Source: a virus. From it: DNA of 56,080 nt. The stretch lies in the IMG/VR virus record IMGVR_UViG_3300032053_000093, positions 1 to 56,080 of that record. One strand, written 5' to 3'. Shown here in pieces: positions 1 through 56,080 of this stretch. The number at the start of each line of letters is the position of its first letter. The stretch's first letter is position 1. The notes beneath the pieces were generated by a model. The model saw only the letters and a program-made list of their open reading frames with translations. It was not told the DNA's origin and searched no databases. The position numbers and the translations under genes were made by a program.

Positions 1-69
1 GGGGGATATCAGCGCGATCGCACAGATGCGCATGGTGCAGAGGATAACCTTGTCGGTCCTGTTTAGCAT
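1..69 (-). CDS. Partial small protein, 3' end off the window
   Basis: A leftward reading frame starts at 69 and runs off the left edge; 23 residues are visible (MLNRTDKVILC..., hydrophobic from about residue 8). A good Shine-Dalgarno AAGGAAGG lies 8 nt before the ATG, which is the main support. The visible part looks like the start of a small membrane protein, but too little is present to name it. An overlapping rightward frame (ending TAA near 92) is also open, so the coding strand is not certain. It could be phage or flanking host DNA. Confidence 0.4.
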   Translation of the reverse strand, partial: MLNRTDKVILCTMRICAIALISP

Positions 70-122
70 CGGGGGTTCCTTCCTTTTTGACATATAATGT
101 ACCCACCCTCAAGGGCGGGGGT

Positions 123-371
123 TCAATATGAGTTCGGCGGGGCGTCCTCCCGGACACAGAGGCGTTGCACCTCCGCGGTCACTCCATCCATGAGCAAGCG
201 GGCGACGGGGTTGCCCACGATTGCCACGCCCCACAGTTTGCATCCCTCCGTTCGGTTCTCCGCCAAACCAATTGCAAACCTCCCGCGGCACAACCCCGTT
301 GGGCCGGCGTGCCGATGGTACGCAACGACGAACTCGTTTGCCTGGGTCGTGGACATCGGGAAAATGACCAT
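123..371 (-). pseudogene. Truncated Mom/XF1762-like protein (N-terminal half)
   Basis: The 82 residues resemble the N-terminal half of the XF1762 family, which is related to phage Mu Mom and has a GNAT-like fold. Family features visible are AN-x-FV followed by HRH (residues about 11-21), G-x-FAIG, GVAIVGNPVAR and the TAEVQRLC segment. In the family this segment is followed by a small residue run and then about 70 more residues (motif like LYxAAxRAAxxxGY). Here the frame stops just after DAPPNSY and I cannot find the missing half in any frame to the left. The gene is therefore probably truncated by a deletion or recombination junction near 120-130. Mom-type proteins modify adenine in phage DNA to protect it from host restriction; this fragment is unlikely to be active. 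It lies downstream of the integrase on the same strand. Confidence 0.6.
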
Positions 372-387
372 GCGAGTCGAGCCTCGT

Positions 388-418
388 GGGACCCGTTTTG
401 GGACCCCCAGGGGTCCCA
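388..418. repeat. Bipartite GGGACCC repeat with 20-bp palindrome, integrase-proximal
   Basis: Positions 388-407 read GGGACCC, GTTTT, GGGACCCC. From 399 to 418 the sequence is a palindrome with 9-bp arms (TGGGACCCC / GGGGTCCCA) and a 2-bp centre. Almost the same bipartite unit recurs at 576-595 inside the integrase 3' end. Position next to a tyrosine integrase suggests integrase arm or core sites (attP region) or a transcription stop; this is inference. Confidence 0.5.
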
Positions 419-540
419 GTTACTACTTGTTACTGCTGCTAATTGCCGCTATTATCAATCCTTGGCGGACGGGGACCGGCTGCGCAAGCCGCCCACCTGC
501 ATCCTGACCCTTGCCATGTCCCGCCTTGATTGTCCTACAT

Positions 541-1626
541 TTATGCCGACGCTTTTACCTCCTGTTCTCCGCCTTGGGACCCCGTTTGGGACCCCTCCGT
601 GCTCCGTTTCGTGAGGAATGCCAGGTCCACGACGATTGCCGGGGCCGCGACGTGGCAGTAATGCTCGCTCATGGCGATCCGGCTGTGACCCAGGAGTTCC
701 TTCACAAGGAAGGCGTTCCGCACGATCTGGGCGACCTTGCTGCCAAAGGTGTGCCGGAACGAATGGTGGGTCAATCGGTGCCCGAGCGCGTCCTGGCGGG
801 GAATGCCGGCACGCTTGAGACAGGCCTGGAACTCCCAGTCCGGATTCACGAGCGGGGGAAAAACGTAGGGACCCAGGGTTTCTGCGGCGACACGGCGCAG
901 AGCGTCCATTGTTTCACATGGAACATAAATCAGCCGGGATTCCTCCCGCGCGCCTGGCTTACGCTTGGCGTTGCGCAGTAAAACGGTGCCAGCGGTGTAG
1001 TCCACCTCGCTCTTGAGCAGCGGTTTGTGGCTGGAACGTCGGCTGGGAACGATCTCGGCCAACCGCGCGCCACTCGCAAGAAGCACCATGTAGAGATCTC
1101 GGTACAGCGGCCGCGCCGCTTTGAAGATGCCCTGGAGTTCGGGATCTGTGAACGCCCGGTTTGGGTGAAACGCTCCGTGGCCTATTGCAGGGGGTTTCTG
1201 GACGCTGTGGATCCGGCCGCGCAGAACCCGCAAGACCGTCAGGATTTCCTTCTGTACCGTGCCACGGGCGGCCTTCGCTATGCGGAAACGCTGAAATCGG
1301 GTCAGGATGTCCGCAGGAAGGCGGTCCACCGGCAGATCGCGCCCCACGAACCTCGCAAATGCCATGAGGAACTGGCGGGTGCGCGTGGCTTGACGCGAGC
1401 TAACGTCCATTTCAATCCTCTGTACCTCCTCCACGATCACCTCGTGGAGCGAGCATCTCGGCGAGCTCGTAGATAGTTGCCGCTGTAATTGGACCTGGTG
1501 TCTGAACGCCGGCACCATTTTCAGGGCCTCGCGCCGGTCGGTCTGGCCTGTGGATCGCTTGAATGTCCGGCCGTGAATCTTGGTCTGGAAGTACCAGACC
1601 CTCTTCCGTTTGATCAGGTTGTCCAT
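541..1626 (-). CDS. int: Tyrosine recombinase / phage integrase
   Basis: This 361-residue protein has the layout of a phage site-specific recombinase: a small N-terminal arm-binding region (about 1-60), a SAM-like core-binding domain (about 60-150) and a C-terminal catalytic domain. Visible catalytic residues are Arg188 in SGARLAE, the HxxR box His288-Ser-Phe-Arg291, the following LLGHS motif and the nucleophile Tyr323 in SEHYCH. It would integrate and excise the phage by cutting and rejoining att sites through a 3'-phosphotyrosine link. The Xis-like gene lies directly upstream and its frame overlaps the int start by 215 nt, so the two are probably coupled. The last residues are encoded by a bipartite GGGACCCC repeat. 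All key residues are present, so it should be functional. Confidence 0.95.
   Translation of the reverse strand: MDNLIKRKRVWYFQTKIHGRTFKRSTGQTDRREALKMVPAFRHQVQLQRQLSTSSPRCSLHEVIVEEVQRIEMDVSSRQATRTRQFLMAFARFVGRDLPVDRLPADILTRFQRFRIAKAARGTVQKEILTVLRVLRGRIHSVQKPPAIGHGAFHPNRAFTDPELQGIFKAARPLYRDLYMVLLASGARLAEIVPSRRSSHKPLLKSEVDYTAGTVLLRNAKRKPGAREESRLIYVPCETMDALRRVAAETLGPYVFPPLVNPDWEFQACLKRAGIPRQDALGHRLTHHSFRHTFGSKVAQIVRNAFLVKELLGHSRIAMSEHYCHVAAPAIVVDLAFLTKRSTEGSQTGSQGGEQEVKASA
576..595. repeat. Second bipartite GGGACCCC repeat inside the int 3' end
   Basis: The 20-bp unit is GGGACCCC, GTTT, GGGACCCC. It matches 388-407 except for small differences and sits within the last codons of the integrase, where it encodes the repeat GSQ-TGSQ. 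A related unit with GGGGTGCC in place of GGGGTCCC occurs at 22247-22266 beside the terminase genes. Confidence 0.55.
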
Positions 1627-1828
1627 TAGGGGAGCCTCCTATTTCAAAGATCCGGCGCCGGGGGCAGACCTCGAGAGCGGCTTTCACCGCTTCCGGGTCG
1701 AAAAACCTTTTGCGGCCGCCAGGGGGGCGGTAGCTCGGTATCGCACCCCGACGCGCGAGGGAACGGAGGCTCGACTCGCTGAGAGGGATGATACCCGCAA
1801 GCTCTGACGTTGTCAAAAGCTCATTCAT
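1412..1828 (-). CDS. Excisionase-like helix-turn-helix protein
   Basis: The start at 1828 is chosen because GGAG precedes it at good spacing; an upstream ATG at 1861 lacks one. The product begins MNELLTTSELAGIIPLS and continues through RSLARRGAIPSYRPPGG to a Phe-Asp-Pro (residues about 1-55). This is the winged-helix MerR/excisionase pattern in which a 'helix-wing' binds DNA and an Arg-rich turn precedes the FD-P segment. Such proteins bend att DNA and direct the integrase to excision. The first 67 residues precede the int start; the remaining 71 codons read through int in another frame and look like an out-of-frame copy of int. Either the protein truly has this tail or the true product is shorter and read by a frameshift. 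Confidence 0.7.
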   Translation of the reverse strand: MNELLTTSELAGIIPLSESSLRSLARRGAIPSYRPPGGRKRFFDPEAVKAALEVCPRRRIFEIGGSPNGQPDQTEEGLVLPDQDSRPDIQAIHRPDRPARGPENGAGVQTPGPITAATIYELAEMLAPRGDRGGGTED

Positions 1829-1857
1829 TTCGTCTCCGCCCTCGGCGATCAGAACCC

Positions 1858-2046
1858 TCATGGCGTGGTTTTCTGTTCTGTCGTCTGAAACCCGGAGCAT
1901 CTTCCCACGCCCGTGTCGTCCGAATCCAGATGGCGTCCGCGCCGCGCGCAAAATACTTGGGTGACAACATAGGGCGCGGTTCCTACCGCATCCAGCCGCC
2001 CGTGCTGGCATTCCCAACAACGAAAGACGGCGAATGTTCGCTTCAT
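1858..2046 (-). CDS. Small cysteine-containing protein, unknown function
   Basis: This 62-residue ORF starts at the stop of the upstream DUF4406 gene and ends just before the Xis-like gene, so it fills an otherwise empty gap in the operon. Cysteines fall as C-x2-C near residues 10-13, then single Cys at about 33 and 50, which would suit a small zinc ribbon. The segment around FCARRGRHLD is reminiscent of short phage zinc-ribbon proteins. I do not recognise a named family. Translation is probably coupled to the preceding gene because the two are directly abutted. Confidence 0.5.
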   Translation of the reverse strand: MKRTFAVFRCWECQHGRLDAVGTAPYVVTQVFCARRGRHLDSDDTGVGRCSGFQTTEQKTTP

Positions 2047-2376
2047 TCAGTCCTCTTGACCGTCTGGGTATTGAATCGGAATGCGCTCCTTGGCCACTTT
2101 CGGCGGTTCCAGATATCGAACCGCCTTGCCCTGTTTGCGGGCATATTCGATCTCGTTGCGGCTGCTCTCGCCAATGTGGCCGCCAACATTGAGGACCAGA
2201 ATCTCATTGGCCAGGTCAATCATCGTTTTCTGGTCGGGGGTGTTTGTGGCGTGGGGATAAAATCCAACACTCAGTTCGACGATGCGTCCGGCTATCGTCA
2301 CGAAATTCGTCTCTAGAAATTCCTTCTGGAAACAGGTGGAACCGCATAGATAAACGATGTGGAATGATCGGATCAT
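2047..2376 (-). CDS. DUF4406 / nucleoside 2-deoxyribosyltransferase-like protein
   Basis: The 109-residue product begins with a strand followed by YLCGSTCFQKEF, then GRIVELSVGF, a DLANEILVLNVGG segment and ESSRNEIEYARKQGKAVRYLE. This is the short Rossmann-like fold of the DUF4406 and nucleoside deoxyribosyltransferase superfamily, where the CGS turn binds the nucleotide and the later acidic residue before S-x2-EI is catalytic-like. Members cleave or transfer the N-glycosidic bond of deoxynucleotides, or act as nucleotide sensors. The phage role is inferred to be nucleotide salvage or support of DNA modification. It overlaps the upstream 143-aa relative by ATGA, and a vestigial third relative lies at 4064-4180 with near-identical DNA around the CGST turn. 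Confidence 0.8.
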   Translation of the reverse strand: MIRSFHIVYLCGSTCFQKEFLETNFVTIAGRIVELSVGFYPHATNTPDQKTMIDLANEILVLNVGGHIGESSRNEIEYARKQGKAVRYLEPPKVAKERIPIQYPDGQED

Positions 2377-2804
2377 TTCGTGTCCTTTCTACTATACACC
2401 GCCGCCATGAGATAGAACAAGCTTGAAACGTCGTTCCGCTTCCACAACCTATGATAGTCGTCCGCGACCGGGTCGCGCATGTCCATAACGAGAATCCCAT
2501 GCATCCGGGCGAACTCCGTCTCATCATCCGCGCCGCCGGACTCGCCCTCAAGCCGGATCAGAACATCGCACTTCACAATCCACCGCCGGTCGTATGCCAT
2601 CCACGCCGCGTACTCCTTTGGAGAAACCATGTGCCACAAATGCGTGAGATGCGGCACGTATGGAACGATGTTCAAATCTTCCTGCTTCATCAAAAAGTCC
2701 GCGGCGTGTATCGCCGTTCTCACATTCCCACCAACGTCCCCTTTGGAATACGGCCCAGCAATGTAAACATAAAGCGGACGTTTTGGTTTTTGTTTCCTAC
2801 GCAT
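2373..2804 (-). CDS. DUF4406-family nucleotide-binding protein
   Basis: The 143-residue protein starts with a basic leader and YVYIAGPYSKGD (residues about 10-22), then NVRTAIHAADFLM, PYVPHLTHLWH, a W-x-x-YDRRWI segment, CDVLIRLEGESGGADDE and a closing GILV strand. These are standard marks of DUF4406 proteins: the IAGPY nucleotide-binding turn, the PHLTHLWH stretch and the GES-GAD-E region that holds the catalytic-like acidic residue. It is a different branch from the 109-aa protein directly downstream, with which it overlaps by four bases. Two relatives side by side next to DNA methyltransferases suggests a role in nucleotide supply or DNA modification; this is inference. Confidence 0.8.
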   Translation of the reverse strand: MRRKQKPKRPLYVYIAGPYSKGDVGGNVRTAIHAADFLMKQEDLNIVPYVPHLTHLWHMVSPKEYAAWMAYDRRWIVKCDVLIRLEGESGGADDETEFARMHGILVMDMRDPVADDYHRLWKRNDVSSLFYLMAAVYSRKDTK

Positions 2805-2819
2805 GTCTCGCGCCCCCTT

Positions 2820-4067
2820 TCAATTTTCATCCACACACCGCGCCCGGAAGATGCTCAGTTGCGCCGTGCGCTCGCGGATCAGTGGCTCATAGTCCCGATT
2901 GAGTTCGCACCCGATCCAGTTCCGGCCAAGCGACTGCGCGACCTGGGCCGTGGTGCCGCTGCCGAGGAACGGATCGAAAACCACGCAGGGGACGGGGGGC
3001 GCGGGCGGGCAGGAGCATGTGGAGCGCCAGCCGATTGTCTTGCTTTCACCTTCTTCCTCTTTGCCATAAGTGGAAATCTCTGCTTCCGTAGCAGTCTCGT
3101 CATAACCGCTCTTCTTGTCGAGGATACCTTTCTTCGCATCACGAACTCGGATATTCATTGTGGAGGGTTTCTTCTCAATCACCCTCTCCCACGGCGCGCC
3201 GCACGTCGGGCAGGCCCCCCGCTCGGAAGTCCCGGCCAGCACACAAGGCTCGACGAGCGCGGGTGGGTAGGTGGCGAAGTGCGCGCCTCGGTACGGGGCC
3301 GACGGGATGGTCCACACTGAGCGGCGGTTGCGGCCAAAGGGATTCGGATCATAGATATGGGCTTCTCCATTGCATGGTGGTCGTCCTGGTTGATGTTTTT
3401 GTGTTCGGTCTCCAGTATCGTGGTCAGCGTATTTTCGGCGCTCAAGGCTTGAGGGTAGGTACGGCTCTCTCACCGCCTCCGCGTCGTAGTAATATTTCGC
3501 GTTCTTGGCGAATAGGAAAACCTGCTCGTGGCTCTTCGTGGGCCGGTCCGTCACGCTCTCCGGCATCGGGTTCAACTTGTGCCAGATGATCTCACTGCGC
3601 AGATACCACCCGTCGGCGCGGAGGGCGAAGGCCAGCATCCAGGGGATTCCCACCAGGTCCTTCGGCTTGATGATTGAGTGCCTACCATCTTGTGGTCTCT
3701 TACTCATTTGTACGGTTCCGGGGCTTTGCGCGTAGCCGCGTTCTTCTGCTGTTCTACGAGCTTTACTACTCCCATTTTCGCCTTTCCCGCCCCAGTAAGA
3801 ATCCCCTAGATTCACGAACATTACGCCGTCATCCCTCAGCAGTTCCCGCACGAGGCGGAACACCTCCACCATGTTCGCAATGTACTCTTCGGGGGTTTTC
3901 TCAAGGCCCATCTCATTTGGTTTGTCGGGATTGTCCTTGTCCAGATAGGATCGAAGCCCCCAGTAAGGCGGTGAGCAAACACACATCTGCACCTTCACCC
4001 CCTCGGCGATCAGGCGCCTCATGCTCTCCCGGCAGTCTCCGAAGAGGGTTTGGTTGAGGGCGGTCAT
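2820..4067 (-). CDS. DNA methyltransferase, N4-cytosine/N6-adenine type
   Basis: The 415-residue enzyme has the beta-class order of motifs: catalytic motif IV Ser32-Pro-Pro-Tyr35-Trp near the N-terminus and the AdoMet-binding motif DPFLGSGTT near residue 365. Ser in the first position of SPPY is more common in N4-cytosine enzymes, but specificity cannot be fixed from this. The central region (about 150-330) is long and variable, as in target-recognition domains, and has a CPTCGAPW pair plus later Cys that may bind zinc. It would methylate phage DNA to evade host restriction. The start at 4067 overlaps the stop of the 38-aa ORF as ATGA; no restriction endonuclease is nearby, so it is an orphan enzyme. 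Confidence 0.9.
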   Translation of the reverse strand: MTALNQTLFGDCRESMRRLIAEGVKVQMCVCSPPYWGLRSYLDKDNPDKPNEMGLEKTPEEYIANMVEVFRLVRELLRDDGVMFVNLGDSYWGGKGENGSSKARRTAEERGYAQSPGTVQMSKRPQDGRHSIIKPKDLVGIPWMLAFALRADGWYLRSEIIWHKLNPMPESVTDRPTKSHEQVFLFAKNAKYYYDAEAVREPYLPSSLERRKYADHDTGDRTQKHQPGRPPCNGEAHIYDPNPFGRNRRSVWTIPSAPYRGAHFATYPPALVEPCVLAGTSERGACPTCGAPWERVIEKKPSTMNIRVRDAKKGILDKKSGYDETATEAEISTYGKEEEGESKTIGWRSTCSCPPAPPVPCVVFDPFLGSGTTAQVAQSLGRNWIGCELNRDYEPLIRERTAQLSIFRARCVDEN

Positions 4068-4180
4068 AGCGCCGCCTCCGCCGCGTCTAATTCTAGTTTC
4101 TCATCCCCTCGCGATATCAGCACCACTTCCTTGTGGAAACGGGTGGAACCGCATAGACAGACGAGTCGTGGTTTTGTCAT
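4064..4180 (-). CDS. 38-aa vestigial DUF4406-like ORF between two methyltransferases
   Basis: The ORF begins MTKPRLVCLCGSTRFHKE and continues for 20 more residues. The first 18 match the nucleotide-binding start of the 109-aa DUF4406 protein (YLCGST-F-KEF), and DNA around 4127-4165 closely matches that around 2325-2363. After that the sequence is unrelated and rich in Glu, Ala and Leu. It overlaps both neighbours as ATGA (stop of the C5 methyltransferase at 4177-4179, start of the N4/N6 methyltransferase at 4067), so it is probably translated. It looks like a collapsed paralogue kept for translational coupling, or a tiny protein in its own right. Confidence 0.65.
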   Translation of the reverse strand: MTKPRLVCLCGSTRFHKEVVLISRGDEKLELDAAEAAL

Positions 4181-5049
4181 GGTTTACTCTTTTCGATAAT
4201 CTGGAGTTCCACGCAGAGTGCGCGGAGGATGGCGCGGGCGGTGTCTATCTGGACAGCCTGGGCGACCTGTTTGCTGACTCGTCCGGGGCAACCGATGAAA
4301 ACATAGTCCTCGGGGAACCCCTGGAGGCGGGCGAGTTCCTGCCATTCGAGTTGCCGCCAGCGGCCGTCGGGCATTTGGGCGGCGGCATAATTGTCGTGGC
4401 GGGATTCGAGGTTGATGACGGTGGGCGATTTTTCGTCCGGGAGCCAGGGATAGAATTGCGTGGAGTTGTACACGCTGGCTCGTCCAGGGGTTCTACCGGC
4501 GAGGCGTTGGGATTGTCGGTAGGGACCTGGACGGATGCAGTTGCAAAAGGTTCGGGTGTCGTGCCGAGCGGGCTGGGGGCAGGGAACGTTGCCAGCGTAG
4601 AAGCGGATGCGACGTTGGGGGGAAAAGAGCGCGGAGTCGAGTAGGAAACCCGGCGTCATGATTGGCAGATAAAACTGGACCTCACGCACGTCCTCGAAGC
4701 AATACCAGGGCGCTTCGAGGATGTGCGGGATCTCCACGCAGCGTTCCACCAGCTCAGCAAACCCGTTTTTGGCGGGATCGGTAGGGGTGCCGCGTCGGGC
4801 TGCCGAGATCTGTTCGCAGGGAATGCCGCCGAGAACGAGATCCACCTGGCCCTTGTAGGGTTTGAAATCGTGCGTGAGCACATCGCATTGAACGCAGTCC
4901 ACGTCGGGATGGTTTTCGCGGTAGGTGGCCAGGCAGTCGGCTTCGAGGTCGAATGCGGCGATGATCTGGATAGGGAGTCCGCGAGCGGCGACGGCCCAGC
5001 CGCCAGCCCCGGCGCAGACATCAATGGCGATGAGGGGTTTTGGGGTCAT
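4177..5049 (-). CDS. C5-cytosine DNA methyltransferase
   Basis: The 290-residue protein shows the ordered motifs of C5 enzymes: motif I DVCAGAGGW (residues 10-18), motif IV GGIPC with the nucleophile Cys78, motif VI as Glu119-Asp-Val (usually ENV), motif VIII QRRIRF (145-150) and a C-terminal motif X GRVSKQVAQAVQ. It transfers a methyl group from AdoMet to C5 of cytosine after base flipping. Length is at the short end of the family and the target-recognition region (about 155-240) is compact. The N-for-D change in motif VI is unusual but conservative. It overlaps the upstream membrane protein and the downstream 38-aa ORF by ATGA, so the four genes form a translationally coupled run. Confidence 0.92.
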   Translation of the reverse strand: MTPKPLIAIDVCAGAGGWAVAARGLPIQIIAAFDLEADCLATYRENHPDVDCVQCDVLTHDFKPYKGQVDLVLGGIPCEQISAARRGTPTDPAKNGFAELVERCVEIPHILEAPWYCFEDVREVQFYLPIMTPGFLLDSALFSPQRRIRFYAGNVPCPQPARHDTRTFCNCIRPGPYRQSQRLAGRTPGRASVYNSTQFYPWLPDEKSPTVINLESRHDNYAAAQMPDGRWRQLEWQELARLQGFPEDYVFIGCPGRVSKQVAQAVQIDTARAILRALCVELQIIEKSKP

Positions 5050-5438
5050 TCCGCGGCCTCGTCTCGGTCAACCCTCTCTGGCGGATCGAGCCGCCCCGGT
5101 TTGCGCCGGTCTTCCGTGCGCGGCACGGGCTCCGTCTCCGTCTCCGTCTCTGTCTCTGTCGTCAGGATATCCCGCACCTCCAGCCACATGCCCTCTGCGG
5201 GTTCGCGGCGCTGGGCCCGCCCCGCCTTGGGTCCAAGGGGCGCGGACGGCGGCGCGGGGGCGCGTATCGCAAGAATTAGGAGAACGAGAACAATCACGAC
5301 GGCCACCGCAAACATGAGAGTCCAGAGCCATGCCTGGACAACATCGCCCCGCCATTCGAGATGATCGCGCTCTAGCGCCCGCGCAAGATTCGCACTGGCC
5401 GGGGTTATTGGTTCACTGCCTGTTTTGAGGGTTTTCAT
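5046..5438 (-). CDS. Single-pass membrane protein with Thr-Glu repeat tail
   Basis: The start at 5438 is preceded by GAGGAGGA and overlaps the stop of the 57-aa ORF. The 130-residue product has a soluble N-terminal stretch, one strong membrane segment (about residues 40-62, VVQAWLWTLMFAVAVVIV and on), a Pro-rich linker and a charged C-terminal region. The tail contains a run of alternating Thr and Glu encoded by a hexamer repeat near 5130-5160 on the plus strand. The function is unknown. Its place immediately before the C5 methyltransferase, with ATGA overlap, is probably organisational. The simple repeat could vary in length between isolates. Confidence 0.7.
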   Translation of the reverse strand: MKTLKTGSEPITPASANLARALERDHLEWRGDVVQAWLWTLMFAVAVVIVLVLLILAIRAPAPPSAPLGPKAGRAQRREPAEGMWLEVRDILTTETETETETEPVPRTEDRRKPGRLDPPERVDRDEAAE

Positions 5439-5608
5439 TTGGGGATTCCTCCTCTGTGGGTTTTCTGGCTTTGCCAACAGAGACATTCCAGATACGCGGC
5501 CTTTGCTTCAGGAGTATTTTCTACCTTGCCTTTCAATGTGTATGGCAGCCTGCACTCCTCCTGTCGCCAATGTTTACAAGTGGGACAAGGAGCCTTAAAG
5601 GGACTCAT
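5435..5608 (-). CDS. 57-aa Cys-rich small protein
   Basis: This short ORF begins MSPFKAPCPTCKHW and has Cys at residues 8 and 11 (C-x2-C), then single Cys near 19, 42 and 44, consistent with a small zinc-binding module. It overlaps the stop of the upstream DUF5131 gene (ATGA at 5605-5608) and the start of the membrane-protein gene (ATGA at 5435-5438). That tight fit on both sides is the best evidence that it is real. I do not recognise the family. Confidence 0.65.
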   Translation of the reverse strand: MSPFKAPCPTCKHWRQEECRLPYTLKGKVENTPEAKAAYLECLCWQSQKTHRGGIPK

Positions 5609-6513
5609 GGTGTTTCACCCCTTTCGGGAAGATCGAAAAACGGCGGCAGCTCACGCGGGCAAACATAGAATACACGCGCGATCTCGGCGCTGTCTGTCAC
5701 GACTTTGCCGGTGCCGTCCGGGTGCTCGGGAGCTTGTTTGAGGTACACCGGGATTGCATATCTCTGAGCCTGAGCGATAACGTCTCGCGCCCAATCATGG
5801 CGCATCGGGCGGCGGCGCGGGCCTGACTCACAACCTATGATGATCCCGTCTATCCCGCGCCAGTTTTTGCCATGTTGACGCAATCTCGGATGCACATCCT
5901 GCATCGGATTAGCCCAGCCCGGTCCATAGCCAGGAACCAGCGGAATAGAGGTCGGCCATACCGGCCCCAGGAGCGGCTCCAGGCTCAGCATCCGACACGC
6001 GGCGGGCGTGGCGAGCAGGTCCGGCACGAGCCGCCTCATGTCATCCTGGGTCGAGCAGGACACGCCCAGGGCGAGGTTTGGCACGAGAGATGACTTTCCA
6101 AGCCAGCGATAGCGCCAGAAATCGAACATCCTCTTTGAGCGTTTGGATAGGACCAAGAACCGATGTTGGGGACATTCCCTGACAATCCGTATCATGGCTT
6201 CAAGAAACTTGTCGGGCACCGTCTCGTGGAACGTATCGGCCATGAAGTTCACGCCAATGACGCGGGGGCGCTTCCAATGCCGCGGGATGTCGAGGCGATG
6301 CGGCAGGCAGCGGACTTTGCCGCTCCAACGGTGGCCTATGCACGCACCATCTTGCCATACAGTGTCATGCAGGCCCTTGTAGTCATCTTGTCCCATTCGG
6401 GCGAGCCGATAGGACCACTGTTCCGCGTAGCAGTTCTGACACCCCGCTCCGGCGTGTTCGCAACCCGCAATGCAGTTCCACGTCTCGTCGAGGTAAGAAA
6501 TTTTGGTTGGCAT
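5605..6513 (-). CDS. DUF5131 / phage Gp37-Gp68 radical-SAM-like protein
   Basis: The 302-residue protein starts with W-N-C-IAGCEHAGAGCQNCYAE, a cysteine cluster (residues about 14-30) typical of the phage Gp37/Gp68 family (DUF5131), followed by the internal VNFMADTFHE, FLVLSKRSKRM and LSLEPLLGP segments and a C-terminal GCESGPRRRPM and YLKQ. The family is related to radical-SAM enzymes such as spore photoproduct lyase in its barrel-like core and clustered cysteines, but the reaction is not established. It is common in phages beside DNA-metabolism genes. Here it is coupled to the small Cys-rich ORF and stands just before the methyltransferase run, which suggests nucleic-acid repair or modification; that is inference. 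Confidence 0.88.
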   Translation of the reverse strand: MPTKISYLDETWNCIAGCEHAGAGCQNCYAEQWSYRLARMGQDDYKGLHDTVWQDGACIGHRWSGKVRCLPHRLDIPRHWKRPRVIGVNFMADTFHETVPDKFLEAMIRIVRECPQHRFLVLSKRSKRMFDFWRYRWLGKSSLVPNLALGVSCSTQDDMRRLVPDLLATPAACRMLSLEPLLGPVWPTSIPLVPGYGPGWANPMQDVHPRLRQHGKNWRGIDGIIIGCESGPRRRPMRHDWARDVIAQAQRYAIPVYLKQAPEHPDGTGKVVTDSAEIARVFYVCPRELPPFFDLPERGETP

Positions 6514-6517
6514 CGCA

Positions 6518-6706
6518 TTACTCCTTCGCCGCGAGCGCGGCCTTCTTGATCGCGCTCCAGAACGGCGCTAATATACTCAATTCAAACGTCCCGCCTACCC
6601 TAGAAAGAATCGCGTCCATGTGTTGATATGTCGAATACACATCCAGCGCTTCGGACAGTCCGTCGCGGAGGCGTTTGTTCTCTGTTTCCAACTCGTGAGA
6701 ATTCAT
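6518..6706 (-). CDS. Small coiled-coil protein, unknown
   Basis: A 62-residue product with a charged helical N-terminus (NSHELETENKRLRDGLSEAL) followed by a hydrophobic helix-like C-terminal half. It fits exactly between two neighbours with 2-4 bases to spare and in the same direction, which supports it as a real gene. I do not recognise it. The leucine and charged spacing in the first 30 residues suggests a short dimerising helix. Confidence 0.6.
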   Translation of the reverse strand: MNSHELETENKRLRDGLSEALDVYSTYQHMDAILSRVGGTFELSILAPFWSAIKKAALAAKE

Positions 6707-6708
6707 AG

Positions 6709-6984
6709 CTATCCCTCCTGACGCTCTCTCTCTTTCTGTAACGCCTCGGCGCTAATGCCGCTGCGGTAGCAGAGTCTATACAGTGCTCTCACCCTGTCAT
6801 CCCGCTCTACCCAATTCACATCCTGCTGTCCCAGCCGCGCGTTCAGATCCGCGAACGCGGCGATGATTGCGGCTTCTGGTGTGGGGCGTCCCTTGGGATG
6901 ATCTTGCCATTCCTCTGTGACGTGAAAACTTGCTTTGTAGCCATAATCCATTACGAGGAACTTAACCGAGAAGCGCTGTTTCAT
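6709..6984 (-). CDS. Small soluble protein, unknown
   Basis: The 91-residue product has an N-terminal strand region (KQRFSVKFLVMDYGYKASFHVTEEW), a middle helix and a charged C-terminal helix (SAEALQKERERQEG). There are no cysteines in a metal pattern and no membrane segment. It lies 2 bases after the next small gene and 19 after the MazG-like gene, in a dense run of small early genes. The function is unknown and I see no family match. Confidence 0.6.
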   Translation of the reverse strand: MKQRFSVKFLVMDYGYKASFHVTEEWQDHPKGRPTPEAAIIAAFADLNARLGQQDVNWVERDDRVRALYRLCYRSGISAEALQKERERQEG

Positions 6985-7003
6985 GGTTATCCTCTCTTCC
7001 TGC

Positions 7004-7321
7004 TCAATCCGGCACCCCGGCCGCTTTCAGGATCGTGTGCGCCCGGTTGCCCAAGGTGAAGAGTTGATCGTTCAGATCGCGTGACGAATGTGTCAGTGGC
7101 GTCCCCTCCTCGAATAGCCGTATAGCAACACAGGCCACTTGCAACCATTCCGTGTTTCCGATACGAAGAGCTTCGGGATAGGGTGGGTAGTCTTCGTTAA
7201 CCGCCTCCCCGATCTCTTCGAGCAGCGCCTCGACAAGCATCCGGTTCTTCGGGTGTTTGGCGCGCGCGCGGAGGATTTCGGCTTTGAGGTCCGCGAGGGT
7301 TTTGTCCAGTTCGGTTTCCAT
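7004..7321 (-). CDS. MazG-like NTP pyrophosphohydrolase-type protein
   Basis: The 105-residue all-helical protein shows KAEILRARAKHPKN, then EALLEEIGEAVNE and a later helix EWLQVACVAIRLFEEG. The EExxE-like LLEEIGE and the paired acidic residues on later helices are the pattern of the all-alpha MazG/dUTPase superfamily, which binds magnesium and hydrolyses nucleoside triphosphates to the monophosphate. In phages such proteins clean the dNTP pool or lower (p)ppGpp. Substrate cannot be read from sequence. It follows a tandem-repeat spacer at 7335-7378. Confidence 0.65.
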   Translation of the reverse strand: METELDKTLADLKAEILRARAKHPKNRMLVEALLEEIGEAVNEDYPPYPEALRIGNTEWLQVACVAIRLFEEGTPLTHSSRDLNDQLFTLGNRAHTILKAAGVPD

Positions 7322-7334
7322 TTTCAGTTCCTTT

Positions 7335-7378
7335 CTTAATGCCGGTCTTAATGCCGGTCTTAATGTCTCTTAATGCCA
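7335..7378. repeat. Tandem 12-bp repeat in a leader, four units
   Basis: On the plus strand the unit CTTAATGCCGGT occurs perfectly at 7335-7346 and 7347-7358, then in shortened form at 7359-7368 and 7369-7378. It sits immediately upstream of the ribosome-binding site of the leftward MazG-like gene. It may be a slippage expansion or a repeated protein- or ribosome-interaction site. Confidence 0.6.
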
Positions 7379-7381
7379 GCC

Positions 7382-7400
7382 CCGCCGCCGCAAACTCACT
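7382..7400. repeat. 19-bp intergenic repeat, copy 1
   Basis: A 19-bp stretch ending in GCAAACTCACT is repeated exactly at 8114-8132, in both cases at the 3' side of a leftward gene's neighbour region. A related shorter form is near 15910. This could be a mosaic recombination linker; function unknown. Confidence 0.45.
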
Positions 7401-7405
7401 GACTC

Positions 7406-7711
7406 TCACCTCCTGACGGGGATTCTGACATCGGGGCCGCCCGTCTTCTTCGGCTTCTCAGGGGCAATCGTGGCGTCCACGGGAGGCTCGATGATGTCCA
7501 GATCGGCATCATCGAAAACCTTGCCGTCCACCCACTTGCCGTCTTTGTCCACGGGGGGCAGGACCTCGATTCTGACACAACCGTTGGGGTAGATATATCG
7601 CGCGCCGGCCTTTCCTTCAAAACCCGTCACACGGTCTCTAACCCTAGAGAGCTGTTTGATGCGAAATAGAGATTCGATTTCCTGATATGAGGCATTTTGT
7701 TGTCTATCCAT
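7406..7711 (-). CDS. Conserved small phage protein, unknown function
   Basis: The 101-residue protein contains RVRDRVTGFEGKAGARYIY, then NGCVRIEVLPPVDKDGKW and VFDDADLDII. This pattern (VTGF-G...NGC-x-V-PxVD-DGK...FD...L) recurs in small phage proteins of unknown role that look like a compact beta-barrel binding domain. The C-terminal 30 residues are Pro- and Lys-rich and probably unfolded. It is well placed in the early operon. I know of no assigned reaction. Confidence 0.7.
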   Translation of the reverse strand: MDRQQNASYQEIESLFRIKQLSRVRDRVTGFEGKAGARYIYPNGCVRIEVLPPVDKDGKWVDGKVFDDADLDIIEPPVDATIAPEKPKKTGGPDVRIPVRR

Positions 7712-7723
7712 AACACGTCTCCT

Positions 7724-7954
7724 TTATATTGTCGTTTTTGCGTGTTCTATCCATTTCATGGCGAGACATTGAAAACACTCAAACGTGTCGCCAAGTCCCT
7801 CGCTGACTCCTGTGATATTGTGCGTCGCTGGATCATAATACGCAGTTCGTTTTCCAGTGCCGGATTCATTAAACTCAACGGCGCCGATCACCGACACCTC
7901 GGAATTGCATAGGCGACACTTTAGAGTAACCCCCTCTGTTATGGTAATGCTCAT
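7724..7954 (-). CDS. Small zinc-ribbon-like protein
   Basis: The start at 7954 is chosen over the longer frame because AAGAAAGGG precedes it; the upstream codons read through a hairpin. The 76-residue product begins MSITITEGVTLKCRLC and has C-x2-C at about residues 13-16 and again at about 62-65 (CFQC). Two such pairs bracket a 45-residue beta-rich stretch, so a treble-clef or zinc-ribbon fold is likely. The function is unknown; small zinc ribbons in phages often bind DNA or partner enzymes. Confidence 0.65.
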   Translation of the reverse strand: MSITITEGVTLKCRLCNSEVSVIGAVEFNESGTGKRTAYYDPATHNITGVSEGLGDTFECFQCLAMKWIEHAKTTI

Positions 7955-7974
7955 GGCTTTTCCCTTTCTTGGTT

Positions 7975-8014
7975 GCCCGCCGGGGCTATCCCTGAGGACT
8001 GCGCCCCGGCGGGC
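7975..8014. other. Strong hairpin with 11-bp GC stem, leader element
   Basis: GCCCGCCGGGG (7975-7985) pairs with CCCCGGCGGGC (8004-8014) around an 18-nt loop, just upstream of the ribosome-binding site of the 76-aa gene. Its size and stem are close to the paired hairpins at 11121-11160 and 11209-11247, also with 18-nt loops. No T-run follows on the transcribed strand, so it is more like a leader or processing structure than a simple terminator. Confidence 0.6.
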
Positions 8015-8113
8015 TTCCTGGACGGGTGGCCGGGTCGGACGCCCTGCACCCATCCATTTTTGCGGCAGTGACGAATTCCTGCGGCCCCATCGAGAAAAAG
8101 CTGCGGGTGGACG

Positions 8114-8132
8114 CCGCCGCCGCAAACTCACT
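8114..8132. repeat. 19-bp intergenic repeat, copy 2
   Basis: Exact match to 7382-7400, overlapping the stop region of the 79-aa coiled-coil gene. See copy 1. Confidence 0.45.
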
Positions 8133-8367
8133 TTCCTTGTTCCTCTTCCACGTCATCCTCGATGCCGCCCAGGGCTTTAAGGACGCGCTGGATTTTGATC
8201 CGCTCCACATTGATCTGACGCAATTCTTGCGTCGCGGTTTCAATCTCAGTCTCAAGATTGACCGCTTTCTCCGTCAATTTGTTCAGCCTCTTCAGATAGC
8301 GGTCCCGGTCCCGCTCCTGACGTTCCTCCGGGCTGAGCCTCGTGCGCTTTACCACTGTGACTCCCAT
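8128..8367 (-). CDS. Small coiled-coil protein
   Basis: The 79-residue product is almost entirely helical: a basic start (VKRTRLSPEERQERDRDRY) followed by LNKLTEKAVNLETEIETATQ and QELRQINVERIKIQRVLKAL, with regular heptad spacing of Leu, Ile and Val. AAGGGAGAAAACGAAC precedes the start. It overlaps the SEC-C gene by 116 nt in another frame. The function is unknown; it may dimerise or bind DNA through the basic N-terminus. Confidence 0.6.
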   Translation of the reverse strand: MGVTVVKRTRLSPEERQERDRDRYLKRLNKLTEKAVNLETEIETATQELRQINVERIKIQRVLKALGGIEDDVEEEQGK

Positions 8368-8539
8368 GTTCGTTTTCTCCCTTCTTGAATTTCCACGTGG
8401 CGACCCGCGACCGTAGATAGGTGAGGTTCACGCGCTCGTCACGCCGTTGCGCTTGGTGCTTCTTCTGGCAGCAGAAGCGGTATTTCTTGCCCGATCCGCA
8501 CGGGCAGGGATCGTAGGGGTCTGCGATGTACGAATTCAT
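8252..8539 (-). CDS. SEC-C motif small zinc-binding protein
   Basis: The 95-residue protein begins with DPCPCGSGKKYRFCC (residues about 10-24), the SEC-C zinc motif found at the end of SecA and in many stand-alone proteins (C-x-C-x8-C-C or H). The rest is polar and low in complexity, and its last 38 codons overlap the coiled-coil gene, so the functional part is probably the first 55 residues. It overlaps the SbcC-like gene by ATGA, which suggests it is made with it. Stand-alone SEC-C proteins are thought to mediate protein or nucleic-acid contacts. Confidence 0.75.
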   Translation of the reverse strand: MNSYIADPYDPCPCGSGKKYRFCCQKKHQAQRRDERVNLTYLRSRVATWKFKKGENEHGSHSGKAHEAQPGGTSGAGPGPLSEEAEQIDGESGQS

Positions 8540-11094
8540 GTTGTCTCCACGGTCACGCCGGCCACGCCGCGAGTTAGTTGCACTTGAGAGCGCAACCGCG
8601 CGGCGATCTGCGGGTCGTGGGTTACAACGACGATCATCCCGATCCGCTCGCCCAGATAGTCCAGGACGCGGAGCAAATCTTCCGTGCCCTCCGCGCCGAG
8701 GCGGTCAAACGCCTCATCCAGGAACAGACAATCCGGCTGGACGCCGTGGAGTTGGCCGACCCACAATGCGACGGCGAGGCGGAACAGAATAAGGATCAGT
8801 TGCAACTGCCCGCCGCTGTAGCGCAGGGCGTCTCGCTCGCCGCGGGCGTCGCGGATGAGGATATCGAACGCTTCTGCTACGTTGCCGTCCGCGAGAACCC
8901 GCTGCGTGGCGATCCTGAGCCGTTGCCGCCCCGCTGTGGCCCGCTCGAAGAGGTCGTCAGCAATGGCTTCCAGTTCCGGTGCGGCGTGGTCAATCAGGAT
9001 TTGGCGGACGCCCTTGGGGCCGAAGCACAGGCGGAGTTGTTCCAGGGTTTCGAGGTCGGCGGTCAGCACGGCGATCCGGTCGGATTTCACCTGCTGGCTG
9101 GCGGCTTCGCGCTTCCACGCGGCAACCTGTTCCTCCATGCGGGCGATCTCCGCGCTGAAATACTCGCTGTTGGATTGGCATCGGGTGCGACACCGGAGAC
9201 CCTCAGCGTGCCGGTCTTTGAGTCGTGTTCGCTCTTTCTCCAATGCGCTCAAATCCGCCGTGGCTTGTTTCGCCTTTGCGCGGCATTGTTCCCATTCCGA
9301 GTAGGTTTGCTCAAACTTGGCATTCGCCTCGCCCAGCCCCACGCACTTGGTTTCAAGATCACGCACGGCTTCCTGGGCCGCCGCGAGTGCCGCCGGAGCA
9401 TCTGCCAGGAGGTCAATCGCGGTTTGCAAGCGGGTGAGATCAGCCCTCTGGTCCTCGGCAGTGGGCGGGGCTTCGAGCTCGATGGTTTCAAGGTCGCGCT
9501 TGCATTTGTCAAATTCGTTTCTGAGTTCCTCAATCCGCTTGCGCGTCACCGCGAAGGCGCGTAATTGTTCCTCTGCGTTGCGGGCGCATTGCCTCTGCTG
9601 GATGAGTTGCGTCAGGTCAAAAGTAGGTTCATGGGTCGGGATGGCCGCAAGTTTGGTCTTGTAGTTCTCTGCTTCGAGTTCGTAGAGCCTAATCACCTCC
9701 GGCAGTGAGTTGTATTCCTTCAGGAGCGGGCAGAAGTTGCAGATGTCGCCACCCGGTGTTTCCGGTTTCTGAGCCATTCGGGCACGGGCTTGGTCTGCCG
9801 AATCTTCGGCGCTCCTGATATTCATGGCAAGTTGACTCCGCATGTCTTCGCGCTGAAAGTTCACTTCCGAGATGCGTTTGTTGGCTTCCAGGGCATTAGT
9901 GTACTGAATTCGGAGTCCCCCAACTTGCCAGGCCAGCGCGATGGCTTCCGCGTCCATCCCCGGCACGGCTTCAAGTTCAACCAAGAGCCGCCGGGAGGCT
10001 ATCACCTGGTACGCCGCCTTGTCGCGCTTGGCCTTCCACGCCCGCCAGGTCTCGAATACGGCCTGTTGCCCTTGAAGATCGGCCCGTTGCTTCTGGTAGT
10101 CCTTCAGGGTACTGGTGCGCTCAGTGTCGTACTCCACCATCTTGGCCCGGCTTTCCAGTCGTTGAATCTCTGTTTGCACGGCCAGCATGTGTCGTTCCGC
10201 ATCGGCAAGCGCGTTCGCTGCGCGCGCCTCGTCCTGCACCAAGCGTTCCGCTTCGGCGGCCCCGCCGTCCAGCTTGGCGATTTCCTTTTGGATGTTGTCC
10301 AGTTGCGTCTGGTATTCCTGAGCACTGGTCCGCGCGTCGTTCAAATCACCCCGAAGGGTCACAATCTCCATTTCGTCACGTTCAATGATCCAGCCATAGT
10401 CTATTCCAAACTTAGCACCCTGATGTCGCCAAAGGACGTGTGCTGGCGCTTGACACTCGGCAGGGTAATCTTTGAGTGTTTTGAGTTGGGCTTCAAGCAC
10501 CTTGCGCTCCGCCGCGTCCTCATGGATGACCTCGGCAATCCGCTCCACCTCGGCGTCCAGGTGAGATGCGCCGATCAGGTTGTTGAGAACGCCCCGGCGC
10601 CGCGCCGTCAGGTCGGGTTCTCCGGGTTGGCCGCAGAGATCGCCGTAGCGGTTCTGCGACAGGAACCAGGTCGCCAGGGCGGTGTCGGCGTCTCCGAGCA
10701 TGGCCTCAATTGCGCGGTCGAAGTCGCCGACTTTCGGGCCGGCGATACAGGGCGCATCTCCGACATGGCGAGACATGAAAAAAAGGCTTGCCTTGTGGCT
10801 CTTGGTCTTGCCTGTTGTTTTTAGGGTTCTTTCTGCTAAGTACACCTCTCCTTGATGTTCAAACTCCAGACTTATCTCCGCCTCGCCGCTGCCTCCCTGG
10901 GTCATGGCGTCGTACAGACTGCCGGGATACCACGCGAAGCGCCCGTACAACGCGGCCAGAACCGCCTCGACGCAGAACGTCTTGCCAGTGCCGTAGGGGG
11001 CGCACACGGCGATGGGGCTGTGGAGGCTGGCCCAGTTGATCTCGGTGTCGGCGTGTGGCCCGATCCCCCGGATGATGGTCTTGATGGGTTTCAT
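8536..11094 (-). CDS. SbcC/Rad50-like SMC ATPase (gp46-like)
   Basis: The start at 11094 is preceded by AAAGGAAAT and lies at the natural N-terminus MKPIKTIIRGIGPH. The 852-residue product has the Rad50 order: Walker A in PYGTGKTF (32-40), a long coiled coil (about 160-700) interrupted by a CxxC zinc-hook in GGDICNFCPLL (about 445-453), the ABC signature SGGQLQL and Walker B CLFLDEAFDRL near 790, then a D-loop and His switch VVVTHDP. With the SbcD-like nuclease it should form an ATP-dependent exonuclease/endonuclease on DNA ends and hairpins, serving phage recombination. The long hairpin leader at 11115-11253 separates it from the 96-aa gene. Confidence 0.92.
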   Translation of the reverse strand: MKPIKTIIRGIGPHADTEINWASLHSPIAVCAPYGTGKTFCVEAVLAALYGRFAWYPGSLYDAMTQGGSGEAEISLEFEHQGEVYLAERTLKTTGKTKSHKASLFFMSRHVGDAPCIAGPKVGDFDRAIEAMLGDADTALATWFLSQNRYGDLCGQPGEPDLTARRRGVLNNLIGASHLDAEVERIAEVIHEDAAERKVLEAQLKTLKDYPAECQAPAHVLWRHQGAKFGIDYGWIIERDEMEIVTLRGDLNDARTSAQEYQTQLDNIQKEIAKLDGGAAEAERLVQDEARAANALADAERHMLAVQTEIQRLESRAKMVEYDTERTSTLKDYQKQRADLQGQQAVFETWRAWKAKRDKAAYQVIASRRLLVELEAVPGMDAEAIALAWQVGGLRIQYTNALEANKRISEVNFQREDMRSQLAMNIRSAEDSADQARARMAQKPETPGGDICNFCPLLKEYNSLPEVIRLYELEAENYKTKLAAIPTHEPTFDLTQLIQQRQCARNAEEQLRAFAVTRKRIEELRNEFDKCKRDLETIELEAPPTAEDQRADLTRLQTAIDLLADAPAALAAAQEAVRDLETKCVGLGEANAKFEQTYSEWEQCRAKAKQATADLSALEKERTRLKDRHAEGLRCRTRCQSNSEYFSAEIARMEEQVAAWKREAASQQVKSDRIAVLTADLETLEQLRLCFGPKGVRQILIDHAAPELEAIADDLFERATAGRQRLRIATQRVLADGNVAEAFDILIRDARGERDALRYSGGQLQLILILFRLAVALWVGQLHGVQPDCLFLDEAFDRLGAEGTEDLLRVLDYLGERIGMIVVVTHDPQIAARLRSQVQLTRGVAGVTVETT

Positions 11095-11114
11095 TAGTGA
11101 GAATTTCCTTTCTG

Positions 11115-11166
11115 TTTTTGCCCACCGGGGCGGCTCATTGGAGGCTAACGCCCCGGTGGGTTTTCT
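11115..11166. other. Hairpin leader element, copy 1 (11-bp stem)
   Basis: CCCACCGGGGC (11121-11131) pairs with GCCCCGGTGGG (11150-11160) around an 18-nt loop. On the leftward transcript it lies about 25 nt before the SbcC start codon. A near-copy follows at 11203-11253. The short T-run is on the plus-strand side, opposite to the transcribed direction. Confidence 0.7.
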
Positions 11167-11202
11167 GCGGCAGGTCGCGTTCGCCGCATACCTCGCTGTT
11201 TG

Positions 11203-11253
11203 ATTTTGCCCACCGGGGCGGCTCATTGGAGGCCAACGCCCCGGTGGTTTTTC
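11203..11253. other. Hairpin leader element, copy 2
   Basis: CCCACCGGGGC (11209-11219) pairs with GCCCCGGTGG (11238-11247), loop identical to copy 1 except one base. The copies are 88 bp apart and flank a spacer of about 40 bp. The conserved loop, not only the stem, suggests a functional RNA or protein-binding element rather than chance; alternatively a duplication. Confidence 0.7.
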
Positions 11254-11327
11254 TGTGGTGGGAATCCCTACGGCCCTTTTCGCTCAGGCTATGATTGCCG
11301 GCGGGTGTTAGCCTTTCACCACATACC

Positions 11328-11618
11328 TCAGTCTTCCGTCTTTGCTTTGCGTCCGCGCGGTTTCGTTCCGAGCGTTGCGCGTTTCACCACAAGCTTCTCG
11401 CCGACCTGTTTGATCGTGAACTTTCGAGAGTTTTCAGGATCATTCAGGATGTAGCAGGTCAACTCTGCCTTTTTCATTGCGGCAAGGACAGCGCTCACGG
11501 CTTTTTCTACGGCCTCTCGCGCTTCCTTCACGCTCTCGACTGCCCGCAAATACAAGCGAGCCTGTTTCGCTACTTCCGGTTGTTTTGGCATTCCCGGAAG
11601 TTCCCGTTGTTCTTCCAT
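11328..11618 (-). CDS. Small helical protein between the sbcD- and sbcC-like genes
   Basis: The start at 11618 is supported by AAAGGAGG at ideal distance; the longer frame would run back through the SbcD gene. The 96-residue product has a central helix-rich region (EVAKQARLYLRAVESVKEAR, then VSAVLAAMKKAEL) and a basic C-terminal tail ending KPRGRKAKTED. The tail could bind nucleic acid. I do not recognise the family. Its place between two subunits of one nuclease suggests it works with them, but this is inference from context. Confidence 0.6.
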   Translation of the reverse strand: MEEQRELPGMPKQPEVAKQARLYLRAVESVKEAREAVEKAVSAVLAAMKKAELTCYILNDPENSRKFTIKQVGEKLVVKRATLGTKPRGRKAKTED

Positions 11619-11622
11619 AACG

Positions 11623-12666
11623 TCATACCTCCTTTCTCGCGTCCGCGTGAACGCGGTCGTACATCTGATTGAGCGGCGTCGCCTCGACGGGCGGGTTCTG
11701 CGTTCCGGCCCATAGGCCGATGAGTCCGTGCGGGTCGTCGGCGATCCCCGCCGGGACTTCGGCCCGCTGGATGCGCTCCTGGCGGGGGACGATAACCTCC
11801 AGTTGGGTGTCTTCGTTTCGCTCAAGCTCCGCTATCACCGACGGGTCTATCGGTTGCGTTCCGACATAGCGGATTCGTAAATGCTCGTTTGTGCGTTTTC
11901 CTGGCATAAGATTCGGATTCGAGACTTCCACCGTCCTGTAGGTCGGCGCGGCGTCCAGTTCGATCCACTCAGTCTCCCGCGTCTCGGTATCGTAAATCTC
12001 CAACCCCGCCGGGTTTCCCCCGTCGCCGAAATCCGTTTGGCGCAGTGCCCCGACAAAGAGCGGTTGCCGCATGTGAAAATGGCCAAAGGCTATATGGGAG
12101 ACGGGCAAACACTCCACGAGTTTGCGCGAGAACTGCCATTTGCCGGGCTTGGCCTCACAGCAAAACGAATCATTCATCTTCTTCCCTATGATTTCGCCGT
12201 GGGCGAGGAGGATTGTGTGCTCTGAACGCCTGGCTTCAACTAGGCGCATAAGCACGTCGTCGGGGCGAGCATTAGAATCCCAACTCCACGGTAGGCACAA
12301 AAAGCCCACATCGTCTTTCTGCCACTCTTGGGCAGTGTGAATGACTGTAACGTTGGGCATTCCTTCCAGCACATAGAGAGCATCGGCACTGCCCACCCCG
12401 GATTGATCGTGTCCGCCGGGGATCACAACAACGGGAACCTTGCCGAGCTCTGATATGTTGATGAGGGGTTTGATGACGGCGTAGGAGATTGCGCCAGTCG
12501 AGGCGTGTTTATCGTATATGGTGGAACAGTCAAACACGTCGCCTGCAATCGCAAGACATCCGATTTCATGCGAACACACGTACTTTTCCAGAGCCTTCAA
12601 CTGTGCGCTGAATTCCGGCATGTCCTTGCCCCGCGCGTGCCAGTCCGCCGTGATTGCGATTCTCAT
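11623..12666 (-). CDS. SbcD/Mre11-like metallophosphoesterase (gp47-like)
   Basis: The 347-residue protein carries all motifs of the calcineurin-like fold in order: Asp8-Trp-His10 in TADWH, GDVFD (about 41-45), GGHD (about 84-87, Asn of the usual GNHD replaced by Gly), HGE (about 151) and GHFH (about 190). These bind two metal ions (usually manganese) and cut DNA ends. The C-terminal third is the capping region that contacts the SMC partner. It overlaps the upstream RDF-like gene by ATGA and precedes the 96-aa and SbcC-like genes, matching the T4 47/46 gene pair. The GGHD change may affect activity and is worth noting. Confidence 0.9.
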   Translation of the reverse strand: MRIAITADWHARGKDMPEFSAQLKALEKYVCSHEIGCLAIAGDVFDCSTIYDKHASTGAISYAVIKPLINISELGKVPVVVIPGGHDQSGVGSADALYVLEGMPNVTVIHTAQEWQKDDVGFLCLPWSWDSNARPDDVLMRLVEARRSEHTILLAHGEIIGKKMNDSFCCEAKPGKWQFSRKLVECLPVSHIAFGHFHMRQPLFVGALRQTDFGDGGNPAGLEIYDTETRETEWIELDAAPTYRTVEVSNPNLMPGKRTNEHLRIRYVGTQPIDPSVIAELERNEDTQLEVIVPRQERIQRAEVPAGIADDPHGLIGLWAGTQNPPVEATPLNQMYDRVHADARKEV

Positions 12667-14069
12667 TTTCCCACCCCTTTCTCCCCGCCCTCGAACAAGT
12701 CCGGCGGTTCGTCCGGCTCCGCCGCCGGGTCGCCGTCAATGGCAATCCGCAGCCCAATCTCATACAGCATCTTGAGCCGCTGGGTGCGTTGCCGCTCGGT
12801 GTCGCCCCGAAGAAACTCATCTGCATTGGCGATTCGGGTGAAGGTTTTTTTCTTGGCGTTGTAGAGGCCGTCCGGCGATCCGAAACACACGTCGTTCAGC
12901 GTATCGGTATAGTTGGCCCCGTCGCGTTCGGCAATCGCCAGGGCGTGGTCGTGGATGCGCTCGGCAACCGCGACGGGCGGCTCCTGGGCCATGAGTGTGT
13001 CAAGGTCCTTGGTGAGTGCGCCGTCTGTCTTGGGCGGGGCAGGGGGGGCTTCCTGGGCTGCTGGCGGCTCCGGCGGGGCTTGGGGCGGCGCTTCCACCGG
13101 CTGGCCCCCCGCCGGGGCGTCCTGGGCGTCCGCCGGCTCCCCGTCATCCTCGAACGGATCGTCCGGTTCTTCCGTGGTGGCGGGTGCGGGCAGTTGCAAG
13201 GGCGGCGTTGCCCGGTCCTGGAGCATCCAGTTGCGGACTTCCGCTTGGCGGCGGCTGATATCGCCCTCGCTCAGGGTGAAAATGACCTGGCCGGTGACCC
13301 CGACTGCCCCGCCGTCTTTTCCTTGATAGCGCTTTTTTTGTTTCTGGAAGCTGAGAATGCCCGTGGTTCCATGCAGGCTTCCATTGGTTCGTTCTGCCGC
13401 AAGGTCCAGTTCCGCGAGCACCCGCGGCCCGAAGTTGTCGCTGCTGGTGTCGAAGCGGAATCGCGCCTGCCATCCAAGGGATTTGCTCAGAGGCTCCGGC
13501 TTGCCGTCCTTCCCTTCAACCCATAGGCAAAGAATCAGTCGCCCATGCGCCTTGCATTCCTTCTTAACGGAGAACGGACAGTATTCCTTGGCTTCCGTCT
13601 CGGCGCGGCCCACAGGGACGCATTCAAGGGCCTTCTGGCTTCCGTCCGCCTGCTTCCGACTCGCCACAACGCCATCCCCGTGGCAGTGAAGACCGTTTTT
13701 GTCCCAAAGCTGGAACTCTTCGGCATAGGTTCCTTTATACTCCCAACCATCCGGGCCTGGCGTGGCATCGTGAGTCAAGACGAAATTGAGGTCCGTTGGA
13801 AGCAGCCCCGGCTCGGCTTGGAGTTGTGACGACTTGGCTTTGGCAATCTTCTCGGCATTGCTGCCAAGCCGTTGCATGGCCTCCATGTCCACAACCGGGT
13901 GATTGTCCGTGCCAAGCGAATCTCGGCAAAGGAGAAAACCTGGCAATTTCCCGGGAATGTCTTTCGCCTCCTTGGATTTGACCATTTGGCCTATCTTGAT
14001 GATGTGCGTAGATTGCAGGGCTTGGCTTCCACCGCTCTCCCTGCCCCACTTGCGCTTGCGAATTCTCAT
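12663..14069 (-). CDS. Gp3/RDF-like Cys-containing DNA-metabolism protein (tentative)
   Basis: The start at 14069 is chosen for AAGAGAG before it. The 468-residue product has three parts. Residues about 1-150 contain VMD-type turns and LWDKNGLHCHGD; residues about 150-270 hold a CPFSVKKECKAHGRL segment with spaced Cys followed by GWQARFRFDTSSDNF; the rest is a very Pro-, Ala- and Glu-rich linker and a helical tail. The middle region, with a Cys-x-Cys-like site followed by a strand, GW and F-DT, resembles gp3-type recombination directionality factors and related 'hydrolase or metal-binding' phage proteins. Most such factors partner serine integrases, whereas this phage has a tyrosine integrase, so the role may be in recombination in general. 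Assignment is tentative. Confidence 0.5.
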   Translation of the reverse strand: MRIRKRKWGRESGGSQALQSTHIIKIGQMVKSKEAKDIPGKLPGFLLCRDSLGTDNHPVVDMEAMQRLGSNAEKIAKAKSSQLQAEPGLLPTDLNFVLTHDATPGPDGWEYKGTYAEEFQLWDKNGLHCHGDGVVASRKQADGSQKALECVPVGRAETEAKEYCPFSVKKECKAHGRLILCLWVEGKDGKPEPLSKSLGWQARFRFDTSSDNFGPRVLAELDLAAERTNGSLHGTTGILSFQKQKKRYQGKDGGAVGVTGQVIFTLSEGDISRRQAEVRNWMLQDRATPPLQLPAPATTEEPDDPFEDDGEPADAQDAPAGGQPVEAPPQAPPEPPAAQEAPPAPPKTDGALTKDLDTLMAQEPPVAVAERIHDHALAIAERDGANYTDTLNDVCFGSPDGLYNAKKKTFTRIANADEFLRGDTERQRTQRLKMLYEIGLRIAIDGDPAAEPDEPPDLFEGGEKGVGK

Positions 14070-14070
14070 T

Positions 14071-14463
14071 TCATATTCTCTCTTTCTTGGGCGATCTTGA
14101 GCGTTTGAGTGCGTCAATTCTCTTTTGCTCTTTGAGTGCGAGTTCCAATGTCAGACCGATAAACATATCATCCGCAATGTTTCCTGGGGTTTCCCACCGT
14201 ATATTGGGGTTCACGGGAAACGTAACCCGCTCCTCCGCGATTCTGAGCGCCTCGCCGATGCTCTTGGGATAGCGCGGAACGTAGTCCTCTTGTGCCACCA
14301 TGATTTTGGACACGAGGCAGGACCAACCCGCCGGGACCACGACGATCACGCAAGGATTTCCGAATCTGGTTGCGGTGTACCAGCGGCGGTTCTTGGTGTA
14401 GGACACCAGCCAGCCCGCCGCGAGCAACTGATGAATTGCCGCGCTGATGAGTTGTCTTCGCAT
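14071..14463 (-). CDS. Early-operon protein, unknown
   Basis: The 130-residue product begins with a helix (RRQLISAAIHQLLAAGW), then short strands with aromatic residues (VSYTKNRRWYTATRFGNPCVIVVVPAGW), a middle helix (SIGEALRIAEERVTF) and a basic C-terminal helix (RIDALKRSRSPKKERI). It fits within 2 bases of both neighbours (ERCC4 nuclease and RDF-like protein). The N-terminal part looks like a winged-helix or single-strand-binding type fold. I see no family match; operon context suggests DNA recombination or repair. Confidence 0.55.
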   Translation of the reverse strand: MRRQLISAAIHQLLAAGWLVSYTKNRRWYTATRFGNPCVIVVVPAGWSCLVSKIMVAQEDYVPRYPKSIGEALRIAEERVTFPVNPNIRWETPGNIADDMFIGLTLELALKEQKRIDALKRSRSPKKERI

Positions 14464-14464
14464 G

Positions 14465-15040
14465 TCACGCCTCCTTGTCCAGCAGGACGCCCGTTGTCCG
14501 GGGGCCTGGTTCAGGGGTGTATTTCAGGGCGCGGAAATAGTCCTTCTGGACGCCGCGGAGGAACATCCGCGCCAGATTCTCCACTTTCCGCGCCGCGCCC
14601 AGGTGCGAGCCGCACCAAATGATATGCAGCCCTTGTCGCACTGCCAGGGCATCCAGGGTGCTGATGAGCGAGGCGGGCGAAATCAGGCTCCGGTACTGCG
14701 CGTCCTCAACCTGGTCCGGCGTGGCCTCGATCACGAGTGCCCGAAACTGATACCGGGCCAGCATCTCGACTTCGCGCATGAACCGCTCGCGCCCGGTGCC
14801 TAGGGTGCTGCACAGATCCGGGAGGCTTTTGCGCTCGACGACGAACCCCCGGCTGGCGAACTCCCGCTTCTCGAACTCATCCTTGGCCTCGCCCGGTTTG
14901 CGGACGGGGGAAACAACGGAGAAGCCCTTGATCCCGTAGTCTCCGCATTCCAGAGTCACAACCTCGGAACACAGAGAGGGGAAAAGCAGGCAATCCTGTT
15001 CACGTGAATCTATGAGGATAACTGGTTGGAGTTGAATCAT
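14465..15040 (-). CDS. ERCC4-domain nuclease
   Basis: The start at 15040 (M-I-Q-L-Q-P) is used because the longer frame would read into the RNA ligase gene. The 191-residue protein shows the ERCC4/XPF nuclease core: DSREQ (residues 10-14), GDYG (about 32-35), VVERKS (about 66-71) and a following basic helix. The D...GD...ERK set binds metal and cuts branched or structured DNA. The length is close to stand-alone phage and archaeal ERCC4 domains without the helix-hairpin-helix tail. Located between an RNA ligase and the recombination genes, it probably resolves or trims DNA intermediates. Confidence 0.85.
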   Translation of the reverse strand: MIQLQPVILIDSREQDCLLFPSLCSEVVTLECGDYGIKGFSVVSPVRKPGEAKDEFEKREFASRGFVVERKSLPDLCSTLGTGRERFMREVEMLARYQFRALVIEATPDQVEDAQYRSLISPASLISTLDALAVRQGLHIIWCGSHLGAARKVENLARMFLRGVQKDYFRALKYTPEPGPRTTGVLLDKEA

Positions 15041-15057
15041 TGGGTCCCTCAGAGTTA

Positions 15058-15726
15058 CTACATCGCTGCAAAGTCCTTGTGCTTGATCTTCGTGATAATG
15101 CGTTCCCCATGCCGGTTTTGTAGTTCGCACAGAGGACGAGCAACAATGCCCTCGGCGATGTGTGTTGTTCCTTCCCCCAAAACGGACGGAAATCCGTGTT
15201 TTACAAGTTCCACCATGTCCAGAAGAGAACCCGTACAGGAGCGGGGAACTACCGGGATATTCAGACTGGCTGCGATTTCTTCAATGTTCGGTCGTTCCAA
15301 CCAGAATGTGCCGATCAAGACATCAAACAGGATGAACCGCTGATCGGGTGAATAGACGCCGCCTTTCTGTATGCCCGCGCCGAAACCCTCTCCGTAAAGC
15401 GTAACTGTTGTCTCTTTGAAGACGGCTTGCATTTGCTCAGGGGTGAACGCCTTTTGTAGATACGCGAGAAGGTTCTTTGGAAGGTCCGCCTTGTCGGTCT
15501 TGCCAGCAAAGCGAACAGTGGGGGGGATGCACTCGCAATTGTCTAAGGCCCTTGAGCAGGTGAAGATGACGCGAATGTTCATCCCATCAATTTTCTCAGT
15601 CAGCATCCAGTCGTTACGCGCTAAATACTCGAATTCGGGCTTGGCGTATTGGCCCAGGAGCAATGTCTTGAACTTCGTTGCGGGGTCTCGCAGAAAGACC
15701 GTCTGAATCTTAGGATATTCAACCAT
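15058..15726 (-). CDS. RNA ligase (nucleotidyltransferase) family
   Basis: The 222-residue enzyme contains all motifs of the covalent nucleotidyltransferase superfamily in order: motif I EKIDGMN with Lys44 that would be adenylated, motif III LYGEGFG (about 127-133), motif IIIa FILFDVLIG (about 150-158), motif IV AEGIVARP (about 197-204) and motif V IITKIKHKDF near the C-terminus. There is no extra C-terminal domain, as in minimal Rnl2-like ligases. It would seal nicks in RNA or RNA/DNA by ATP. Phages use such enzymes to repair tRNAs cut by host defences, but no polynucleotide kinase or tRNA is seen here, so the role may differ. It is the first gene of the recombination block. Confidence 0.88.
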   Translation of the reverse strand: MVEYPKIQTVFLRDPATKFKTLLLGQYAKPEFEYLARNDWMLTEKIDGMNIRVIFTCSRALDNCECIPPTVRFAGKTDKADLPKNLLAYLQKAFTPEQMQAVFKETTVTLYGEGFGAGIQKGGVYSPDQRFILFDVLIGTFWLERPNIEEIAASLNIPVVPRSCTGSLLDMVELVKHGFPSVLGEGTTHIAEGIVARPLCELQNRHGERIITKIKHKDFAAM

Positions 15727-15933
15727 ATTCGTGTCCTTTCTATTTTGCGGCGGGCCAGAATTTCCATCCCCAAGAGCCGTTAACGCGCTGCGGGGGGCCG
15801 GGCCGTTTCCCGGTCAGCTACGTCAAGCAGTATGCAGGTGAGTCAACGTCCCTGGGATTCGTCTTGACTCGTGACCCAGGGATCGTATCTGGCAGTGTAG
15901 CTCTGTCCTCCCGCCGCAAACCCTAGTCTCCCG
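15727..15933. other. 207-bp gene-free leader with an 8-bp inverted repeat
   Basis: This non-coding gap upstream of the RNA ligase gene holds an inverted repeat TCCCTGGG (15849-15856) / CCCAGGGA (15875-15882) with an 18-nt loop. This may be an operator or a small hairpin. I see no ORF, no clear promoter and no T-run; the ligase gene has a proper Shine-Dalgarno AAAGGAC at its start. Confidence 0.4.
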
Positions 15934-16188
15934 TCACAACCCCGCCTCATGCAAAAACTCAGAGGCAGACATCATAAAAAGGCGGGCGGCGGCGTGGATA
16001 TCGTTGATGTCCCAAATGGCCGCGCCTGTCATCAATTCGATCTGGGGCTTCTCCGTCCAGCCGGTGAAGCAGACCATCTCCCCGTGCGTGGGGGTAACTT
16101 CATTGAGCAGTTCTGTCAACGTCGCGCCCAACTTCCGGCTGAGCCGGCGTTTTCTGACGGGGGAGGATTTGAGGGGTGAGGGTGTCAT
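15934..16188 (-). CDS. Small basic/acidic helical protein, unknown
   Basis: The start at 16188 is selected for AAAGGAAAG just before it. The 84-residue product has a basic N-terminus (SSPVRKRRLSRKLGATL) then a helix with ELLNEV and a C-terminal helix (NDIHAAARLFMMSASEFLHEAG). It follows directly after the XRE-type regulator. I do not recognise it. A basic start with a two-helix body fits a small DNA-binding accessory or antitoxin-like protein, but no toxin is seen next to it. Confidence 0.5.
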   Translation of the reverse strand: MTPSPLKSSPVRKRRLSRKLGATLTELLNEVTPTHGEMVCFTGWTEKPQIELMTGAAIWDINDIHAAARLFMMSASEFLHEAGL

Positions 16189-16238
16189 GCTCGCTTTCCT
16201 TTCTATATGCAAACGCGAGGGTTTTATATGCAATGCCC

Positions 16239-16511
16239 TCACGCTCGTTTCCCCTTCGCCGTCGGCCTGTCAGCCTTGCGCCGTTTCCGAATCTTGGCGG
16301 CGCGTGTGGCCGGTGTGGCTTTCGGCGCGGCTCTTCCCTCCAACTGATCCAGCGCGGCCTCGATCTTCCCCAGCGTTCGCACTGTCGGGTTGTCGTTAAG
16401 GCCGCATTCGAGACAGGCCAGCGTGTTCATACTGACGCCAGCCACCTGCGCCAGAACCAGTTGCTTGATCCCCAGGGCTTTTCGCCGCGGTTGAATGTTT
16501 GCGATGTCCAT
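16239..16511 (-). CDS. XRE-family DNA-binding repressor
   Basis: The 90-residue product carries an XRE helix-turn-helix: QPRRKALGIKQLVLAQVAGV (about 7-26), then SMNTLACLECGLNDNPTVRTL and the fourth helix GKIEAALDQL. The rest is a basic Ala/Pro/Lys tail. The likely operators are GTTTACC-type palindromes at 16545-16558 and 16577-16592, overlapping and flanking its own promoter, so it probably represses itself. It is the kind of small regulator that sets the lysis or early-gene switch. The basic tail may hold a second DNA contact. Confidence 0.8.
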   Translation of the reverse strand: MDIANIQPRRKALGIKQLVLAQVAGVSMNTLACLECGLNDNPTVRTLGKIEAALDQLEGRAAPKATPATRAAKIRKRRKADRPTAKGKRA

Positions 16512-16540
16512 GCGCTTTGCTCCTCCTTGTCCACAAAACG

Positions 16541-16569
16541 AGTATTTACCATTGTAAACGCCATGTCAA
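16541..16569 (-). promoter_or_regulatory. Leftward sigma70-type promoter of the XRE gene
   Basis: On the minus strand -35 TTGACA (16564-16569) is followed by a 17-nt spacer and -10 AATACT (16541-16546, four of six consensus). The initiation site would fall a few bases before 16535 and AAGGAGGAG, the ribosome-binding site, lies just before the start at 16511. Two operators overlap or flank it. Confidence 0.75.
16545..16558. promoter_or_regulatory. Operator 1, palindrome TTTAC-N4-GTAAA
   Basis: A perfect 5-bp inverted repeat, TTTAC (16545-16549) and GTAAA (16554-16558), 4 bp apart, spanning the -10 and spacer of the XRE promoter. A sequence of the same design, GTTTACCAnnnTAAAC, is repeated 33 bp upstream (about three helix turns). 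Repressor binding here would block polymerase. Confidence 0.7.
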
Positions 16570-16576
16570 GAAGAAA

Positions 16577-16592
16577 GTTTACCAATCTAAAC
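16577..16592. promoter_or_regulatory. Operator 2, palindrome GTTTA-N6-TAAAC
   Basis: GTTTA (16577-16581) pairs with TAAAC (16588-16592). The first seven bases after G, TTTACCA, match operator 1. It sits 8 bp upstream of the -35 element, which fits cooperative binding by the XRE dimer. Confidence 0.7.
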
Positions 16593-16659
16593 AGCCCGCA
16601 TCTTATTGTGTCTCTTTGTCTTATGAAGCATTGTTTATTTTTCTAAATTTTATTCTTGC

Positions 16660-16824
16660 ACACCGAACATTGACACGATCTACCGGCTGGCGCGCGGCCT
16701 GGGCCTCACGCCGCACGAGTTTCTCAAACCCTTGACAGCCCCAACGGCGCCGGTGCATGATGGACTGAGTTTGGTGATGGAAGGAGGGTCACGCCATGAA
16801 ACGCAAGACATTGGAGACGGTTAG
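16660..16824 (+). pseudogene. Fragment of an XRE helix-turn-helix gene (C-terminal helices)
   Basis: A rightward frame reads TPNIDTIYRLARGLGLTPHEFLKPL, the last two helices of an XRE repressor (the usual P-N-x-x-T-x-x-x-LA-ALG-V-x-P). It then drifts into unrelated Pro/Ala residues to a stop at 16824. Upstream the frame is closed by a stop at about 16622 and has no ATG, so the N-terminal half is missing. The join falls where AT-rich DNA meets GC-rich DNA. It is the remnant of a divergently transcribed cro/cI-like gene, or of one brought in by recombination. Confidence 0.55.
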
Positions 16825-17035
16825 GATCGTCGTGGCGCGGGTGATTCCGCCGCGGACGCGCCCCTGGCTGGCGGCCGCAGTGCTCGGCATGGTTCTGCTG
16901 TGCTGGTTGCTCTGGCTGTTCAGGTGGCAGTATTTTCCAGTGGGTGAAGGTCTCGGCTTGGTCCGCGTCAACCGTTACACCGGCGAGACCGAGTGGATTG
17001 ATGCTCGGCATTGGTGGCGCAGGCTCCCGAGGTGA
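16796..17035 (+). CDS. Small single-pass membrane protein
   Basis: The only rightward gene in this part of the early region has an excellent Shine-Dalgarno (GGAAGGAGGG) 6 nt before its ATG. The 79-residue product has a basic N-terminus (KRKTLETVRIVVARVI), one membrane helix (about 24-43, WLAAAVLGMVLLCWLLWLF), then a compact tail with VNRYTGETEWIDARHWWR. That tail pattern (R-x-TGxTE-x-W) occurs in short phage membrane proteins of unknown role. By orientation the tail should face the periplasm or cytoplasm; topology cannot be fixed. It could act in superinfection exclusion, but this is only a guess. Confidence 0.7.
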   Translation: MKRKTLETVRIVVARVIPPRTRPWLAAAVLGMVLLCWLLWLFRWQYFPVGEGLGLVRVNRYTGETEWIDARHWWRRLPR

Positions 17036-17096
17036 GGCCCGGGCAAAAAGAAAGGGGGCCGAGTGGCCCCCTGGTGGACGGGGATTGGCGGATGAA

Positions 17097-17354
17097 TCAG
17101 ATCTCCCCCGCGCCGCGCATCTTGCCGATCCACGCATCCTCGGCGCTCTGCCGCGCCAACTCCGCCCTCTCCAACTCGTCCAGCCGGTCCACGTACAGTG
17201 GCGACGGTGACGCCCGTCCCGACTCCCACCGGCTCACGGCCTGATTCGTCATCGTCCGGCTCAGCCTCGCCGCGAACTGGCCCTGGGTGAGATCCAGCCG
17301 CTCGCGCAGGGCCAGGATTCGGGCTGCGGTCCATTTCGTTTTTCGCTTTTTCAT
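17097..17354 (-). CDS. XRE-family transcriptional regulator
   Basis: The start at 17354 is supported by AGGAGGAG; the longer frame has no good site. The 85-residue product contains a standard XRE helix-turn-helix: ARILALRERLDLTQGQFAARL (about 9-29), then SRTMTNQAVSRWESGRASPS with the recognition helix QAVSRWESG, followed by the last helix YVDRLDELERAEL. It is a second lambda-type repressor/Cro candidate, distinct from the one at 16239-16511. Gene order (membrane protein and operators nearby) suggests a role in early control. Confidence 0.82.
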   Translation of the reverse strand: MKKRKTKWTAARILALRERLDLTQGQFAARLSRTMTNQAVSRWESGRASPSPLYVDRLDELERAELARQSAEDAWIGKMRGAGEI

Positions 17355-17367
17355 TTCGGCTCCTCCT

Positions 17368-17401
17368 GTTTCCGCCGCTCTCGCGGCCCTTCTCGCGGCC
17401 C
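17368..17401. repeat. 34-bp intergenic repeat, copy 1
   Basis: Matches 17637-17670 in 33 of 34 positions. Each copy contains a tandem CTCGCGGCCC-type element. Both sit just upstream of a small leftward gene, so they may be operators or a recent duplication. Confidence 0.6.
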
Positions 17402-17412
17402 GGGACCTCGCC

Positions 17413-17613
17413 CTATCGCCCATTCCCCCAGCGATCCCGCCCGAACTCAGATGGCGTCGCCTTAACCAGGACGAGATGTTTCTTATAGTCGAGCTCTAGG
17501 ATACGCTTGAGAGCCAGTGCCTCAGCGTAGCCCACCACACAGCCATACTCCTGCGGGGGATCGTCCGGCGAGTACTCCCGCCTGTCTCTGATATAGTACG
17601 TCCCTTTCATCAT
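17413..17613 (-). CDS. Small soluble protein, unknown
   Basis: A 66-residue product preceded by AGAGGAAAGG and starting at one of two adjacent ATGs (17613 or 17610). It has a strand-rich N-terminus (GTYYIRDRREYSPDDPP), a helix (GYAEALALKRILEL) and a basic end. The N-terminal segment around YYIRDR and the short total length give no family. It is one of three short genes expressed from the same leftward promoter. Function unknown. Confidence 0.5.
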   Translation of the reverse strand: MMKGTYYIRDRREYSPDDPPQEYGCVVGYAEALALKRILELDYKKHLVLVKATPSEFGRDRWGNGR

Positions 17614-17636
17614 GTTTCACCGCCTTTCCTCTCTGT

Positions 17637-17670
17637 GTTTCCGCCGCTCGCGCGGCCCTTCTCGCGGCCC
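17637..17670. repeat. 34-bp intergenic repeat, copy 2
   Basis: Second copy of the repeat at 17368-17401 (33 of 34 identical), lying in the leader of the 66-aa gene. Confidence 0.6.
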
Positions 17671-17728
17671 AGGTCCAGCGCCCTGAGCCGGAAGAAAGGC
17701 CGGGGCCACAACGGCCCCGGCGAAAACC

Positions 17729-17920
17729 TCACGAGTAAAACCCACTGGCGTCCCGCTCGTACCCCTCCATCGGGACAGGTCGTATCCGCTTGGCCCTCGG
17801 AGATGGCCGCCAGTCGGGAATCAGCCCCCGCTCAAACGCATCCACCAGCGTCCGCTCCCGGTCCTCCAGGAGCGCCTCCAGATGATCAATAGTTTGGGCC
17901 TCAGTTGTCTGCGATTTCAT
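17729..17920 (-). CDS. Small acidic protein, first gene of the leftward operon
   Basis: A 63-residue product with AAGGAAAGGAAGGG before the start. It begins with a helical segment (TIDHLEALLEDRERTLVDAFERG) followed by a short Pro/Arg-rich tail (PDWRPSPRAKRIRP) and an acidic-aromatic end. It is the first gene after the leftward promoter at 17975-18003. Function unknown; short first genes of such operons are often early regulators or anti-host proteins. Confidence 0.55.
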   Translation of the reverse strand: MKSQTTEAQTIDHLEALLEDRERTLVDAFERGLIPDWRPSPRAKRIRPVPMEGYERDASGFYS

Positions 17921-17974
17921 TTTCGTGCCCTTCCTTTCCTTGCGCTCGGGGTCTCTTCCCCCTCAACTATCCCC

Positions 17975-18003
17975 ACTCTATCAGCCTGTTAATCGCTTGT
18001 CAA
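17975..18003 (-). promoter_or_regulatory. Main leftward early promoter
   Basis: On the minus strand -35 TTGACA (17998-18003) is followed by exactly 17 nt and -10 TAGAGT (17975-17980). It lies in the short gene-free stretch (17921-18185) between the leftward early and rightward replication genes and would drive the early operon, starting about 45 nt before the first gene. AT-rich tracts just upstream (18004-18030) could act as UP-element-like DNA. Confidence 0.75.
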
Positions 18004-18185
18004 GCTCTTTTTTTTAATTTATTCAACTATTTACTTCAAGTGCTGATTTCATTCGACTTAACCCTGTGCGATATCGCCCCACTTTGGCATTGACAGCCCA
18101 ATACAGGCGGTGCAATGGTGGGGGGGTGCCGCCGCTGCGGGTTGTGGGCGGGCGGCGCAGAGATGGACAGAGAGGATCAGTAGCA

Positions 18186-18482
18186 ATGCCAGAGACGCAA
18201 GACTTACTCGCCAGTTTCTTTCCACAACAACCACAGACGTTTTCCACACATTCAATCAGCACGGCCGCCGCGCTCATGGCCGTCGGCATCCCGCTCCTGC
18301 GCGTCGAGGGTGACCGCGCCTATGCTGGCACTTTCGTCCTTCGCAACAACAACGGCGAGGCAACGCTCGCCGAGGCCGACCACATTGCCGGATGGCTCAT
18401 GGTTTCGACACGCGACTACCAAGCCGCCAACAATCACGCCAGAAACGCGCTTATGAAATTCAAGGAGGGATTTCAACGATGA
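18186..18482 (+). CDS. 98-aa protein, first gene of the rightward replication block
   Basis: The start at 18186 follows GAGAGGATC. The 98-residue product begins MPETQDLLASFFPQQPQ and has a compact region with IPLLRVEGDRAYAGTFVLRN, HIAGWLMVSTRDYQAANNHA and a basic end KFKEGFQR. The 'DYQAANNHARNALMKFK' helix with surrounding beta strands is reminiscent of small replication-accessory phage proteins, but I cannot name a family. Its stop overlaps the start of the HNH gene (ATGA), so the two are co-translated. A weak TTGACA near 18092 may be its promoter; the -10 is not clear. Confidence 0.65.
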   Translation: MPETQDLLASFFPQQPQTFSTHSISTAAALMAVGIPLLRVEGDRAYAGTFVLRNNNGEATLAEADHIAGWLMVSTRDYQAANNHARNALMKFKEGFQR

Positions 18483-18961
18483 CTGACACCATAACGCTGC
18501 GCCCGAACGATTCACCCTGTCGTTACTGTAAGGAGTCCACTCGCGGTTGCGTGGACACGGTTAATGGCCAAGACACTGTTCGCTGTCAAGTGTGCGGGAA
18601 ATGGCTCTACAATGCTCCCAAAACAGAGACTGGACGGGAAACACGACCCGTTACAGATAACCGCCATGTATCCACTTCTCGCCGCGAACGAATCTTAGAG
18701 CGCGATGGAGGCCGATGCGTACTGTGCGGCGCGACAGTGGATTTGCATGTTGACCATATTCTCCCTCTGAAAATGTGGAAGGGGCGAATAGACGAATCCC
18801 GTCTGAACAGCGACGATAACTTGTGGACGCTGTGCAATGCCTGCAATCTCGGCAAGGGCAAATTGCATCTTCCCCCCTTGTGGTTGGTTGCGGCTCTCCT
18901 GTCTCGAAAAACAAAGGAGCCTGCGAATGTTGCAACCCGATCAGCTGAACAAGTGTTTTGA
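18479..18961 (+). CDS. HNH endonuclease
   Basis: The start at 18479 has AAGGAGGG before it and overlaps the previous stop. The 160-residue protein has an N-terminal Cys-containing ribbon (CRYCKESTRGCVDTVNG, VRCQVCGKWL) and then a typical HNH nuclease: RERILERDGGRCVLCG (about 75-90), DHILPLKMWKG with the catalytic His after Asp, N at the 'NLWTLC' segment and the last zinc pair CNACN. HNH enzymes nick or cut DNA; in phages they serve packaging or replication. Here it sits upstream of the primase and overlaps it by 35 nt, suggesting replication or a homing-like role. The two-zinc-module layout is tidy and looks intact. Confidence 0.85.
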   Translation: MTDTITLRPNDSPCRYCKESTRGCVDTVNGQDTVRCQVCGKWLYNAPKTETGRETRPVTDNRHVSTSRRERILERDGGRCVLCGATVDLHVDHILPLKMWKGRIDESRLNSDDNLWTLCNACNLGKGKLHLPPLWLVAALLSRKTKEPANVATRSAEQVF

Positions 18962-21137
18962 TCTCGGATGGTCCTTCTGTTGCCTCAAGGGGAAAATCCC
19001 CGTGCAGGCGAAATGGCAGTCCGCGCCACGAGCAGACCTCGCCACAATTCAGCGCTGGCTCCGAAACGGGCACAACCTGGGCCTGCGCACCGGCCAGATA
19101 TCCGGCGGCGTCGTGGCTGTGGATATTGACAACGGCGCGGATGTCACCGGCCTGGACCTCCCCGATACCGTCCAAGTCCGCACCGGATCAGGCGGGACAC
19201 ACCTCTATTATCTGAGCGACGTGCCTCTCCGAAACAGTGTCGGCAAGATCGCCCCGCACGTGGACTTTCGCGGAGACGGCGGCCAAGTGGTTTTCCCCGG
19301 CAGCGTCCATCCCGACACTCTCCAAAAATACGAATTTACCCGCTCCCCTTGGGAAATTCCCGTTGCCCCGCTCCCCGCCTGGATTAAAGACACCCTGACC
19401 GCCCCCCGCCCTACCCATCCTCCCCCCCCCATTGCTACGCCCGCCCCAAAACCCACAAATGGCATAACCCCGTATGCCGCCGCTGCCCTGGCCGGCGAGA
19501 GTGCGACTGTGGCCGCCGCGCAACCCGGAAGCCGCAACCACACCCTCTACACCGCCGCCCTCAAACTCGGCGGGCTGGTAGCCGCTGGCGCACTCCCCGA
19601 AAATGACGTCAAGGTTGTCCTTGCGACCGCCGCTATATCCGCTGGCCTGCCTGAAGATGAAGCCCTGAAAACCCTGTCGTCCGGCCTGGCCGCTGGCATG
19701 ACAACACCTCGCGTTCTGCCAGAACCCACACACAAGCCCGCCCCCCCAGATGCCCCGCCGCCAGACCAATCATCAGAGCCGGAGGCCAGCGCCGCGCCAG
19801 AAAACGCCCGTCATTGCACCGACATTGGAAATGCGGAGAGATTCGCCGCCCGCAATATCGGCAAAATCCTATTCGACTGCGCCCTCCAGGGCTGGCGCGT
19901 CTGGAATGGCCGTGCCTGGGCCGCCGATAACACCGGAGCCGTAACGCGCCTTGCCGTCGCCACCGCCCGCTCAATCCGTGGCGAAGCAATGGAGGCCACT
20001 GACAAAGACCAAGCCGACTCGTTGTGGAAATGGGCGCACCGCTCGGAATCCCGCGAGCGCCTATCCGCCATGATGGACCTCGCTCGCGCTATTCATCCGA
20101 TGGCAACGCCAGGGCCGCGCTTCGATGCCGATCCTTGGCTCTTTAATTGCGCGAACGGAACATTGGACCTCCGCACCGGCAAACTTCGCACCTTCTCCCC
20201 CACCGACCTTATCACCCGCCAGTCTCCTATTGCATTCGACCCAGTGGCGCGACATGAGCTTTTCGACCGCGTGCTCACCGAGGCCCTTCCCGACCCAGAC
20301 CTCCGCACATATCTCCAACTCGCCGCCGGATATTCCCTCTGCGGCTCTACTCGTGAAGAAGTCATGTTCTTCATCTATGGCCCTGAAGCAAGCGCGAAAT
20401 CCACCTTTACCGAAGCCCTCTCTCATGTTCTGGGCGGGTACAGCACGACCGCCGACCCAGAGACGTTCCTCAAAAAACAAGGAGACGCCGGTGTTCGCCA
20501 AGATATTGCCCGCCTCGCCGGCCTGCGCCTCGTGCTCACGTCCGAGGTGGACGCCGGGAAACAGTTTGCCGAGGGCCTCGTTAAGCGCATCACCGGCGGC
20601 GATGTCATGGTGGCCCGATATCTCTACGGCAAGGAGTTCTGTTTCCGCCCCCAGTTCAAGTTATGGCTCGTAGCCAACCACCAGCCCCGAGCCGACGCCC
20701 AGGACGGCGCACTCTGGCGCCGCATCCGCGTCTTACCTTTCGATCGCAGCATTCCAAAGGAGCAACGCGATCCCACTGTCAAGCAAACCATGTTGACAGA
20801 GTGTGGCCCCGCGCTTCTCGCTTGGGCTGTCCAAGGCTGTCTTTTGTGGCAAAAAAACGGCCTCCGTGACGCCCCAAGGGTGGCAAACGCAACTGAGCAA
20901 TATCGTGCTGACCAAGACCCGCTTTCCGGCTTCTTTTCAGACCGATGCCATTTCATACCCACCGCCTGGACCATGAGCAAGGACATTTTCAATGCCTACC
21001 ATGCGTGGGCGGCTGAAAATGGCGTTTCCACGCGCTTCCAGGTATCCCCAAAACGCCTCGCAGAAGCCTTAAAACAAAGAGGATGCCTGTCTCAGCACTT
21101 CCGAGATGGATTCGCATGGAGCGGCATTTCCCTCTAA
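18927..21137 (+). CDS. Bifunctional DNA primase/polymerase with D5/SF3 helicase
   Basis: The start at 18927 has AAAGGAG before it; the longer frame (from 18837) is unsupported. The 736-residue protein has an N-terminal primase-polymerase (about 1-165) with metal motif VVAVDIDNG (Asp66 and Asp68), THLYY and VDFRGDGGQVVFPG, a Pro-rich linker (about 165-300) and a helicase (about 400-700). The helicase contains the P-loop GPEASAKST (about 485-493), a Walker-B-like LVLTSEVD, then VARYLYGKEF and WLVANHQP. It would unwind and prime DNA at the origin. The P-loop has Ala instead of Gly before Lys (ASAKST for NGKST), unusual for the family. The iteron palindrome immediately follows the stop. Confidence 0.92.
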   Translation: MLQPDQLNKCFDLGWSFCCLKGKIPVQAKWQSAPRADLATIQRWLRNGHNLGLRTGQISGGVVAVDIDNGADVTGLDLPDTVQVRTGSGGTHLYYLSDVPLRNSVGKIAPHVDFRGDGGQVVFPGSVHPDTLQKYEFTRSPWEIPVAPLPAWIKDTLTAPRPTHPPPPIATPAPKPTNGITPYAAAALAGESATVAAAQPGSRNHTLYTAALKLGGLVAAGALPENDVKVVLATAAISAGLPEDEALKTLSSGLAAGMTTPRVLPEPTHKPAPPDAPPPDQSSEPEASAAPENARHCTDIGNAERFAARNIGKILFDCALQGWRVWNGRAWAADNTGAVTRLAVATARSIRGEAMEATDKDQADSLWKWAHRSESRERLSAMMDLARAIHPMATPGPRFDADPWLFNCANGTLDLRTGKLRTFSPTDLITRQSPIAFDPVARHELFDRVLTEALPDPDLRTYLQLAAGYSLCGSTREEVMFFIYGPEASAKSTFTEALSHVLGGYSTTADPETFLKKQGDAGVRQDIARLAGLRLVLTSEVDAGKQFAEGLVKRITGGDVMVARYLYGKEFCFRPQFKLWLVANHQPRADAQDGALWRRIRVLPFDRSIPKEQRDPTVKQTMLTECGPALLAWAVQGCLLWQKNGLRDAPRVANATEQYRADQDPLSGFFSDRCHFIPTAWTMSKDIFNAYHAWAAENGVSTRFQVSPKRLAEALKQRGCLSQHFRDGFAWSGISL

Positions 21138-21140
21138 ATA

Positions 21141-21304
21141 TCAATCCATCACATCCATCACGCACTCCCTGCCTTGTAAGTCCCTGTATCCTCAACAACG
21201 GTGATGGATGTGATGCTTGTGATGCCACTTCCGGTAACTTCCCTCTATGAGAGATACAGCCAGGAAGTTACTGGAAATCCCATCACATCCATCATATCCA
21301 TCAC
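21141..21304. repeat. Iteron-like repeats and a 104-bp imperfect palindrome, origin candidate
   Basis: Two ATCCATCAC-type 9-bp units lie at 21143-21161. Then arms 21201-21242 and 21263-21304 form an imperfect inverted repeat (35 of 42 positions match by hand) around a 20-bp centre. Each arm holds three 9-bp units starting GTGATG. This is the first non-coding DNA after the primase/helicase gene. The repeats resemble iterons of replication origins; alternatives are a transposon end or an operator array. Confidence 0.55.
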
Positions 21305-21306
21305 AA

Positions 21307-21323
21307 TTAGGAATCATTCCTAA
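21307..21323. promoter_or_regulatory. 17-bp perfect palindrome, possible operator
   Basis: TTAGGAAT (21307-21314), one centre base, then ATTCCTAA (21316-21323). It abuts the right arm of the larger palindrome. The rest of the gap to 21534 holds no ORF; a run of ten C (21440-21449) is the only other feature. Confidence 0.5.
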
Positions 21324-21534
21324 TAAGGGAAAAGACGAAGAAAAGGCGAAACCGCTGCCCCGAAATCACCAAAACGAAACCCCCAAAAACCACCCCACAA
21401 AATCAACTGTCTCTTTTGCTTAATGAGACACCTACGCTTCCCCCCCCCCTTTTTCCTTGTCGTGCCCCCTTGTGTGTCCCCTTAATTATTTTTAGCCCCC
21501 TGAAAGATTCTGGCGAATTCCGCCAACTTTTCGC

Positions 21535-21564
21535 TTGACACGCCAAAGGTTGGCATGATATTTT
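21535..21564 (+). promoter_or_regulatory. Rightward late promoter with internal operator
   Basis: -35 TTGACA (21535-21540) and -10 TATTTT (21559-21564) are 18 nt apart, or GATATT at 16 nt. In the spacer a perfect palindrome GCCAA-AGG-TTGGC (21542-21554) is a likely repressor site. With normal -10 to start distance, transcription would begin at about 21571-21572, on the terminase small subunit ATG. Confidence 0.65.
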
Positions 21565-21571
21565 CTCGGAC

Positions 21572-22240
21572 ATGGCTACCGACACAGCACAGCACAGCAC
21601 AGTTACCGACACAGTACAGCACAGTACAGCTCTCGCGTTCGCATTTCCGCCGCCACAGGCGAAGGCGTGGGAGTCGTTCTGCCGCGCTCGTGTCGCTGGC
21701 AAAACCCAACGGGATGCCTGGATCGCTGCGTATCCTGATCGCGCTGACGGGTTGCCGTTCACGACGCAGCGGCAAAACGGCTCAGACTTGGATCGGCGGC
21801 CAGAGATTCGCGCCCGCATTGCTGAGATACAGGCTGAGGCGATGGCTGACGCCAAGCACGACGGGGCTGATCTGGTGCGCTCGTTGGCAACCGAGATCGC
21901 CGATGCACGCACGATTGAGGATGCGGCCGCGGTCAAGCAACGCCTGGACGCCCTGGAGGATGACGCCCGCGACGCCGGGGTTAACGGCCTCCAGGTCCGT
22001 GCCTCCGTTTGCATGTGCCGGGTCAAACTCATCGAGGTCCTGGGCCGGATCAGGTTGCAGGCCCTGGGACATCTCACGCGGTACGCCTCTCGCGCTCGGT
22101 TCACGGGGCGAGACGACGCCCCGGTCCGGGTGCAGATCAACTTCGGCGGGGCGGGGCCGGACTCGGTACAGGTTCGGGGTGGCGGCCAAGCCGGCGAGCC
22201 TGCCGAGGCCGAGGAGGTGATGCCAGATGCAGGCGAGTGA
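21572..22240 (+). CDS. terS: Terminase small subunit, probably leaderless
   Basis: The 222-residue product starts with a repeat-rich segment (TDTAQHST then TDTVQHST, an exact-like 27-bp DNA duplication), then a DNA-binding helical region (FCRARVAGKTQRDAWIAAYP) resembling the helix-turn-helix of small terminases, a middle coiled region with AEIQAEAMADAKHDG and a Gly-rich C-terminal part. Small terminases bind the packaging site and load the motor. Identification rests on position directly before the large terminase and on helical content; no strong signature is visible. The ATG lacks a Shine-Dalgarno and coincides with the expected transcript start, so translation may be leaderless. Confidence 0.65.
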   Translation: MATDTAQHSTVTDTVQHSTALAFAFPPPQAKAWESFCRARVAGKTQRDAWIAAYPDRADGLPFTTQRQNGSDLDRRPEIRARIAEIQAEAMADAKHDGADLVRSLATEIADARTIEDAAAVKQRLDALEDDARDAGVNGLQVRASVCMCRVKLIEVLGRIRLQALGHLTRYASRARFTGRDDAPVRVQINFGGAGPDSVQVRGGGQAGEPAEAEEVMPDAGE

Positions 22241-22685
22241 CAGCAAGGGGTGCCAAAAGGGGTGCCAAAGCAGTGTAAGTCCAATGATTACAATGGATGA
22301 TTCCGCCCTACTAAGGCGGCGTCAGGGGTTTCGGGGCGTTTTGGCTGCGCTTGGGGTAGGGGTGTGGAGGCTGGTGGTGATGCGCCGGCCTGCCCCGTGC
22401 CATGCCGGGGGCGGGCGACCGGGACTACCTTCCGGATGGCGGCCGCGACGGGGCGATACGTATCTCCCCCTCAAAAATCCTGGTGCATTTTCCATGCGCG
22501 GGATTTCGGTTTTGGGGGTTGGGCGGGGTTCTGGGATGGGGCTGTGGCTTCACTGCGGGCTGGTGGCGGCGTTTTATGGGGTATTGGTGTCACAATATGC
22601 GGGTTTGCCTGGTGGCGGGGCTGTAGGGGGCTGTATTGGGTTTCTTGATGGCGGTCAAGGATGCACAAGAATTGGGCGGTTTTAG
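22227..22685 (+). CDS. Questionable ORF filling the terS-terL gap
   Basis: An uninterrupted 152-codon frame starts inside terS and stops 13 nt before the terL start, whose Shine-Dalgarno follows. It is Gly- and Arg-rich with a hydrophobic stretch (LHCGLVAAFYGVLVSQYAG). Two other frames are open over shorter stretches in the same G-rich DNA, so openness alone is weak evidence. The early part encodes KGCQKGCQ from the repeat at 22247-22266. If it is not coding, the 458-bp gap (22241-22698) could hold the packaging site. Confidence 0.3.
   Translation: MQASDSKGCQKGCQSSVSPMITMDDSALLRRRQGFRGVLAALGVGVWRLVVMRRPAPCHAGGGRPGLPSGWRPRRGDTYLPLKNPGAFSMRGISVLGVGRGSGMGLWLHCGLVAAFYGVLVSQYAGLPGGGAVGGCIGFLDGGQGCTRIGRF
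22247..22266. repeat. Bipartite GGGGTGCC repeat beside the terminase
   Basis: GGGGTGCC, AAAA, GGGGTGCC. Same design as the GGGACCCC-GTTT-GGGACCCC unit in the integrase end (576-595) read on the other strand, with one base changed in each half. Possible shared binding site (packaging or recombination). Confidence 0.5.
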
Positions 22686-22698
22686 GAGAGGGTATTAG

Positions 22699-24330
22699 AT
22701 GTCACTTTACAAGCCGGGGAGTCCGTTGGAGTACGATGTTCGGGTGACGGCTGCGACGATGGCGGCATTTCATCGGAGCAACGCGGGGATGCGTGTGGCA
22801 TTGGGGCCTTATGGGAGCGGGAAGAGTGTTGGGATGTGCATGGAGATATTCGTTCGGGCGTCGCAGCAGCGGGCGGGGGGGGATGGGGTGCGTCGTTCTC
22901 GGTGGGCGGTGGTGCGGAACACGTATTCGCAGTTGCGGACGACGACGGTGAAGACGTGGCGGGAGTGCATACCGACGAGTTGGTGCCCGATGACGTATGG
23001 GAGTCCTTTTCGAGGGGTGCTTCAGTTGCCATTGGATGATGGGACGCGGATCGAGTGCGAGGTGCTTTTCTTCTCGATGGATCGGGAGAAGGACGTGCGG
23101 AAGGTTTTGTCGTTGGAGTTGACGGGTGTTTGGGTGAATGAGGCGCGGGAGTTGCTGTTGACGTTGGTTCACGCGCTGGCGGGGCGGTGTGGGCGTTATC
23201 CGGCGAAGGATGATGGTGGGCCGTCGTGGACGGGTGTGATAATGGACACGAACATGCCGGATGACGAGCATTGGTTGTATCGGTTCGCGGAGAAGGGGGC
23301 ATGGCGGACGGAGTTCACGGAGTTACAGAACAACCCGGCATGGATGCGGGAGCAGTTGCTGGTTTACCTGGGGGGCGGGAAAGATGCGGAGGTGATAGCG
23401 GATCGGACGATTGCGCAGTTGGCGGACACGACGATTGACGAGGGATTTCGGGCAGAACAACATGAGTGGAAGTTTTGGCGGCAGCCGGGGGGGTTGGTGC
23501 GGTCGCCGGACGGGAAAGGGTATTTGCCGAATCCGGCGGCGGAGAACATTCAGCATTTGTCGGAGGGGTATGGGTATTACCTGAAAAAGTTGGCGGGTCG
23601 GTCGCTCGAATACATCAAGACGAACTACTTGGCGGAGTACGGGAGCACGTTCGAGGGGCGGCCCGTGTATGAGCCGTACTGGAACGAGGCGCGGCACGTT
23701 TCTAAGGCGCCGATTGAGATTGTGCGGGAGTTGCCGTTTTATCTTTTTTGGGACTTTGCGCTTCATCCGGCTTGTGTGGTGGCGCAGTTGCTTCCGACGG
23801 GGCAGTTGCGGGTGCTGCGGGAGTTGTGGCATGAACATGCGGGAGTGAAGCAGTTTGCGCAGGAGATGGTGATGCCGATGCTCGCGGCGGATTTCAGCGG
23901 GATGCGGCTTGCGGGGGCGTGGGGGGACCCAACGGGGAACACGGGTTCGCAGGCGGATATCGAGGTCAATGCCTTTGCCATGTTGGAGTCTCTGGGATTG
24001 CCGGCGTTGCCCGCGCCGACGAATCTGTTTCCGCCGCGGCGGGACGCGGTGCTGGAGTTTCTTCGGCGGGTAGGTGGATTTCTGTTGGATCTGAATTGCC
24101 GACTGTTTCGCAAGGGGTTCAACGGGGGGTATCGCTACAGTCGGATTCAGTGTGTGGGTGAGGAGCGGTTCCAGGAAAAGCCGGTGAAGGACAAACACAG
24201 TCACATTCAGGATGCTTTGCAGGCGGGGTGTTTGGGATTGCTTGGCGCGGATCGCGTGGCGCGGGAGACGGCGCGGCGGGTTGTGCCGCCGCCGTTGGAT
24301 GCGCGTTTGGTGTGGGACAGCATAACGTGA
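22699..24330 (+). CDS. terL: Terminase large subunit
   Basis: The 543-residue protein has the two-domain packaging-motor layout. The ATPase domain carries Walker A GPYGSGKS (36-43), then VFFSMDREKDVRK and Walker B LTGVWVNEARE (about 141-150) with catalytic Glu. The C-terminal RNase-H-like nuclease has acidic residues in FYLFWDFALH (about 345-354), AWGDPTGN (about 405-412) and HIQDALQAG (about 501-509). It would use ATP to drive DNA into the prohead and cut concatemers. GGAGAGGG precedes the start. Its sense strand is strikingly G-rich, with TTG and GTG codons in excess over the next genes. Confidence 0.95.
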   Translation: MSLYKPGSPLEYDVRVTAATMAAFHRSNAGMRVALGPYGSGKSVGMCMEIFVRASQQRAGGDGVRRSRWAVVRNTYSQLRTTTVKTWRECIPTSWCPMTYGSPFRGVLQLPLDDGTRIECEVLFFSMDREKDVRKVLSLELTGVWVNEARELLLTLVHALAGRCGRYPAKDDGGPSWTGVIMDTNMPDDEHWLYRFAEKGAWRTEFTELQNNPAWMREQLLVYLGGGKDAEVIADRTIAQLADTTIDEGFRAEQHEWKFWRQPGGLVRSPDGKGYLPNPAAENIQHLSEGYGYYLKKLAGRSLEYIKTNYLAEYGSTFEGRPVYEPYWNEARHVSKAPIEIVRELPFYLFWDFALHPACVVAQLLPTGQLRVLRELWHEHAGVKQFAQEMVMPMLAADFSGMRLAGAWGDPTGNTGSQADIEVNAFAMLESLGLPALPAPTNLFPPRRDAVLEFLRRVGGFLLDLNCRLFRKGFNGGYRYSRIQCVGEERFQEKPVKDKHSHIQDALQAGCLGLLGADRVARETARRVVPPPLDARLVWDSIT

Positions 24331-24343
24331 GAGGGGATATTCA

Positions 24344-24577
24344 ATGGATGATAAACAGTATGAAGTGGATCATCTCTGCGGTCGCTTTCTTGGTAAGGAG
24401 ATGATCGAAGCGGGTGCTCCAAGTGAGTTAGAGATTGTGCCAGAACAGGACTATTTTGTCGAGTTAATGCACTGCAATGGGCGCGTTTTCAGTTTCAAGA
24501 TGTGCCCCTGGTCAGAACGTCCAGTGAATATCATTCATTATCCACTTACTGAGAAAGTGCCCCACAGCATGACGTGA
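24344..24577 (+). CDS. Small acidic protein, unknown
   Basis: A 77-residue product starting 13 nt after terL with GAGAGGGGATATTCA before its ATG. It has VDHLCGRFLGKEMIEAG, then an acidic beta-like region (ELEIVPEQDYFVELMHCNGRVFSF) and an aromatic end. Single Cys residues only. It begins a cluster of five short genes between terL and the portal, where head completion or DNA-modification accessories are often found. No family recognised. Confidence 0.6.
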   Translation: MDDKQYEVDHLCGRFLGKEMIEAGAPSELEIVPEQDYFVELMHCNGRVFSFKMCPWSERPVNIIHYPLTEKVPHSMT

Positions 24578-24595
24578 GGCGTTGGAAATCATAAG

Positions 24596-24817
24596 ATGTT
24601 GACGCGGGAAATCTGCAAGATATGCCATCAAGAAAACCCGATTGGGTTTGTTGTTCCAACCGCGTTGTGGCGTATTGTTATCCCAAAGGAACACTGGCAT
24701 CATGTGGTGTGTATCTCATGTTTTACTCGCATGGCTGACAAAAGGTTGCTGGAATGGGATGCGGACATTGTTCTTTATCCTGTCAGTGCCTATTCCCTTT
24801 ACGGATGGACCCACTAG
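24596..24817 (+). CDS. Small zinc-finger-like protein
   Basis: The 73-residue product has CKICHQENP (about residues 7-15) and later CISCFTRMAD (about 39-48), two C-x2-C pairs about 29 residues apart with WRIVIPKEHWHHVV between. This is a treble-clef or zinc-ribbon layout common in short phage proteins of unknown role. The Shine-Dalgarno is weak, and the stop overlaps the next ORF, so it is probably translated by coupling. May bind DNA or proteins at the packaging stage. Confidence 0.65.
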   Translation: MLTREICKICHQENPIGFVVPTALWRIVIPKEHWHHVVCISCFTRMADKRLLEWDADIVLYPVSAYSLYGWTH

Positions 24818-24924
24818 ACAAAATAGAATGGAGGACTGAAACAGGATCGCTTGGTGGTGGCGGGTTTGACCAAATGGTGGTAAAATACACCAAGATTGTG
24901 CTTGACAGGGCGGGGCGGGCGTGA
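24805..24924 (+). CDS. 39-aa ORF in the small-gene cluster
   Basis: This frame begins inside the zinc-finger gene, reads MDPLDKIEWRTETGSL... and stops one base before the next ATG. It has no Shine-Dalgarno, but its fit between two genes and its ordinary codon content (FDQMVVKYTKIVLDRAGRA) support translation by coupling. Function unknown. Confidence 0.4.
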   Translation: MDPLDKIEWRTETGSLGGGGFDQMVVKYTKIVLDRAGRA

Positions 24925-24925
24925 T

Positions 24926-25192
24926 ATGTCGGTAAAACAGGTGGACAATAAGCGGGGCGGCGGGACGCCGGAGACCCTATCCCCCGGCCAAGTTGTCCAT
25001 CAGTTTGTGGATGAGCTGGCGCAGCATGAATTTGGAGGGGCGATTGAAATAATCCTGCATCACGGGAAGATTCGGGGAGTATCTCATGTCCAGGTGTTTC
25101 GCAGGCCGATAGCCGAGGTGCTGAGTGAGTTGGGAGAGAATGCAAATGGTTCCTTTTCCAAATGTCTCAAGCAAAAGGACGAAAATGTATGA
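24926..25192 (+). CDS. Small soluble protein, unknown
   Basis: The start at 24926 lies right after the stop of the 39-aa ORF; the upstream GGGCGGGCG is only a weak Shine-Dalgarno. The 88-residue product contains VVHQFVDELAQHEFGGAIEII followed by HHGKIRGVSHVQVFRRPIAEVLSEL, an alpha-beta pattern seen in small DNA- or nucleotide-binding proteins. It overlaps the next start by 8 nt. I cannot name it. Confidence 0.55.
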   Translation: MSVKQVDNKRGGGTPETLSPGQVVHQFVDELAQHEFGGAIEIILHHGKIRGVSHVQVFRRPIAEVLSELGENANGSFSKCLKQKDENV

Positions 25193-25343
25193 GAAGATCA
25201 AGGCGGGTGTGTTCGCAAGGGAGCTGAAAGGCGGGGCGTCACGAATGCAGGCGCTCAAGGAAGCGAAGAGGGTGGCCGCGGCGACGGTGAACAAGAACCG
25301 CAAGCCGGGCCAGGCGCCGATCACGCACAAGAAAGGCAAATGA
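25185..25343 (+). CDS. 52-aa basic protein
   Basis: AAAGGACGAAA precedes the start. The product is short and strongly basic (YEKIKAGVFARELKGGASRMQ and ALKEAKRVAAATVNKNRKP), likely helical, with a disordered basic tail. It overlaps the previous gene by 8 nt and the next by four (ATGA). A DNA-binding or ribosome-associated role is plausible; nothing more can be said. Confidence 0.6.
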   Translation: MYEKIKAGVFARELKGGASRMQALKEAKRVAAATVNKNRKPGQAPITHKKGK

Positions 25344-25591
25344 CTATGGCTAAGAATACGCATAAGGTCAACAAGAAGAACTGGGAGGCGTGGGGTAAGG
25401 AAGGGCAGGCGGTGTTCAATCGCCTCTGGTACAGATTGAGTCCTGAGATACTTCCGACTGAACGGAAAAATCCGGTAGTCCGAATGAAGATGACTCAAAA
25501 AGAGTTCAATGTTCTGCGGTGGAATGTGTGTTGGACGGCTGCGGACATGGTAAGAGATTTCAGTGAATCCGCTCTGGACAGTGAACAGTGA
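25340..25591 (+). CDS. Small basic/aromatic protein, unknown
   Basis: An 83-residue product overlapping the previous stop as ATGA. The N-terminus is basic (KNTHKVNKKNWEAWGKEGQ), followed by VFNRLWYRLSPE and a helix with MTQKEFNVLRWNVCWTAADM. It is the last gene before a 192-bp gap (25592-25783). That gap holds three tiny frames of 7-14 codons in tandem and no clear promoter or terminator. Function unknown. Confidence 0.55.
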   Translation: MTMAKNTHKVNKKNWEAWGKEGQAVFNRLWYRLSPEILPTERKNPVVRMKMTQKEFNVLRWNVCWTAADMVRDFSESALDSEQ

Positions 25592-25783
25592 CCAGTAGGC
25601 TGTGAGGCGGGAAAGGGGAAGAATTGGGCGGCGGCGTGGTAGCGCCGGGGTAAGGTGCGTTCCTATGGGGAGCAAAGTGACGAAACTACTCTACTTGACG
25701 GGCGCGTGATGATCCATAGGAGATACCGATGATAGGAGCCAAGTGGGGAATCTGGCCCGCCCAATAAAGCGCGGAAGGGGAAA

Positions 25784-26194
25784 ATGATGGCGGATAAGGT
25801 CACACGTCGGGGGTTGCTGGGCCGTGGGTTTGCGCTTGTTGCGGGGCTGTGGGGGGTGAAGATGTTGCCAGCTCAGGAAGTCAAGGGGCGTTCGGATGTG
25901 ATGAGTCTTCGCAAGCCTCTTACTGATCGAGAAAGGCGACTGTATGAGGACTTGAACAAGGTTATGCCCTCGTTGGGCAGGCCTCCTTATTGGTATTCGG
26001 TTAATTGGGTTGACGATGACAATGACGGAAAGACTTTTCGCACCCGTTGTGCTGTGTTTTCAATTAAGGATGTAGCCAAGGTTTTTGATGCCTTGATGAG
26101 AATGAAAGCCAATGACATAGTAACGCGAGTGTTTGTTGGTTGTCGTGTGCGCCTTCACGGTTGTCCCATGTGCGGGAACGAAAGAGGCAGATGA
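25784..26194 (+). CDS. Protein with Tat-like signal peptide, unknown
   Basis: The 136-residue product begins MMADKVTRRGLLGRGFALVAGLWGVKM, a twin-arginine motif (TRRGLLG) followed by a hydrophobic core and A-x-A-like site, the pattern of a Tat export signal. The mature part has conserved-looking aromatic and acidic segments (PPYWYSVNWVDDDNDGKTF) and a C-terminal VRLHGCPMCGN zinc pair. Exported, folded phage proteins are rare; this could be a cell-surface or lysis-related factor. A 16-codon ORF directly downstream repeats the same leader (26191-26238), so the region may have been duplicated and then shortened. Function not recognised. Confidence 0.6.
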   Translation: MMADKVTRRGLLGRGFALVAGLWGVKMLPAQEVKGRSDVMSLRKPLTDRERRLYEDLNKVMPSLGRPPYWYSVNWVDDDNDGKTFRTRCAVFSIKDVAKVFDALMRMKANDIVTRVFVGCRVRLHGCPMCGNERGR

Positions 26195-26238
26195 TGTCGG
26201 ATCAGATCACACGTCGAGAAGCAGGTTGCACCAAGTAG
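26191..26238 (+). pseudogene. Decayed second copy of the Tat-like leader
   Basis: Reads MMSDQITRREAGCTK then stop. Its first 26 bases match the start of the 25784 gene with few changes (ATGATG-CGGAT-AG-TCACACGTCG), but the hydrophobic core is gone. It overlaps the stop of that gene (ATGATGA-type), so it may still be translated. It is likely a relic of a tandem duplication. Confidence 0.55.
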
Positions 26239-26272
26239 CATGACATAGCAGTTGGGCGTTCTTGGATTTCCC

Positions 26273-26315
26273 AAGCCCCATTTCCGCCAAGCGCGGGGAT
26301 GGGGCTTTTTCTTTT
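26273..26315 (+). terminator. Intrinsic terminator before the portal gene
   Basis: AAGCCCCAT (26273-26281) pairs with ATGGGGCTT (26299-26307), loop of 17 nt, followed by a T-rich run to about 26315. It lies in the gap between the leader remnant and the portal start at 26334. Placed inside the structural operon, it should either weaken or need antitermination for expression of the portal and capsid. Confidence 0.75.
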
Positions 26316-26333
26316 GCGCCGGAGACAACTCAG

Positions 26334-28382
26334 ATGGAACAAGCTCAAGTACAGCCTCTCACTTTCCGCAAATTCTCCAACCCACCCCCGCAGGAGGAGT
26401 CTCCGGCGCAAATTCAGATTCTGGACGGCCTTACGGCGTTCATCATGGCGAAGTTTTCCGAGGCGATGGATTTCAAGGACAGCTTCGTTACGAACCTGCT
26501 TTTGCAATCGGACCGGCAGGTCCGGGGCGAATATGAGCCGGCCAAATTGGCGAAGATCAAGGCGCTCGGCGGAAGTGAGACGTTCTGGAACGTCACGGCG
26601 TCCAAGTGCAACACGTTCGTTGCATGGGTAATGAGCGAACTGAACCCGTATCGGAAGAAACCGTTTAAGTTCACACCGACGCCAGTTCCGTCGCTCCCCG
26701 ATGAAGACATTCAAAACATGCTTCAGCAAGTACATGCGCAGTTGGACATGGTGGCGCAGACGACGGGTCAGTTTGCGGTGGAGGCGGATATTCAGGCGGC
26801 GACAGACGCGGTTATCGAAGCGTTTGAGAAGAAGGCCCGCGAGCGCATAGAGAAGATGGAAAAAGTCGTCAGTGATCAGATGATCGAGGGCGGTTTCTAT
26901 AACGCGCTGGAACAGGCTCTCCGGGACATGGCCATTTTCCCGTTCTGTGTTTTGAAGGGGCCGATGATTCGCGCTTCCAAGATACTGAACTGGGAGAACA
27001 AGGCCATCGTGCCGAAGGTGGTTTTGCGCCCGGAGTGGTATGGTGTCTCGCCTTATGACATTCTCTGGGACCCTCACGCTCGCAACATCGGCGATGGTTA
27101 TATCATCGAGATCGTAACCTGGGTCCCGTCGCAGTTGTACGACATGCGCGGGGTTGAGGGCTACAACACCAAGGCGATTGACGCCGTGCTTGCCGCTGGG
27201 CCGGGGGGGAACCGGGTGTATCGGAAGGACTCGACCGGGGCCAGCACGATTGCCACGCTTCAACACCAGCCGCAACCCGTGGGGGATACGTACACGCGGG
27301 ACCAGATCGAGAGTTTGGAATTCTGGGGATCGGTTCAGGGCCAGTTGCTTCAGGAATGGGGAATGCCGGAAGAGAAGGTCCCGGACCCCATGAAGTATTA
27401 CGACGTGTGCGCTCTCTTGGTGGGGGAGCACGTTGTTCGCGCTATTCTGAACCCAGACCCGCTTGGTGAAAAACCCTACTACGCGACCAGTTACAAGAAG
27501 ACGCGCGGCGTGCTCGGCCAGGCAATACCGGATTTGATTCGGTATCTTCAGAATGCTTACAACGCGACCATGCGGGCATTGATGAACAACCAAGCCTTTG
27601 CCAGTTTGAGCATGATGGCCGCCGATATGAGTTGCCTGAGCGCGGACGATATCGCGGCCATTCGCACCCCCACGCCGGGCAAGGTCATTCTCTACGATGG
27701 GTCGAAATTCGGCAGCGTGACGCGAAGGGCGATGGAGTGGTTCCAGCCGCAGGACAACTCCGCCTCGTTGCTCAATACGTCACAGGTGATTCAGAACGAG
27801 ATTGACGACGCGAGCCTTGTGCCGCGCTTTGCAAGCGGCGCGTCAAACATGAGCGGTGCGGCGGACACTTCCTCCGGTCTGGCGCAGTTGACGGATATGT
27901 TCTCGAAGGGGGTTGCTGATTCAATCTGCAATCTGGACCGGGATGTCATTGGGCCGAGCGTTACCCGGATGTATCGCTGGAATCTGAAGAATCACCCGGA
28001 CGAAGGGATCAAGGGCGACGCCCAAATCATTCCGGGCACGGCGCAACAGAACATTCAGTATCGTCAGGCACTCCGGTATCAGTTGGAGTTCTTGGACCGC
28101 ACGAATAACCCGACGGACATTCAGATCATCGGTATTGAGGGGCGGCGGCGCGTCCATGAGGCCGCAGCGGAACTTCTCCAAATCCCGCCGCATGAGGTTG
28201 TGCCGACGACAGAAGAGTTGGCGAGACGGATGCAGCGCGAGGCGCAGGCCGCCGTGCAGCCGATGGGATCGTCGCGGGCGATTCCGGGGGAGGGAGAACC
28301 GCACCCGGCGGAAGGGGCGGCGCGGAATCAGGGACAGATGCTTGGGCGGGGCAGTACGCCGCCCGGAAAGAATATGCCATGA
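26334..28382 (+). CDS. Portal protein
   Basis: The start at 26334 follows GGAGACAACTC. The 682-residue protein is placed where portals sit (after terL, before scaffold and capsid) and has portal-like features: a long alpha-helical N-terminal part with FSEAMDFKDSFVTNLL, a central region DILWDPHARNIGDGYIIEI, a helix with IRYLQNAYNATMRALMNNQ, a region SKFGSVTRRAMEWFQPQDN near a DNA-tunnel loop, and a long acidic/Gln-rich C-terminus (RMQREAQAAVQPMGSS). The portal forms the dodecameric ring through which DNA is packaged and released. Length is at the large end, as in podoviruses. Identification is by context and overall pattern. Confidence 0.82.
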   Translation: MEQAQVQPLTFRKFSNPPPQEESPAQIQILDGLTAFIMAKFSEAMDFKDSFVTNLLLQSDRQVRGEYEPAKLAKIKALGGSETFWNVTASKCNTFVAWVMSELNPYRKKPFKFTPTPVPSLPDEDIQNMLQQVHAQLDMVAQTTGQFAVEADIQAATDAVIEAFEKKARERIEKMEKVVSDQMIEGGFYNALEQALRDMAIFPFCVLKGPMIRASKILNWENKAIVPKVVLRPEWYGVSPYDILWDPHARNIGDGYIIEIVTWVPSQLYDMRGVEGYNTKAIDAVLAAGPGGNRVYRKDSTGASTIATLQHQPQPVGDTYTRDQIESLEFWGSVQGQLLQEWGMPEEKVPDPMKYYDVCALLVGEHVVRAILNPDPLGEKPYYATSYKKTRGVLGQAIPDLIRYLQNAYNATMRALMNNQAFASLSMMAADMSCLSADDIAAIRTPTPGKVILYDGSKFGSVTRRAMEWFQPQDNSASLLNTSQVIQNEIDDASLVPRFASGASNMSGAADTSSGLAQLTDMFSKGVADSICNLDRDVIGPSVTRMYRWNLKNHPDEGIKGDAQIIPGTAQQNIQYRQALRYQLEFLDRTNNPTDIQIIGIEGRRRVHEAAAELLQIPPHEVVPTTEELARRMQREAQAAVQPMGSSRAIPGEGEPHPAEGAARNQGQMLGRGSTPPGKNMP

Positions 28383-28675
28383 ACATTACCATTCGAGTGA
28401 CAGAGGAAGAGGCGAAGGACATCCGCAACAACGCGGACAATCGAGGCGTTCGCGCCATTCTCAGCGTCCTTGCCCGCGCAAAAGACAACCATTTGTCCGC
28501 CTTGCTCAGCATACCCGTTGACACTGATGCCGCGCTGTGGGCGTTGCGCGGGGGGGCGCAAGGAGTGGACGCACTCTGCCGACTTTTTGCGGAGAGCCTT
28601 GAGAACAAAGGAAGCAACCCCGGAACACCGGACGAACCGACTCCGGGACAAACCATAATCCAGAACACCGATTAA
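28379..28675 (+). CDS. Small protein between portal and scaffold
   Basis: A 98-residue product overlapping the portal stop by four bases. It begins MNITIRVTEEEAKDIRNN, has a helix with GVRAILSVLARAKDNHLSAL, and a C-terminal Pro/Thr-rich tail (GSNPGTPDEPTPGQT). The first 70 residues are helical and may pack against a partner. No family recognised; small genes here often encode head-assembly accessories. Confidence 0.6.
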   Translation: MNITIRVTEEEAKDIRNNADNRGVRAILSVLARAKDNHLSALLSIPVDTDAALWALRGGAQGVDALCRLFAESLENKGSNPGTPDEPTPGQTIIQNTD

Positions 28676-28705
28676 CGCCGACTCTGGATGGAAAGGCGGG
28701 ACATC

Positions 28706-29755
28706 ATGTCCCCAAGTACGTTCACAGAAGAAGAGCTGGACAGAATGCCAGCACAGGTGCGCGCGCAGTACGAAGCCGTCAACCCCCAGCAGCAGGCTGA
28801 CGCTTCGCCACAAGCGGCTGTCGTTGTTGAGACGCTTTCCACTTCACCGGAGAAAACGGAAGACCAGAAACCTGAGAAGGCCGCTGATTCCGCGCCCGCT
28901 CCTGAAACACGGGAGGTGCCAGAACTGAAGACAGAAAAAGCGCAAGACGCCGGGACTCGGCAGGCTGAGGAAGAGGATTGGGAGCACAAGTACAGGGTAC
29001 TTCAGGGCAAACTTGACAACGCGCGGCAGTCAATGATTGAGCGGCAGGAGAAATGGGAGGGTAAGATTGAACAACTTTCCCAACAGATCGCAGAACTGGC
29101 ACGCCAACGGGGGCAAACAGAACCTCCGGTTGTGCAAACGCCTTCATCTCCGCCTCAAGGTCAAGTTCAACTGACTGCGGAGGAAGAGGAATGGTTCAAG
29201 ACCGATCCAACGCTTCGCACGGCTGTTGAAAAAATCGCGGAATCCAAGGCCAGTCCCTATCAGGAGAAGATTGCCAAGTTGGAATCTGAACTGACTGATT
29301 TGAGGGATACCACCACTCGGTCTCGTTCGACGCAGTTTTGGTCGGATGTCCTTCAGGCCATTCCCGATTACACCGCCTTGATTCAAGACCGGACCTTCAT
29401 GGGTTTACTCTACGAGTACAATCCCGTTTTCGAGAAGACACTCTTTGATGCGGCCCAGAGTGCGCTTGACAACTTCAATCTCAAGCAGCTCGTGGCGGTT
29501 TTCAAGGAAGCGCGGAAGAAGGCGCCGGTCCAGAAACCGGCGGCTTCGCTCGAAAGCGAAGTGATGCCCACGCGCCCCGGTCCCGGTGCTCCCCCTGTCG
29601 TCAAGCGGCCCGAGCGGTACACGTTGGAGCAGTTAAAGAGGCTCCACAACGAATTGCTGCAAGGGGACCTTGGGTCCCCCGAAAGCGTGAAGTTACGCAA
29701 CGAACTTGATGCCGCGGTACGCGAGGGTCGTGTTGAACTTCCATCTACAGGATAA
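28706..29755 (+). CDS. Scaffold-like capsid assembly protein
   Basis: The start at 28706 is used for AAGGCGGGA before it. The 349-residue product is acidic and mostly predicted disordered or coiled: N-terminal TFTEEELDRMPAQVRAQYEAV, a Glu/Lys-rich middle with YRVLQGKLDNARQSMIERQE and WEGKIEQLSQQIAELARQ as a heptad coil (about 100-150), then a beta-poor C-terminal part with FSDVLQAIPDYTALIQ-like aromatic helix and a Pro-rich end. Position just before the major capsid gene plus low complexity fit an internal scaffold. It would guide capsid assembly and leave before or during packaging. No protease is seen beside it. Confidence 0.72.
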   Translation: MSPSTFTEEELDRMPAQVRAQYEAVNPQQQADASPQAAVVVETLSTSPEKTEDQKPEKAADSAPAPETREVPELKTEKAQDAGTRQAEEEDWEHKYRVLQGKLDNARQSMIERQEKWEGKIEQLSQQIAELARQRGQTEPPVVQTPSSPPQGQVQLTAEEEEWFKTDPTLRTAVEKIAESKASPYQEKIAKLESELTDLRDTTTRSRSTQFWSDVLQAIPDYTALIQDRTFMGLLYEYNPVFEKTLFDAAQSALDNFNLKQLVAVFKEARKKAPVQKPAASLESEVMPTRPGPGAPPVVKRPERYTLEQLKRLHNELLQGDLGSPESVKLRNELDAAVREGRVELPSTG

Positions 29756-29791
29756 AACGTTCCCGACGCCCCGCGGCCGGGAGGAAATACC

Positions 29792-30715
29792 ATGTGTGCT
29801 TACCCGATAGTCCAAGGCGGCTCGTCTCAGAGCGGGATAATGATTCCCGAAATCTGGGCACTTGGATACAACGCTGAATTCTACCTTCGCACTGTGTTCG
29901 GCGAGATTGCCAACACGCGATACCAAGGACAGATCACAAAGCAGGGGGATGCCGTCAACATCATATCTCTGCCCGATGTGTCCGCTGCCATTCACGATCA
30001 CACTGACGAAGAGGATTTGGAAGTGGACATCGTGAAACCGAGCAAACAAACCCTGCTGATTGACAAGGGGAAGTATTTCAACATCAGCCTCTCCGATGTT
30101 CAGGCCGCTCAATCGGCGTACAAGGATTACCCCGAGGCCCTGAAGCGACACTTCGCTCATGCGATGAAGGCCAAGATTGACAAAGAAATCCTGGAAGCCA
30201 TTGTTGCTTCCGGCCACTCTAAGAACATCGGCAACAACACGGGGAACAAGAGTGGCTTGCTGACTCTGGGCGTGACGGGGAGTCCTGTGAACGTCACCGC
30301 ATCGGATGCCATTGTGAAGCTTATTCACTTGGCGGGATGCGCCTTGGATGAGCAGGACATCCCTGACGAAGGTCGGTGGATGGTTCTGCCTGCGCTGGCA
30401 ATCAGTTACATCAAGCAGAGCGATCTGGCGAGCGTCAGCGTATCTGGCGATTCCGTTTCGATGCTGAGGAACGGCAAGTGGGGCATAGTGGATCGGTTCA
30501 CGATCTACATGTCCAACAACGTGTACACGGCTGGCGGGGAATGGTTCCCATTGTTTGGTCACAAGAGCGCCCTGACGTTTGCCGCCCAGGTCACGGTGGC
30601 GGAAAATTTGCGGAACCAGAAGCAGTTCGGCGACCTGTCCCGGTATCTGCATGTGTTTGGCTACAAGGTCGTGAAGGACACGGCACTCGGAACCCTGTGC
30701 ATTGACTACTCGTAA
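29792..30715 (+). CDS. Major capsid protein (P22-coat-like)
   Basis: The 307-residue product has GGGAGGAAATACC before the ATG. It is the longest simple structural ORF after scaffold. Residues 20-30 (IPEIWALGYN) and 45-75 (RYQGQITKQGDAVNIISLPDV) resemble the N-terminal of P22-coat and 'gp5-like' proteins, followed by SLSDVQAAQSAYKDYPEALK and VNVTASDAIVKLIHLAGCAL, and a C-terminal TALGTLCIDYS. No HK97 protease-cleavage segment is obvious. A strong hairpin at 30740-30770 follows it and may adjust downstream expression. Hundreds of copies would form the capsid shell. Confidence 0.85.
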   Translation: MCAYPIVQGGSSQSGIMIPEIWALGYNAEFYLRTVFGEIANTRYQGQITKQGDAVNIISLPDVSAAIHDHTDEEDLEVDIVKPSKQTLLIDKGKYFNISLSDVQAAQSAYKDYPEALKRHFAHAMKAKIDKEILEAIVASGHSKNIGNNTGNKSGLLTLGVTGSPVNVTASDAIVKLIHLAGCALDEQDIPDEGRWMVLPALAISYIKQSDLASVSVSGDSVSMLRNGKWGIVDRFTIYMSNNVYTAGGEWFPLFGHKSALTFAAQVTVAENLRNQKQFGDLSRYLHVFGYKVVKDTALGTLCIDYS

Positions 30716-30739
30716 GGGTAGCCGGGAAACTCAAGCAAT

Positions 30740-30770
30740 CTCCGGGGGCGGTTCATAGCCGCCCCCGGAG
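30740..30770. terminator. Strong hairpin after the capsid gene
   Basis: CTCCGGGGGCGG (30740-30751) pairs perfectly with CCGCCCCCGGAG (30759-30770), 12 bp with a 7-nt loop. There is no T-run after it. Such structures after capsid genes often reduce readthrough or protect the 3' end of the capsid mRNA. Confidence 0.65.
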
Positions 30771-30798
30771 ACAAGTTACATCCAAGGAGGATAAGAAA

Positions 30799-31371
30799 AT
30801 GAACACGATGAAGAAGCACAACGTAACGACCACCCTGTTGTTTCTCGCCATTGCGTTCGTGGTGGGGATAATCGGGATGATCGCGCTGGACAGAAATATG
30901 AGTTCTGCCGCAACCGAGGACCTTCGCCCTGCGGTGGAGGCCGAGCGCGCCAGCATCCCGGCGGTTGGAGTGGGCCAGACGTTTCAGTTGCTCCGGCACG
31001 TGGATTTCGCGGATGACCCGGCGGGTGACCCGGTCACCAGCTACACGATCCTGACGATTCCCATGAACACCTACGTCAGGGCCATTGTCACGAAAGTTAC
31101 ACGGGCGGAAGGCGCGGCGGACGAGTTCGATATCCAGTTTTCCAATCTGACGGCCGAGAGCGAAACGGTAAAGGTGAATGAGGTTTCGCTCGCGACGATC
31201 AATGCGGCCGCGATAACCGCGATTGACGAGATCAAGACCACGGATACCCTCGTGAGCATCAACACGGGGGCCGACGGCGACGGCGGCGGCGCTACAATCC
31301 TGACCGTGGCCGCGGTGGACATCTGGATACTATGCGAGCGGTTGCCCGGCATTTCCGGCGATGAGGATTAA
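30799..31371 (+). CDS. Head-decoration-like protein with N-terminal membrane anchor
   Basis: The 190-residue product has AAGGAGGATAAGAAA before the ATG. It starts with a basic leader and one hydrophobic segment (about 12-28, LLFLAIAFVVGIIGMIAL), then a beta-rich domain with VGVGQTFQLLRHVDF, RAIVTKVTRAEG and DIQFSNLTAESETVKV, ending DIWILCERLPG. Position directly after the major capsid gene and the VTKVTRAEG-type strand pattern suit a capsid decoration protein. A signal anchor on such a protein is odd and may mean export, membrane assembly or a fibre on the cell side. Alternatively it is a lipoprotein-like adhesin; no lipobox is present. Confidence 0.6.
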   Translation: MNTMKKHNVTTTLLFLAIAFVVGIIGMIALDRNMSSAATEDLRPAVEAERASIPAVGVGQTFQLLRHVDFADDPAGDPVTSYTILTIPMNTYVRAIVTKVTRAEGAADEFDIQFSNLTAESETVKVNEVSLATINAAAITAIDEIKTTDTLVSINTGADGDGGGATILTVAAVDIWILCERLPGISGDED

Positions 31372-31390
31372 CCCGGATTGACGCAATTTG

Positions 31391-31469
31391 GGGGAGAGGC
31401 GATTGCACGATCACGCAACTCTTGGCTTCACACGCCTCGTTACGCATTCAGCCTCTCCCCTAATTTTTC
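31391..31469. terminator. Long-range hairpin with T-run before the next gene
   Basis: GGGGAGAGGC (31391-31400) pairs with GCCTCTCCCC (31451-31460), followed by TAATTTTTCT. The 50-nt loop can form other pairs. The T-run starts at 31464. This sits in the leader of the 31489 gene, so it may be an attenuator or weak terminator. Confidence 0.55.
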
Positions 31470-31488
31470 TGAGTGGAAAGGGAGTGTT

Positions 31489-31737
31489 ATGCCGAAGTAC
31501 CTACGCAAGACACACGCGGACGGGGGCACGTCGTTATGGCCTTACACAGAGGTCCTGGCGACGCAGAAAGGCATGGTCCCTGTCCCGGATACTGAAGATT
31601 CCCAGCTCGTCGAGAAACCGGCCACGCCGGAGCCGGAGGCCGCCCAACCAGAGAAACAGCCCCCACCGGATGACGGGGACGATCTGTTTGTCCCGCTGAA
31701 GCGCGGTCCGGGCAGGCCGCGGAAGAACGTTTTGTAA
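31489..31737 (+). CDS. Small protein with AT-hook-like C-terminus
   Basis: The start at 31489 has GGAAAGGGAG before it; the longer frame upstream covers the hairpin. The 82-residue product begins MPKYLRKTHADGGTSLWPYT, then a Pro/Glu/Gln-rich region and a basic end KRGPGRPRKNVL. The GRPRK core matches an AT-hook, a short minor-groove binder; but such tails are common in unstructured proteins. Short proteins with this start are frequent in phage head regions. Function not known; DNA binding inside the head is a possibility. Confidence 0.6.
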   Translation: MPKYLRKTHADGGTSLWPYTEVLATQKGMVPVPDTEDSQLVEKPATPEPEAAQPEKQPPPDDGDDLFVPLKRGPGRPRKNVL

Positions 31738-31749
31738 AGGAGATGGCCG

Positions 31750-31995
31750 ATGCCGACCGTTGTGTGTGTGCCTATCCGATCCCGCGAGTTCGAGTTCGAC
31801 AATGACGACTTGGTGGAGGGGGTGCTGACGTTGGAGCATGGGCTGCACTGCAATGCACCGTCCGTGCCGGTCTATGACAACAACGGGGGGTTGGTGATCG
31901 TGGCGCCGAAGGTGGTGGATGAGGACACGGTGGAGGTGGATTTGACGAATGCTCTGCCCATTGCGGGCACTTGGAGAGCGAGTGTGTTGACATAG
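31750..31995 (+). CDS. Small beta-rich structural protein, unknown
   Basis: The 81-residue product starts after AAAGGAGATGGCCG. It begins PTVVCVPIRSREFEF and includes DDLVEGVLTLEHGLHCNAP, GGLVIVAPKVVDEDTVEVDL and a short end GTWRASVLT, a compact beta layout such as found in head-tail or fibre accessory proteins. No motif can be named. It directly precedes the signal-bearing fibre gene. Confidence 0.6.
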   Translation: MPTVVCVPIRSREFEFDNDDLVEGVLTLEHGLHCNAPSVPVYDNNGGLVIVAPKVVDEDTVEVDLTNALPIAGTWRASVLT

Positions 31996-32007
31996 GGGGG
32001 GAGAAAG

Positions 32008-35000
32008 ATGCGGAACTTGAGGATGATCCTACGGGCTGGCGTGATGCTGGCCTTTTTCATTTTGAGTGGGGCGACTTGGGGGGCGACCGTGCTTCCGGTG
32101 ATCCCGAATCAACATCTTCGGGGGAGCCTGGGGGTGGATGGGGCTACGAGTTTGACGACGCTTCAGGTGAGCGGGGCGACGACGTTGACGGCGCTGTCGG
32201 TGCAGAACCTGCGCTATCCGGCGACGGATGGCACGGCGGGGCAGGCGATTGTGACGGACGGGGCCGGGGACTTGAGTTTTGACAATCCGCCGAACGTTCA
32301 CAACGAGCTCCATGCGATGACTAGCGAGCTGGCGCACGAGGGCAGTCCGCGAGTGATATTCTACTCGGACGCGGATGGGCATATTCAGGAACGCGCACTT
32401 AATGTCCAGGCGGAATATGAGACGCCGTGGTTTTTGGTGGACACGGGCGGCGTTGGCAGTCCGGGGTTGGTGCGGTTGACCGTTGCGGATATTCCGGCGG
32501 CGATTGCGCGGGATTCGGAATTGCACACCCGCAGCCACACGATGACCGGTACGAGCGACCACACGGCGGGGAACTGGAAGATTTTCTACACGAACGGCAG
32601 TGGGCAGGTGGTGGAACTGCTTACCGGCGCGAGTTACTACATTTTGACGGGGAATGGCACCGCTGCTGCCCCGTCTTGGCAATCCTTTTTGACATTGATG
32701 TTGGCGTTGGATGGGGCCGCAAGTGGGTTGGATGCGGACCTTTTGGACGGGCAACATGGGGCATATTATCAGCCTTTGATTGCTGCCGGAACCACGGCGC
32801 AATACTGGCGCGGCGACAAGAGTTGGCAAACCCTTTCGTACACGAATGTCAGTGGCACTCACCCGATGACTGCTACGCACACGTCCGGGAACAACAAGGT
32901 TTTTTACGGAAGTAGCACGGGGGTTTTGACGGAACTGGCATTGGGGGCGGATGGGACTTTCTTGGAGGCTAAGGGGACTACTTCCTCGCCGGTTTTTGCG
33001 GCGTTGACGGATACGGTGATCCCGGATGCGATCACGGTTTCGAGTTCAGGGACGGTGGCTCCGGGGGCGATCAAGGGGTCGGGGACAATTGGGGAGGCTT
33101 ACATTGACCCTCTGATTGCCCGGCTCACGGACCTGGACACGAGCACGACGGTTTTCATTCGGAACGATGTGACGGCGGCACAGACGATGATCGGGACGCT
33201 GGCGATGCCGGGGCTGGCGGTGGGGGAGTCCACGACTGCGCCCGCGCCGGGGCAGGTGAAGGCGGTGAGCAGCACGGGTGCGGGAGTGTTTACTTCAATT
33301 CAGAAAAATGCCACAGGGCCAACGAGTCAAGGTCCGAGCCTCGGAACAATAGCAACGGATGTGGACGGGGCCTATTGGGTAGACGATAACAACATTTTAC
33401 TGGCGGATGGGGCCTATGCTTATTCAACAACCCCAAGATCACGGATAAGATCAACCGGGATGACCTGGACAATTCCATCTGGCGCAGTATTCAGTGGTGT
33501 TGAGATCACCGTAAATGCGAAGTATGCCGGGATCAGCCGCGTTTTACATGCTCGTGTTGTTGATGACACGGGAGTCTATCTGACGGCGGATTCCTACCAA
33601 TCCATCACGACCGATTTTGCTACCTACACTTTCGGGGGGGCGGGCAATTTGTTGGGAGCAACGCAGTCCGGTCTTGCGGCATTCTATGATGCGAGCAAGA
33701 AAGCGGATTGTGGCGTGCAGATTTACGCCGCGTCAGGAACGGGCACGACGGTTTATGTGGACTGGATCAAGTTGAAGTTTTATTACTCCGTGTCGGGCAC
33801 GGATCAGATTTGGAGCGCGGGGACGAATTCGAGCGGGAACTGGGTAGTTGCGAAGGCGAATGATCTGACAAGCGGGACGGCCTTGACGTTGGCGCAGGCG
33901 ACGCGGAACGCGACTTTCACGGGGACCATAAACACGACGGGGGGCGTGTTCGAGGACACCGACGCCGAAGACCTGGTGCTGAGGACGAACTCTCAGGAGA
34001 ATCAATTGGTGTTGAACAGCACGGGCGGGTACGTGGGGATCGGGACGGCGGCTCCGTCTTACGCATTGACCGTAGCAGGTTTGATCTACGCGACTGCTGG
34101 TGTTTACTCCGCGACGATTAACTATGCCCCATCGGTATATGCTACGGGAACTTTTGTCAGCACTATTCCGACTGTAACATATCGTAGCACGGCTATCTTA
34201 GGCGCGATGGGATTACGCAACGGCGCGCAAGCAGTAAATGCTGGGTACAACTGTGTGGGGTTGTATTCCGCGCCAGCATTCACGGAAGCTGGGTCGGACA
34301 AGCACAAGTTGCTAGCAGGAGCAGGGTTTTTTATACCGACAATCACAAATGCTGGGGCAACAGTCTCGCATACAGCAAACGTGTACATAGAGGGAGCGCC
34401 GTCCGCAACGGGGGCAGCGGGGAACTATGCGCTTTGGGTAGATGCTGGAAACGTGAGAATTGATGAGGACGTGCTAACATCCGGTAGTATTAAGTTAGCT
34501 ACCGATGGTAGCGGCACTCTAGATATAAATGGGACTACGCGGCTTGATGCAAGCGGGAACGCGACGCTGGGAACGGTGGCCTCTGGGGCTGTTACGATAA
34601 CAGGAGCTGCTGGCTCTCCGACGACCCCTGCTAATCCGCTTGAGATTTCGACCGCAAAAGACGCGGGTGTGGATGTAAACCCAAGCCTGAAATACTATCA
34701 GGCGGATGTAACCACGGCTGATGCGACGGTGACTACGATCCTGACGATTCCGATTCCGCAATATAGTGTTTGCACCATCCAGGTGACGATCAATGGAGTA
34801 TGGGCGACAGATGCCAGCAAGGGCGCAGGATACATCGGAGCGGCGACTTATACTAACCAGGCTGGCACGGCAACGCCTATCGGTACAGCTACAGCAATTG
34901 CCGGCCACGAATCCGATGCGGCGCACGACTACACCTTTGCGTTCAGCAGTGGCAATGCACTTGTGAGGGTGACCGGGAAAGCAGCCACAAGTATGAAGTG

Positions 35001-35049
35001 GAGCGCGACGGCAACGCGGCACATTGTGGGGAACGGAGCGGCGGATTAA
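32008..35049 (+). CDS. Large fibre protein with Sec-type signal peptide
   Basis: The 1013-residue product starts MRNLRMILRAGVMLAFFILS (basic start, hydrophobic core, Ala-Thr-Trp-Gly-Ala near 24 as a cleavage zone). The body is typical of tail or head fibres: DGATSLTTLQVSGATTLTALS-like repeats, LDGAASGLDADLLDGQHG (about residue 230-247), Gly/Ser/Thr-rich linkers and a C-terminal YVGIGTAAPSYALTVAG trimerisation-like repeat (about 675-690). It contains no known enzymatic domain. Fibres usually lack signal peptides, so an exported or membrane-associated assembly route, or a misassigned start, should be considered. No cysteine pattern is seen. Confidence 0.72.
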   Translation: MRNLRMILRAGVMLAFFILSGATWGATVLPVIPNQHLRGSLGVDGATSLTTLQVSGATTLTALSVQNLRYPATDGTAGQAIVTDGAGDLSFDNPPNVHNELHAMTSELAHEGSPRVIFYSDADGHIQERALNVQAEYETPWFLVDTGGVGSPGLVRLTVADIPAAIARDSELHTRSHTMTGTSDHTAGNWKIFYTNGSGQVVELLTGASYYILTGNGTAAAPSWQSFLTLMLALDGAASGLDADLLDGQHGAYYQPLIAAGTTAQYWRGDKSWQTLSYTNVSGTHPMTATHTSGNNKVFYGSSTGVLTELALGADGTFLEAKGTTSSPVFAALTDTVIPDAITVSSSGTVAPGAIKGSGTIGEAYIDPLIARLTDLDTSTTVFIRNDVTAAQTMIGTLAMPGLAVGESTTAPAPGQVKAVSSTGAGVFTSIQKNATGPTSQGPSLGTIATDVDGAYWVDDNNILLADGAYAYSTTPRSRIRSTGMTWTIPSGAVFSGVEITVNAKYAGISRVLHARVVDDTGVYLTADSYQSITTDFATYTFGGAGNLLGATQSGLAAFYDASKKADCGVQIYAASGTGTTVYVDWIKLKFYYSVSGTDQIWSAGTNSSGNWVVAKANDLTSGTALTLAQATRNATFTGTINTTGGVFEDTDAEDLVLRTNSQENQLVLNSTGGYVGIGTAAPSYALTVAGLIYATAGVYSATINYAPSVYATGTFVSTIPTVTYRSTAILGAMGLRNGAQAVNAGYNCVGLYSAPAFTEAGSDKHKLLAGAGFFIPTITNAGATVSHTANVYIEGAPSATGAAGNYALWVDAGNVRIDEDVLTSGSIKLATDGSGTLDINGTTRLDASGNATLGTVASGAVTITGAAGSPTTPANPLEISTAKDAGVDVNPSLKYYQADVTTADATVTTILTIPIPQYSVCTIQVTINGVWATDASKGAGYIGAATYTNQAGTATPIGTATAIAGHESDAAHDYTFAFSSGNALVRVTGKAATSMKWSATATRHIVGNGAAD

Positions 35050-35088
35050 GAGGTGAAACTGACGGCGCACGGGATATAGGAGGGGGCA

Positions 35089-35322
35089 ATGCGGAAACTG
35101 GAAAACGGAACTCTGACGTGGGGCACCATCGTGACGATCATCCTGTCGCTGCTGGGGGCCGGTGTTTTCCAGGTGACGGTAAATGCCCGGCACCAGGCGC
35201 AGTTGGAGGCGCTGTCGGTTCTGAATCTGAAACGGGATCGTTGGGAGCAGAGGATAGAGGCGAAATTGGACAAGGCGCTTGAGATGCTGTACACGCGCAC
35301 GAGCGATGGGGTGAAGAAATAG
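35089..35322 (+). CDS. Small single-pass membrane protein
   Basis: AGGAGGGGGCA precedes the start. The 77-residue product has one strong N-terminal membrane helix (about 10-30, WGTIVTIILSLLGAGVFQVTV) and a helical charged tail (ALSVLNLKRDRWEQRIEAKLD). The layout (N-out or N-in anchor with a helix of about 45 residues) fits a spanin inner subunit, a holin of class III, or a structural anchor. It lies well before the lysis group, so a structural role is as likely as lysis. Confidence 0.65.
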   Translation: MRKLENGTLTWGTIVTIILSLLGAGVFQVTVNARHQAQLEALSVLNLKRDRWEQRIEAKLDKALEMLYTRTSDGVKK

Positions 35323-35354
35323 GAAGCGGGGGCGTCTGAGGGGGTGACAGGACA

Positions 35355-36680
35355 ATGGCAGTTAAGATTGAGACCACATATCCGACGGGGCGAGGGCTGG
35401 CGGCGACGCTGGAACGGCTGGACAACGGCAAGCGGTGGCACAACGACGCGAGCCATGGGGCATGGGAAAACCCAGCCGTGTATGGCGACAACGCGATTGC
35501 GTTGACTGAGGGAAGCTCCGGCGACAAGGCCCTTCAGAACTACACAGGCACGACGCTGGGGGATATGGGGAGTCCGGGGAAGGTGCGGATTAGAATCCAC
35601 GAGCCATCGTTGAGCATGGTGGTGGGGATGGCGGACATCTATGTGCTGGCGAACGTGGAGGTGAGCGAGGCGGCTTATACGCTGGCGGCGGATTTCGCGG
35701 CGATCCCGGCGGCGGTGGAGGCAGCCCTGGTGGCGGATTTCGCGGCGATACCCGGTGCGGTGGAGACCGAGATGGCGCTTAAACACGGGGATGGAAACTA
35801 CGTGAGCATCCTGGGGTCCGGCGCCGATGCGGTGGGCTTGACGCTTTCGATTGAGGGTGTGGGCGTACCGGGGTTCGCGGTGTGGATCACGAACGACGCG
35901 GCGGGTGACGAGGTAGAGGCGGGGAGTCTGGCGACCGACGATAGCGGCCAGGTTCAGACGATGCTCACTGACGGGCAAACGTACTACCTGTGGGCTAATG
36001 CGCCGTCCGGGTACAACGACCTGGTGGGGGAGGAGTTCGAGGCAAACTCGGCGGAGGGGAACGAGTTCGACGTGACGGCCATTTCCGCGCCAGCCCTGGG
36101 GTCCAGCGTGTATGACCTGATCCCATTGGTCAGCCCCTATCTCACCAAGTGCCCAGAGCCGGTAGTCAAGGCGGCCTTGCGCGCAACTGCCCTGGAATTC
36201 GTCCAGGAGAGCGAGGCCCTGGTTGAGATTCAGTCTGTCACCGTTTCCGAGGCGGGCGACACAATCGCCCTGGTTTCCGCCTACGATTGCTTGACGAAGC
36301 GCGTAATGTCCATTGACCTCAACAGCGAGCAGGTGGTCAAGACGGACTATGTGGTGGGCGAGGACGCGAGCACGGGCGAGGAAGAGGTTGTGTTCGAGTA
36401 TGACCTGGACGTTTCCGATGTTCTGGATATCACCGTGGTTCTGTTGCCGAACGTGAGTTGCTACGAGTATCCGGCGTCCTTTGTGGCGCGGTGGGGCACG
36501 GCGATCTCGCAAGGCGCGTTGGCGTGGCTGTGCTCAATGCCAAAGAAGCCGTGGGCTGACCCGGACTTCGCAAAGCTTTGCGACCGGCGATTCCTGGACG
36601 GCGTGGCGCGGGCGAAGCGCGAGATGGTGGACCTGATGGAACACGACAATACGGAGATGACGCTGCCGAATTTCGAGTAG
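35355..36680 (+). CDS. Neck protein with inserted Ig/prealbumin-like domain
   Basis: The 441-residue product is a fusion of modules. Residues about 1-110 are fibre-like (GRGLAATLERLDNGKRWHN). Two Ala/Asp repeats (VEAALVADFAAIPGAVE) follow, then about 155-235 read as a prealbumin-like or Ig-like beta domain (IEGVGVPGFAVWITNDAAGD, TDDSGQVQTMLTDG). The C-terminal 190 residues look like a head-tail connector: VYDLIPLVSPYLTKCPEPVV, FVQESEALVEI and a basic helix RRFLDGVARAKREM. The last part is the usual gp10-like neck shape that binds the portal. Fusing a decoration-like domain to a connector is unusual. Confidence 0.65.
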   Translation: MAVKIETTYPTGRGLAATLERLDNGKRWHNDASHGAWENPAVYGDNAIALTEGSSGDKALQNYTGTTLGDMGSPGKVRIRIHEPSLSMVVGMADIYVLANVEVSEAAYTLAADFAAIPAAVEAALVADFAAIPGAVETEMALKHGDGNYVSILGSGADAVGLTLSIEGVGVPGFAVWITNDAAGDEVEAGSLATDDSGQVQTMLTDGQTYYLWANAPSGYNDLVGEEFEANSAEGNEFDVTAISAPALGSSVYDLIPLVSPYLTKCPEPVVKAALRATALEFVQESEALVEIQSVTVSEAGDTIALVSAYDCLTKRVMSIDLNSEQVVKTDYVVGEDASTGEEEVVFEYDLDVSDVLDITVVLLPNVSCYEYPASFVARWGTAISQGALAWLCSMPKKPWADPDFAKLCDRRFLDGVARAKREMVDLMEHDNTEMTLPNFE

Positions 36681-36690
36681 GAGGCCGGAC

Positions 36691-37044
36691 ATGATTGTAA
36701 GCGAGGTGATTACCAGATTACGGGACATCCTGAACGACAATGCCGTCAATGACGAGGATAGGCGGTGGCCTAATGCTAAACTTTGGCCGCATGTGGACAC
36801 AACGCAGAAGGTCATCCTGCTTACGTGCTCGGAGTTCCGCCTGAGTGCGGCGGGAGTTTACCAAACGCCGGGGGCTGTCACGGGCATGGGATCAGCCTTG
36901 ATGGTGCCGGACGAATACAAAGAAGCGATGGCGTCCTTTGTGGCGCATTTGGTGCTGACTGATGACAACTCCGACACGAACAACGCGGCGCAGGCCGCCG
37001 AGTATTTGAAGCGGTACGAACGCCTGATGATCGCCACCAAGTAG
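36691..37044 (+). CDS. Head-tail adaptor, DUF6682-like
   Basis: The 117-residue product has a helix MIVSEVITRLRDILND, then KLWPHVDTTQKVILLTCSEF, a middle beta-like TGMGSALMVPDEYKEAMASF and helices with VLTDDNSDTNNAAQAAEYLK. This arrangement (two long helices framing a conserved DEYK-like acidic aromatic turn) is the short adaptor or 'tail-completion' protein set of podovirus necks (DUF6682-like). It would sit as a ring under the portal. Position right after the neck fusion supports it. Confidence is moderate because the family is variable. Confidence 0.68.
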   Translation: MIVSEVITRLRDILNDNAVNDEDRRWPNAKLWPHVDTTQKVILLTCSEFRLSAAGVYQTPGAVTGMGSALMVPDEYKEAMASFVAHLVLTDDNSDTNNAAQAAEYLKRYERLMIATK

Positions 37045-37053
37045 GAGAGTGAG

Positions 37054-39315
37054 ATGCCCAATCCGATTGTCCTGTCCCGATTCGGAGGATGTTTTCCTGA
37101 GCTGGCTCCGCATAATTTACCTGATGGGGCTGCTTCCGATGCCTTGAACTGCGATCTGCGCTGGGGCAAGATCACGGCCCTGCCAAGCACATTGCCAGAC
37201 GCGACAACCGTTGGCGGCGAAGTGGCTCCGGGCGACTTGTTTCTGCTGCGCAAGGCGAAGATGCCGGTGTGGGCGGATTGGAGTCCGTTGGTTGCTAACT
37301 TTGGGACTACTCGTGTTTTGGTAGGGACTGAGACTGTGCCGGGATGGATTACTCTTGAAGCGGGTGTGTGGCTTCAAGCGGTCAAGCTTACCGTTGATCC
37401 CGCATTTGATTTTGATACGCTCCAGATTGATTTGTTTGATGTCGACGGCACTCCATTAAAATTGTATTATGATGTTTATTGGGAGCCACCCAACATCATT
37501 CGTATTGGATATGAAATATGTAAGATTGGCCATCGTGGAACACCTGTTTCTTATAGGTTTGGCGCATCTGGGGGTCCAACGGCAGATATGACAATTGCGC
37601 TTGGGTCTGGTAATTTTCGCGTTCCAGATGTATATTCAGTTCTTGGCCCTTCATTCTATGTTGGGTTTGCAAAAGGTGAAAAAGGTTATCCTGCAACGGT
37701 GGCATCACTTGGGAATACCGGTCCTGCTTCGCCTGGAATATTGGGGGGAGTTGTTTCGATTGTTCGTGACACGAAAACCGTGGCCTATGTCTCATGTGCG
37801 GATGTGCAGATTACGAGTCTTGCGGACAGCGAAAGTCCGATAGCTGGAGCGGATTATCACTTGGACTTCATTCCCGCGAGCAAGGGCGAGATCGTCCTGA
37901 AGGTCGAGTTCCCCTACGACAAGGAGCGGTCGCTGTACTACGCGGCGACGGCGTTGTACCAGAATCCCGATGATATTGAGGATGTCACTGAGGGACCACT
38001 TGGATACCGGCAATGGGTTAGTGATTCTGAGTTGGGTGATCCGGTCGAAATTGTTGTTCCCGAAGGGCAACGTCCGCAGATGACTCTTGCTCTGCAAACC
38101 ACTCCTGCGTCTAGCAAGACGGTAACGCATATCCGGGTGTATCGGGCGACTCAGGCGGCGCGGGGATGGAAACGTGTGCAGGATGTGACTGAGGCGAACT
38201 GGTCATCCTGGACAGACGACGTGCTTGCCCCGCAAGGGGACGAGGTTCCGACGTATGGGAATGCGCCCACTGTTAATCCTTTCCGAAGCACCACGATTAT
38301 CATGCCTGGGCAGTTCGCTTTGGGATGGACGAATACGCCAACCCCTCGCGTCTATCCCTCAGAGGTTTTCGCGTTTCACATCTATCCAGAAGAATACTAC
38401 CTTGAGTTCAATGCGGCTGATCCCATCCAAAAGATGATCGGGGTGGGTTCCGGGGCGGTTCTTTTTACCACGAGCAAGGTGTATTGGATTTACGGGTCTG
38501 ATCCGGCACAAATGGCTTACATACTTCTGTCGGATACAAAACCGCTCTTGGATGCAGACACGATTTGTCGGGATGGGGACTCGGTTTACTACATCTACGG
38601 GGATTCTCCGACGCCCCCTGCTTCGCACGTTTACGATGCTGGTGTGGCCAAAGTGACGGGGGGACAACTCACCAGTATCTCGGAACCGTTTCTGAGTCGG
38701 GCCACTTTCTACGCCAAGATTGCGACGTGGGTTGCAACTGCTTTGGTGGTTCGCGCCAGTGAGGGGATGGTTTGGTTTGGGAACGCAACTCAGGGGTATG
38801 TGCTTGAACCGAATCATACCGTGGAAGGGTACGCGCTGGTTCCGTATAACCTGACGGGGAGCACACATCCGATTTCTGGCTTCACTTATGCCAACACGGT
38901 GCTGTGGCAAAGCAAAGAGTGGCAATTCGATGAACCGATCAACCTGGCGACCTTGCATTATTTGGGTTCCACCAGTGCAAAGGTGACTGTCATAGGAGAT
39001 GATGCTTCTACAGTCAACTCTGTGGCAGACAAGTCCGTGACTTCACTGACGGGCCTGAATACGTCTCAGGGCGTCCGGCGTTTGAGCGTTCTGGTGCATA
39101 ATCCATCGTCTGGCGCGGCCTTGGGCGCGGAACGCCTCTCCCTTGCGCCGCGTGTGGCAATTCCTGTCAAGGACGACCCGATCCGGGTCACTCCGGCGGA
39201 CGTTGCGCCGGACGGGACGTGCTGGTTGCAGTTCGTGAACGCGGGGCGGTTCAGGGGCGGGGTGTTGTACGCCAAAAAGGGCGGCGGGGTGGTGACTTTG
39301 ACGCAACGGCCATAA
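37054..39315 (+). CDS. Tail nozzle/hub-like structural protein
   Basis: The 753-residue product starts with PNPIVLSRFGGCFPELAPHNLPDGAASDALN, a pattern common in phage tail-tube or nozzle proteins, in which N-P-A/DGAA is followed by the first beta-propeller-like strand. The rest is beta-rich with TRVLVGTETVPGWITL, YDVYWEPPNIIRIGYEI, KIGHRGTPVSYRFGAS, VTHIRVYRATQAARGW and a C-terminal TPADVAPDGTCWLQF. It should form the lower tail or the DNA exit nozzle of a short tail. A smaller-scale P22 gp10 or T7 gp12 role is inferred from size and place, not from residues. Confidence 0.65.
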   Translation: MPNPIVLSRFGGCFPELAPHNLPDGAASDALNCDLRWGKITALPSTLPDATTVGGEVAPGDLFLLRKAKMPVWADWSPLVANFGTTRVLVGTETVPGWITLEAGVWLQAVKLTVDPAFDFDTLQIDLFDVDGTPLKLYYDVYWEPPNIIRIGYEICKIGHRGTPVSYRFGASGGPTADMTIALGSGNFRVPDVYSVLGPSFYVGFAKGEKGYPATVASLGNTGPASPGILGGVVSIVRDTKTVAYVSCADVQITSLADSESPIAGADYHLDFIPASKGEIVLKVEFPYDKERSLYYAATALYQNPDDIEDVTEGPLGYRQWVSDSELGDPVEIVVPEGQRPQMTLALQTTPASSKTVTHIRVYRATQAARGWKRVQDVTEANWSSWTDDVLAPQGDEVPTYGNAPTVNPFRSTTIIMPGQFALGWTNTPTPRVYPSEVFAFHIYPEEYYLEFNAADPIQKMIGVGSGAVLFTTSKVYWIYGSDPAQMAYILLSDTKPLLDADTICRDGDSVYYIYGDSPTPPASHVYDAGVAKVTGGQLTSISEPFLSRATFYAKIATWVATALVVRASEGMVWFGNATQGYVLEPNHTVEGYALVPYNLTGSTHPISGFTYANTVLWQSKEWQFDEPINLATLHYLGSTSAKVTVIGDDASTVNSVADKSVTSLTGLNTSQGVRRLSVLVHNPSSGAALGAERLSLAPRVAIPVKDDPIRVTPADVAPDGTCWLQFVNAGRFRGGVLYAKKGGGVVTLTQRP

Positions 39316-39380
39316 GAGAGAGGGCTGAGTGCTGAGGAAGAGGGCATCGAGAAGACAGACGGGAAAAAGGAGAGACTAAC

Positions 39381-39695
39381 ATGGCAAACGTGGACAATCT
39401 GAGTTTCAGCGCATTTATGGATGACCTGGGGGGCGCGGCGGATGCGCTCAGGCCGCTCAAAACGCGGATAGACTCGCTTGTGGCGCGGGCGGCTCTGGCG
39501 GAGTTTGCGGCGATTGCGGCGAGTCATAGCGGCAGTGACGTGGTGGTGCGTATTCGGCCCGACGCGGAGAGTCTTCCCGTGCTGAAGATGAGCAACTATA
39601 ACGATCTGGTGTACGCACTGGGGTTGCTCAAAAATACTCTGGACGCGATCACACCGGCAACGCTGGAGGTCTTCACGCCCAGGGCGGCGTCGTAA
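39381..39695 (+). CDS. Small structural protein, unknown
   Basis: The 104-residue product has AAAGGAGAGACTAAC before the ATG. It begins NVDNLSFSAFMDDLGGAAD and is mostly helical, with ALRPLKTRIDSLVARAALAE, VVRIRPDAESLPVLKM and a C-terminal NDLVYALGLLKNTLD. Placed between the nozzle and spike genes, it may be a connecting or chaperone protein. No motif seen. Confidence 0.6.
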   Translation: MANVDNLSFSAFMDDLGGAADALRPLKTRIDSLVARAALAEFAAIAASHSGSDVVVRIRPDAESLPVLKMSNYNDLVYALGLLKNTLDAITPATLEVFTPRAAS

Positions 39696-39705
39696 GGAGT
39701 AGTCA

Positions 39706-42258
39706 ATGGCTCTTGTTCCGCATTTCGTGACATCGGCCGGCAGCGACACATGGGCTAACTCTGCCGTGTACACCACACCGTGCTCGCTCTCAACTGCTAT
39801 TACCAACGCGACGGCTGGAGACAAAGTCTGGATACTGTCTGGCAATTATACCCGGACGGCAAGTGATGCACCAGCCAACGTTGGGACTGTAGGAAGCCCC
39901 GTTATCTATGAGGGATGCACGTCGTTCAACACGGGTACGCCAACTCCTATTACGCCGACTCGCGCTGGCGGACACGGAGCGCTTGATACAACTGGGATGC
40001 CAGTAATCGCGTACAATGCGACCTATCAGATGGCTTGTGCTAGTGCAGCCTTTGTTGAGTTTGTGCATCTTAACTTTACTGGGGCTATTAACGGCAATTT
40101 TGTCGGCACAACCTCCTCAACAAATACGATCTCTATAATTGAGTGCGTTGGGACCAATTCCACGTCTGGAACTCTTGCGGTGTGTTTCTACCGGGCCATA
40201 AACACAGTGAATTGCGATGGCTTTCTAACTGGCGCCACCAACAGCAGCTATGTGTACAAACTGGACGGCGCTGTTGCGCGCTGCGTGAATTGCCAGGGCA
40301 CAAACTCCTCAAGTGCCGGTGTTGGCATATTTGGCATGGGCGCTTCGTCAGCTTTAATCAATCCGGTATGCTACGCTTCGGCAGGTGTGGGCATTGACTT
40401 TATAGGTACAATCGGTTTCTTGGTAGTGAATCCCACTATCTACAGTCAGGCGGTGGCCGGAATCCGAACCCCCAACTATGCTTTGACCGGTGTACCCCTC
40501 ATCGTGAATCCGATGATAACGGATTGCGCATACGCATTCCTGAATCTCTACAACGCCACGGCTGCGCATTCGATCAAAGTTATCAAGGCGCGGACTCGCG
40601 ACAACACCAATGCCGACCTGGGGTATGGTGACAACCCCCATTACTACTCCATACTGACTGATAACGGGAATTATCTGACGGACTACGTTTCAGCAACCGA
40701 CCTAAGTCCCGCGGCTGCCGCGGTTGGGCGAGGCGCGGGTTTGGGCGGGGACGACATCGGAGCCCGCCAGCGTGTAGAAGGCTATCCGGCGGCGGCGAAT
40801 CTGCTGGACTCGGCCACGTGCGATAGTGGCGCGGTTGTAGGGACGTACCACGCGCCTGATGCGGGCGAAGTGACAAGCAACGCCGTCTTTGGTCCGGCGA
40901 GTGGAACTTCTGGAACTTACCATCGGCCCGAAACAAATGAGGTCATTGACACGGCGTCCTTTGGCATTTCAAGCGGACAAGCAGGGACGATTCACCAGCC
41001 TGATGTGATTGAGGTCACGGACAATGCGGTCTTTGGCGCGGCAAGCGCGGTTCATGGAACTTATCACAGGCCGGAAGCGGCAGAAGTGATTGACACGGCG
41101 GTCTTCGGCCCAGCAAGCGGGACGCCGGGGACGGTGCATCAGCCGGACCAGGCAGAGGTTATCAGCACGGCGGTCTATGGTCCCGCCAGTGCAACTCCTG
41201 GAACGTATCCCACGACGGCGGTGAGCAAGGCGGCGCAGCTCGCAACGGATATCGCGGCGGTGGAAGCCGAAGCGGAGCACATCGAGTTAGGAACGACGAT
41301 CCTGACCGTGCCGGGGGAGTTAGACATAGGCAGCATTGACCTGACGCCAAAAGCGGGGGTGGTTGGGCCGGACTACGTGCTCATGGGGCATGAGAACTAC
41401 ACGGACGGGGAGGATGGGACTTACGTTCCCACGACGCCAGAGACCACGAAGAAGGATGAGCATTTTGGCGCGAATGGAGCGGAGGTGGGGACGTTCGATG
41501 GTTCGACGAGCGCGGAGACCACGGCAAACGGATGGTTCAACTGCGAGGGTTCTGCGGCGAGTGACGAATGGAAGCTGAATATCAATGCGGCTTCGTGGGA
41601 TTCCCTTGTGCTCTATCCTGAAAAGCGGGTTGAGATTCCGGTGATGGGCTTCTCTCTGGCGGGAAGCAACATCCTCCCGGACATTCGGTCGAGCGTTTTG
41701 ATTTTCCCCGAATCCGGGCGGTTCATGGTGGCGCGGATTCATGCGAGCAACTACCCAGTCGTTCTCTCACTCAACAATGGCAGTGGCGCAGTTACGCAGA
41801 ACATCACTGACAGTCAGGACGTTCTGATCCTCACCCCCGGAACGCCAGCGCGGGAATGGACACTGGACATCACCGGGGCCAACGAAATTTACAGTGTCAT
41901 GTTGGCCGGCGAGACGGCGGCTCTTGTCCAGGACGGCTTCGTGGGTCTTTCCAGAGTGGACAGTCCCCCGACATGGCTCTGCCGCCAGATTTACTCCCCG
42001 GTGCCCGTGGCGTTCTCTTGTGCCCGTGTGGTCTCGCGCTCCGCATCTCCCGCGCTGGTGTTCAAGATTTACCGGGAGAACTCGACTACGGCCAGCGGGA
42101 CGACGGGGTGGACAAGCAGTACCCTCACAAACTGCAACGCCTTCCGTTTGCCGCGTTTGGAACCCTCCCGTTTCTGGCGGGTGGATATCTCCGGGGCGGA
42201 TTCTTCTGACATCGTGGATGAGGTGCGACTGGCAACTTCAATGGAGCGCCTGAAATGA
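39706..42258 (+). CDS. Tail spike with right-handed beta-helix
   Basis: The 850-residue product has VTSAGSDTWANSAVYTTPCS and WILSGNYTRTASDAP at its start, the usual first rungs of pectate-lyase-like beta-helices, with turns such as GSPVIYEGCTSFNTG, CNGYLTGATNSSYVY-like sequences and VVNPTIYSQAVAG (about 30-340). About residues 378-498 hold five 24-aa repeats, each G-T-x-H-x-P...EV...AVFG-x-AS. The C-terminal half is beta-sandwich-like. It would bind or cut surface polysaccharide on the host; catalytic residues cannot be fixed by eye. The stop overlaps the next start by four bases. Confidence 0.75.
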   Translation: MALVPHFVTSAGSDTWANSAVYTTPCSLSTAITNATAGDKVWILSGNYTRTASDAPANVGTVGSPVIYEGCTSFNTGTPTPITPTRAGGHGALDTTGMPVIAYNATYQMACASAAFVEFVHLNFTGAINGNFVGTTSSTNTISIIECVGTNSTSGTLAVCFYRAINTVNCDGFLTGATNSSYVYKLDGAVARCVNCQGTNSSSAGVGIFGMGASSALINPVCYASAGVGIDFIGTIGFLVVNPTIYSQAVAGIRTPNYALTGVPLIVNPMITDCAYAFLNLYNATAAHSIKVIKARTRDNTNADLGYGDNPHYYSILTDNGNYLTDYVSATDLSPAAAAVGRGAGLGGDDIGARQRVEGYPAAANLLDSATCDSGAVVGTYHAPDAGEVTSNAVFGPASGTSGTYHRPETNEVIDTASFGISSGQAGTIHQPDVIEVTDNAVFGAASAVHGTYHRPEAAEVIDTAVFGPASGTPGTVHQPDQAEVISTAVYGPASATPGTYPTTAVSKAAQLATDIAAVEAEAEHIELGTTILTVPGELDIGSIDLTPKAGVVGPDYVLMGHENYTDGEDGTYVPTTPETTKKDEHFGANGAEVGTFDGSTSAETTANGWFNCEGSAASDEWKLNINAASWDSLVLYPEKRVEIPVMGFSLAGSNILPDIRSSVLIFPESGRFMVARIHASNYPVVLSLNNGSGAVTQNITDSQDVLILTPGTPAREWTLDITGANEIYSVMLAGETAALVQDGFVGLSRVDSPPTWLCRQIYSPVPVAFSCARVVSRSASPALVFKIYRENSTTASGTTGWTSSTLTNCNAFRLPRLEPSRFWRVDISGADSSDIVDEVRLATSMERLK
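40840..41199 (+). repeat. Five tandem 72-bp repeats in the spike gene
   Basis: Five 72-bp units (40840, 40912, 40984, 41056, 41128) encode 24-aa repeats of the form G-T-Y-H-x-P-x3-EV-x3-A-VFG-x-AS-x3. A partial sixth unit follows. Identity between units varies by codon choice, so copy number could change by recombination while keeping the frame. Confidence 0.8.
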
Positions 42259-42611
42259 CCCGTCGCGGACAACGCAGAATGTCCCCTGTTCCGGCTGGTG
42301 TTACGCCCGCACTGGCGTCCTACCTTGAGGATACACGGAAGCATGTTGTTAAAATTGACAATGCCTTTCAGTTGAAAGAGAAGGAACCACAGGCGCCTTC
42401 TAATGCTTTTGAGCGGGTTGAAGCGGTGCGGATGAATGAGCATGTGATTCTGAATTTCCGAAATGCAACGGGCAGCAAAGTGGCTTCTATATCTCTTCCC
42501 AATATAGAACAAATGCACTCCGCTACGCCGACTGGAGCGACAACGACTATTACGAATACCGCGGAGACAGTATGGGTTCTTCCGTGTGGGTTCGCGGTAG
42601 CAGGATCATAG
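42255..42611 (+). CDS. Small structural protein, unknown
   Basis: The 118-residue product starts at the spike stop (ATGA). It begins with a basic disordered stretch (TRRGQRRMSPVPAGVTPA) and has a beta-like region with VEAVRMNEHVILNFRNATGS and KVASISLPNIEQ, ending TAETVWVLPCGFAVAGS. Its length and beta content are like small fibre-tip or chaperone proteins. Coupled translation with the spike suggests it serves the spike. No family recognised. Confidence 0.6.
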   Translation: MTRRGQRRMSPVPAGVTPALASYLEDTRKHVVKIDNAFQLKEKEPQAPSNAFERVEAVRMNEHVILNFRNATGSKVASISLPNIEQMHSATPTGATTTITNTAETVWVLPCGFAVAGS

Positions 42612-42620
42612 AGGCACGGA

Positions 42621-45600
42621 ATGGCGCTTGAGACATATCTTCCGGTTCCCACTGCGGTTTTGACCGATCCGCTTTTCGGGTTGCCTTTGCTTCCCCTGCT
42701 CAATGGTGCGTGGACTGCGGACCCGCCCGATGGATATACCGGCGCGAATTCCTACATGTTGAAGGCCCTGAAGGTGACGGGCACAAAGAGATTGTGGCAG
42801 CAGGACCTTTTTGACTCACAGAACGCCATAAACCTGTTCTTCCGGCGCGTTCAGTATCTCCTGCATATTATGAACCAGGCTAGAAATGGCCTGACAGACG
42901 TGTATTATGCCGAGTTGGGGAACTGCACGGAAGAGGCGACATGGCCGATTGTCTCCGTCACTACGGATACGATCACCCTGCAAACCATTGCCGGAGATAA
43001 TCCCTCATGCGATCCGTCGCGGATGCTCTTTCAGGTGTTCAGCATCAATCCCGATTGGCCGCTTGAACCCGGCGCATCTCGCATGTTAATCACGCCGAAT
43101 TATATCAAGCTTCCTCCGGGTGGTTTGTTTACTATCAACTCGCCCTCCATGCTCGCGGGTCATGGCGGGTGGCACGTCGAACGGGTGAATATCCCCGAAG
43201 GTTTCGCGTTGGGGGATACGTTTTCGCTGACTGTTTCTTCCGATGTTGGCAGGATACTGACACCGTATCCCGCCACGGACCTTACCCCGATTTCGGGTAG
43301 GTACCGGTTTTATGTTCACACCAGCGTCGAGCCGTGGTCGTATATCCCCGATGTCCGCCCCTTGTGGTGCGAGAAACACACCCTGCAAACATCAGACTTC
43401 GCTTCAGAACACGTCATTCTCTACAACCGGATTCGCTTCTGGAAGGCCGCCCCGGGCACTGTCCCGGATTCCACGTGGTTTAAGGCCGAAGAGTACAAAG
43501 GGGATGTTTTCGTGAAGGATTGGACGGCGAAAGTCATAGCCCCTGGGAACCCGTTGATTCGAGTGTATCACGGGGAAGTGTTGGGCTATGAGACGCGGGT
43601 TGACCTATCGTCCTTAAAGTCATCGTTGACCGGGGACAGGATGGTGTTCACGTGTTGGTCCGAAGCGATTTCCCCGGCTGGCGAATATGTGGGCTGCAAC
43701 AACCGGTGTGCGCATTCAAAGCCGGACTATTCGGGGAGTTACGGGGACCTGGACTATCCCGATCTTGATGGCGTGAAGTGGTTTTGCGATCTGGGCACGG
43801 CGGCCACGGGGTTCGCCAACTACAAGCCCCAGTGTTATCAGCCCGGAGTCTGTACCGCATTCGAGGAAGAAGTTCCAGGAAACCCCGTGGATGAAACGCT
43901 GATGAAGCAGATTCTCCTTACGCAGCCTTTCATCATGGAGCAACTCATGGCGGGGTTCGCGGACTTCATTGAATATCGCATGATGAACGGTTGCCCCTCT
44001 ATCGCGTCTCTGGCGTTCTTGAACATGACGGTTCCAGTAACGTATAGTCCTCAGATGCGATTCACGCGCCGCGGCGGATGGTCCGCGTATAGCGCCGAAC
44101 AGATAGATGGGGTGTGGGACATTTACGCGCTTCAGGGGCACGAACAATACTGGCCTCTGAGCATGGAATCGCTGTTTCGTTTCGGATTTGCGGCATGGCA
44201 CAGCAAACGGCCGGATGTTGAAGGGGCTGTTTTAACGGATGTGTGTGAATCCATGATGATTTCCAGTTCTCATAGCATTTGCCCGGCTACGGGGGAAGTG
44301 TCCGGGACAGCGGGGCGTCCCGTGCAGCGGTGCGGGACAGATGTGATTGGAATGGTAATCCCGTCGTTGAATCCCGCGCTGGCGTCTCAGGCGTTCGTGG
44401 GGGGCGTGATCTATCATGCGTCGGAGTCTGACCCGATAACCTTCATGGGTGTCTCGTATCTGTGGCGGATCGCGTTCGAGAGGAATATGAACTGGTACAG
44501 GCGCGACTTGCATACCGATGAGCCGTTGAAGTTCACGGTGAAGGTTCTGGATCAGGTGGCGGGGACCGATGGCTTCTGGTTGGAGTTGGAGAACCGCGAG
44601 GTGACCTGCACGACGATGGCGACGTTGGGCGAAGACCGGACGACGAGATTCCGGTGTGGGGGGACGAATGTTCGCGCGCCCGACCGCTGGAACTTGAACA
44701 ACAGGGATTGCTGGACATCCAGGCGGGGACCGATGCGGGAATGCTTTGCCTATCCGGGGGATGTGATTTGCACAGAGGCGGGGTTGCGGTTTTGGATCAC
44801 GGACGCCGTTCCGAACGATCCATGCAGCACTGGGTTGCTTCAGTCGTGGGATGCGGAGGACGGCCTGAAAAGATGCTCCGTTGCCCCCAAACGGTACTTC
44901 ATTCCGTATAATTCGACAAGCGAGACGTTGGCGGAGGGCGGGCTGGTTATCACACGTTCCGCGGGAACCGTGATTCTTACCGGACAGAGGGACGGGCCGT
45001 CTCCGATGGCGGAGTCCGACGTGCCCCCGATAGACCACGTGCTCCCGATAGACCAGTATTGGTATTGCGAGGGGTTGATTAACGCGGGAACGGCCAGCGA
45101 GAAGAAGATCCTCTTTATCAAGTTCTCGAATGCGAATCTGGTGTGGCTGAAGAGTCCGTATAACGTCTTCAATATTACCGCCAACACGGAGATCAATGGG
45201 GCGGCCGCCAATACCTACACGGCGCTCAATGGCGACGTGCTGACGGACCCCGCCCTGTTTCCCGATTTGGACGCCTATGAACTTGCGTTGGCTCACGTTC
45301 ACGAGACAGAGGAATGGACCTGCATGTACGAGGCAACATACCAGTACGACGTTGTGAGCGTGGATCGGGTGGTTTTTTCGTACATGGTGGGCAGAAGCGG
45401 GGTCAAGCGCGAGGTGGAGATGATTCAACTCGCGGTGGGCGTGGTGCTTTCAGGCCAGGAGTGGAACGAGTATTGGGTACAGGGGGCGGATGGGAATCCG
45501 TTCACCGAGGAGACCGTGGATCGAAAGCACTTGACGTTCTATTTCCCTTACAATGTGGTGGGCGGGGACATTGCGATTTACGCCACTGTGGACTCCCCGA

Positions 45601-46088
45601 ATACGAACGATGAATCGAAGGTCTATGTTCACAAGCCTTCGTGGCCGTGTAACTCCATTACGGATGACGAATGGGCTACGCCTTTGCGCGACGGCATTCC
45701 ATTCAGCAGTTCCGATCTTGAGACGTATCGCGGCGGCGGATGGGGCAAGCGCGGGGATCGGATTTTCATCCGGGATGAAAACGGGTATCTTGCTTCGCAG
45801 CCCGAAGGCAGCTTGAAGGGAACCACCATCGAGATACGGGGGGACGGCACAGCTTACCCAGAGAAGCCGCAGATTTACATGGGTGTGGCCGGGTCAGAGG
45901 TACAGATTGATCCCGCCGATCTCGTGTGCATGGGCGCTCATGGTTTCGTGTACGGCAAGACGGCTCTCACGGCGGGGCAGCAAATGACGCTTTTCTCGCG
46001 CCATGCGGATCGCAACGGGATGATCCGGGCGGCGGAGTTGGAGAGCATCAGGGCGGCGATTGCGGGCCTGATGGGGGAAGGCGCGTGA
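42621..46088 (+). CDS. Very large structural protein, unknown family
   Basis: At 1155 residues this is one of the biggest products here. It starts ALETYLPVPTAVLTDPLFGLP and is beta-rich, with scattered cysteines (GNCTEEATWPIVSV, HSICPATGEV, VQRCGTD, NNRDCW, RECFAYPGD, CTEAGLRF), some of which may pair. Hydrophobic beta patches, an NSPSMLAGHGGWHVER loop and a late LYYPYNVVGG-like strand set suggest a fibre or baseplate-like component. It has no signal peptide and no clear enzyme motif. It follows the spike and precedes the 323-aa gene with a 1-nt gap, as a co-expressed pair. I do not recognise the family. Confidence 0.6.
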   Translation: MALETYLPVPTAVLTDPLFGLPLLPLLNGAWTADPPDGYTGANSYMLKALKVTGTKRLWQQDLFDSQNAINLFFRRVQYLLHIMNQARNGLTDVYYAELGNCTEEATWPIVSVTTDTITLQTIAGDNPSCDPSRMLFQVFSINPDWPLEPGASRMLITPNYIKLPPGGLFTINSPSMLAGHGGWHVERVNIPEGFALGDTFSLTVSSDVGRILTPYPATDLTPISGRYRFYVHTSVEPWSYIPDVRPLWCEKHTLQTSDFASEHVILYNRIRFWKAAPGTVPDSTWFKAEEYKGDVFVKDWTAKVIAPGNPLIRVYHGEVLGYETRVDLSSLKSSLTGDRMVFTCWSEAISPAGEYVGCNNRCAHSKPDYSGSYGDLDYPDLDGVKWFCDLGTAATGFANYKPQCYQPGVCTAFEEEVPGNPVDETLMKQILLTQPFIMEQLMAGFADFIEYRMMNGCPSIASLAFLNMTVPVTYSPQMRFTRRGGWSAYSAEQIDGVWDIYALQGHEQYWPLSMESLFRFGFAAWHSKRPDVEGAVLTDVCESMMISSSHSICPATGEVSGTAGRPVQRCGTDVIGMVIPSLNPALASQAFVGGVIYHASESDPITFMGVSYLWRIAFERNMNWYRRDLHTDEPLKFTVKVLDQVAGTDGFWLELENREVTCTTMATLGEDRTTRFRCGGTNVRAPDRWNLNNRDCWTSRRGPMRECFAYPGDVICTEAGLRFWITDAVPNDPCSTGLLQSWDAEDGLKRCSVAPKRYFIPYNSTSETLAEGGLVITRSAGTVILTGQRDGPSPMAESDVPPIDHVLPIDQYWYCEGLINAGTASEKKILFIKFSNANLVWLKSPYNVFNITANTEINGAAANTYTALNGDVLTDPALFPDLDAYELALAHVHETEEWTCMYEATYQYDVVSVDRVVFSYMVGRSGVKREVEMIQLAVGVVLSGQEWNEYWVQGADGNPFTEETVDRKHLTFYFPYNVVGGDIAIYATVDSPNTNDESKVYVHKPSWPCNSITDDEWATPLRDGIPFSSSDLETYRGGGWGKRGDRIFIRDENGYLASQPEGSLKGTTIEIRGDGTAYPEKPQIYMGVAGSEVQIDPADLVCMGAHGFVYGKTALTAGQQMTLFSRHADRNGMIRAAELESIRAAIAGLMGEGA

Positions 46089-46089
46089 C

Positions 46090-47061
46090 ATGGCACTATG
46101 GTTCACACCGCCTTGCGGAGGTTACGGGCAACCGGTGCATAGCCGCATATCCACTTTACGGACCGTCCATGCGGCTGTGGAATTTGAGGATTGGTTTGAG
46201 TACACGGGGAACTGGGCCGATACCTATGAATACGGTCTGTACGACTCGGACGACCCGGAATTCGAGCCGAATACATGGGGCTGTCATGTTCCGAATGACG
46301 CGGCGGATCACACGTCGCTGACCACTGTGGTTTACAGGATGGTTGCGGCTCGCAGTTCGGAACTTGATCGCATTGACGCCGCGTTCAACGACGCGGTTGT
46401 CACCGCCAAGATGCTACTCACCTTGATCGGGGCAACCGTTACGAGGAGAGTGGATGAGACTCAGGAGTATGAGTTCGAGGGGTCCGTTGGCCCCCTTGAT
46501 TACTATGCGGGGCAGGAAAACGTTGAAGGAGAAGAGGCTGCCGGTCAGTTTTGGTCGAAGACCACGGAATCCACCACTACGACGGGATTGCAGGTGGGGA
46601 TTTTCGGCATAATCGAACGCGAAGGGGAAGGGATTGTCGCGGACTTTCTCGGTGGCGGCGGCGGTCTTGTCGGGGTTGATCCCAATAACACAGACGCGCA
46701 GGTGGTGGATTGCGCGGAATTCGTGTCGGCGTATCTGGCGAATCGGGCAAACTATATCGGCTTCTTCTTGTGTTTCATCCCGGAAGAAGTGGATTTCAAT
46801 GAGGTTCTTGGGCCTTCCGAGGACCTGTCCGCAATGTTGAAAGCGGTCGAGGCAGCCAGCCACAAGTCAACCTTCGAGAGCGCTATCGGATGGTATCGTG
46901 TTCCTGGTTCTCCGTCACTTCCGGTTTTCATTGGAACTGACGAATATGTGGAGGTGAAGTGGCTTGGGGCGGATTCCACCAAGGGCGTCGTGAATTTCGA
47001 TCCGGCGGCGGTGACGATGCAAACGGATTCGGGGTTGTCGTATCAGACGGTGCCGGGATAG
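46090..47061 (+). CDS. Structural protein, unknown
   Basis: The 323-residue product begins MALWFTPPCGGYGQPVHSRI and carries helical and beta segments: VVYRMVAARSSELDRIDAA, DAVVTAKMLLTLIGATVTR, the Gly-rich FLGGGGGLVGVDPNN, CAEFVSAYLANRANYIGFF and a last beta part VNFDPAAVTMQTDSG. It may be a companion of the 1155-aa protein. The stop is directly at the first copy of the 35-bp repeat, and the antisense moron reading frame overlaps its last 147 nt. No motif recognised. Confidence 0.58.
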   Translation: MALWFTPPCGGYGQPVHSRISTLRTVHAAVEFEDWFEYTGNWADTYEYGLYDSDDPEFEPNTWGCHVPNDAADHTSLTTVVYRMVAARSSELDRIDAAFNDAVVTAKMLLTLIGATVTRRVDETQEYEFEGSVGPLDYYAGQENVEGEEAAGQFWSKTTESTTTTGLQVGIFGIIEREGEGIVADFLGGGGGLVGVDPNNTDAQVVDCAEFVSAYLANRANYIGFFLCFIPEEVDFNEVLGPSEDLSAMLKAVEAASHKSTFESAIGWYRVPGSPSLPVFIGTDEYVEVKWLGADSTKGVVNFDPAAVTMQTDSGLSYQTVPG

Positions 47062-47208
47062 GAGGCGCGAAATGCTGGAGCTCACATTGTTTTGCTTGAG
47101 AGATGCGGCGGCAGTTTCGAGTTTGCTGATCCGGTATTCTTGGAACGATATCATTCCCAAGAGAAACAGGATGGTGAGAATCAGAGTGATGTGCGGGATG
47201 CCTTTCAT
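46915..47208 (-). CDS. Antisense small membrane protein (moron candidate)
   Basis: On the minus strand a 97-residue ORF starts at 47208 after GGAAGGGAGAAAAACC (good Shine-Dalgarno), driven by the promoter at 47239-47267. The product reads MKGIPHITLILTILFLLGMI then a charged helix FQEYRISKLETAAASLKQNN, the look of a small signal-anchored protein with a short coil. From residue 42 it reads through the left repeat and then antisense to the 323-aa gene, ending at 46915 with basic His/Arg residues that are probably not meaningful. The functional protein may be the first 40-50 residues. Class III spanin-like, anti-host or superinfection-exclusion roles are possible; none is shown. Confidence 0.6.
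   Translation of the reverse strand: MKGIPHITLILTILFLLGMISFQEYRISKLETAAASLKQNNVSSSISRLLSRHRLIRQPRIRLHRHRRRIEIHDALGGIRPKPLHLHIFVSSNENRK
47055..47089. repeat. 35-bp perfect direct repeat, left copy
   Basis: Identical to 47268-47302 over 35 bases, with flanking bases different on both sides. Each copy carries the Shine-Dalgarno (GGAGG) and ATG of the lysozyme gene, so a 57-aa decoy frame (starting MLELTL like lysozyme) begins at 47072 in this copy. The spacing of 213 bp holds the antisense gene. Confidence 0.92.
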
Positions 47209-47238
47209 GGTTTTTCTCCCTTCCTTCATTCTGTCCTC

Positions 47239-47267
47239 AGCATAGCATGGGAAGGGATGCTTGTCAA
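47239..47267 (-). promoter_or_regulatory. Leftward promoter inside the insertion
   Basis: Minus strand -35 TTGACA (47262-47267), 17-nt spacer, -10 TATGCT (47239-47244, with TGC before it as an extended -10). The -35 ends directly at the right copy of the 35-bp repeat. Transcription would start near 47232 and give a leader of about 25 nt to the ATG at 47208. Confidence 0.72.
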
Positions 47268-47302
47268 GGGATAGGAGGCGCGAAATGCTGGAGCTCACAT
47301 TG
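47268..47302. repeat. 35-bp perfect direct repeat, right copy
   Basis: Second copy of the repeat at 47055-47089; here it holds the functional ribosome-binding site and first six codons of the lysozyme-like gene. Recombination between copies would remove 213 bp and restore a normal junction with the preceding gene. Confidence 0.92.
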
Positions 47303-47824
47303 GAACACTACGAGGACCGGTACGCCGCCATGCACGAGATTCCGGAGTGGCGGCAACGAATCTCGATTGCGGAATGTGCGGTCTTGAATAACGAACGCCT
47401 GTACAGGCGCGTGGCAATGGACGCCGGGGTGCCCTGGGAATTCATCGGACTGCTTCATCTCATGGAGGCCGGCTGCAACACAAAGCGTCAGATTCTCAAC
47501 GGCCAGCACTTTGACGCCGTGACGACCATTGTTCCCGTTGGGCGCGGCCCGTGGGACACGTGGGAGGATTCTGCGCTTGAGGCTCTGGCGAAACTGCGGG
47601 GGATGCCCGGGACGCCAGGGATGATCGCAATGGAACTGGAACGCTGGAACGGATTGGGTTATGCAAAACGGGAGATGAATTCCCCGTATCTATGGAGCGG
47701 GAGCAATCTGGGGGTGGGCGTTGGGAAATTCGTGGGGGACGGCAAGTACGATCCGCGCGCTGTGTCGGAACAGGTGGGCGGAATGGTTGTTTTGCGGCGG
47801 TTGAGGTTCAGGAATTTGGGTTGA
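47285..47824 (+). CDS. Lysozyme-like endolysin
   Basis: The 179-residue product starts MLELTLEHYEDRYAAMHEIP and has the pattern of a phage lysozyme-like family: VPWEFIGLLHLMEAGCN (catalytic Glu in the H-x-x-E segment), a central NGQHFDAVTTIVPVGRGPW, a WEDSALEAL helix and a conserved closing LERWNGLGYAKREMNSPYLWSG followed by GKFVGDGKYDPRAV. It lacks a signal peptide and so depends on a holin for access to the wall. GGAGG precedes the ATG, inside the right 35-bp repeat. It starts the lysis group. Confidence 0.85.
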   Translation: MLELTLEHYEDRYAAMHEIPEWRQRISIAECAVLNNERLYRRVAMDAGVPWEFIGLLHLMEAGCNTKRQILNGQHFDAVTTIVPVGRGPWDTWEDSALEALAKLRGMPGTPGMIAMELERWNGLGYAKREMNSPYLWSGSNLGVGVGKFVGDGKYDPRAVSEQVGGMVVLRRLRFRNLG

Positions 47825-47835
47825 GGAGGCGTGTC

Positions 47836-48090
47836 ATGCCAGACAAGGCGGGGAATATCATACAGCGAAGCGGCTCCATCCTGGCGGGGCTTTTGACGAT
47901 GGCGGCGGGTGCGGCGATGGCGTATTGGGGGCCGACTGTCCCGCTGAAGATCGCCGGGGCGGAGCGGGCGTTGCGGGGGCTGGAAGCGATTCAGACGACT
48001 TTGCGGAACCGGAAGGCAAAGGTGGACCGGCGGAAGATGGTGAAGCAGGCGCCGGGGGTCAACAAGCGGAAGCGGAGGGCACGGTTATGA
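47836..48090 (+). CDS. Holin-like small membrane protein
   Basis: The start at 47836 has GGAGGCGTGTC before it. The 84-residue product has one or two overlapping membrane segments (about 12-38, GSILAGLLTMAAGAAMAYWG) and a basic C-terminal tail (RNRKAKVDRRKMVKQAPGV, then NKRKRRARL). Size, position between the lysozyme and the papain-like gene, and basic tail are typical of holins. The membrane part is short for a three-span holin, so class II or pinholin types fit better. No start-pair regulation is visible. Confidence 0.6.
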   Translation: MPDKAGNIIQRSGSILAGLLTMAAGAAMAYWGPTVPLKIAGAERALRGLEAIQTTLRNRKAKVDRRKMVKQAPGVNKRKRRARL

Positions 48091-48662
48091 TTCAGGATAT
48101 TCCCAAGATGCTCACACGGGATGAGGCGTTGGCGATTCCCGATGAGATGTGTCCCCTGCTGGTTCTAACGGATCGGCGCGGGTTCATTCCGTGGGCGATT
48201 GAGCGCTTGACTGGCAAGGGGCGCGAGACGGGGCACTACAACCACGCGGGAGCGCTGTACCGCCAGGGAGTGGTTGCGGAGCAATGCTGGCGATTCCAAC
48301 GAACGCCACTCAAGAACTATTTGGACGGGAAGTATCGGGTCAAGTTCTGGTGTTGGAATCCGGGCTGGACGGATGCTGACAGAACAGCAATGGACATTGA
48401 GTTGCAGACGCTTCTCAGGATGCGCGGGAAATACGACTGGCCGGGGATTTTGGGTCAGTTGTGGGCGGCGGTGTTTCGGACGCCGGGGTTGCGAGAAATG
48501 AACTGCGAGCGGCGGAACTACTGTTCTGAGGCGATGGTTCAGGTGTTTCGGCTGGCAGACAAGTTTCTGTTTTGCGATAATCACGCATCCCCGGCAGATT
48601 TGGACCGGGCGTGCAAGGCACATCCGAAAATGAGGGCGATGGTTTTCGATCCAAGACTCTGA
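48087..48662 (+). CDS. NlpC/P60- or YiiX-like permuted papain peptidase
   Basis: The start at 48087 overlaps the previous stop as ATGA. The 191-residue product has RRGFIPWAIERLTGKG, the His of YNHAGAL (about residue 51), a YDWPGILG region (about 118-125) and a NYCSEAM with the likely nucleophile Cys (about 145). This order, His before Cys, is the circularly permuted papain-like (YiiX or permuted NlpC) arrangement, enzymes that cleave peptide or amide bonds in peptidoglycan or proteins. It likely aids host entry or lysis together with the lysozyme; exact substrate is unknown. Confidence 0.72.
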   Translation: MIQDIPKMLTRDEALAIPDEMCPLLVLTDRRGFIPWAIERLTGKGRETGHYNHAGALYRQGVVAEQCWRFQRTPLKNYLDGKYRVKFWCWNPGWTDADRTAMDIELQTLLRMRGKYDWPGILGQLWAAVFRTPGLREMNCERRNYCSEAMVQVFRLADKFLFCDNHASPADLDRACKAHPKMRAMVFDPRL

Positions 48663-48676
48663 GGGGGTTTGGGAAA

Positions 48677-50239
48677 ATGGCTTACGGAACACGGCGGGCG
48701 GCGTTGCAGAGGCGGACGACTTTCGGCGGGGGATACGGCGGGGGCGGCGTCTCGCCATTCTCGTTGCCTTATCCACCGGGCGGTGGGCAGGGACAGGCCC
48801 TGCAACTCAATACAAGCGACATCGCAAGGGCGGGGACGGCTGCGAAACTGGAACTGTATAAGATCAATTCAGATTGGCAGCACCGGTCTTTGGAAGGCCA
48901 GCGTCAATTCATCATGGACCAGGCGCGGAACCGGATCGAGCAACAGAAGATCAACCAAGATGAGGAGTTCCGTTGGCGGAAACTCGACGCGGACAAGACG
49001 GACGCGGCGGCGCGCTTGGCGCAGCAGGAGTTCTCGAATACGATGGCCCTGGGTCATTTTGGTCTAAGTCAAGGGACTGCCGCCGCCGCCGCGGAAGTGA
49101 GAGAGAAGAATAAGGCCGTCAAGCGTTGGACGGAAATAGGGAAACTGATGGAGGGCGGGTTGTTGGAAGCGGACGCCACAAAGACAGTGGATGAACAAAT
49201 GCCTGAACTGAAACCCAGTGCGCCGAGCGGGAGCGGGGGGCAACTTCCGGCTCCGCCGACAGTGCAAGCGACACCAGAGGGTTACAGGCCGACGCCGCAA
49301 ACTGGTGGAACTCAGCTCCCTGCCCCGCCACAGCAAGTCCCGCCGCAGGCGGGGCCGACTCTTAGCGGATGGGCCGATCCGAATACACCCGAAGGTGTTC
49401 AGTCGGCGTCTATGGCGGGAACATTGAATGCCCGGGCGACTGGGATACAGGGAATGCAGGCAGTTGGCGCGGGGCCTCAAGCGGCGGAACAGGCGGCGAT
49501 GAAGCAGGAAGCGGCGCTACAGGGGAAAGGTCCGGCCCTGGGCCCGTATGAAAGAACAGTGGCGGCGCAGGCGGAAGCGGCAATAGCGGCAAATGCGCCG
49601 ATTCCAGGCCCAGCGCCTCAGCCTCCGCCCCGGCGAAAGGGTTGGAAAGAAGAACTTCCAGACGACGAGACAAGAGGTTTGGAGGGGATACAGGAGACCG
49701 TAAGCGCACCCGTGGCGTGGTTGCTGGACAAGTTGGATTGGCGAGGACCGCGTTCTGCATCGGGCGCAAAAGGCGCACCCGCACCGGGTGGCACAGAGGC
49801 TAAGCCGAATCCACTTGCTCCGCCTACCGCAGCTCCCCAGGCGACTCCGGGCACACTGCCTCCGTCGCCACAAGAAACCCCCACGCCCCGGGAAAGGGCC
49901 GCGCAGTCTAAAAGAGAGAAAGGCAATCTTCCGAAACAAGACGCGGCATTGGCAAAGGACCTTGAAAGATTCAAGAAGGGACTCCTCGGATTCCCAGAGA
50001 AAGGGGATGAAGGGTACGAGCAGTATATGAAGGCCAAGAAACGGTATGATGCCGTTCATTCAAAATACATGAAGTCCATTGATTTGCCCGAAGAGCCAGC
50101 CGAGGATGCTGCGACCACGCAAACATTGACGGCTCCGCCGGAGGCGAAACAACAGGCGGCGTTCCAGGCTTTGCGGAAGGACCCGAATCTCAGTCAGTAT
50201 TCCGATGCTCAGTTGTGGGGCGCAATAAGGGGACAGTGA
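48677..50239 (+). CDS. Pro/Ala/Gln-rich virion-like protein
   Basis: The start at 48677 has GAGGGGGTTTGGGAAA before it. The 520-residue product begins with basic and Gly-rich residues (RRAALQRRTTFGGGYGGGGV), then a coiled region (TAAKLELYKINSDWQHRSLE, MDQARNRIEQQKINQDEEF), then a long Pro/Ala/Gln/Gly stretch with low complexity, and a helical C-terminus with LERFKKGLLGFPEKGDEGYE. Such proteins next to the giant polyvalent gene are often internal virion or ejection proteins. The stop overlaps the next start. I cannot name a fold. Confidence 0.6.
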   Translation: MAYGTRRAALQRRTTFGGGYGGGGVSPFSLPYPPGGGQGQALQLNTSDIARAGTAAKLELYKINSDWQHRSLEGQRQFIMDQARNRIEQQKINQDEEFRWRKLDADKTDAAARLAQQEFSNTMALGHFGLSQGTAAAAAEVREKNKAVKRWTEIGKLMEGGLLEADATKTVDEQMPELKPSAPSGSGGQLPAPPTVQATPEGYRPTPQTGGTQLPAPPQQVPPQAGPTLSGWADPNTPEGVQSASMAGTLNARATGIQGMQAVGAGPQAAEQAAMKQEAALQGKGPALGPYERTVAAQAEAAIAANAPIPGPAPQPPPRRKGWKEELPDDETRGLEGIQETVSAPVAWLLDKLDWRGPRSASGAKGAPAPGGTEAKPNPLAPPTAAPQATPGTLPPSPQETPTPRERAAQSKREKGNLPKQDAALAKDLERFKKGLLGFPEKGDEGYEQYMKAKKRYDAVHSKYMKSIDLPEEPAEDAATTQTLTAPPEAKQQAAFQALRKDPNLSQYSDAQLWGAIRGQ

Positions 50240-53200
50240 TGGCACTTACCACCGAACCGATGCTTGAAGACCCGCAGATGATTGAGGATGCGCGGCGGCG
50301 ACTGATGGAAATGAAACCCGACGGCGGGAACCCGCCGGATGAATTGACACCTGTTTTGGAGCAGGCGCGGGCGAGACTGCAGACCATGAAGCCGGAATTG
50401 AGTGGCCCTGCTCCGGCGCAGGCGAATCTCGGCCCGTACTCGCCCGAAGAAATGGCGTCCTGGGATGCGAACCGAGCCGCCCTTGCTGGGCCGCCGAGTC
50501 CCCGCAAGGCGGAACTCGAAGCGTTGCAGGCATTCCCCTACAAGCCAGAAGATTTCGCGCTGTGGGAAGCGCGGCGGAAGGCGTTGCAAGCCGCGCCGCC
50601 ACAGGCCCCCCGGCCTGTCACACAAACCTCCGAGCCGATGGACCTCACCTTGCCCAATGCGCCATCGCCCGAAACCATGCGAAAAGCAGAAGAGGCGGTG
50701 GAGGCCACTACAGTCGCGGGCGGTACTGGAACCGGCCCTGTTCCATTGAACTGGTCTAAGAAGATTGTGCATCGAGGGGTAGGGGTTTTCACAGAATCAA
50801 CACAGAAGATGGCGAATACTCTGCGAAAACCGGGTGAAGTGGGGGTTTGGGAAGATGCTGAAAAACGGTGGGCGAATCTGCCCGAAGTAGAACGCGCTAA
50901 GCGTATGGCCTGGCTCAAGTCGCAAACGAAGGGTAATGGCAAACAGGCTTTTCGTCCAGCGGCTCCAGGAGAATTTCCTGAACCTGAACCGCCTATGAGT
51001 ACGGGGAGTTTTTGGGGTGATATTGCTGGCAATGTTTTGGGATTCACTATTGACCCGGCAGGGTTGCCTTTGCTTATGGCAACGGGGCCACTGTTTGCTC
51101 CGACTGAGGGTGCAAGTTTTCTGGCGAGGCTGGCCGCTTCCTCTGCGCATCTTGGGGTTGCTGGCGGCGCGGCAACGGCGCTCAAAGGTGGTTCGGCGGG
51201 AGAGATTGCCAAGTCAACCGCTTGGGGTGCGGCTGCTGGAATAGCGTTTAGGGCTGGAGGCGTCGGAAAACTGGTTACGTCTCTTGGCAAGTCGTCCGAA
51301 GTGGGTTTTGCGCGGGATATGCTCTCGGCTGCGGCTGGTCTTTACGCGGTGACGGCGGCGCAGAATAAGGTGAATGGAGGCCCACTCTTTGATCGCAATG
51401 TGCTTTCGGGTACAATCGAGATGCTGTTATTCAAGCTGTACGAAAAGTTGGGTGAAAATCCGAAGTACAAGGCGCAATGGAAAGACGTGTCCGAAGAACG
51501 ACGGGCGGAGTTGATTCGGCTGTTGGCTGCCAAAATCGCTGAGGACGAGAACCGAAGTAGCAACATCAATGCAGGTCTGACTGGCGCGGAAGTAGCAGCG
51601 CGGGACAGAGAGGCAGCGGAAGGGGAGTTTGCGCCAGGGTCTGCCGGTCCGCCTCCCCCGCCGCCCCCGCCACCTGCTGGCCCGAAGCCTAAACCCGCCC
51701 CCGGCACTCCGCTGGACATCATTGAGGGAAAGCCGTTGGAGGAACCGCCGCCCCCGCCGCCCGCCGCCCCGCAAGTCGCGCCCGTGGCACAGCGGCCCCC
51801 GGAGCCACAACCGTCCGCAGAAGCCGCGCCGAAGCCCGTAGAGTTGCCTGTTGCCTCGCCCGCCCCGGTTGCCGGGCCGGAGACCGCAAAGATTTCATGG
51901 GGAAAACGTCAAGAGACATGGCCGGAACGGGTTAGGGAGATTGCACCGGACGAGTATCTGAAGAGAACTGGGAATGGTCCACTGGATCGTGAAAATATCG
52001 AACGCCTGAAAAGCGCCATGCAGAAGGGGGAAGAGATTAAGTCGGTTTCACTCCGTTTAGATGCCGATTCGGGAAAAGTGATCGAACAGGAAGGCAGGCA
52101 TCGGGCGCAAGCGGCAAAGGAGCTGGGGGTTGAGACGATTCCGGTTTATGTGTCCACTTGGCGAGCGGGGAAACCCGTAGGTACAGATGAGGCCATATCC
52201 CCCCCTGCCCCTGAGAAGCCGAAGTTCATGACCTCGAAGATTCGGGCGAAGCAGCGGGGGGGCGCGGCGAAGAGGGAGGCCGAGGCACAGGCTGGCGCTG
52301 CCCCGGAAGTTCCCGCCGCGCCGGAGGCCGCCAAGCCTCCCGAAGCCGCGCCAGGCACCCTGACATTAGATCAGATTGAAGCGGAATTTAGGAAACCCGA
52401 ACCTGGAGAAGCGATTGGACCTGAACCAGTGACACAAGAAAATCTCGATAGGCTCACATACCAGCACATTGACGGCAAACGATCCATAGGAAGCGTGGTG
52501 AGAGATACCGTTGCGACAGATCAAGGGAAACATGGCCGACTGCGCGGCATTTTCTTCCTCTTGTCCCGCCGATTGGAAGACATTGATTTTGGAAATATGT
52601 CCCGCGCCAAGCGAATCAAGATAGTGCTGGATATTTCAGGCACTACGAAAGCCAAACCTGATCCATCTATTGCGGATCGTGTGATACCCAAAACAAAGCA
52701 ATGGGGCGTTGAAGATGTGCGTCCTTTCGCAGAGTGGGTAGCGGACAACTACGCACATCCAGAACTTGCGCCGGATTTGGGTGCAATGTCTCAACTGGCA
52801 AAGGCATGGGTTGAACAACAAGCCCCCGCCGCGGCTGAGAAGCCCGCCGCCCCGACCGGCGCGAAGGCGGAGCAAGCCCCCGAAATCGCGCCGAAAGCCG
52901 CGTTGGGTACTTTCAAGGAGTTCGTGGAATCTCGCGGCCACACTTGGGGTGAAGTCTCCGGCAAGGGCAGCGATCCGGCCCTGTACGAGAAACTGATGGG
53001 CGACTATCAGAACGCAAAGACCGCCTCCGCCAGTGCAACGCCTACGGGAAAAGCGAAAGTCCCTACCATCCCATCTGTGCAAAAGACGCAAGGAATTCTC
53101 GTGGCTGGAAAGTTCAGAAACCAAGCCGACGCCTTGCAGAAGAGTATAGACCATCTCCGGCGTGAAATGACTCAGAACCCGACACCCAAACGCATGAGGG

Positions 53201-56080
53201 AATATCGGACACGCCTGCATGAGGCCGACAACTTGGAGCGTGTGCAGAAAGCAATGCGGGCACTGGCAGATGCGCACGAAAACGGAACTATCTCTGAGGG
53301 GTTGCGCGACATTCGGAAGAGAGACGACATTCTGAAACTCGTTCAGAAGTACACGAGTTCCAATGCGGGTTACTATGACGTGATCCCCCTTCAGGACTAT
53401 GCGAATAAGTCAGCACCAGCCGTCGAACTCCAGAACATGATCGAGAAGTGGGGCGATGTTCAGGCCGATGCGGAACGCGCCAAACAGGAGCAAAAACAGA
53501 AGGTAGATCAACTTACGGCCGAGGTGCAGTTTCAGAAGATACCGGGGTTCTTCCCGACTCCCGCGCCCGTAGCGGAAAGGATGGCGGAGATACTGGACGC
53601 GCAACCTGGTATGACGGTCCTGGACCCCAGCGCGGGGAAGGGTGATCTTCTTGAAGCAGTGCTTCAACAGGAACCCGATGCAAAGGTGAACGCGATTGAG
53701 ATTGTTCCCAAACTGGCCGATATCTTGAAGGCAAAAGACATCCCTGTTGACAATGCGGACTTTCTGGAACAATCGGGACAATATGACCGTATCGTAATGA
53801 ATCCCCCGTTCGAGGGCGGGCAAGATATGGACCACGTGCGCCACGCATACGACTTGCTCGAACCCGGCGGGAAGTTGGTTGCTATCATGTCCGAGGGATC
53901 GTTTTCGAGGGGTGACAAGAAGGCCGTCGCGTTTCGGGAATGGTTCTACGCCCTTCCCGATGCTACGGAAGAGAAGTTGGAAAACGCTTTCAAAGGCGGG
54001 TTTCGTCCAACGGGTGTAGCATCTCGTTTGGTTGTCATAGAAAAACCGTTAGCCTCTGTCGCCCCGACCGGCGCGAAGGCCAAACTGGCGAAGATCAAGG
54101 CGGAGAAGGGAAAGGTCGTTGCTGCGCCGCCCGCCGCCAAGGAGAAACCGGCGGAGCCAGCGAAGCAGGGGCCGTCCGCCGCAGAGCGCCTTGTTCAGAT
54201 GGAAGAGAAAGACAAAGCGGCCAGCGCGGATATGTTTGGTCGAACGGAAGCCCCGGTTGCCCCGCGTGAGGTTGGCGTCCAGGGTGAGATTCCGATTCCC
54301 GTCAGTGGTTTGGACTTGGCCGAGGCTGCGCAAAAGGAACACACGAAAGGCCCGATGCCGAAAGAAGAGCCGGGCCAGATGGATATGCTGAAACCCGGAT
54401 CGAAGCCCATAGATGAGATGTCGCCTGATGAATTCGCCAAGAGCGTTCCAGCAGTGGGGGCTGATTCGGAGGCACTTAGATCCAAGGCGGCGATGAAACT
54501 GCGCGTGGCGAACAAGTACCGCGGGAAAGTCTATGTAAGCGAAGGCGGGGACACCCATGCCTCACTGATGACGCAGCACAACATGGACGCGGATGATGTG
54601 ATTCCGGGCTTCGTGGACGAGAAGGGAAGGTTCCTTTACCAGCATCCCAAAGAAGCGCACAAGATGGAGATTGACCAAGGACTTCGGGAAGGACGAGCCT
54701 TTCGGCAAGGAGTTCTGAAATACTACCCTGAGATGGCGGAGAAGTGGGGGATTAGAACCATTGCGGATATTCCGGTTACTCAAGCACCCACCAATAGCCT
54801 GAAAGTTGACCCTGGATCGCTACAGTTCAAGGGGAATGTAGATGCTCGTGGCGTTCAAGAAGGAGAAGCGATAGACGGATTGTTCAATCAGGCCGTGGCA
54901 AAAGATTTGCTCGTGTGGCAAGACAAAGATGGACAACTCTGGGTGGTCAATGGTCATCATCGTTTCGCTCTGGCGCAAGATAGTGGAACAAAAACACTTG
55001 ACGTTCGGATCATGCGAGAGGAAGATGGATTCAGCAAAAAGGCCGCTCGGATTATTGGGGCCGAAGCAAACATTCTTGATGGAACCGGCACGGAGTTAGA
55101 CTATGCTGAATTCTTCCGACTCTCGGACATTACCGAAGAAGAGGCGAAGCGCCGCGGCTTACTGGCAAGGGATAAAGGTAAGCGAGGATTTGCCCTTGGA
55201 AAAAAGTCCACTCAGAATCTGTTCGACCAAGTTACCAACGGAGCAATCTCCACCGAAAACGCCGTCGCAATAGTTGAAGTCGCGCCCAACAACGAAGCCC
55301 TCCAAAATGCCGCTATCATGTATGCCACCGAACCCGGCAAGCGGCACCCCTCCAAACAAGACCTACGCAATTTTCTCCTTTCGCTTTCCACTGGCGGCGG
55401 AACTCATGTTTCCTCGGTCGGCGAAGACCTGACGGGGGATATGTTCGGCAAGAATGATAGTGTAATCAATCTTCACATCCGATTGGCTAAAGAAGCAACC
55501 CGTGTTCAGCAGAAACTCGCGGAGAGGATTGCGGCGGTGCAGGGCGCGGCAAAGCGGCCAGAGTTGGCGGGCGAGCAGGGTGTGAAGGTAAAAAACCCAA
55601 AGAAAGTCCTGGAAGAAATCCAACGTCTCAAATCCGAGCAACACACGTGGGATCATTGGGAAACGCATCCTGAACTGGCGGCAGAGCTGAGAAAGCGGAT
55701 CGGGATTTCTGACAACGAACCTCTGCTTTCCATAGGGCGAGACACACGCCCCGGCGGCGGAATGCCCGTCGCCGAAGTCCAGGGTCTCGTGGACGCGCTC
55801 GCGGCCAAGGCGGGCCGTTTGCCAGCCAGCCTGACCGTCTATGCCACGCCCGATGACGCCCCGGCAGGCATGAACCCGCGCGCGCGGGGATTCTATGTTC
55901 CTGGTCGCAACGATGAACCGGGCCACGTGGGGATCATCGCCAGCAACAACGATAGCCCCGCCGAGGTTCTGGAAACCTACACGCACGAGGTCATCAAGCA
56001 CTTCGGGCTGCGGGGCGTGTTCCCGAATCCGCTGGCGTTCAATGCCTTCCTGGACACGCTCTACCGGGAGCGCGGCGGCG
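50239..56080 (+). CDS. Giant polyvalent protein, 3' end off the window
   Basis: An open frame of at least 1947 codons starts at 50239 (AAGGGGACAGTG before it) and has no stop to the window end. Visible modules: a helical and Pro-rich region (about 1-560); a ParB-like nuclease domain (about 557-640) with GRHRAQAAKELGVETIPVYV; a helical linker; an adenine-specific methyltransferase (about 1090-1270) with FFPTPAPVAERM, LDPSAGKGDLLEA and the catalytic NPPFEGG (near 1188); a second ParB-like domain (about 1520-1600) with WVVNGHHRFALA; and an HEVIKH zinc-peptidase-like motif (His1916 to His1921) near the end. Polyvalent proteins are injected with DNA to counter host defence or modify it. Confidence 0.85.
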   Translation, partial: MALTTEPMLEDPQMIEDARRRLMEMKPDGGNPPDELTPVLEQARARLQTMKPELSGPAPAQANLGPYSPEEMASWDANRAALAGPPSPRKAELEALQAFPYKPEDFALWEARRKALQAAPPQAPRPVTQTSEPMDLTLPNAPSPETMRKAEEAVEATTVAGGTGTGPVPLNWSKKIVHRGVGVFTESTQKMANTLRKPGEVGVWEDAEKRWANLPEVERAKRMAWLKSQTKGNGKQAFRPAAPGEFPEPEPPMSTGSFWGDIAGNVLGFTIDPAGLPLLMATGPLFAPTEGASFLARLAASSAHLGVAGGAATALKGGSAGEIAKSTAWGAAAGIAFRAGGVGKLVTSLGKSSEVGFARDMLSAAAGLYAVTAAQNKVNGGPLFDRNVLSGTIEMLLFKLYEKLGENPKYKAQWKDVSEERRAELIRLLAAKIAEDENRSSNINAGLTGAEVAARDREAAEGEFAPGSAGPPPPPPPPPAGPKPKPAPGTPLDIIEGKPLEEPPPPPPAAPQVAPVAQRPPEPQPSAEAAPKPVELPVASPAPVAGPETAKISWGKRQETWPERVREIAPDEYLKRTGNGPLDRENIERLKSAMQKGEEIKSVSLRLDADSGKVIEQEGRHRAQAAKELGVETIPVYVSTWRAGKPVGTDEAISPPAPEKPKFMTSKIRAKQRGGAAKREAEAQAGAAPEVPAAPEAAKPPEAAPGTLTLDQIEAEFRKPEPGEAIGPEPVTQENLDRLTYQHIDGKRSIGSVVRDTVATDQGKHGRLRGIFFLLSRRLEDIDFGNMSRAKRIKIVLDISGTTKAKPDPSIADRVIPKTKQWGVEDVRPFAEWVADNYAHPELAPDLGAMSQLAKAWVEQQAPAAAEKPAAPTGAKAEQAPEIAPKAALGTFKEFVESRGHTWGEVSGKGSDPALYEKLMGDYQNAKTASASATPTGKAKVPTIPSVQKTQGILVAGKFRNQADALQKSIDHLRREMTQNPTPKRMREYRTRLHEADNLERVQKAMRALADAHENGTISEGLRDIRKRDDILKLVQKYTSSNAGYYDVIPLQDYANKSAPAVELQNMIEKWGDVQADAERAKQEQKQKVDQLTAEVQFQKIPGFFPTPAPVAERMAEILDAQPGMTVLDPSAGKGDLLEAVLQQEPDAKVNAIEIVPKLADILKAKDIPVDNADFLEQSGQYDRIVMNPPFEGGQDMDHVRHAYDLLEPGGKLVAIMSEGSFSRGDKKAVAFREWFYALPDATEEKLENAFKGGFRPTGVASRLVVIEKPLASVAPTGAKAKLAKIKAEKGKVVAAPPAAKEKPAEPAKQGPSAAERLVQMEEKDKAASADMFGRTEAPVAPREVGVQGEIPIPVSGLDLAEAAQKEHTKGPMPKEEPGQMDMLKPGSKPIDEMSPDEFAKSVPAVGADSEALRSKAAMKLRVANKYRGKVYVSEGGDTHASLMTQHNMDADDVIPGFVDEKGRFLYQHPKEAHKMEIDQGLREGRAFRQGVLKYYPEMAEKWGIRTIADIPVTQAPTNSLKVDPGSLQFKGNVDARGVQEGEAIDGLFNQAVAKDLLVWQDKDGQLWVVNGHHRFALAQDSGTKTLDVRIMREEDGFSKKAARIIGAEANILDGTGTELDYAEFFRLSDITEEEAKRRGLLARDKGKRGFALGKKSTQNLFDQVTNGAISTENAVAIVEVAPNNEALQNAAIMYATEPGKRHPSKQDLRNFLLSLSTGGGTHVSSVGEDLTGDMFGKNDSVINLHIRLAKEATRVQQKLAERIAAVQGAAKRPELAGEQGVKVKNPKKVLEEIQRLKSEQHTWDHWETHPELAAELRKRIGISDNEPLLSIGRDTRPGGGMPVAEVQGLVDALAAKAGRLPASLTVYATPDDAPAGMNPRARGFYVPGRNDEPGHVGIIASNNDSPAEVLETYTHEVIKHFGLRGVFPNPLAFNAFLDTLYRERGG

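Follow-up and report, generated by a model that had tools for sequence, protein, structure and literature searches.

The window (the whole stretch of DNA analysed, 56,080 bases) is IMG/VR record IMGVR_UViG_3300032053_000093, a metagenome-assembled contig and the single record of an uncultivated virus. Its overall GC content is 58%, its portal protein is ~30% identical to that of Rhizobium phages, and an integrase gene with a PF00589 match lies at 541-1626 on the - strand, adjoining an HTH_17 gene; because this integrase is present, the phage is probably temperate. At the locus described here, a short segment separates an upstream late-strand gene from an endolysin-like gene, and is bounded by two copies of a direct repeat. 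The features are as follows:

46090-47061, + strand: upstream late-strand gene, 323 aa, with its stop codon inside repeat copy 1
46915-47208, - strand: leftward ORF, 97 aa; the insert accounts for 41 codons, the repeat for ~10, and sequence antisense to the upstream gene for a 46-codon tail
47055-47089, + strand: direct repeat copy 1, comprising the 3' end of the upstream ORF with its TAG stop (47059-47061), a TAGGAGG Shine-Dalgarno, an ATG (47072), and six codons that are the same as the endolysin start
47090-47267, no strand assigned: putative inserted segment ("insert"), 178 bp, 47% GC, no similar DNA found elsewhere
47239-47267, - strand: sigma-70-like promoter-like site, TTGACA-17-TGcTATGCT, whose -35 hexamer abuts repeat copy 2
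47268-47302, + strand: direct repeat copy 2, comprising a Shine-Dalgarno, an ATG (47285), and the first six codons of the endolysin-like gene
47285-47824, + strand: endolysin-like gene, 179 aa, with at most 47% identity to members of a phage family, among them a Bradyrhizobium phage protein annotated as peptidoglycan-binding

A gene junction present in two copies

The first-pass annotation had reported a perfect 35-bp direct repeat, and the two copies are indeed identical over 35 bp, with a period of 213 (3 x 71). The repeat occurs only twice in the window, and no other exact direct repeat in the 56-kb record is as long, the runner-up being 30 bp and of a different kind; the chance expectation for an exact repeat of this length is ~5e-12. 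Its first bases are GGGATAG, in which the TAG terminates the 323-aa ORF in copy 1; next come TAGGAGG, the ATG, and six codons, which in copy 2 open the 179-aa endolysin-like ORF, in agreement with the earlier statement that each copy holds the lysozyme ribosome-binding site and first six codons. A TAG stop that overlaps the Shine-Dalgarno of the next gene is also found at 36678 and 37042 in the same phage.

The upstream gene and the endolysin gene appear to have been adjacent once, because only then do both halves of the repeat have a native job. The repeat is what would be expected of an ancestral junction (stop, Shine-Dalgarno and six codons), so that the simplest history would be an insertion of 178 bp in which the junction was duplicated. 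As read from the sequence, both neighbouring genes escape damage, the duplication providing the left one with a stop and the right one with a Shine-Dalgarno and start. A repeat-flanked segment had been described before as 213 bp long; the segment is real, and its length is 178 bp, 213 being the period of the repeat.

The GC content of the insert, compared with the 58% of the window, falls at the 3rd percentile among stretches of the same size. Its DNA is single copy and had no match in phages or plasmids, and a search with its peptide likewise gave no relative. Tandem duplication of flanking DNA was rejected as its source, since the insert is only ~30% identical to either flank in ungapped comparison, and a MITE, IS, MPME or other transposon was rejected since the segment is single copy and has no terminal inverted repeats, and 35 bp is also long for a target duplication. 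An RNA element was also rejected, since there was no Rfam match and the folding of both strands was ordinary.

Other repeats were seen in the record and in a relative. A second perfect direct repeat, of 30 bp, lies at 11116-11145 and 11204-11233 on the - strand, and belongs to a GC-rich inverted-repeat element, CCACCGGGGCG...CGCCCCGGTGG, that occurs twice (11122-11159 and 11210-11247) just before the start of an SbcC-like gene near 11094; as an element of this type ahead of another gene, it was rejected as the same kind of repeat as the 35-bp one. A very stable hairpin (fold z -6.8), similar in sequence to the 11116 element, occupies about 7970-8015, ahead of the point where another early gene begins. 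On the - strand, a 19-bp exact repeat, AGTGAGTTTGCGGCGGCGG, is found at two early gene junctions, 7382 and 8114, 732 bp apart, and may represent duplicated joins elsewhere in this genome. A related viral contig with a similar capsid gene contains a 75-bp tandem repeat (L007:13609-13946).

The upstream 323-aa ORF had been called a structural gene, a label left unsupported by Pfam, PHROG and NCBIfam, none of which gave a match. The endolysin family is widespread (up to 47% identity), with representatives in Bradyrhizobium and Sphingomonas genomes among others, and its members have neighbouring genes unrelated to those here. When viral contigs were scanned for the exact 35-bp repeat, both neighbours, the insert peptide, a 1155-aa gene and a 191-aa gene, no close homologue was found, the insert peptide had no close homologue in genome contigs either, and neither a single-copy (empty) nor a filled site was seen in either scan; these scans used a few short peptide patterns that catch mainly close relatives, so that absence from them is not strong evidence. 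Relatives of the capsid were present in 26 contigs, the best being 79% identical on a contig just 8.4 kb long, and both neighbour genes were absent from all 26.

Probable leftward expression signals and open reading frame

The minus-strand promoter described previously (TTGACA, 17 nt, TATGCT) was located at 47267-47239, with a TG before the -10 hexamer. This extended -10 site scores 10/12, and, in the minus-strand reading, the insert starts with the six bases of its -35 hexamer. Across both strands of the window, few sites scoring at least 10/12 were detected; the one at 47239-47267 is the sole example inside the late gene block, and the remainder lie at the integrase/regulatory end or at 21535. 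Downstream of the promoter-like site, a Shine-Dalgarno is placed 7 nt ahead of an ATG at 47208 (- strand). The chance of this combination of signals was gauged in 200 simulated windows, in which a promoter scoring 10/12 or better ahead of a Shine-Dalgarno and ORF arose 0.07 times per window, and the same combination with a membrane segment was never obtained (0/200). The real window has two cases of promoter, Shine-Dalgarno and membrane ORF: the 47208 site, and one in the regulatory region. Judged by their sequence, the leftward promoter and translation start are probably real signals. No leftward terminator was predicted on the minus strand from the promoter down to 46000.

An operator shared with the promoters of the regulatory region was considered and rejected, since the spacer palindrome (AGCAT-N8-ATGCT) is not repeated exactly anywhere else in the window, and near matches occur at chance level. 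Another perfect TTGACA promoter-like site, with a Shine-Dalgarno and a 79-aa membrane-helix ORF, lies at 16732-17032 on the + strand; this ORF adjoins a regulator-like HTH gene (16242-16511, - strand) and has no family match.

The leftward ORF begins with an N-terminal membrane helix, MKGIPHITLILTILFLLGMISFQEYRISKLETAAASLKQNN (17-residue Kyte-Doolittle maximum, 2.33), followed by a coil-like helix, both in the part encoded by the insert. From there the frame crosses copy 1 and continues antisense to the upstream gene for 46 codons, to a stop at 46915-46917. The codon score of the insert's 41 codons (0.027) is within the range of true phage codons (0.10 +/- 0.12), and that of the antisense tail (-0.205) equals the non-coding mean (other frames, -0.21 +/- 0.13). 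A single-sequence AlphaFold prediction, which is weak evidence, shows a helix spanning residues 4-52 and disorder beyond it. The ORF also gave a weak match to the Rz-like spanin profile PHROG 739 (E = 0.021, residues 6-41 only), which is likely to be a generic helix match. Because there is no stop in the insert, the tail is non-coding in its statistics, and no terminator is predicted, the leftward gene was probably cut short on entry, or fused with an end borrowed from the target. The small signal-anchored gene proposed earlier is supported as far as its Shine-Dalgarno, its ATG at 47208 and its hydrophobic start, and fails as a complete gene, the frame leaving the insert after ~41 codons.

The rightward strand is also open. 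The frame that would extend the upstream gene past the TAG of copy 1 stays open over 70 codons, as far as the copy-2 TAG (47059-47274, + strand), because the repeat period of 213 is a multiple of three, and it sits codon-on-codon opposite the leftward frame. In this register, a real gene often leaves an open shadow frame. By a frame-aware Markov score, the leftward frame is ahead by only 0.006-0.014 per base, when true genes typically show 0.07, making strand choice by codon statistics alone nearly a tie. We prefer the leftward reading because the expression signals and base composition tip the balance.

Small antisense ORFs of the membrane type were seen upstream of distant endolysin matches (L028, L030, L068 and L075), a slight excess with few independent cases. 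As a recurrent feature before the endolysin family, an antisense membrane ORF was rejected: it was found at 8/71 loci versus 3.1% at random, but 4/8 are near-identical and almost none has a promoter.

Proposed history of the segment and alternatives

We consider it moderately probable that the segment is a recent insertion at a late-gene junction, placing a moron-like, leftward start of a membrane-anchored protein against the late operon; it is most likely a recent moron or moron fragment. That the change went in the direction of insertion is something we infer from one sequence. In the ancestor, the TAG of the 323-aa gene would have overlapped the endolysin Shine-Dalgarno. A 178-bp, AT-richer fragment would have entered there, bringing with it a leftward sigma-70 promoter, a Shine-Dalgarno and ~41 codons from the start of a gene for a membrane-anchored protein, so that 35 bp of the junction would now lie on both sides, with the upstream stop and the endolysin Shine-Dalgarno and start intact. 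The C-terminus of the membrane-anchored peptide would now come from the repeat and antisense sequence. Moron-like action would consist of leftward expression under the segment's own control, opposed to the late operon and plausibly in a lysogen, and the peptide might function at the membrane, superinfection exclusion being the usual role. Recombination between the repeats could remove the segment. The suggestion that this is an added gene with its own control is consistent in part with these features: the leftward promoter, Shine-Dalgarno and membrane start, the GC shift and the duplicated junction fit it, and a terminator and a complete ORF are absent. Counted against the insertion and moron reading are the lack of a stop for the leftward ORF within the insert, the lack of a predicted terminator, the rightward frame that is open too and almost level in codon statistics, and the failure of the contig scans to show an empty or filled site in a relative.

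The same deficits are accommodated if the segment is non-functional debris, a promoter and truncated 5' end of a gene joined by illegitimate recombination, with the 35-bp duplication as a by-product and deletion yet to come. This origin is possible, if rather unlikely. The coding character of the leftward ORF drops at the insert border, no terminator is predicted, the perfection of the repeats implies youth, and the authors of the LRRHood study give the same alternative for their segment (PMC3029335); however, there is no reason for random debris to have an undamaged promoter, Shine-Dalgarno and membrane start at good spacing, as the segment does.

Two further functions seem improbable. The useful product might be a leftward antisense RNA that overlaps the 323-aa gene in its 3' part and keeps this gene in check in a lysogen or in superinfecting relatives, a reading that we doubt. 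Transcription from the promoter would enter the upstream gene, no terminator is predicted as far as 46000, and there is a precedent in STnc6030 of Salmonella prophage BTP1, proposed to act on structural genes (PMC7067206), but the well-spaced Shine-Dalgarno, the ATG and the membrane helix suggest translation, and RNA folding is not unusual (z -0.75) and there is no Rfam match. It is similarly doubtful that the segment is a minimal revertible moron cassette, in which a promoter and membrane-anchor start would be completed by a coil end supplied by the junction, and which would insert and delete without harm to the neighbours.

Ordinary rightward sequence, whether it lengthens the upstream gene at the C-terminus or is intergenic DNA, with copy 1 as a 35-bp duplicate of the endolysin start, is very improbable. 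The period of 3 x 71, the upstream frame open from the copy-1 TAG to the copy-2 TAG, and the close tie in codon statistics agree with it, but removing copy 1 leads to a stop within four codons, so that keeping the frame needs replacement rather than insertion, and the GC shift and the combination of promoter, Shine-Dalgarno and membrane start would have to be coincidence. A metagenome contig could contain a chimeric join, and this one is the only record of an uncultivated virus, with a join seen in no relative, but an assembly or amplification chimera is the least probable of these origins, because the duplication matches a functional junction exactly and organised expression signals are present in the insert.

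If the recent insertion is confirmed, the locus would provide a clean snapshot of an extra gene entering a tightly packed late operon, in which the duplicated stop, Shine-Dalgarno and start junction spares both neighbours and gives a ready route for loss.

Comparison with known phage elements

Phage morons include lambda bor and lom, and HK97 gp15, and lambda bor is leftward and beside the lysis genes. The segment resembles morons, whose small product is expressed in the lysogen, in having its own promoter-like site and in its position within and against late genes, and differs from them in that no terminator is predicted, the gene is incomplete within the insert, and the flanks are duplicated. 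Among the features that define a moron, we found its own promoter-like site and deviating composition, and did not find its own terminator or a complete ORF in the insert.

Start-Associated Sequences, GGGATAGGAGCCC, occur 11-19 times per genome in cluster K mycobacteriophages (PMC3203893), and the 35-bp repeat likewise begins with GGGATAGGAG just ahead of an ATG. Identity with these sequences was rejected, since matches in the window show no excess over chance and the 35-bp repeat has only two copies.

The design had been thought to lack a described precedent, a view we do not share, because both LRRHood (PMC3029335) and antisense moron loci (PMC7067206) come close. In Salmonella prophage ST64B, STMMW_20121 is antisense to lytic genes, has its own promoter, and is described as typical of morons (PMC7067206). 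STnc6030 of BTP1 is an antisense RNA reported to cover structural genes and to exclude superinfecting phage (PMC7067206), and the candidate transcript here is likewise antisense to a late gene and from inside the late region; unlike the segment here, STnc6030 is a long RNA, with no membrane-protein start and no repeat-flanked segment.

In mycobacteriophage LRRHood, a 1.35-kb segment (genes 43-46) is bounded by direct repeats of 29 bp, of which one sits where the upstream gene ends and the other ahead of the downstream gene, and the repeat is single in relatives (PMC3029335). Its authors proposed recombination, and noted that the segment may be adventitious (PMC3029335). An immunity-type cargo has been proposed. 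Both loci have extra DNA between neighbouring genes, and a direct repeat of ~30 bp at the upstream gene end and before the downstream gene. The LRRHood segment is 1.35 kb, with four genes that have known homologues, and has single-copy relatives, whereas here the extra DNA is 178 bp, holds part of one gene, and no relatives were found. As a putative insertion with a candidate protein start, the segment is best filed as a very small example of the known repeat-flanked or moron insertions, and would add one very small case to the few repeat-flanked phage insertions described.
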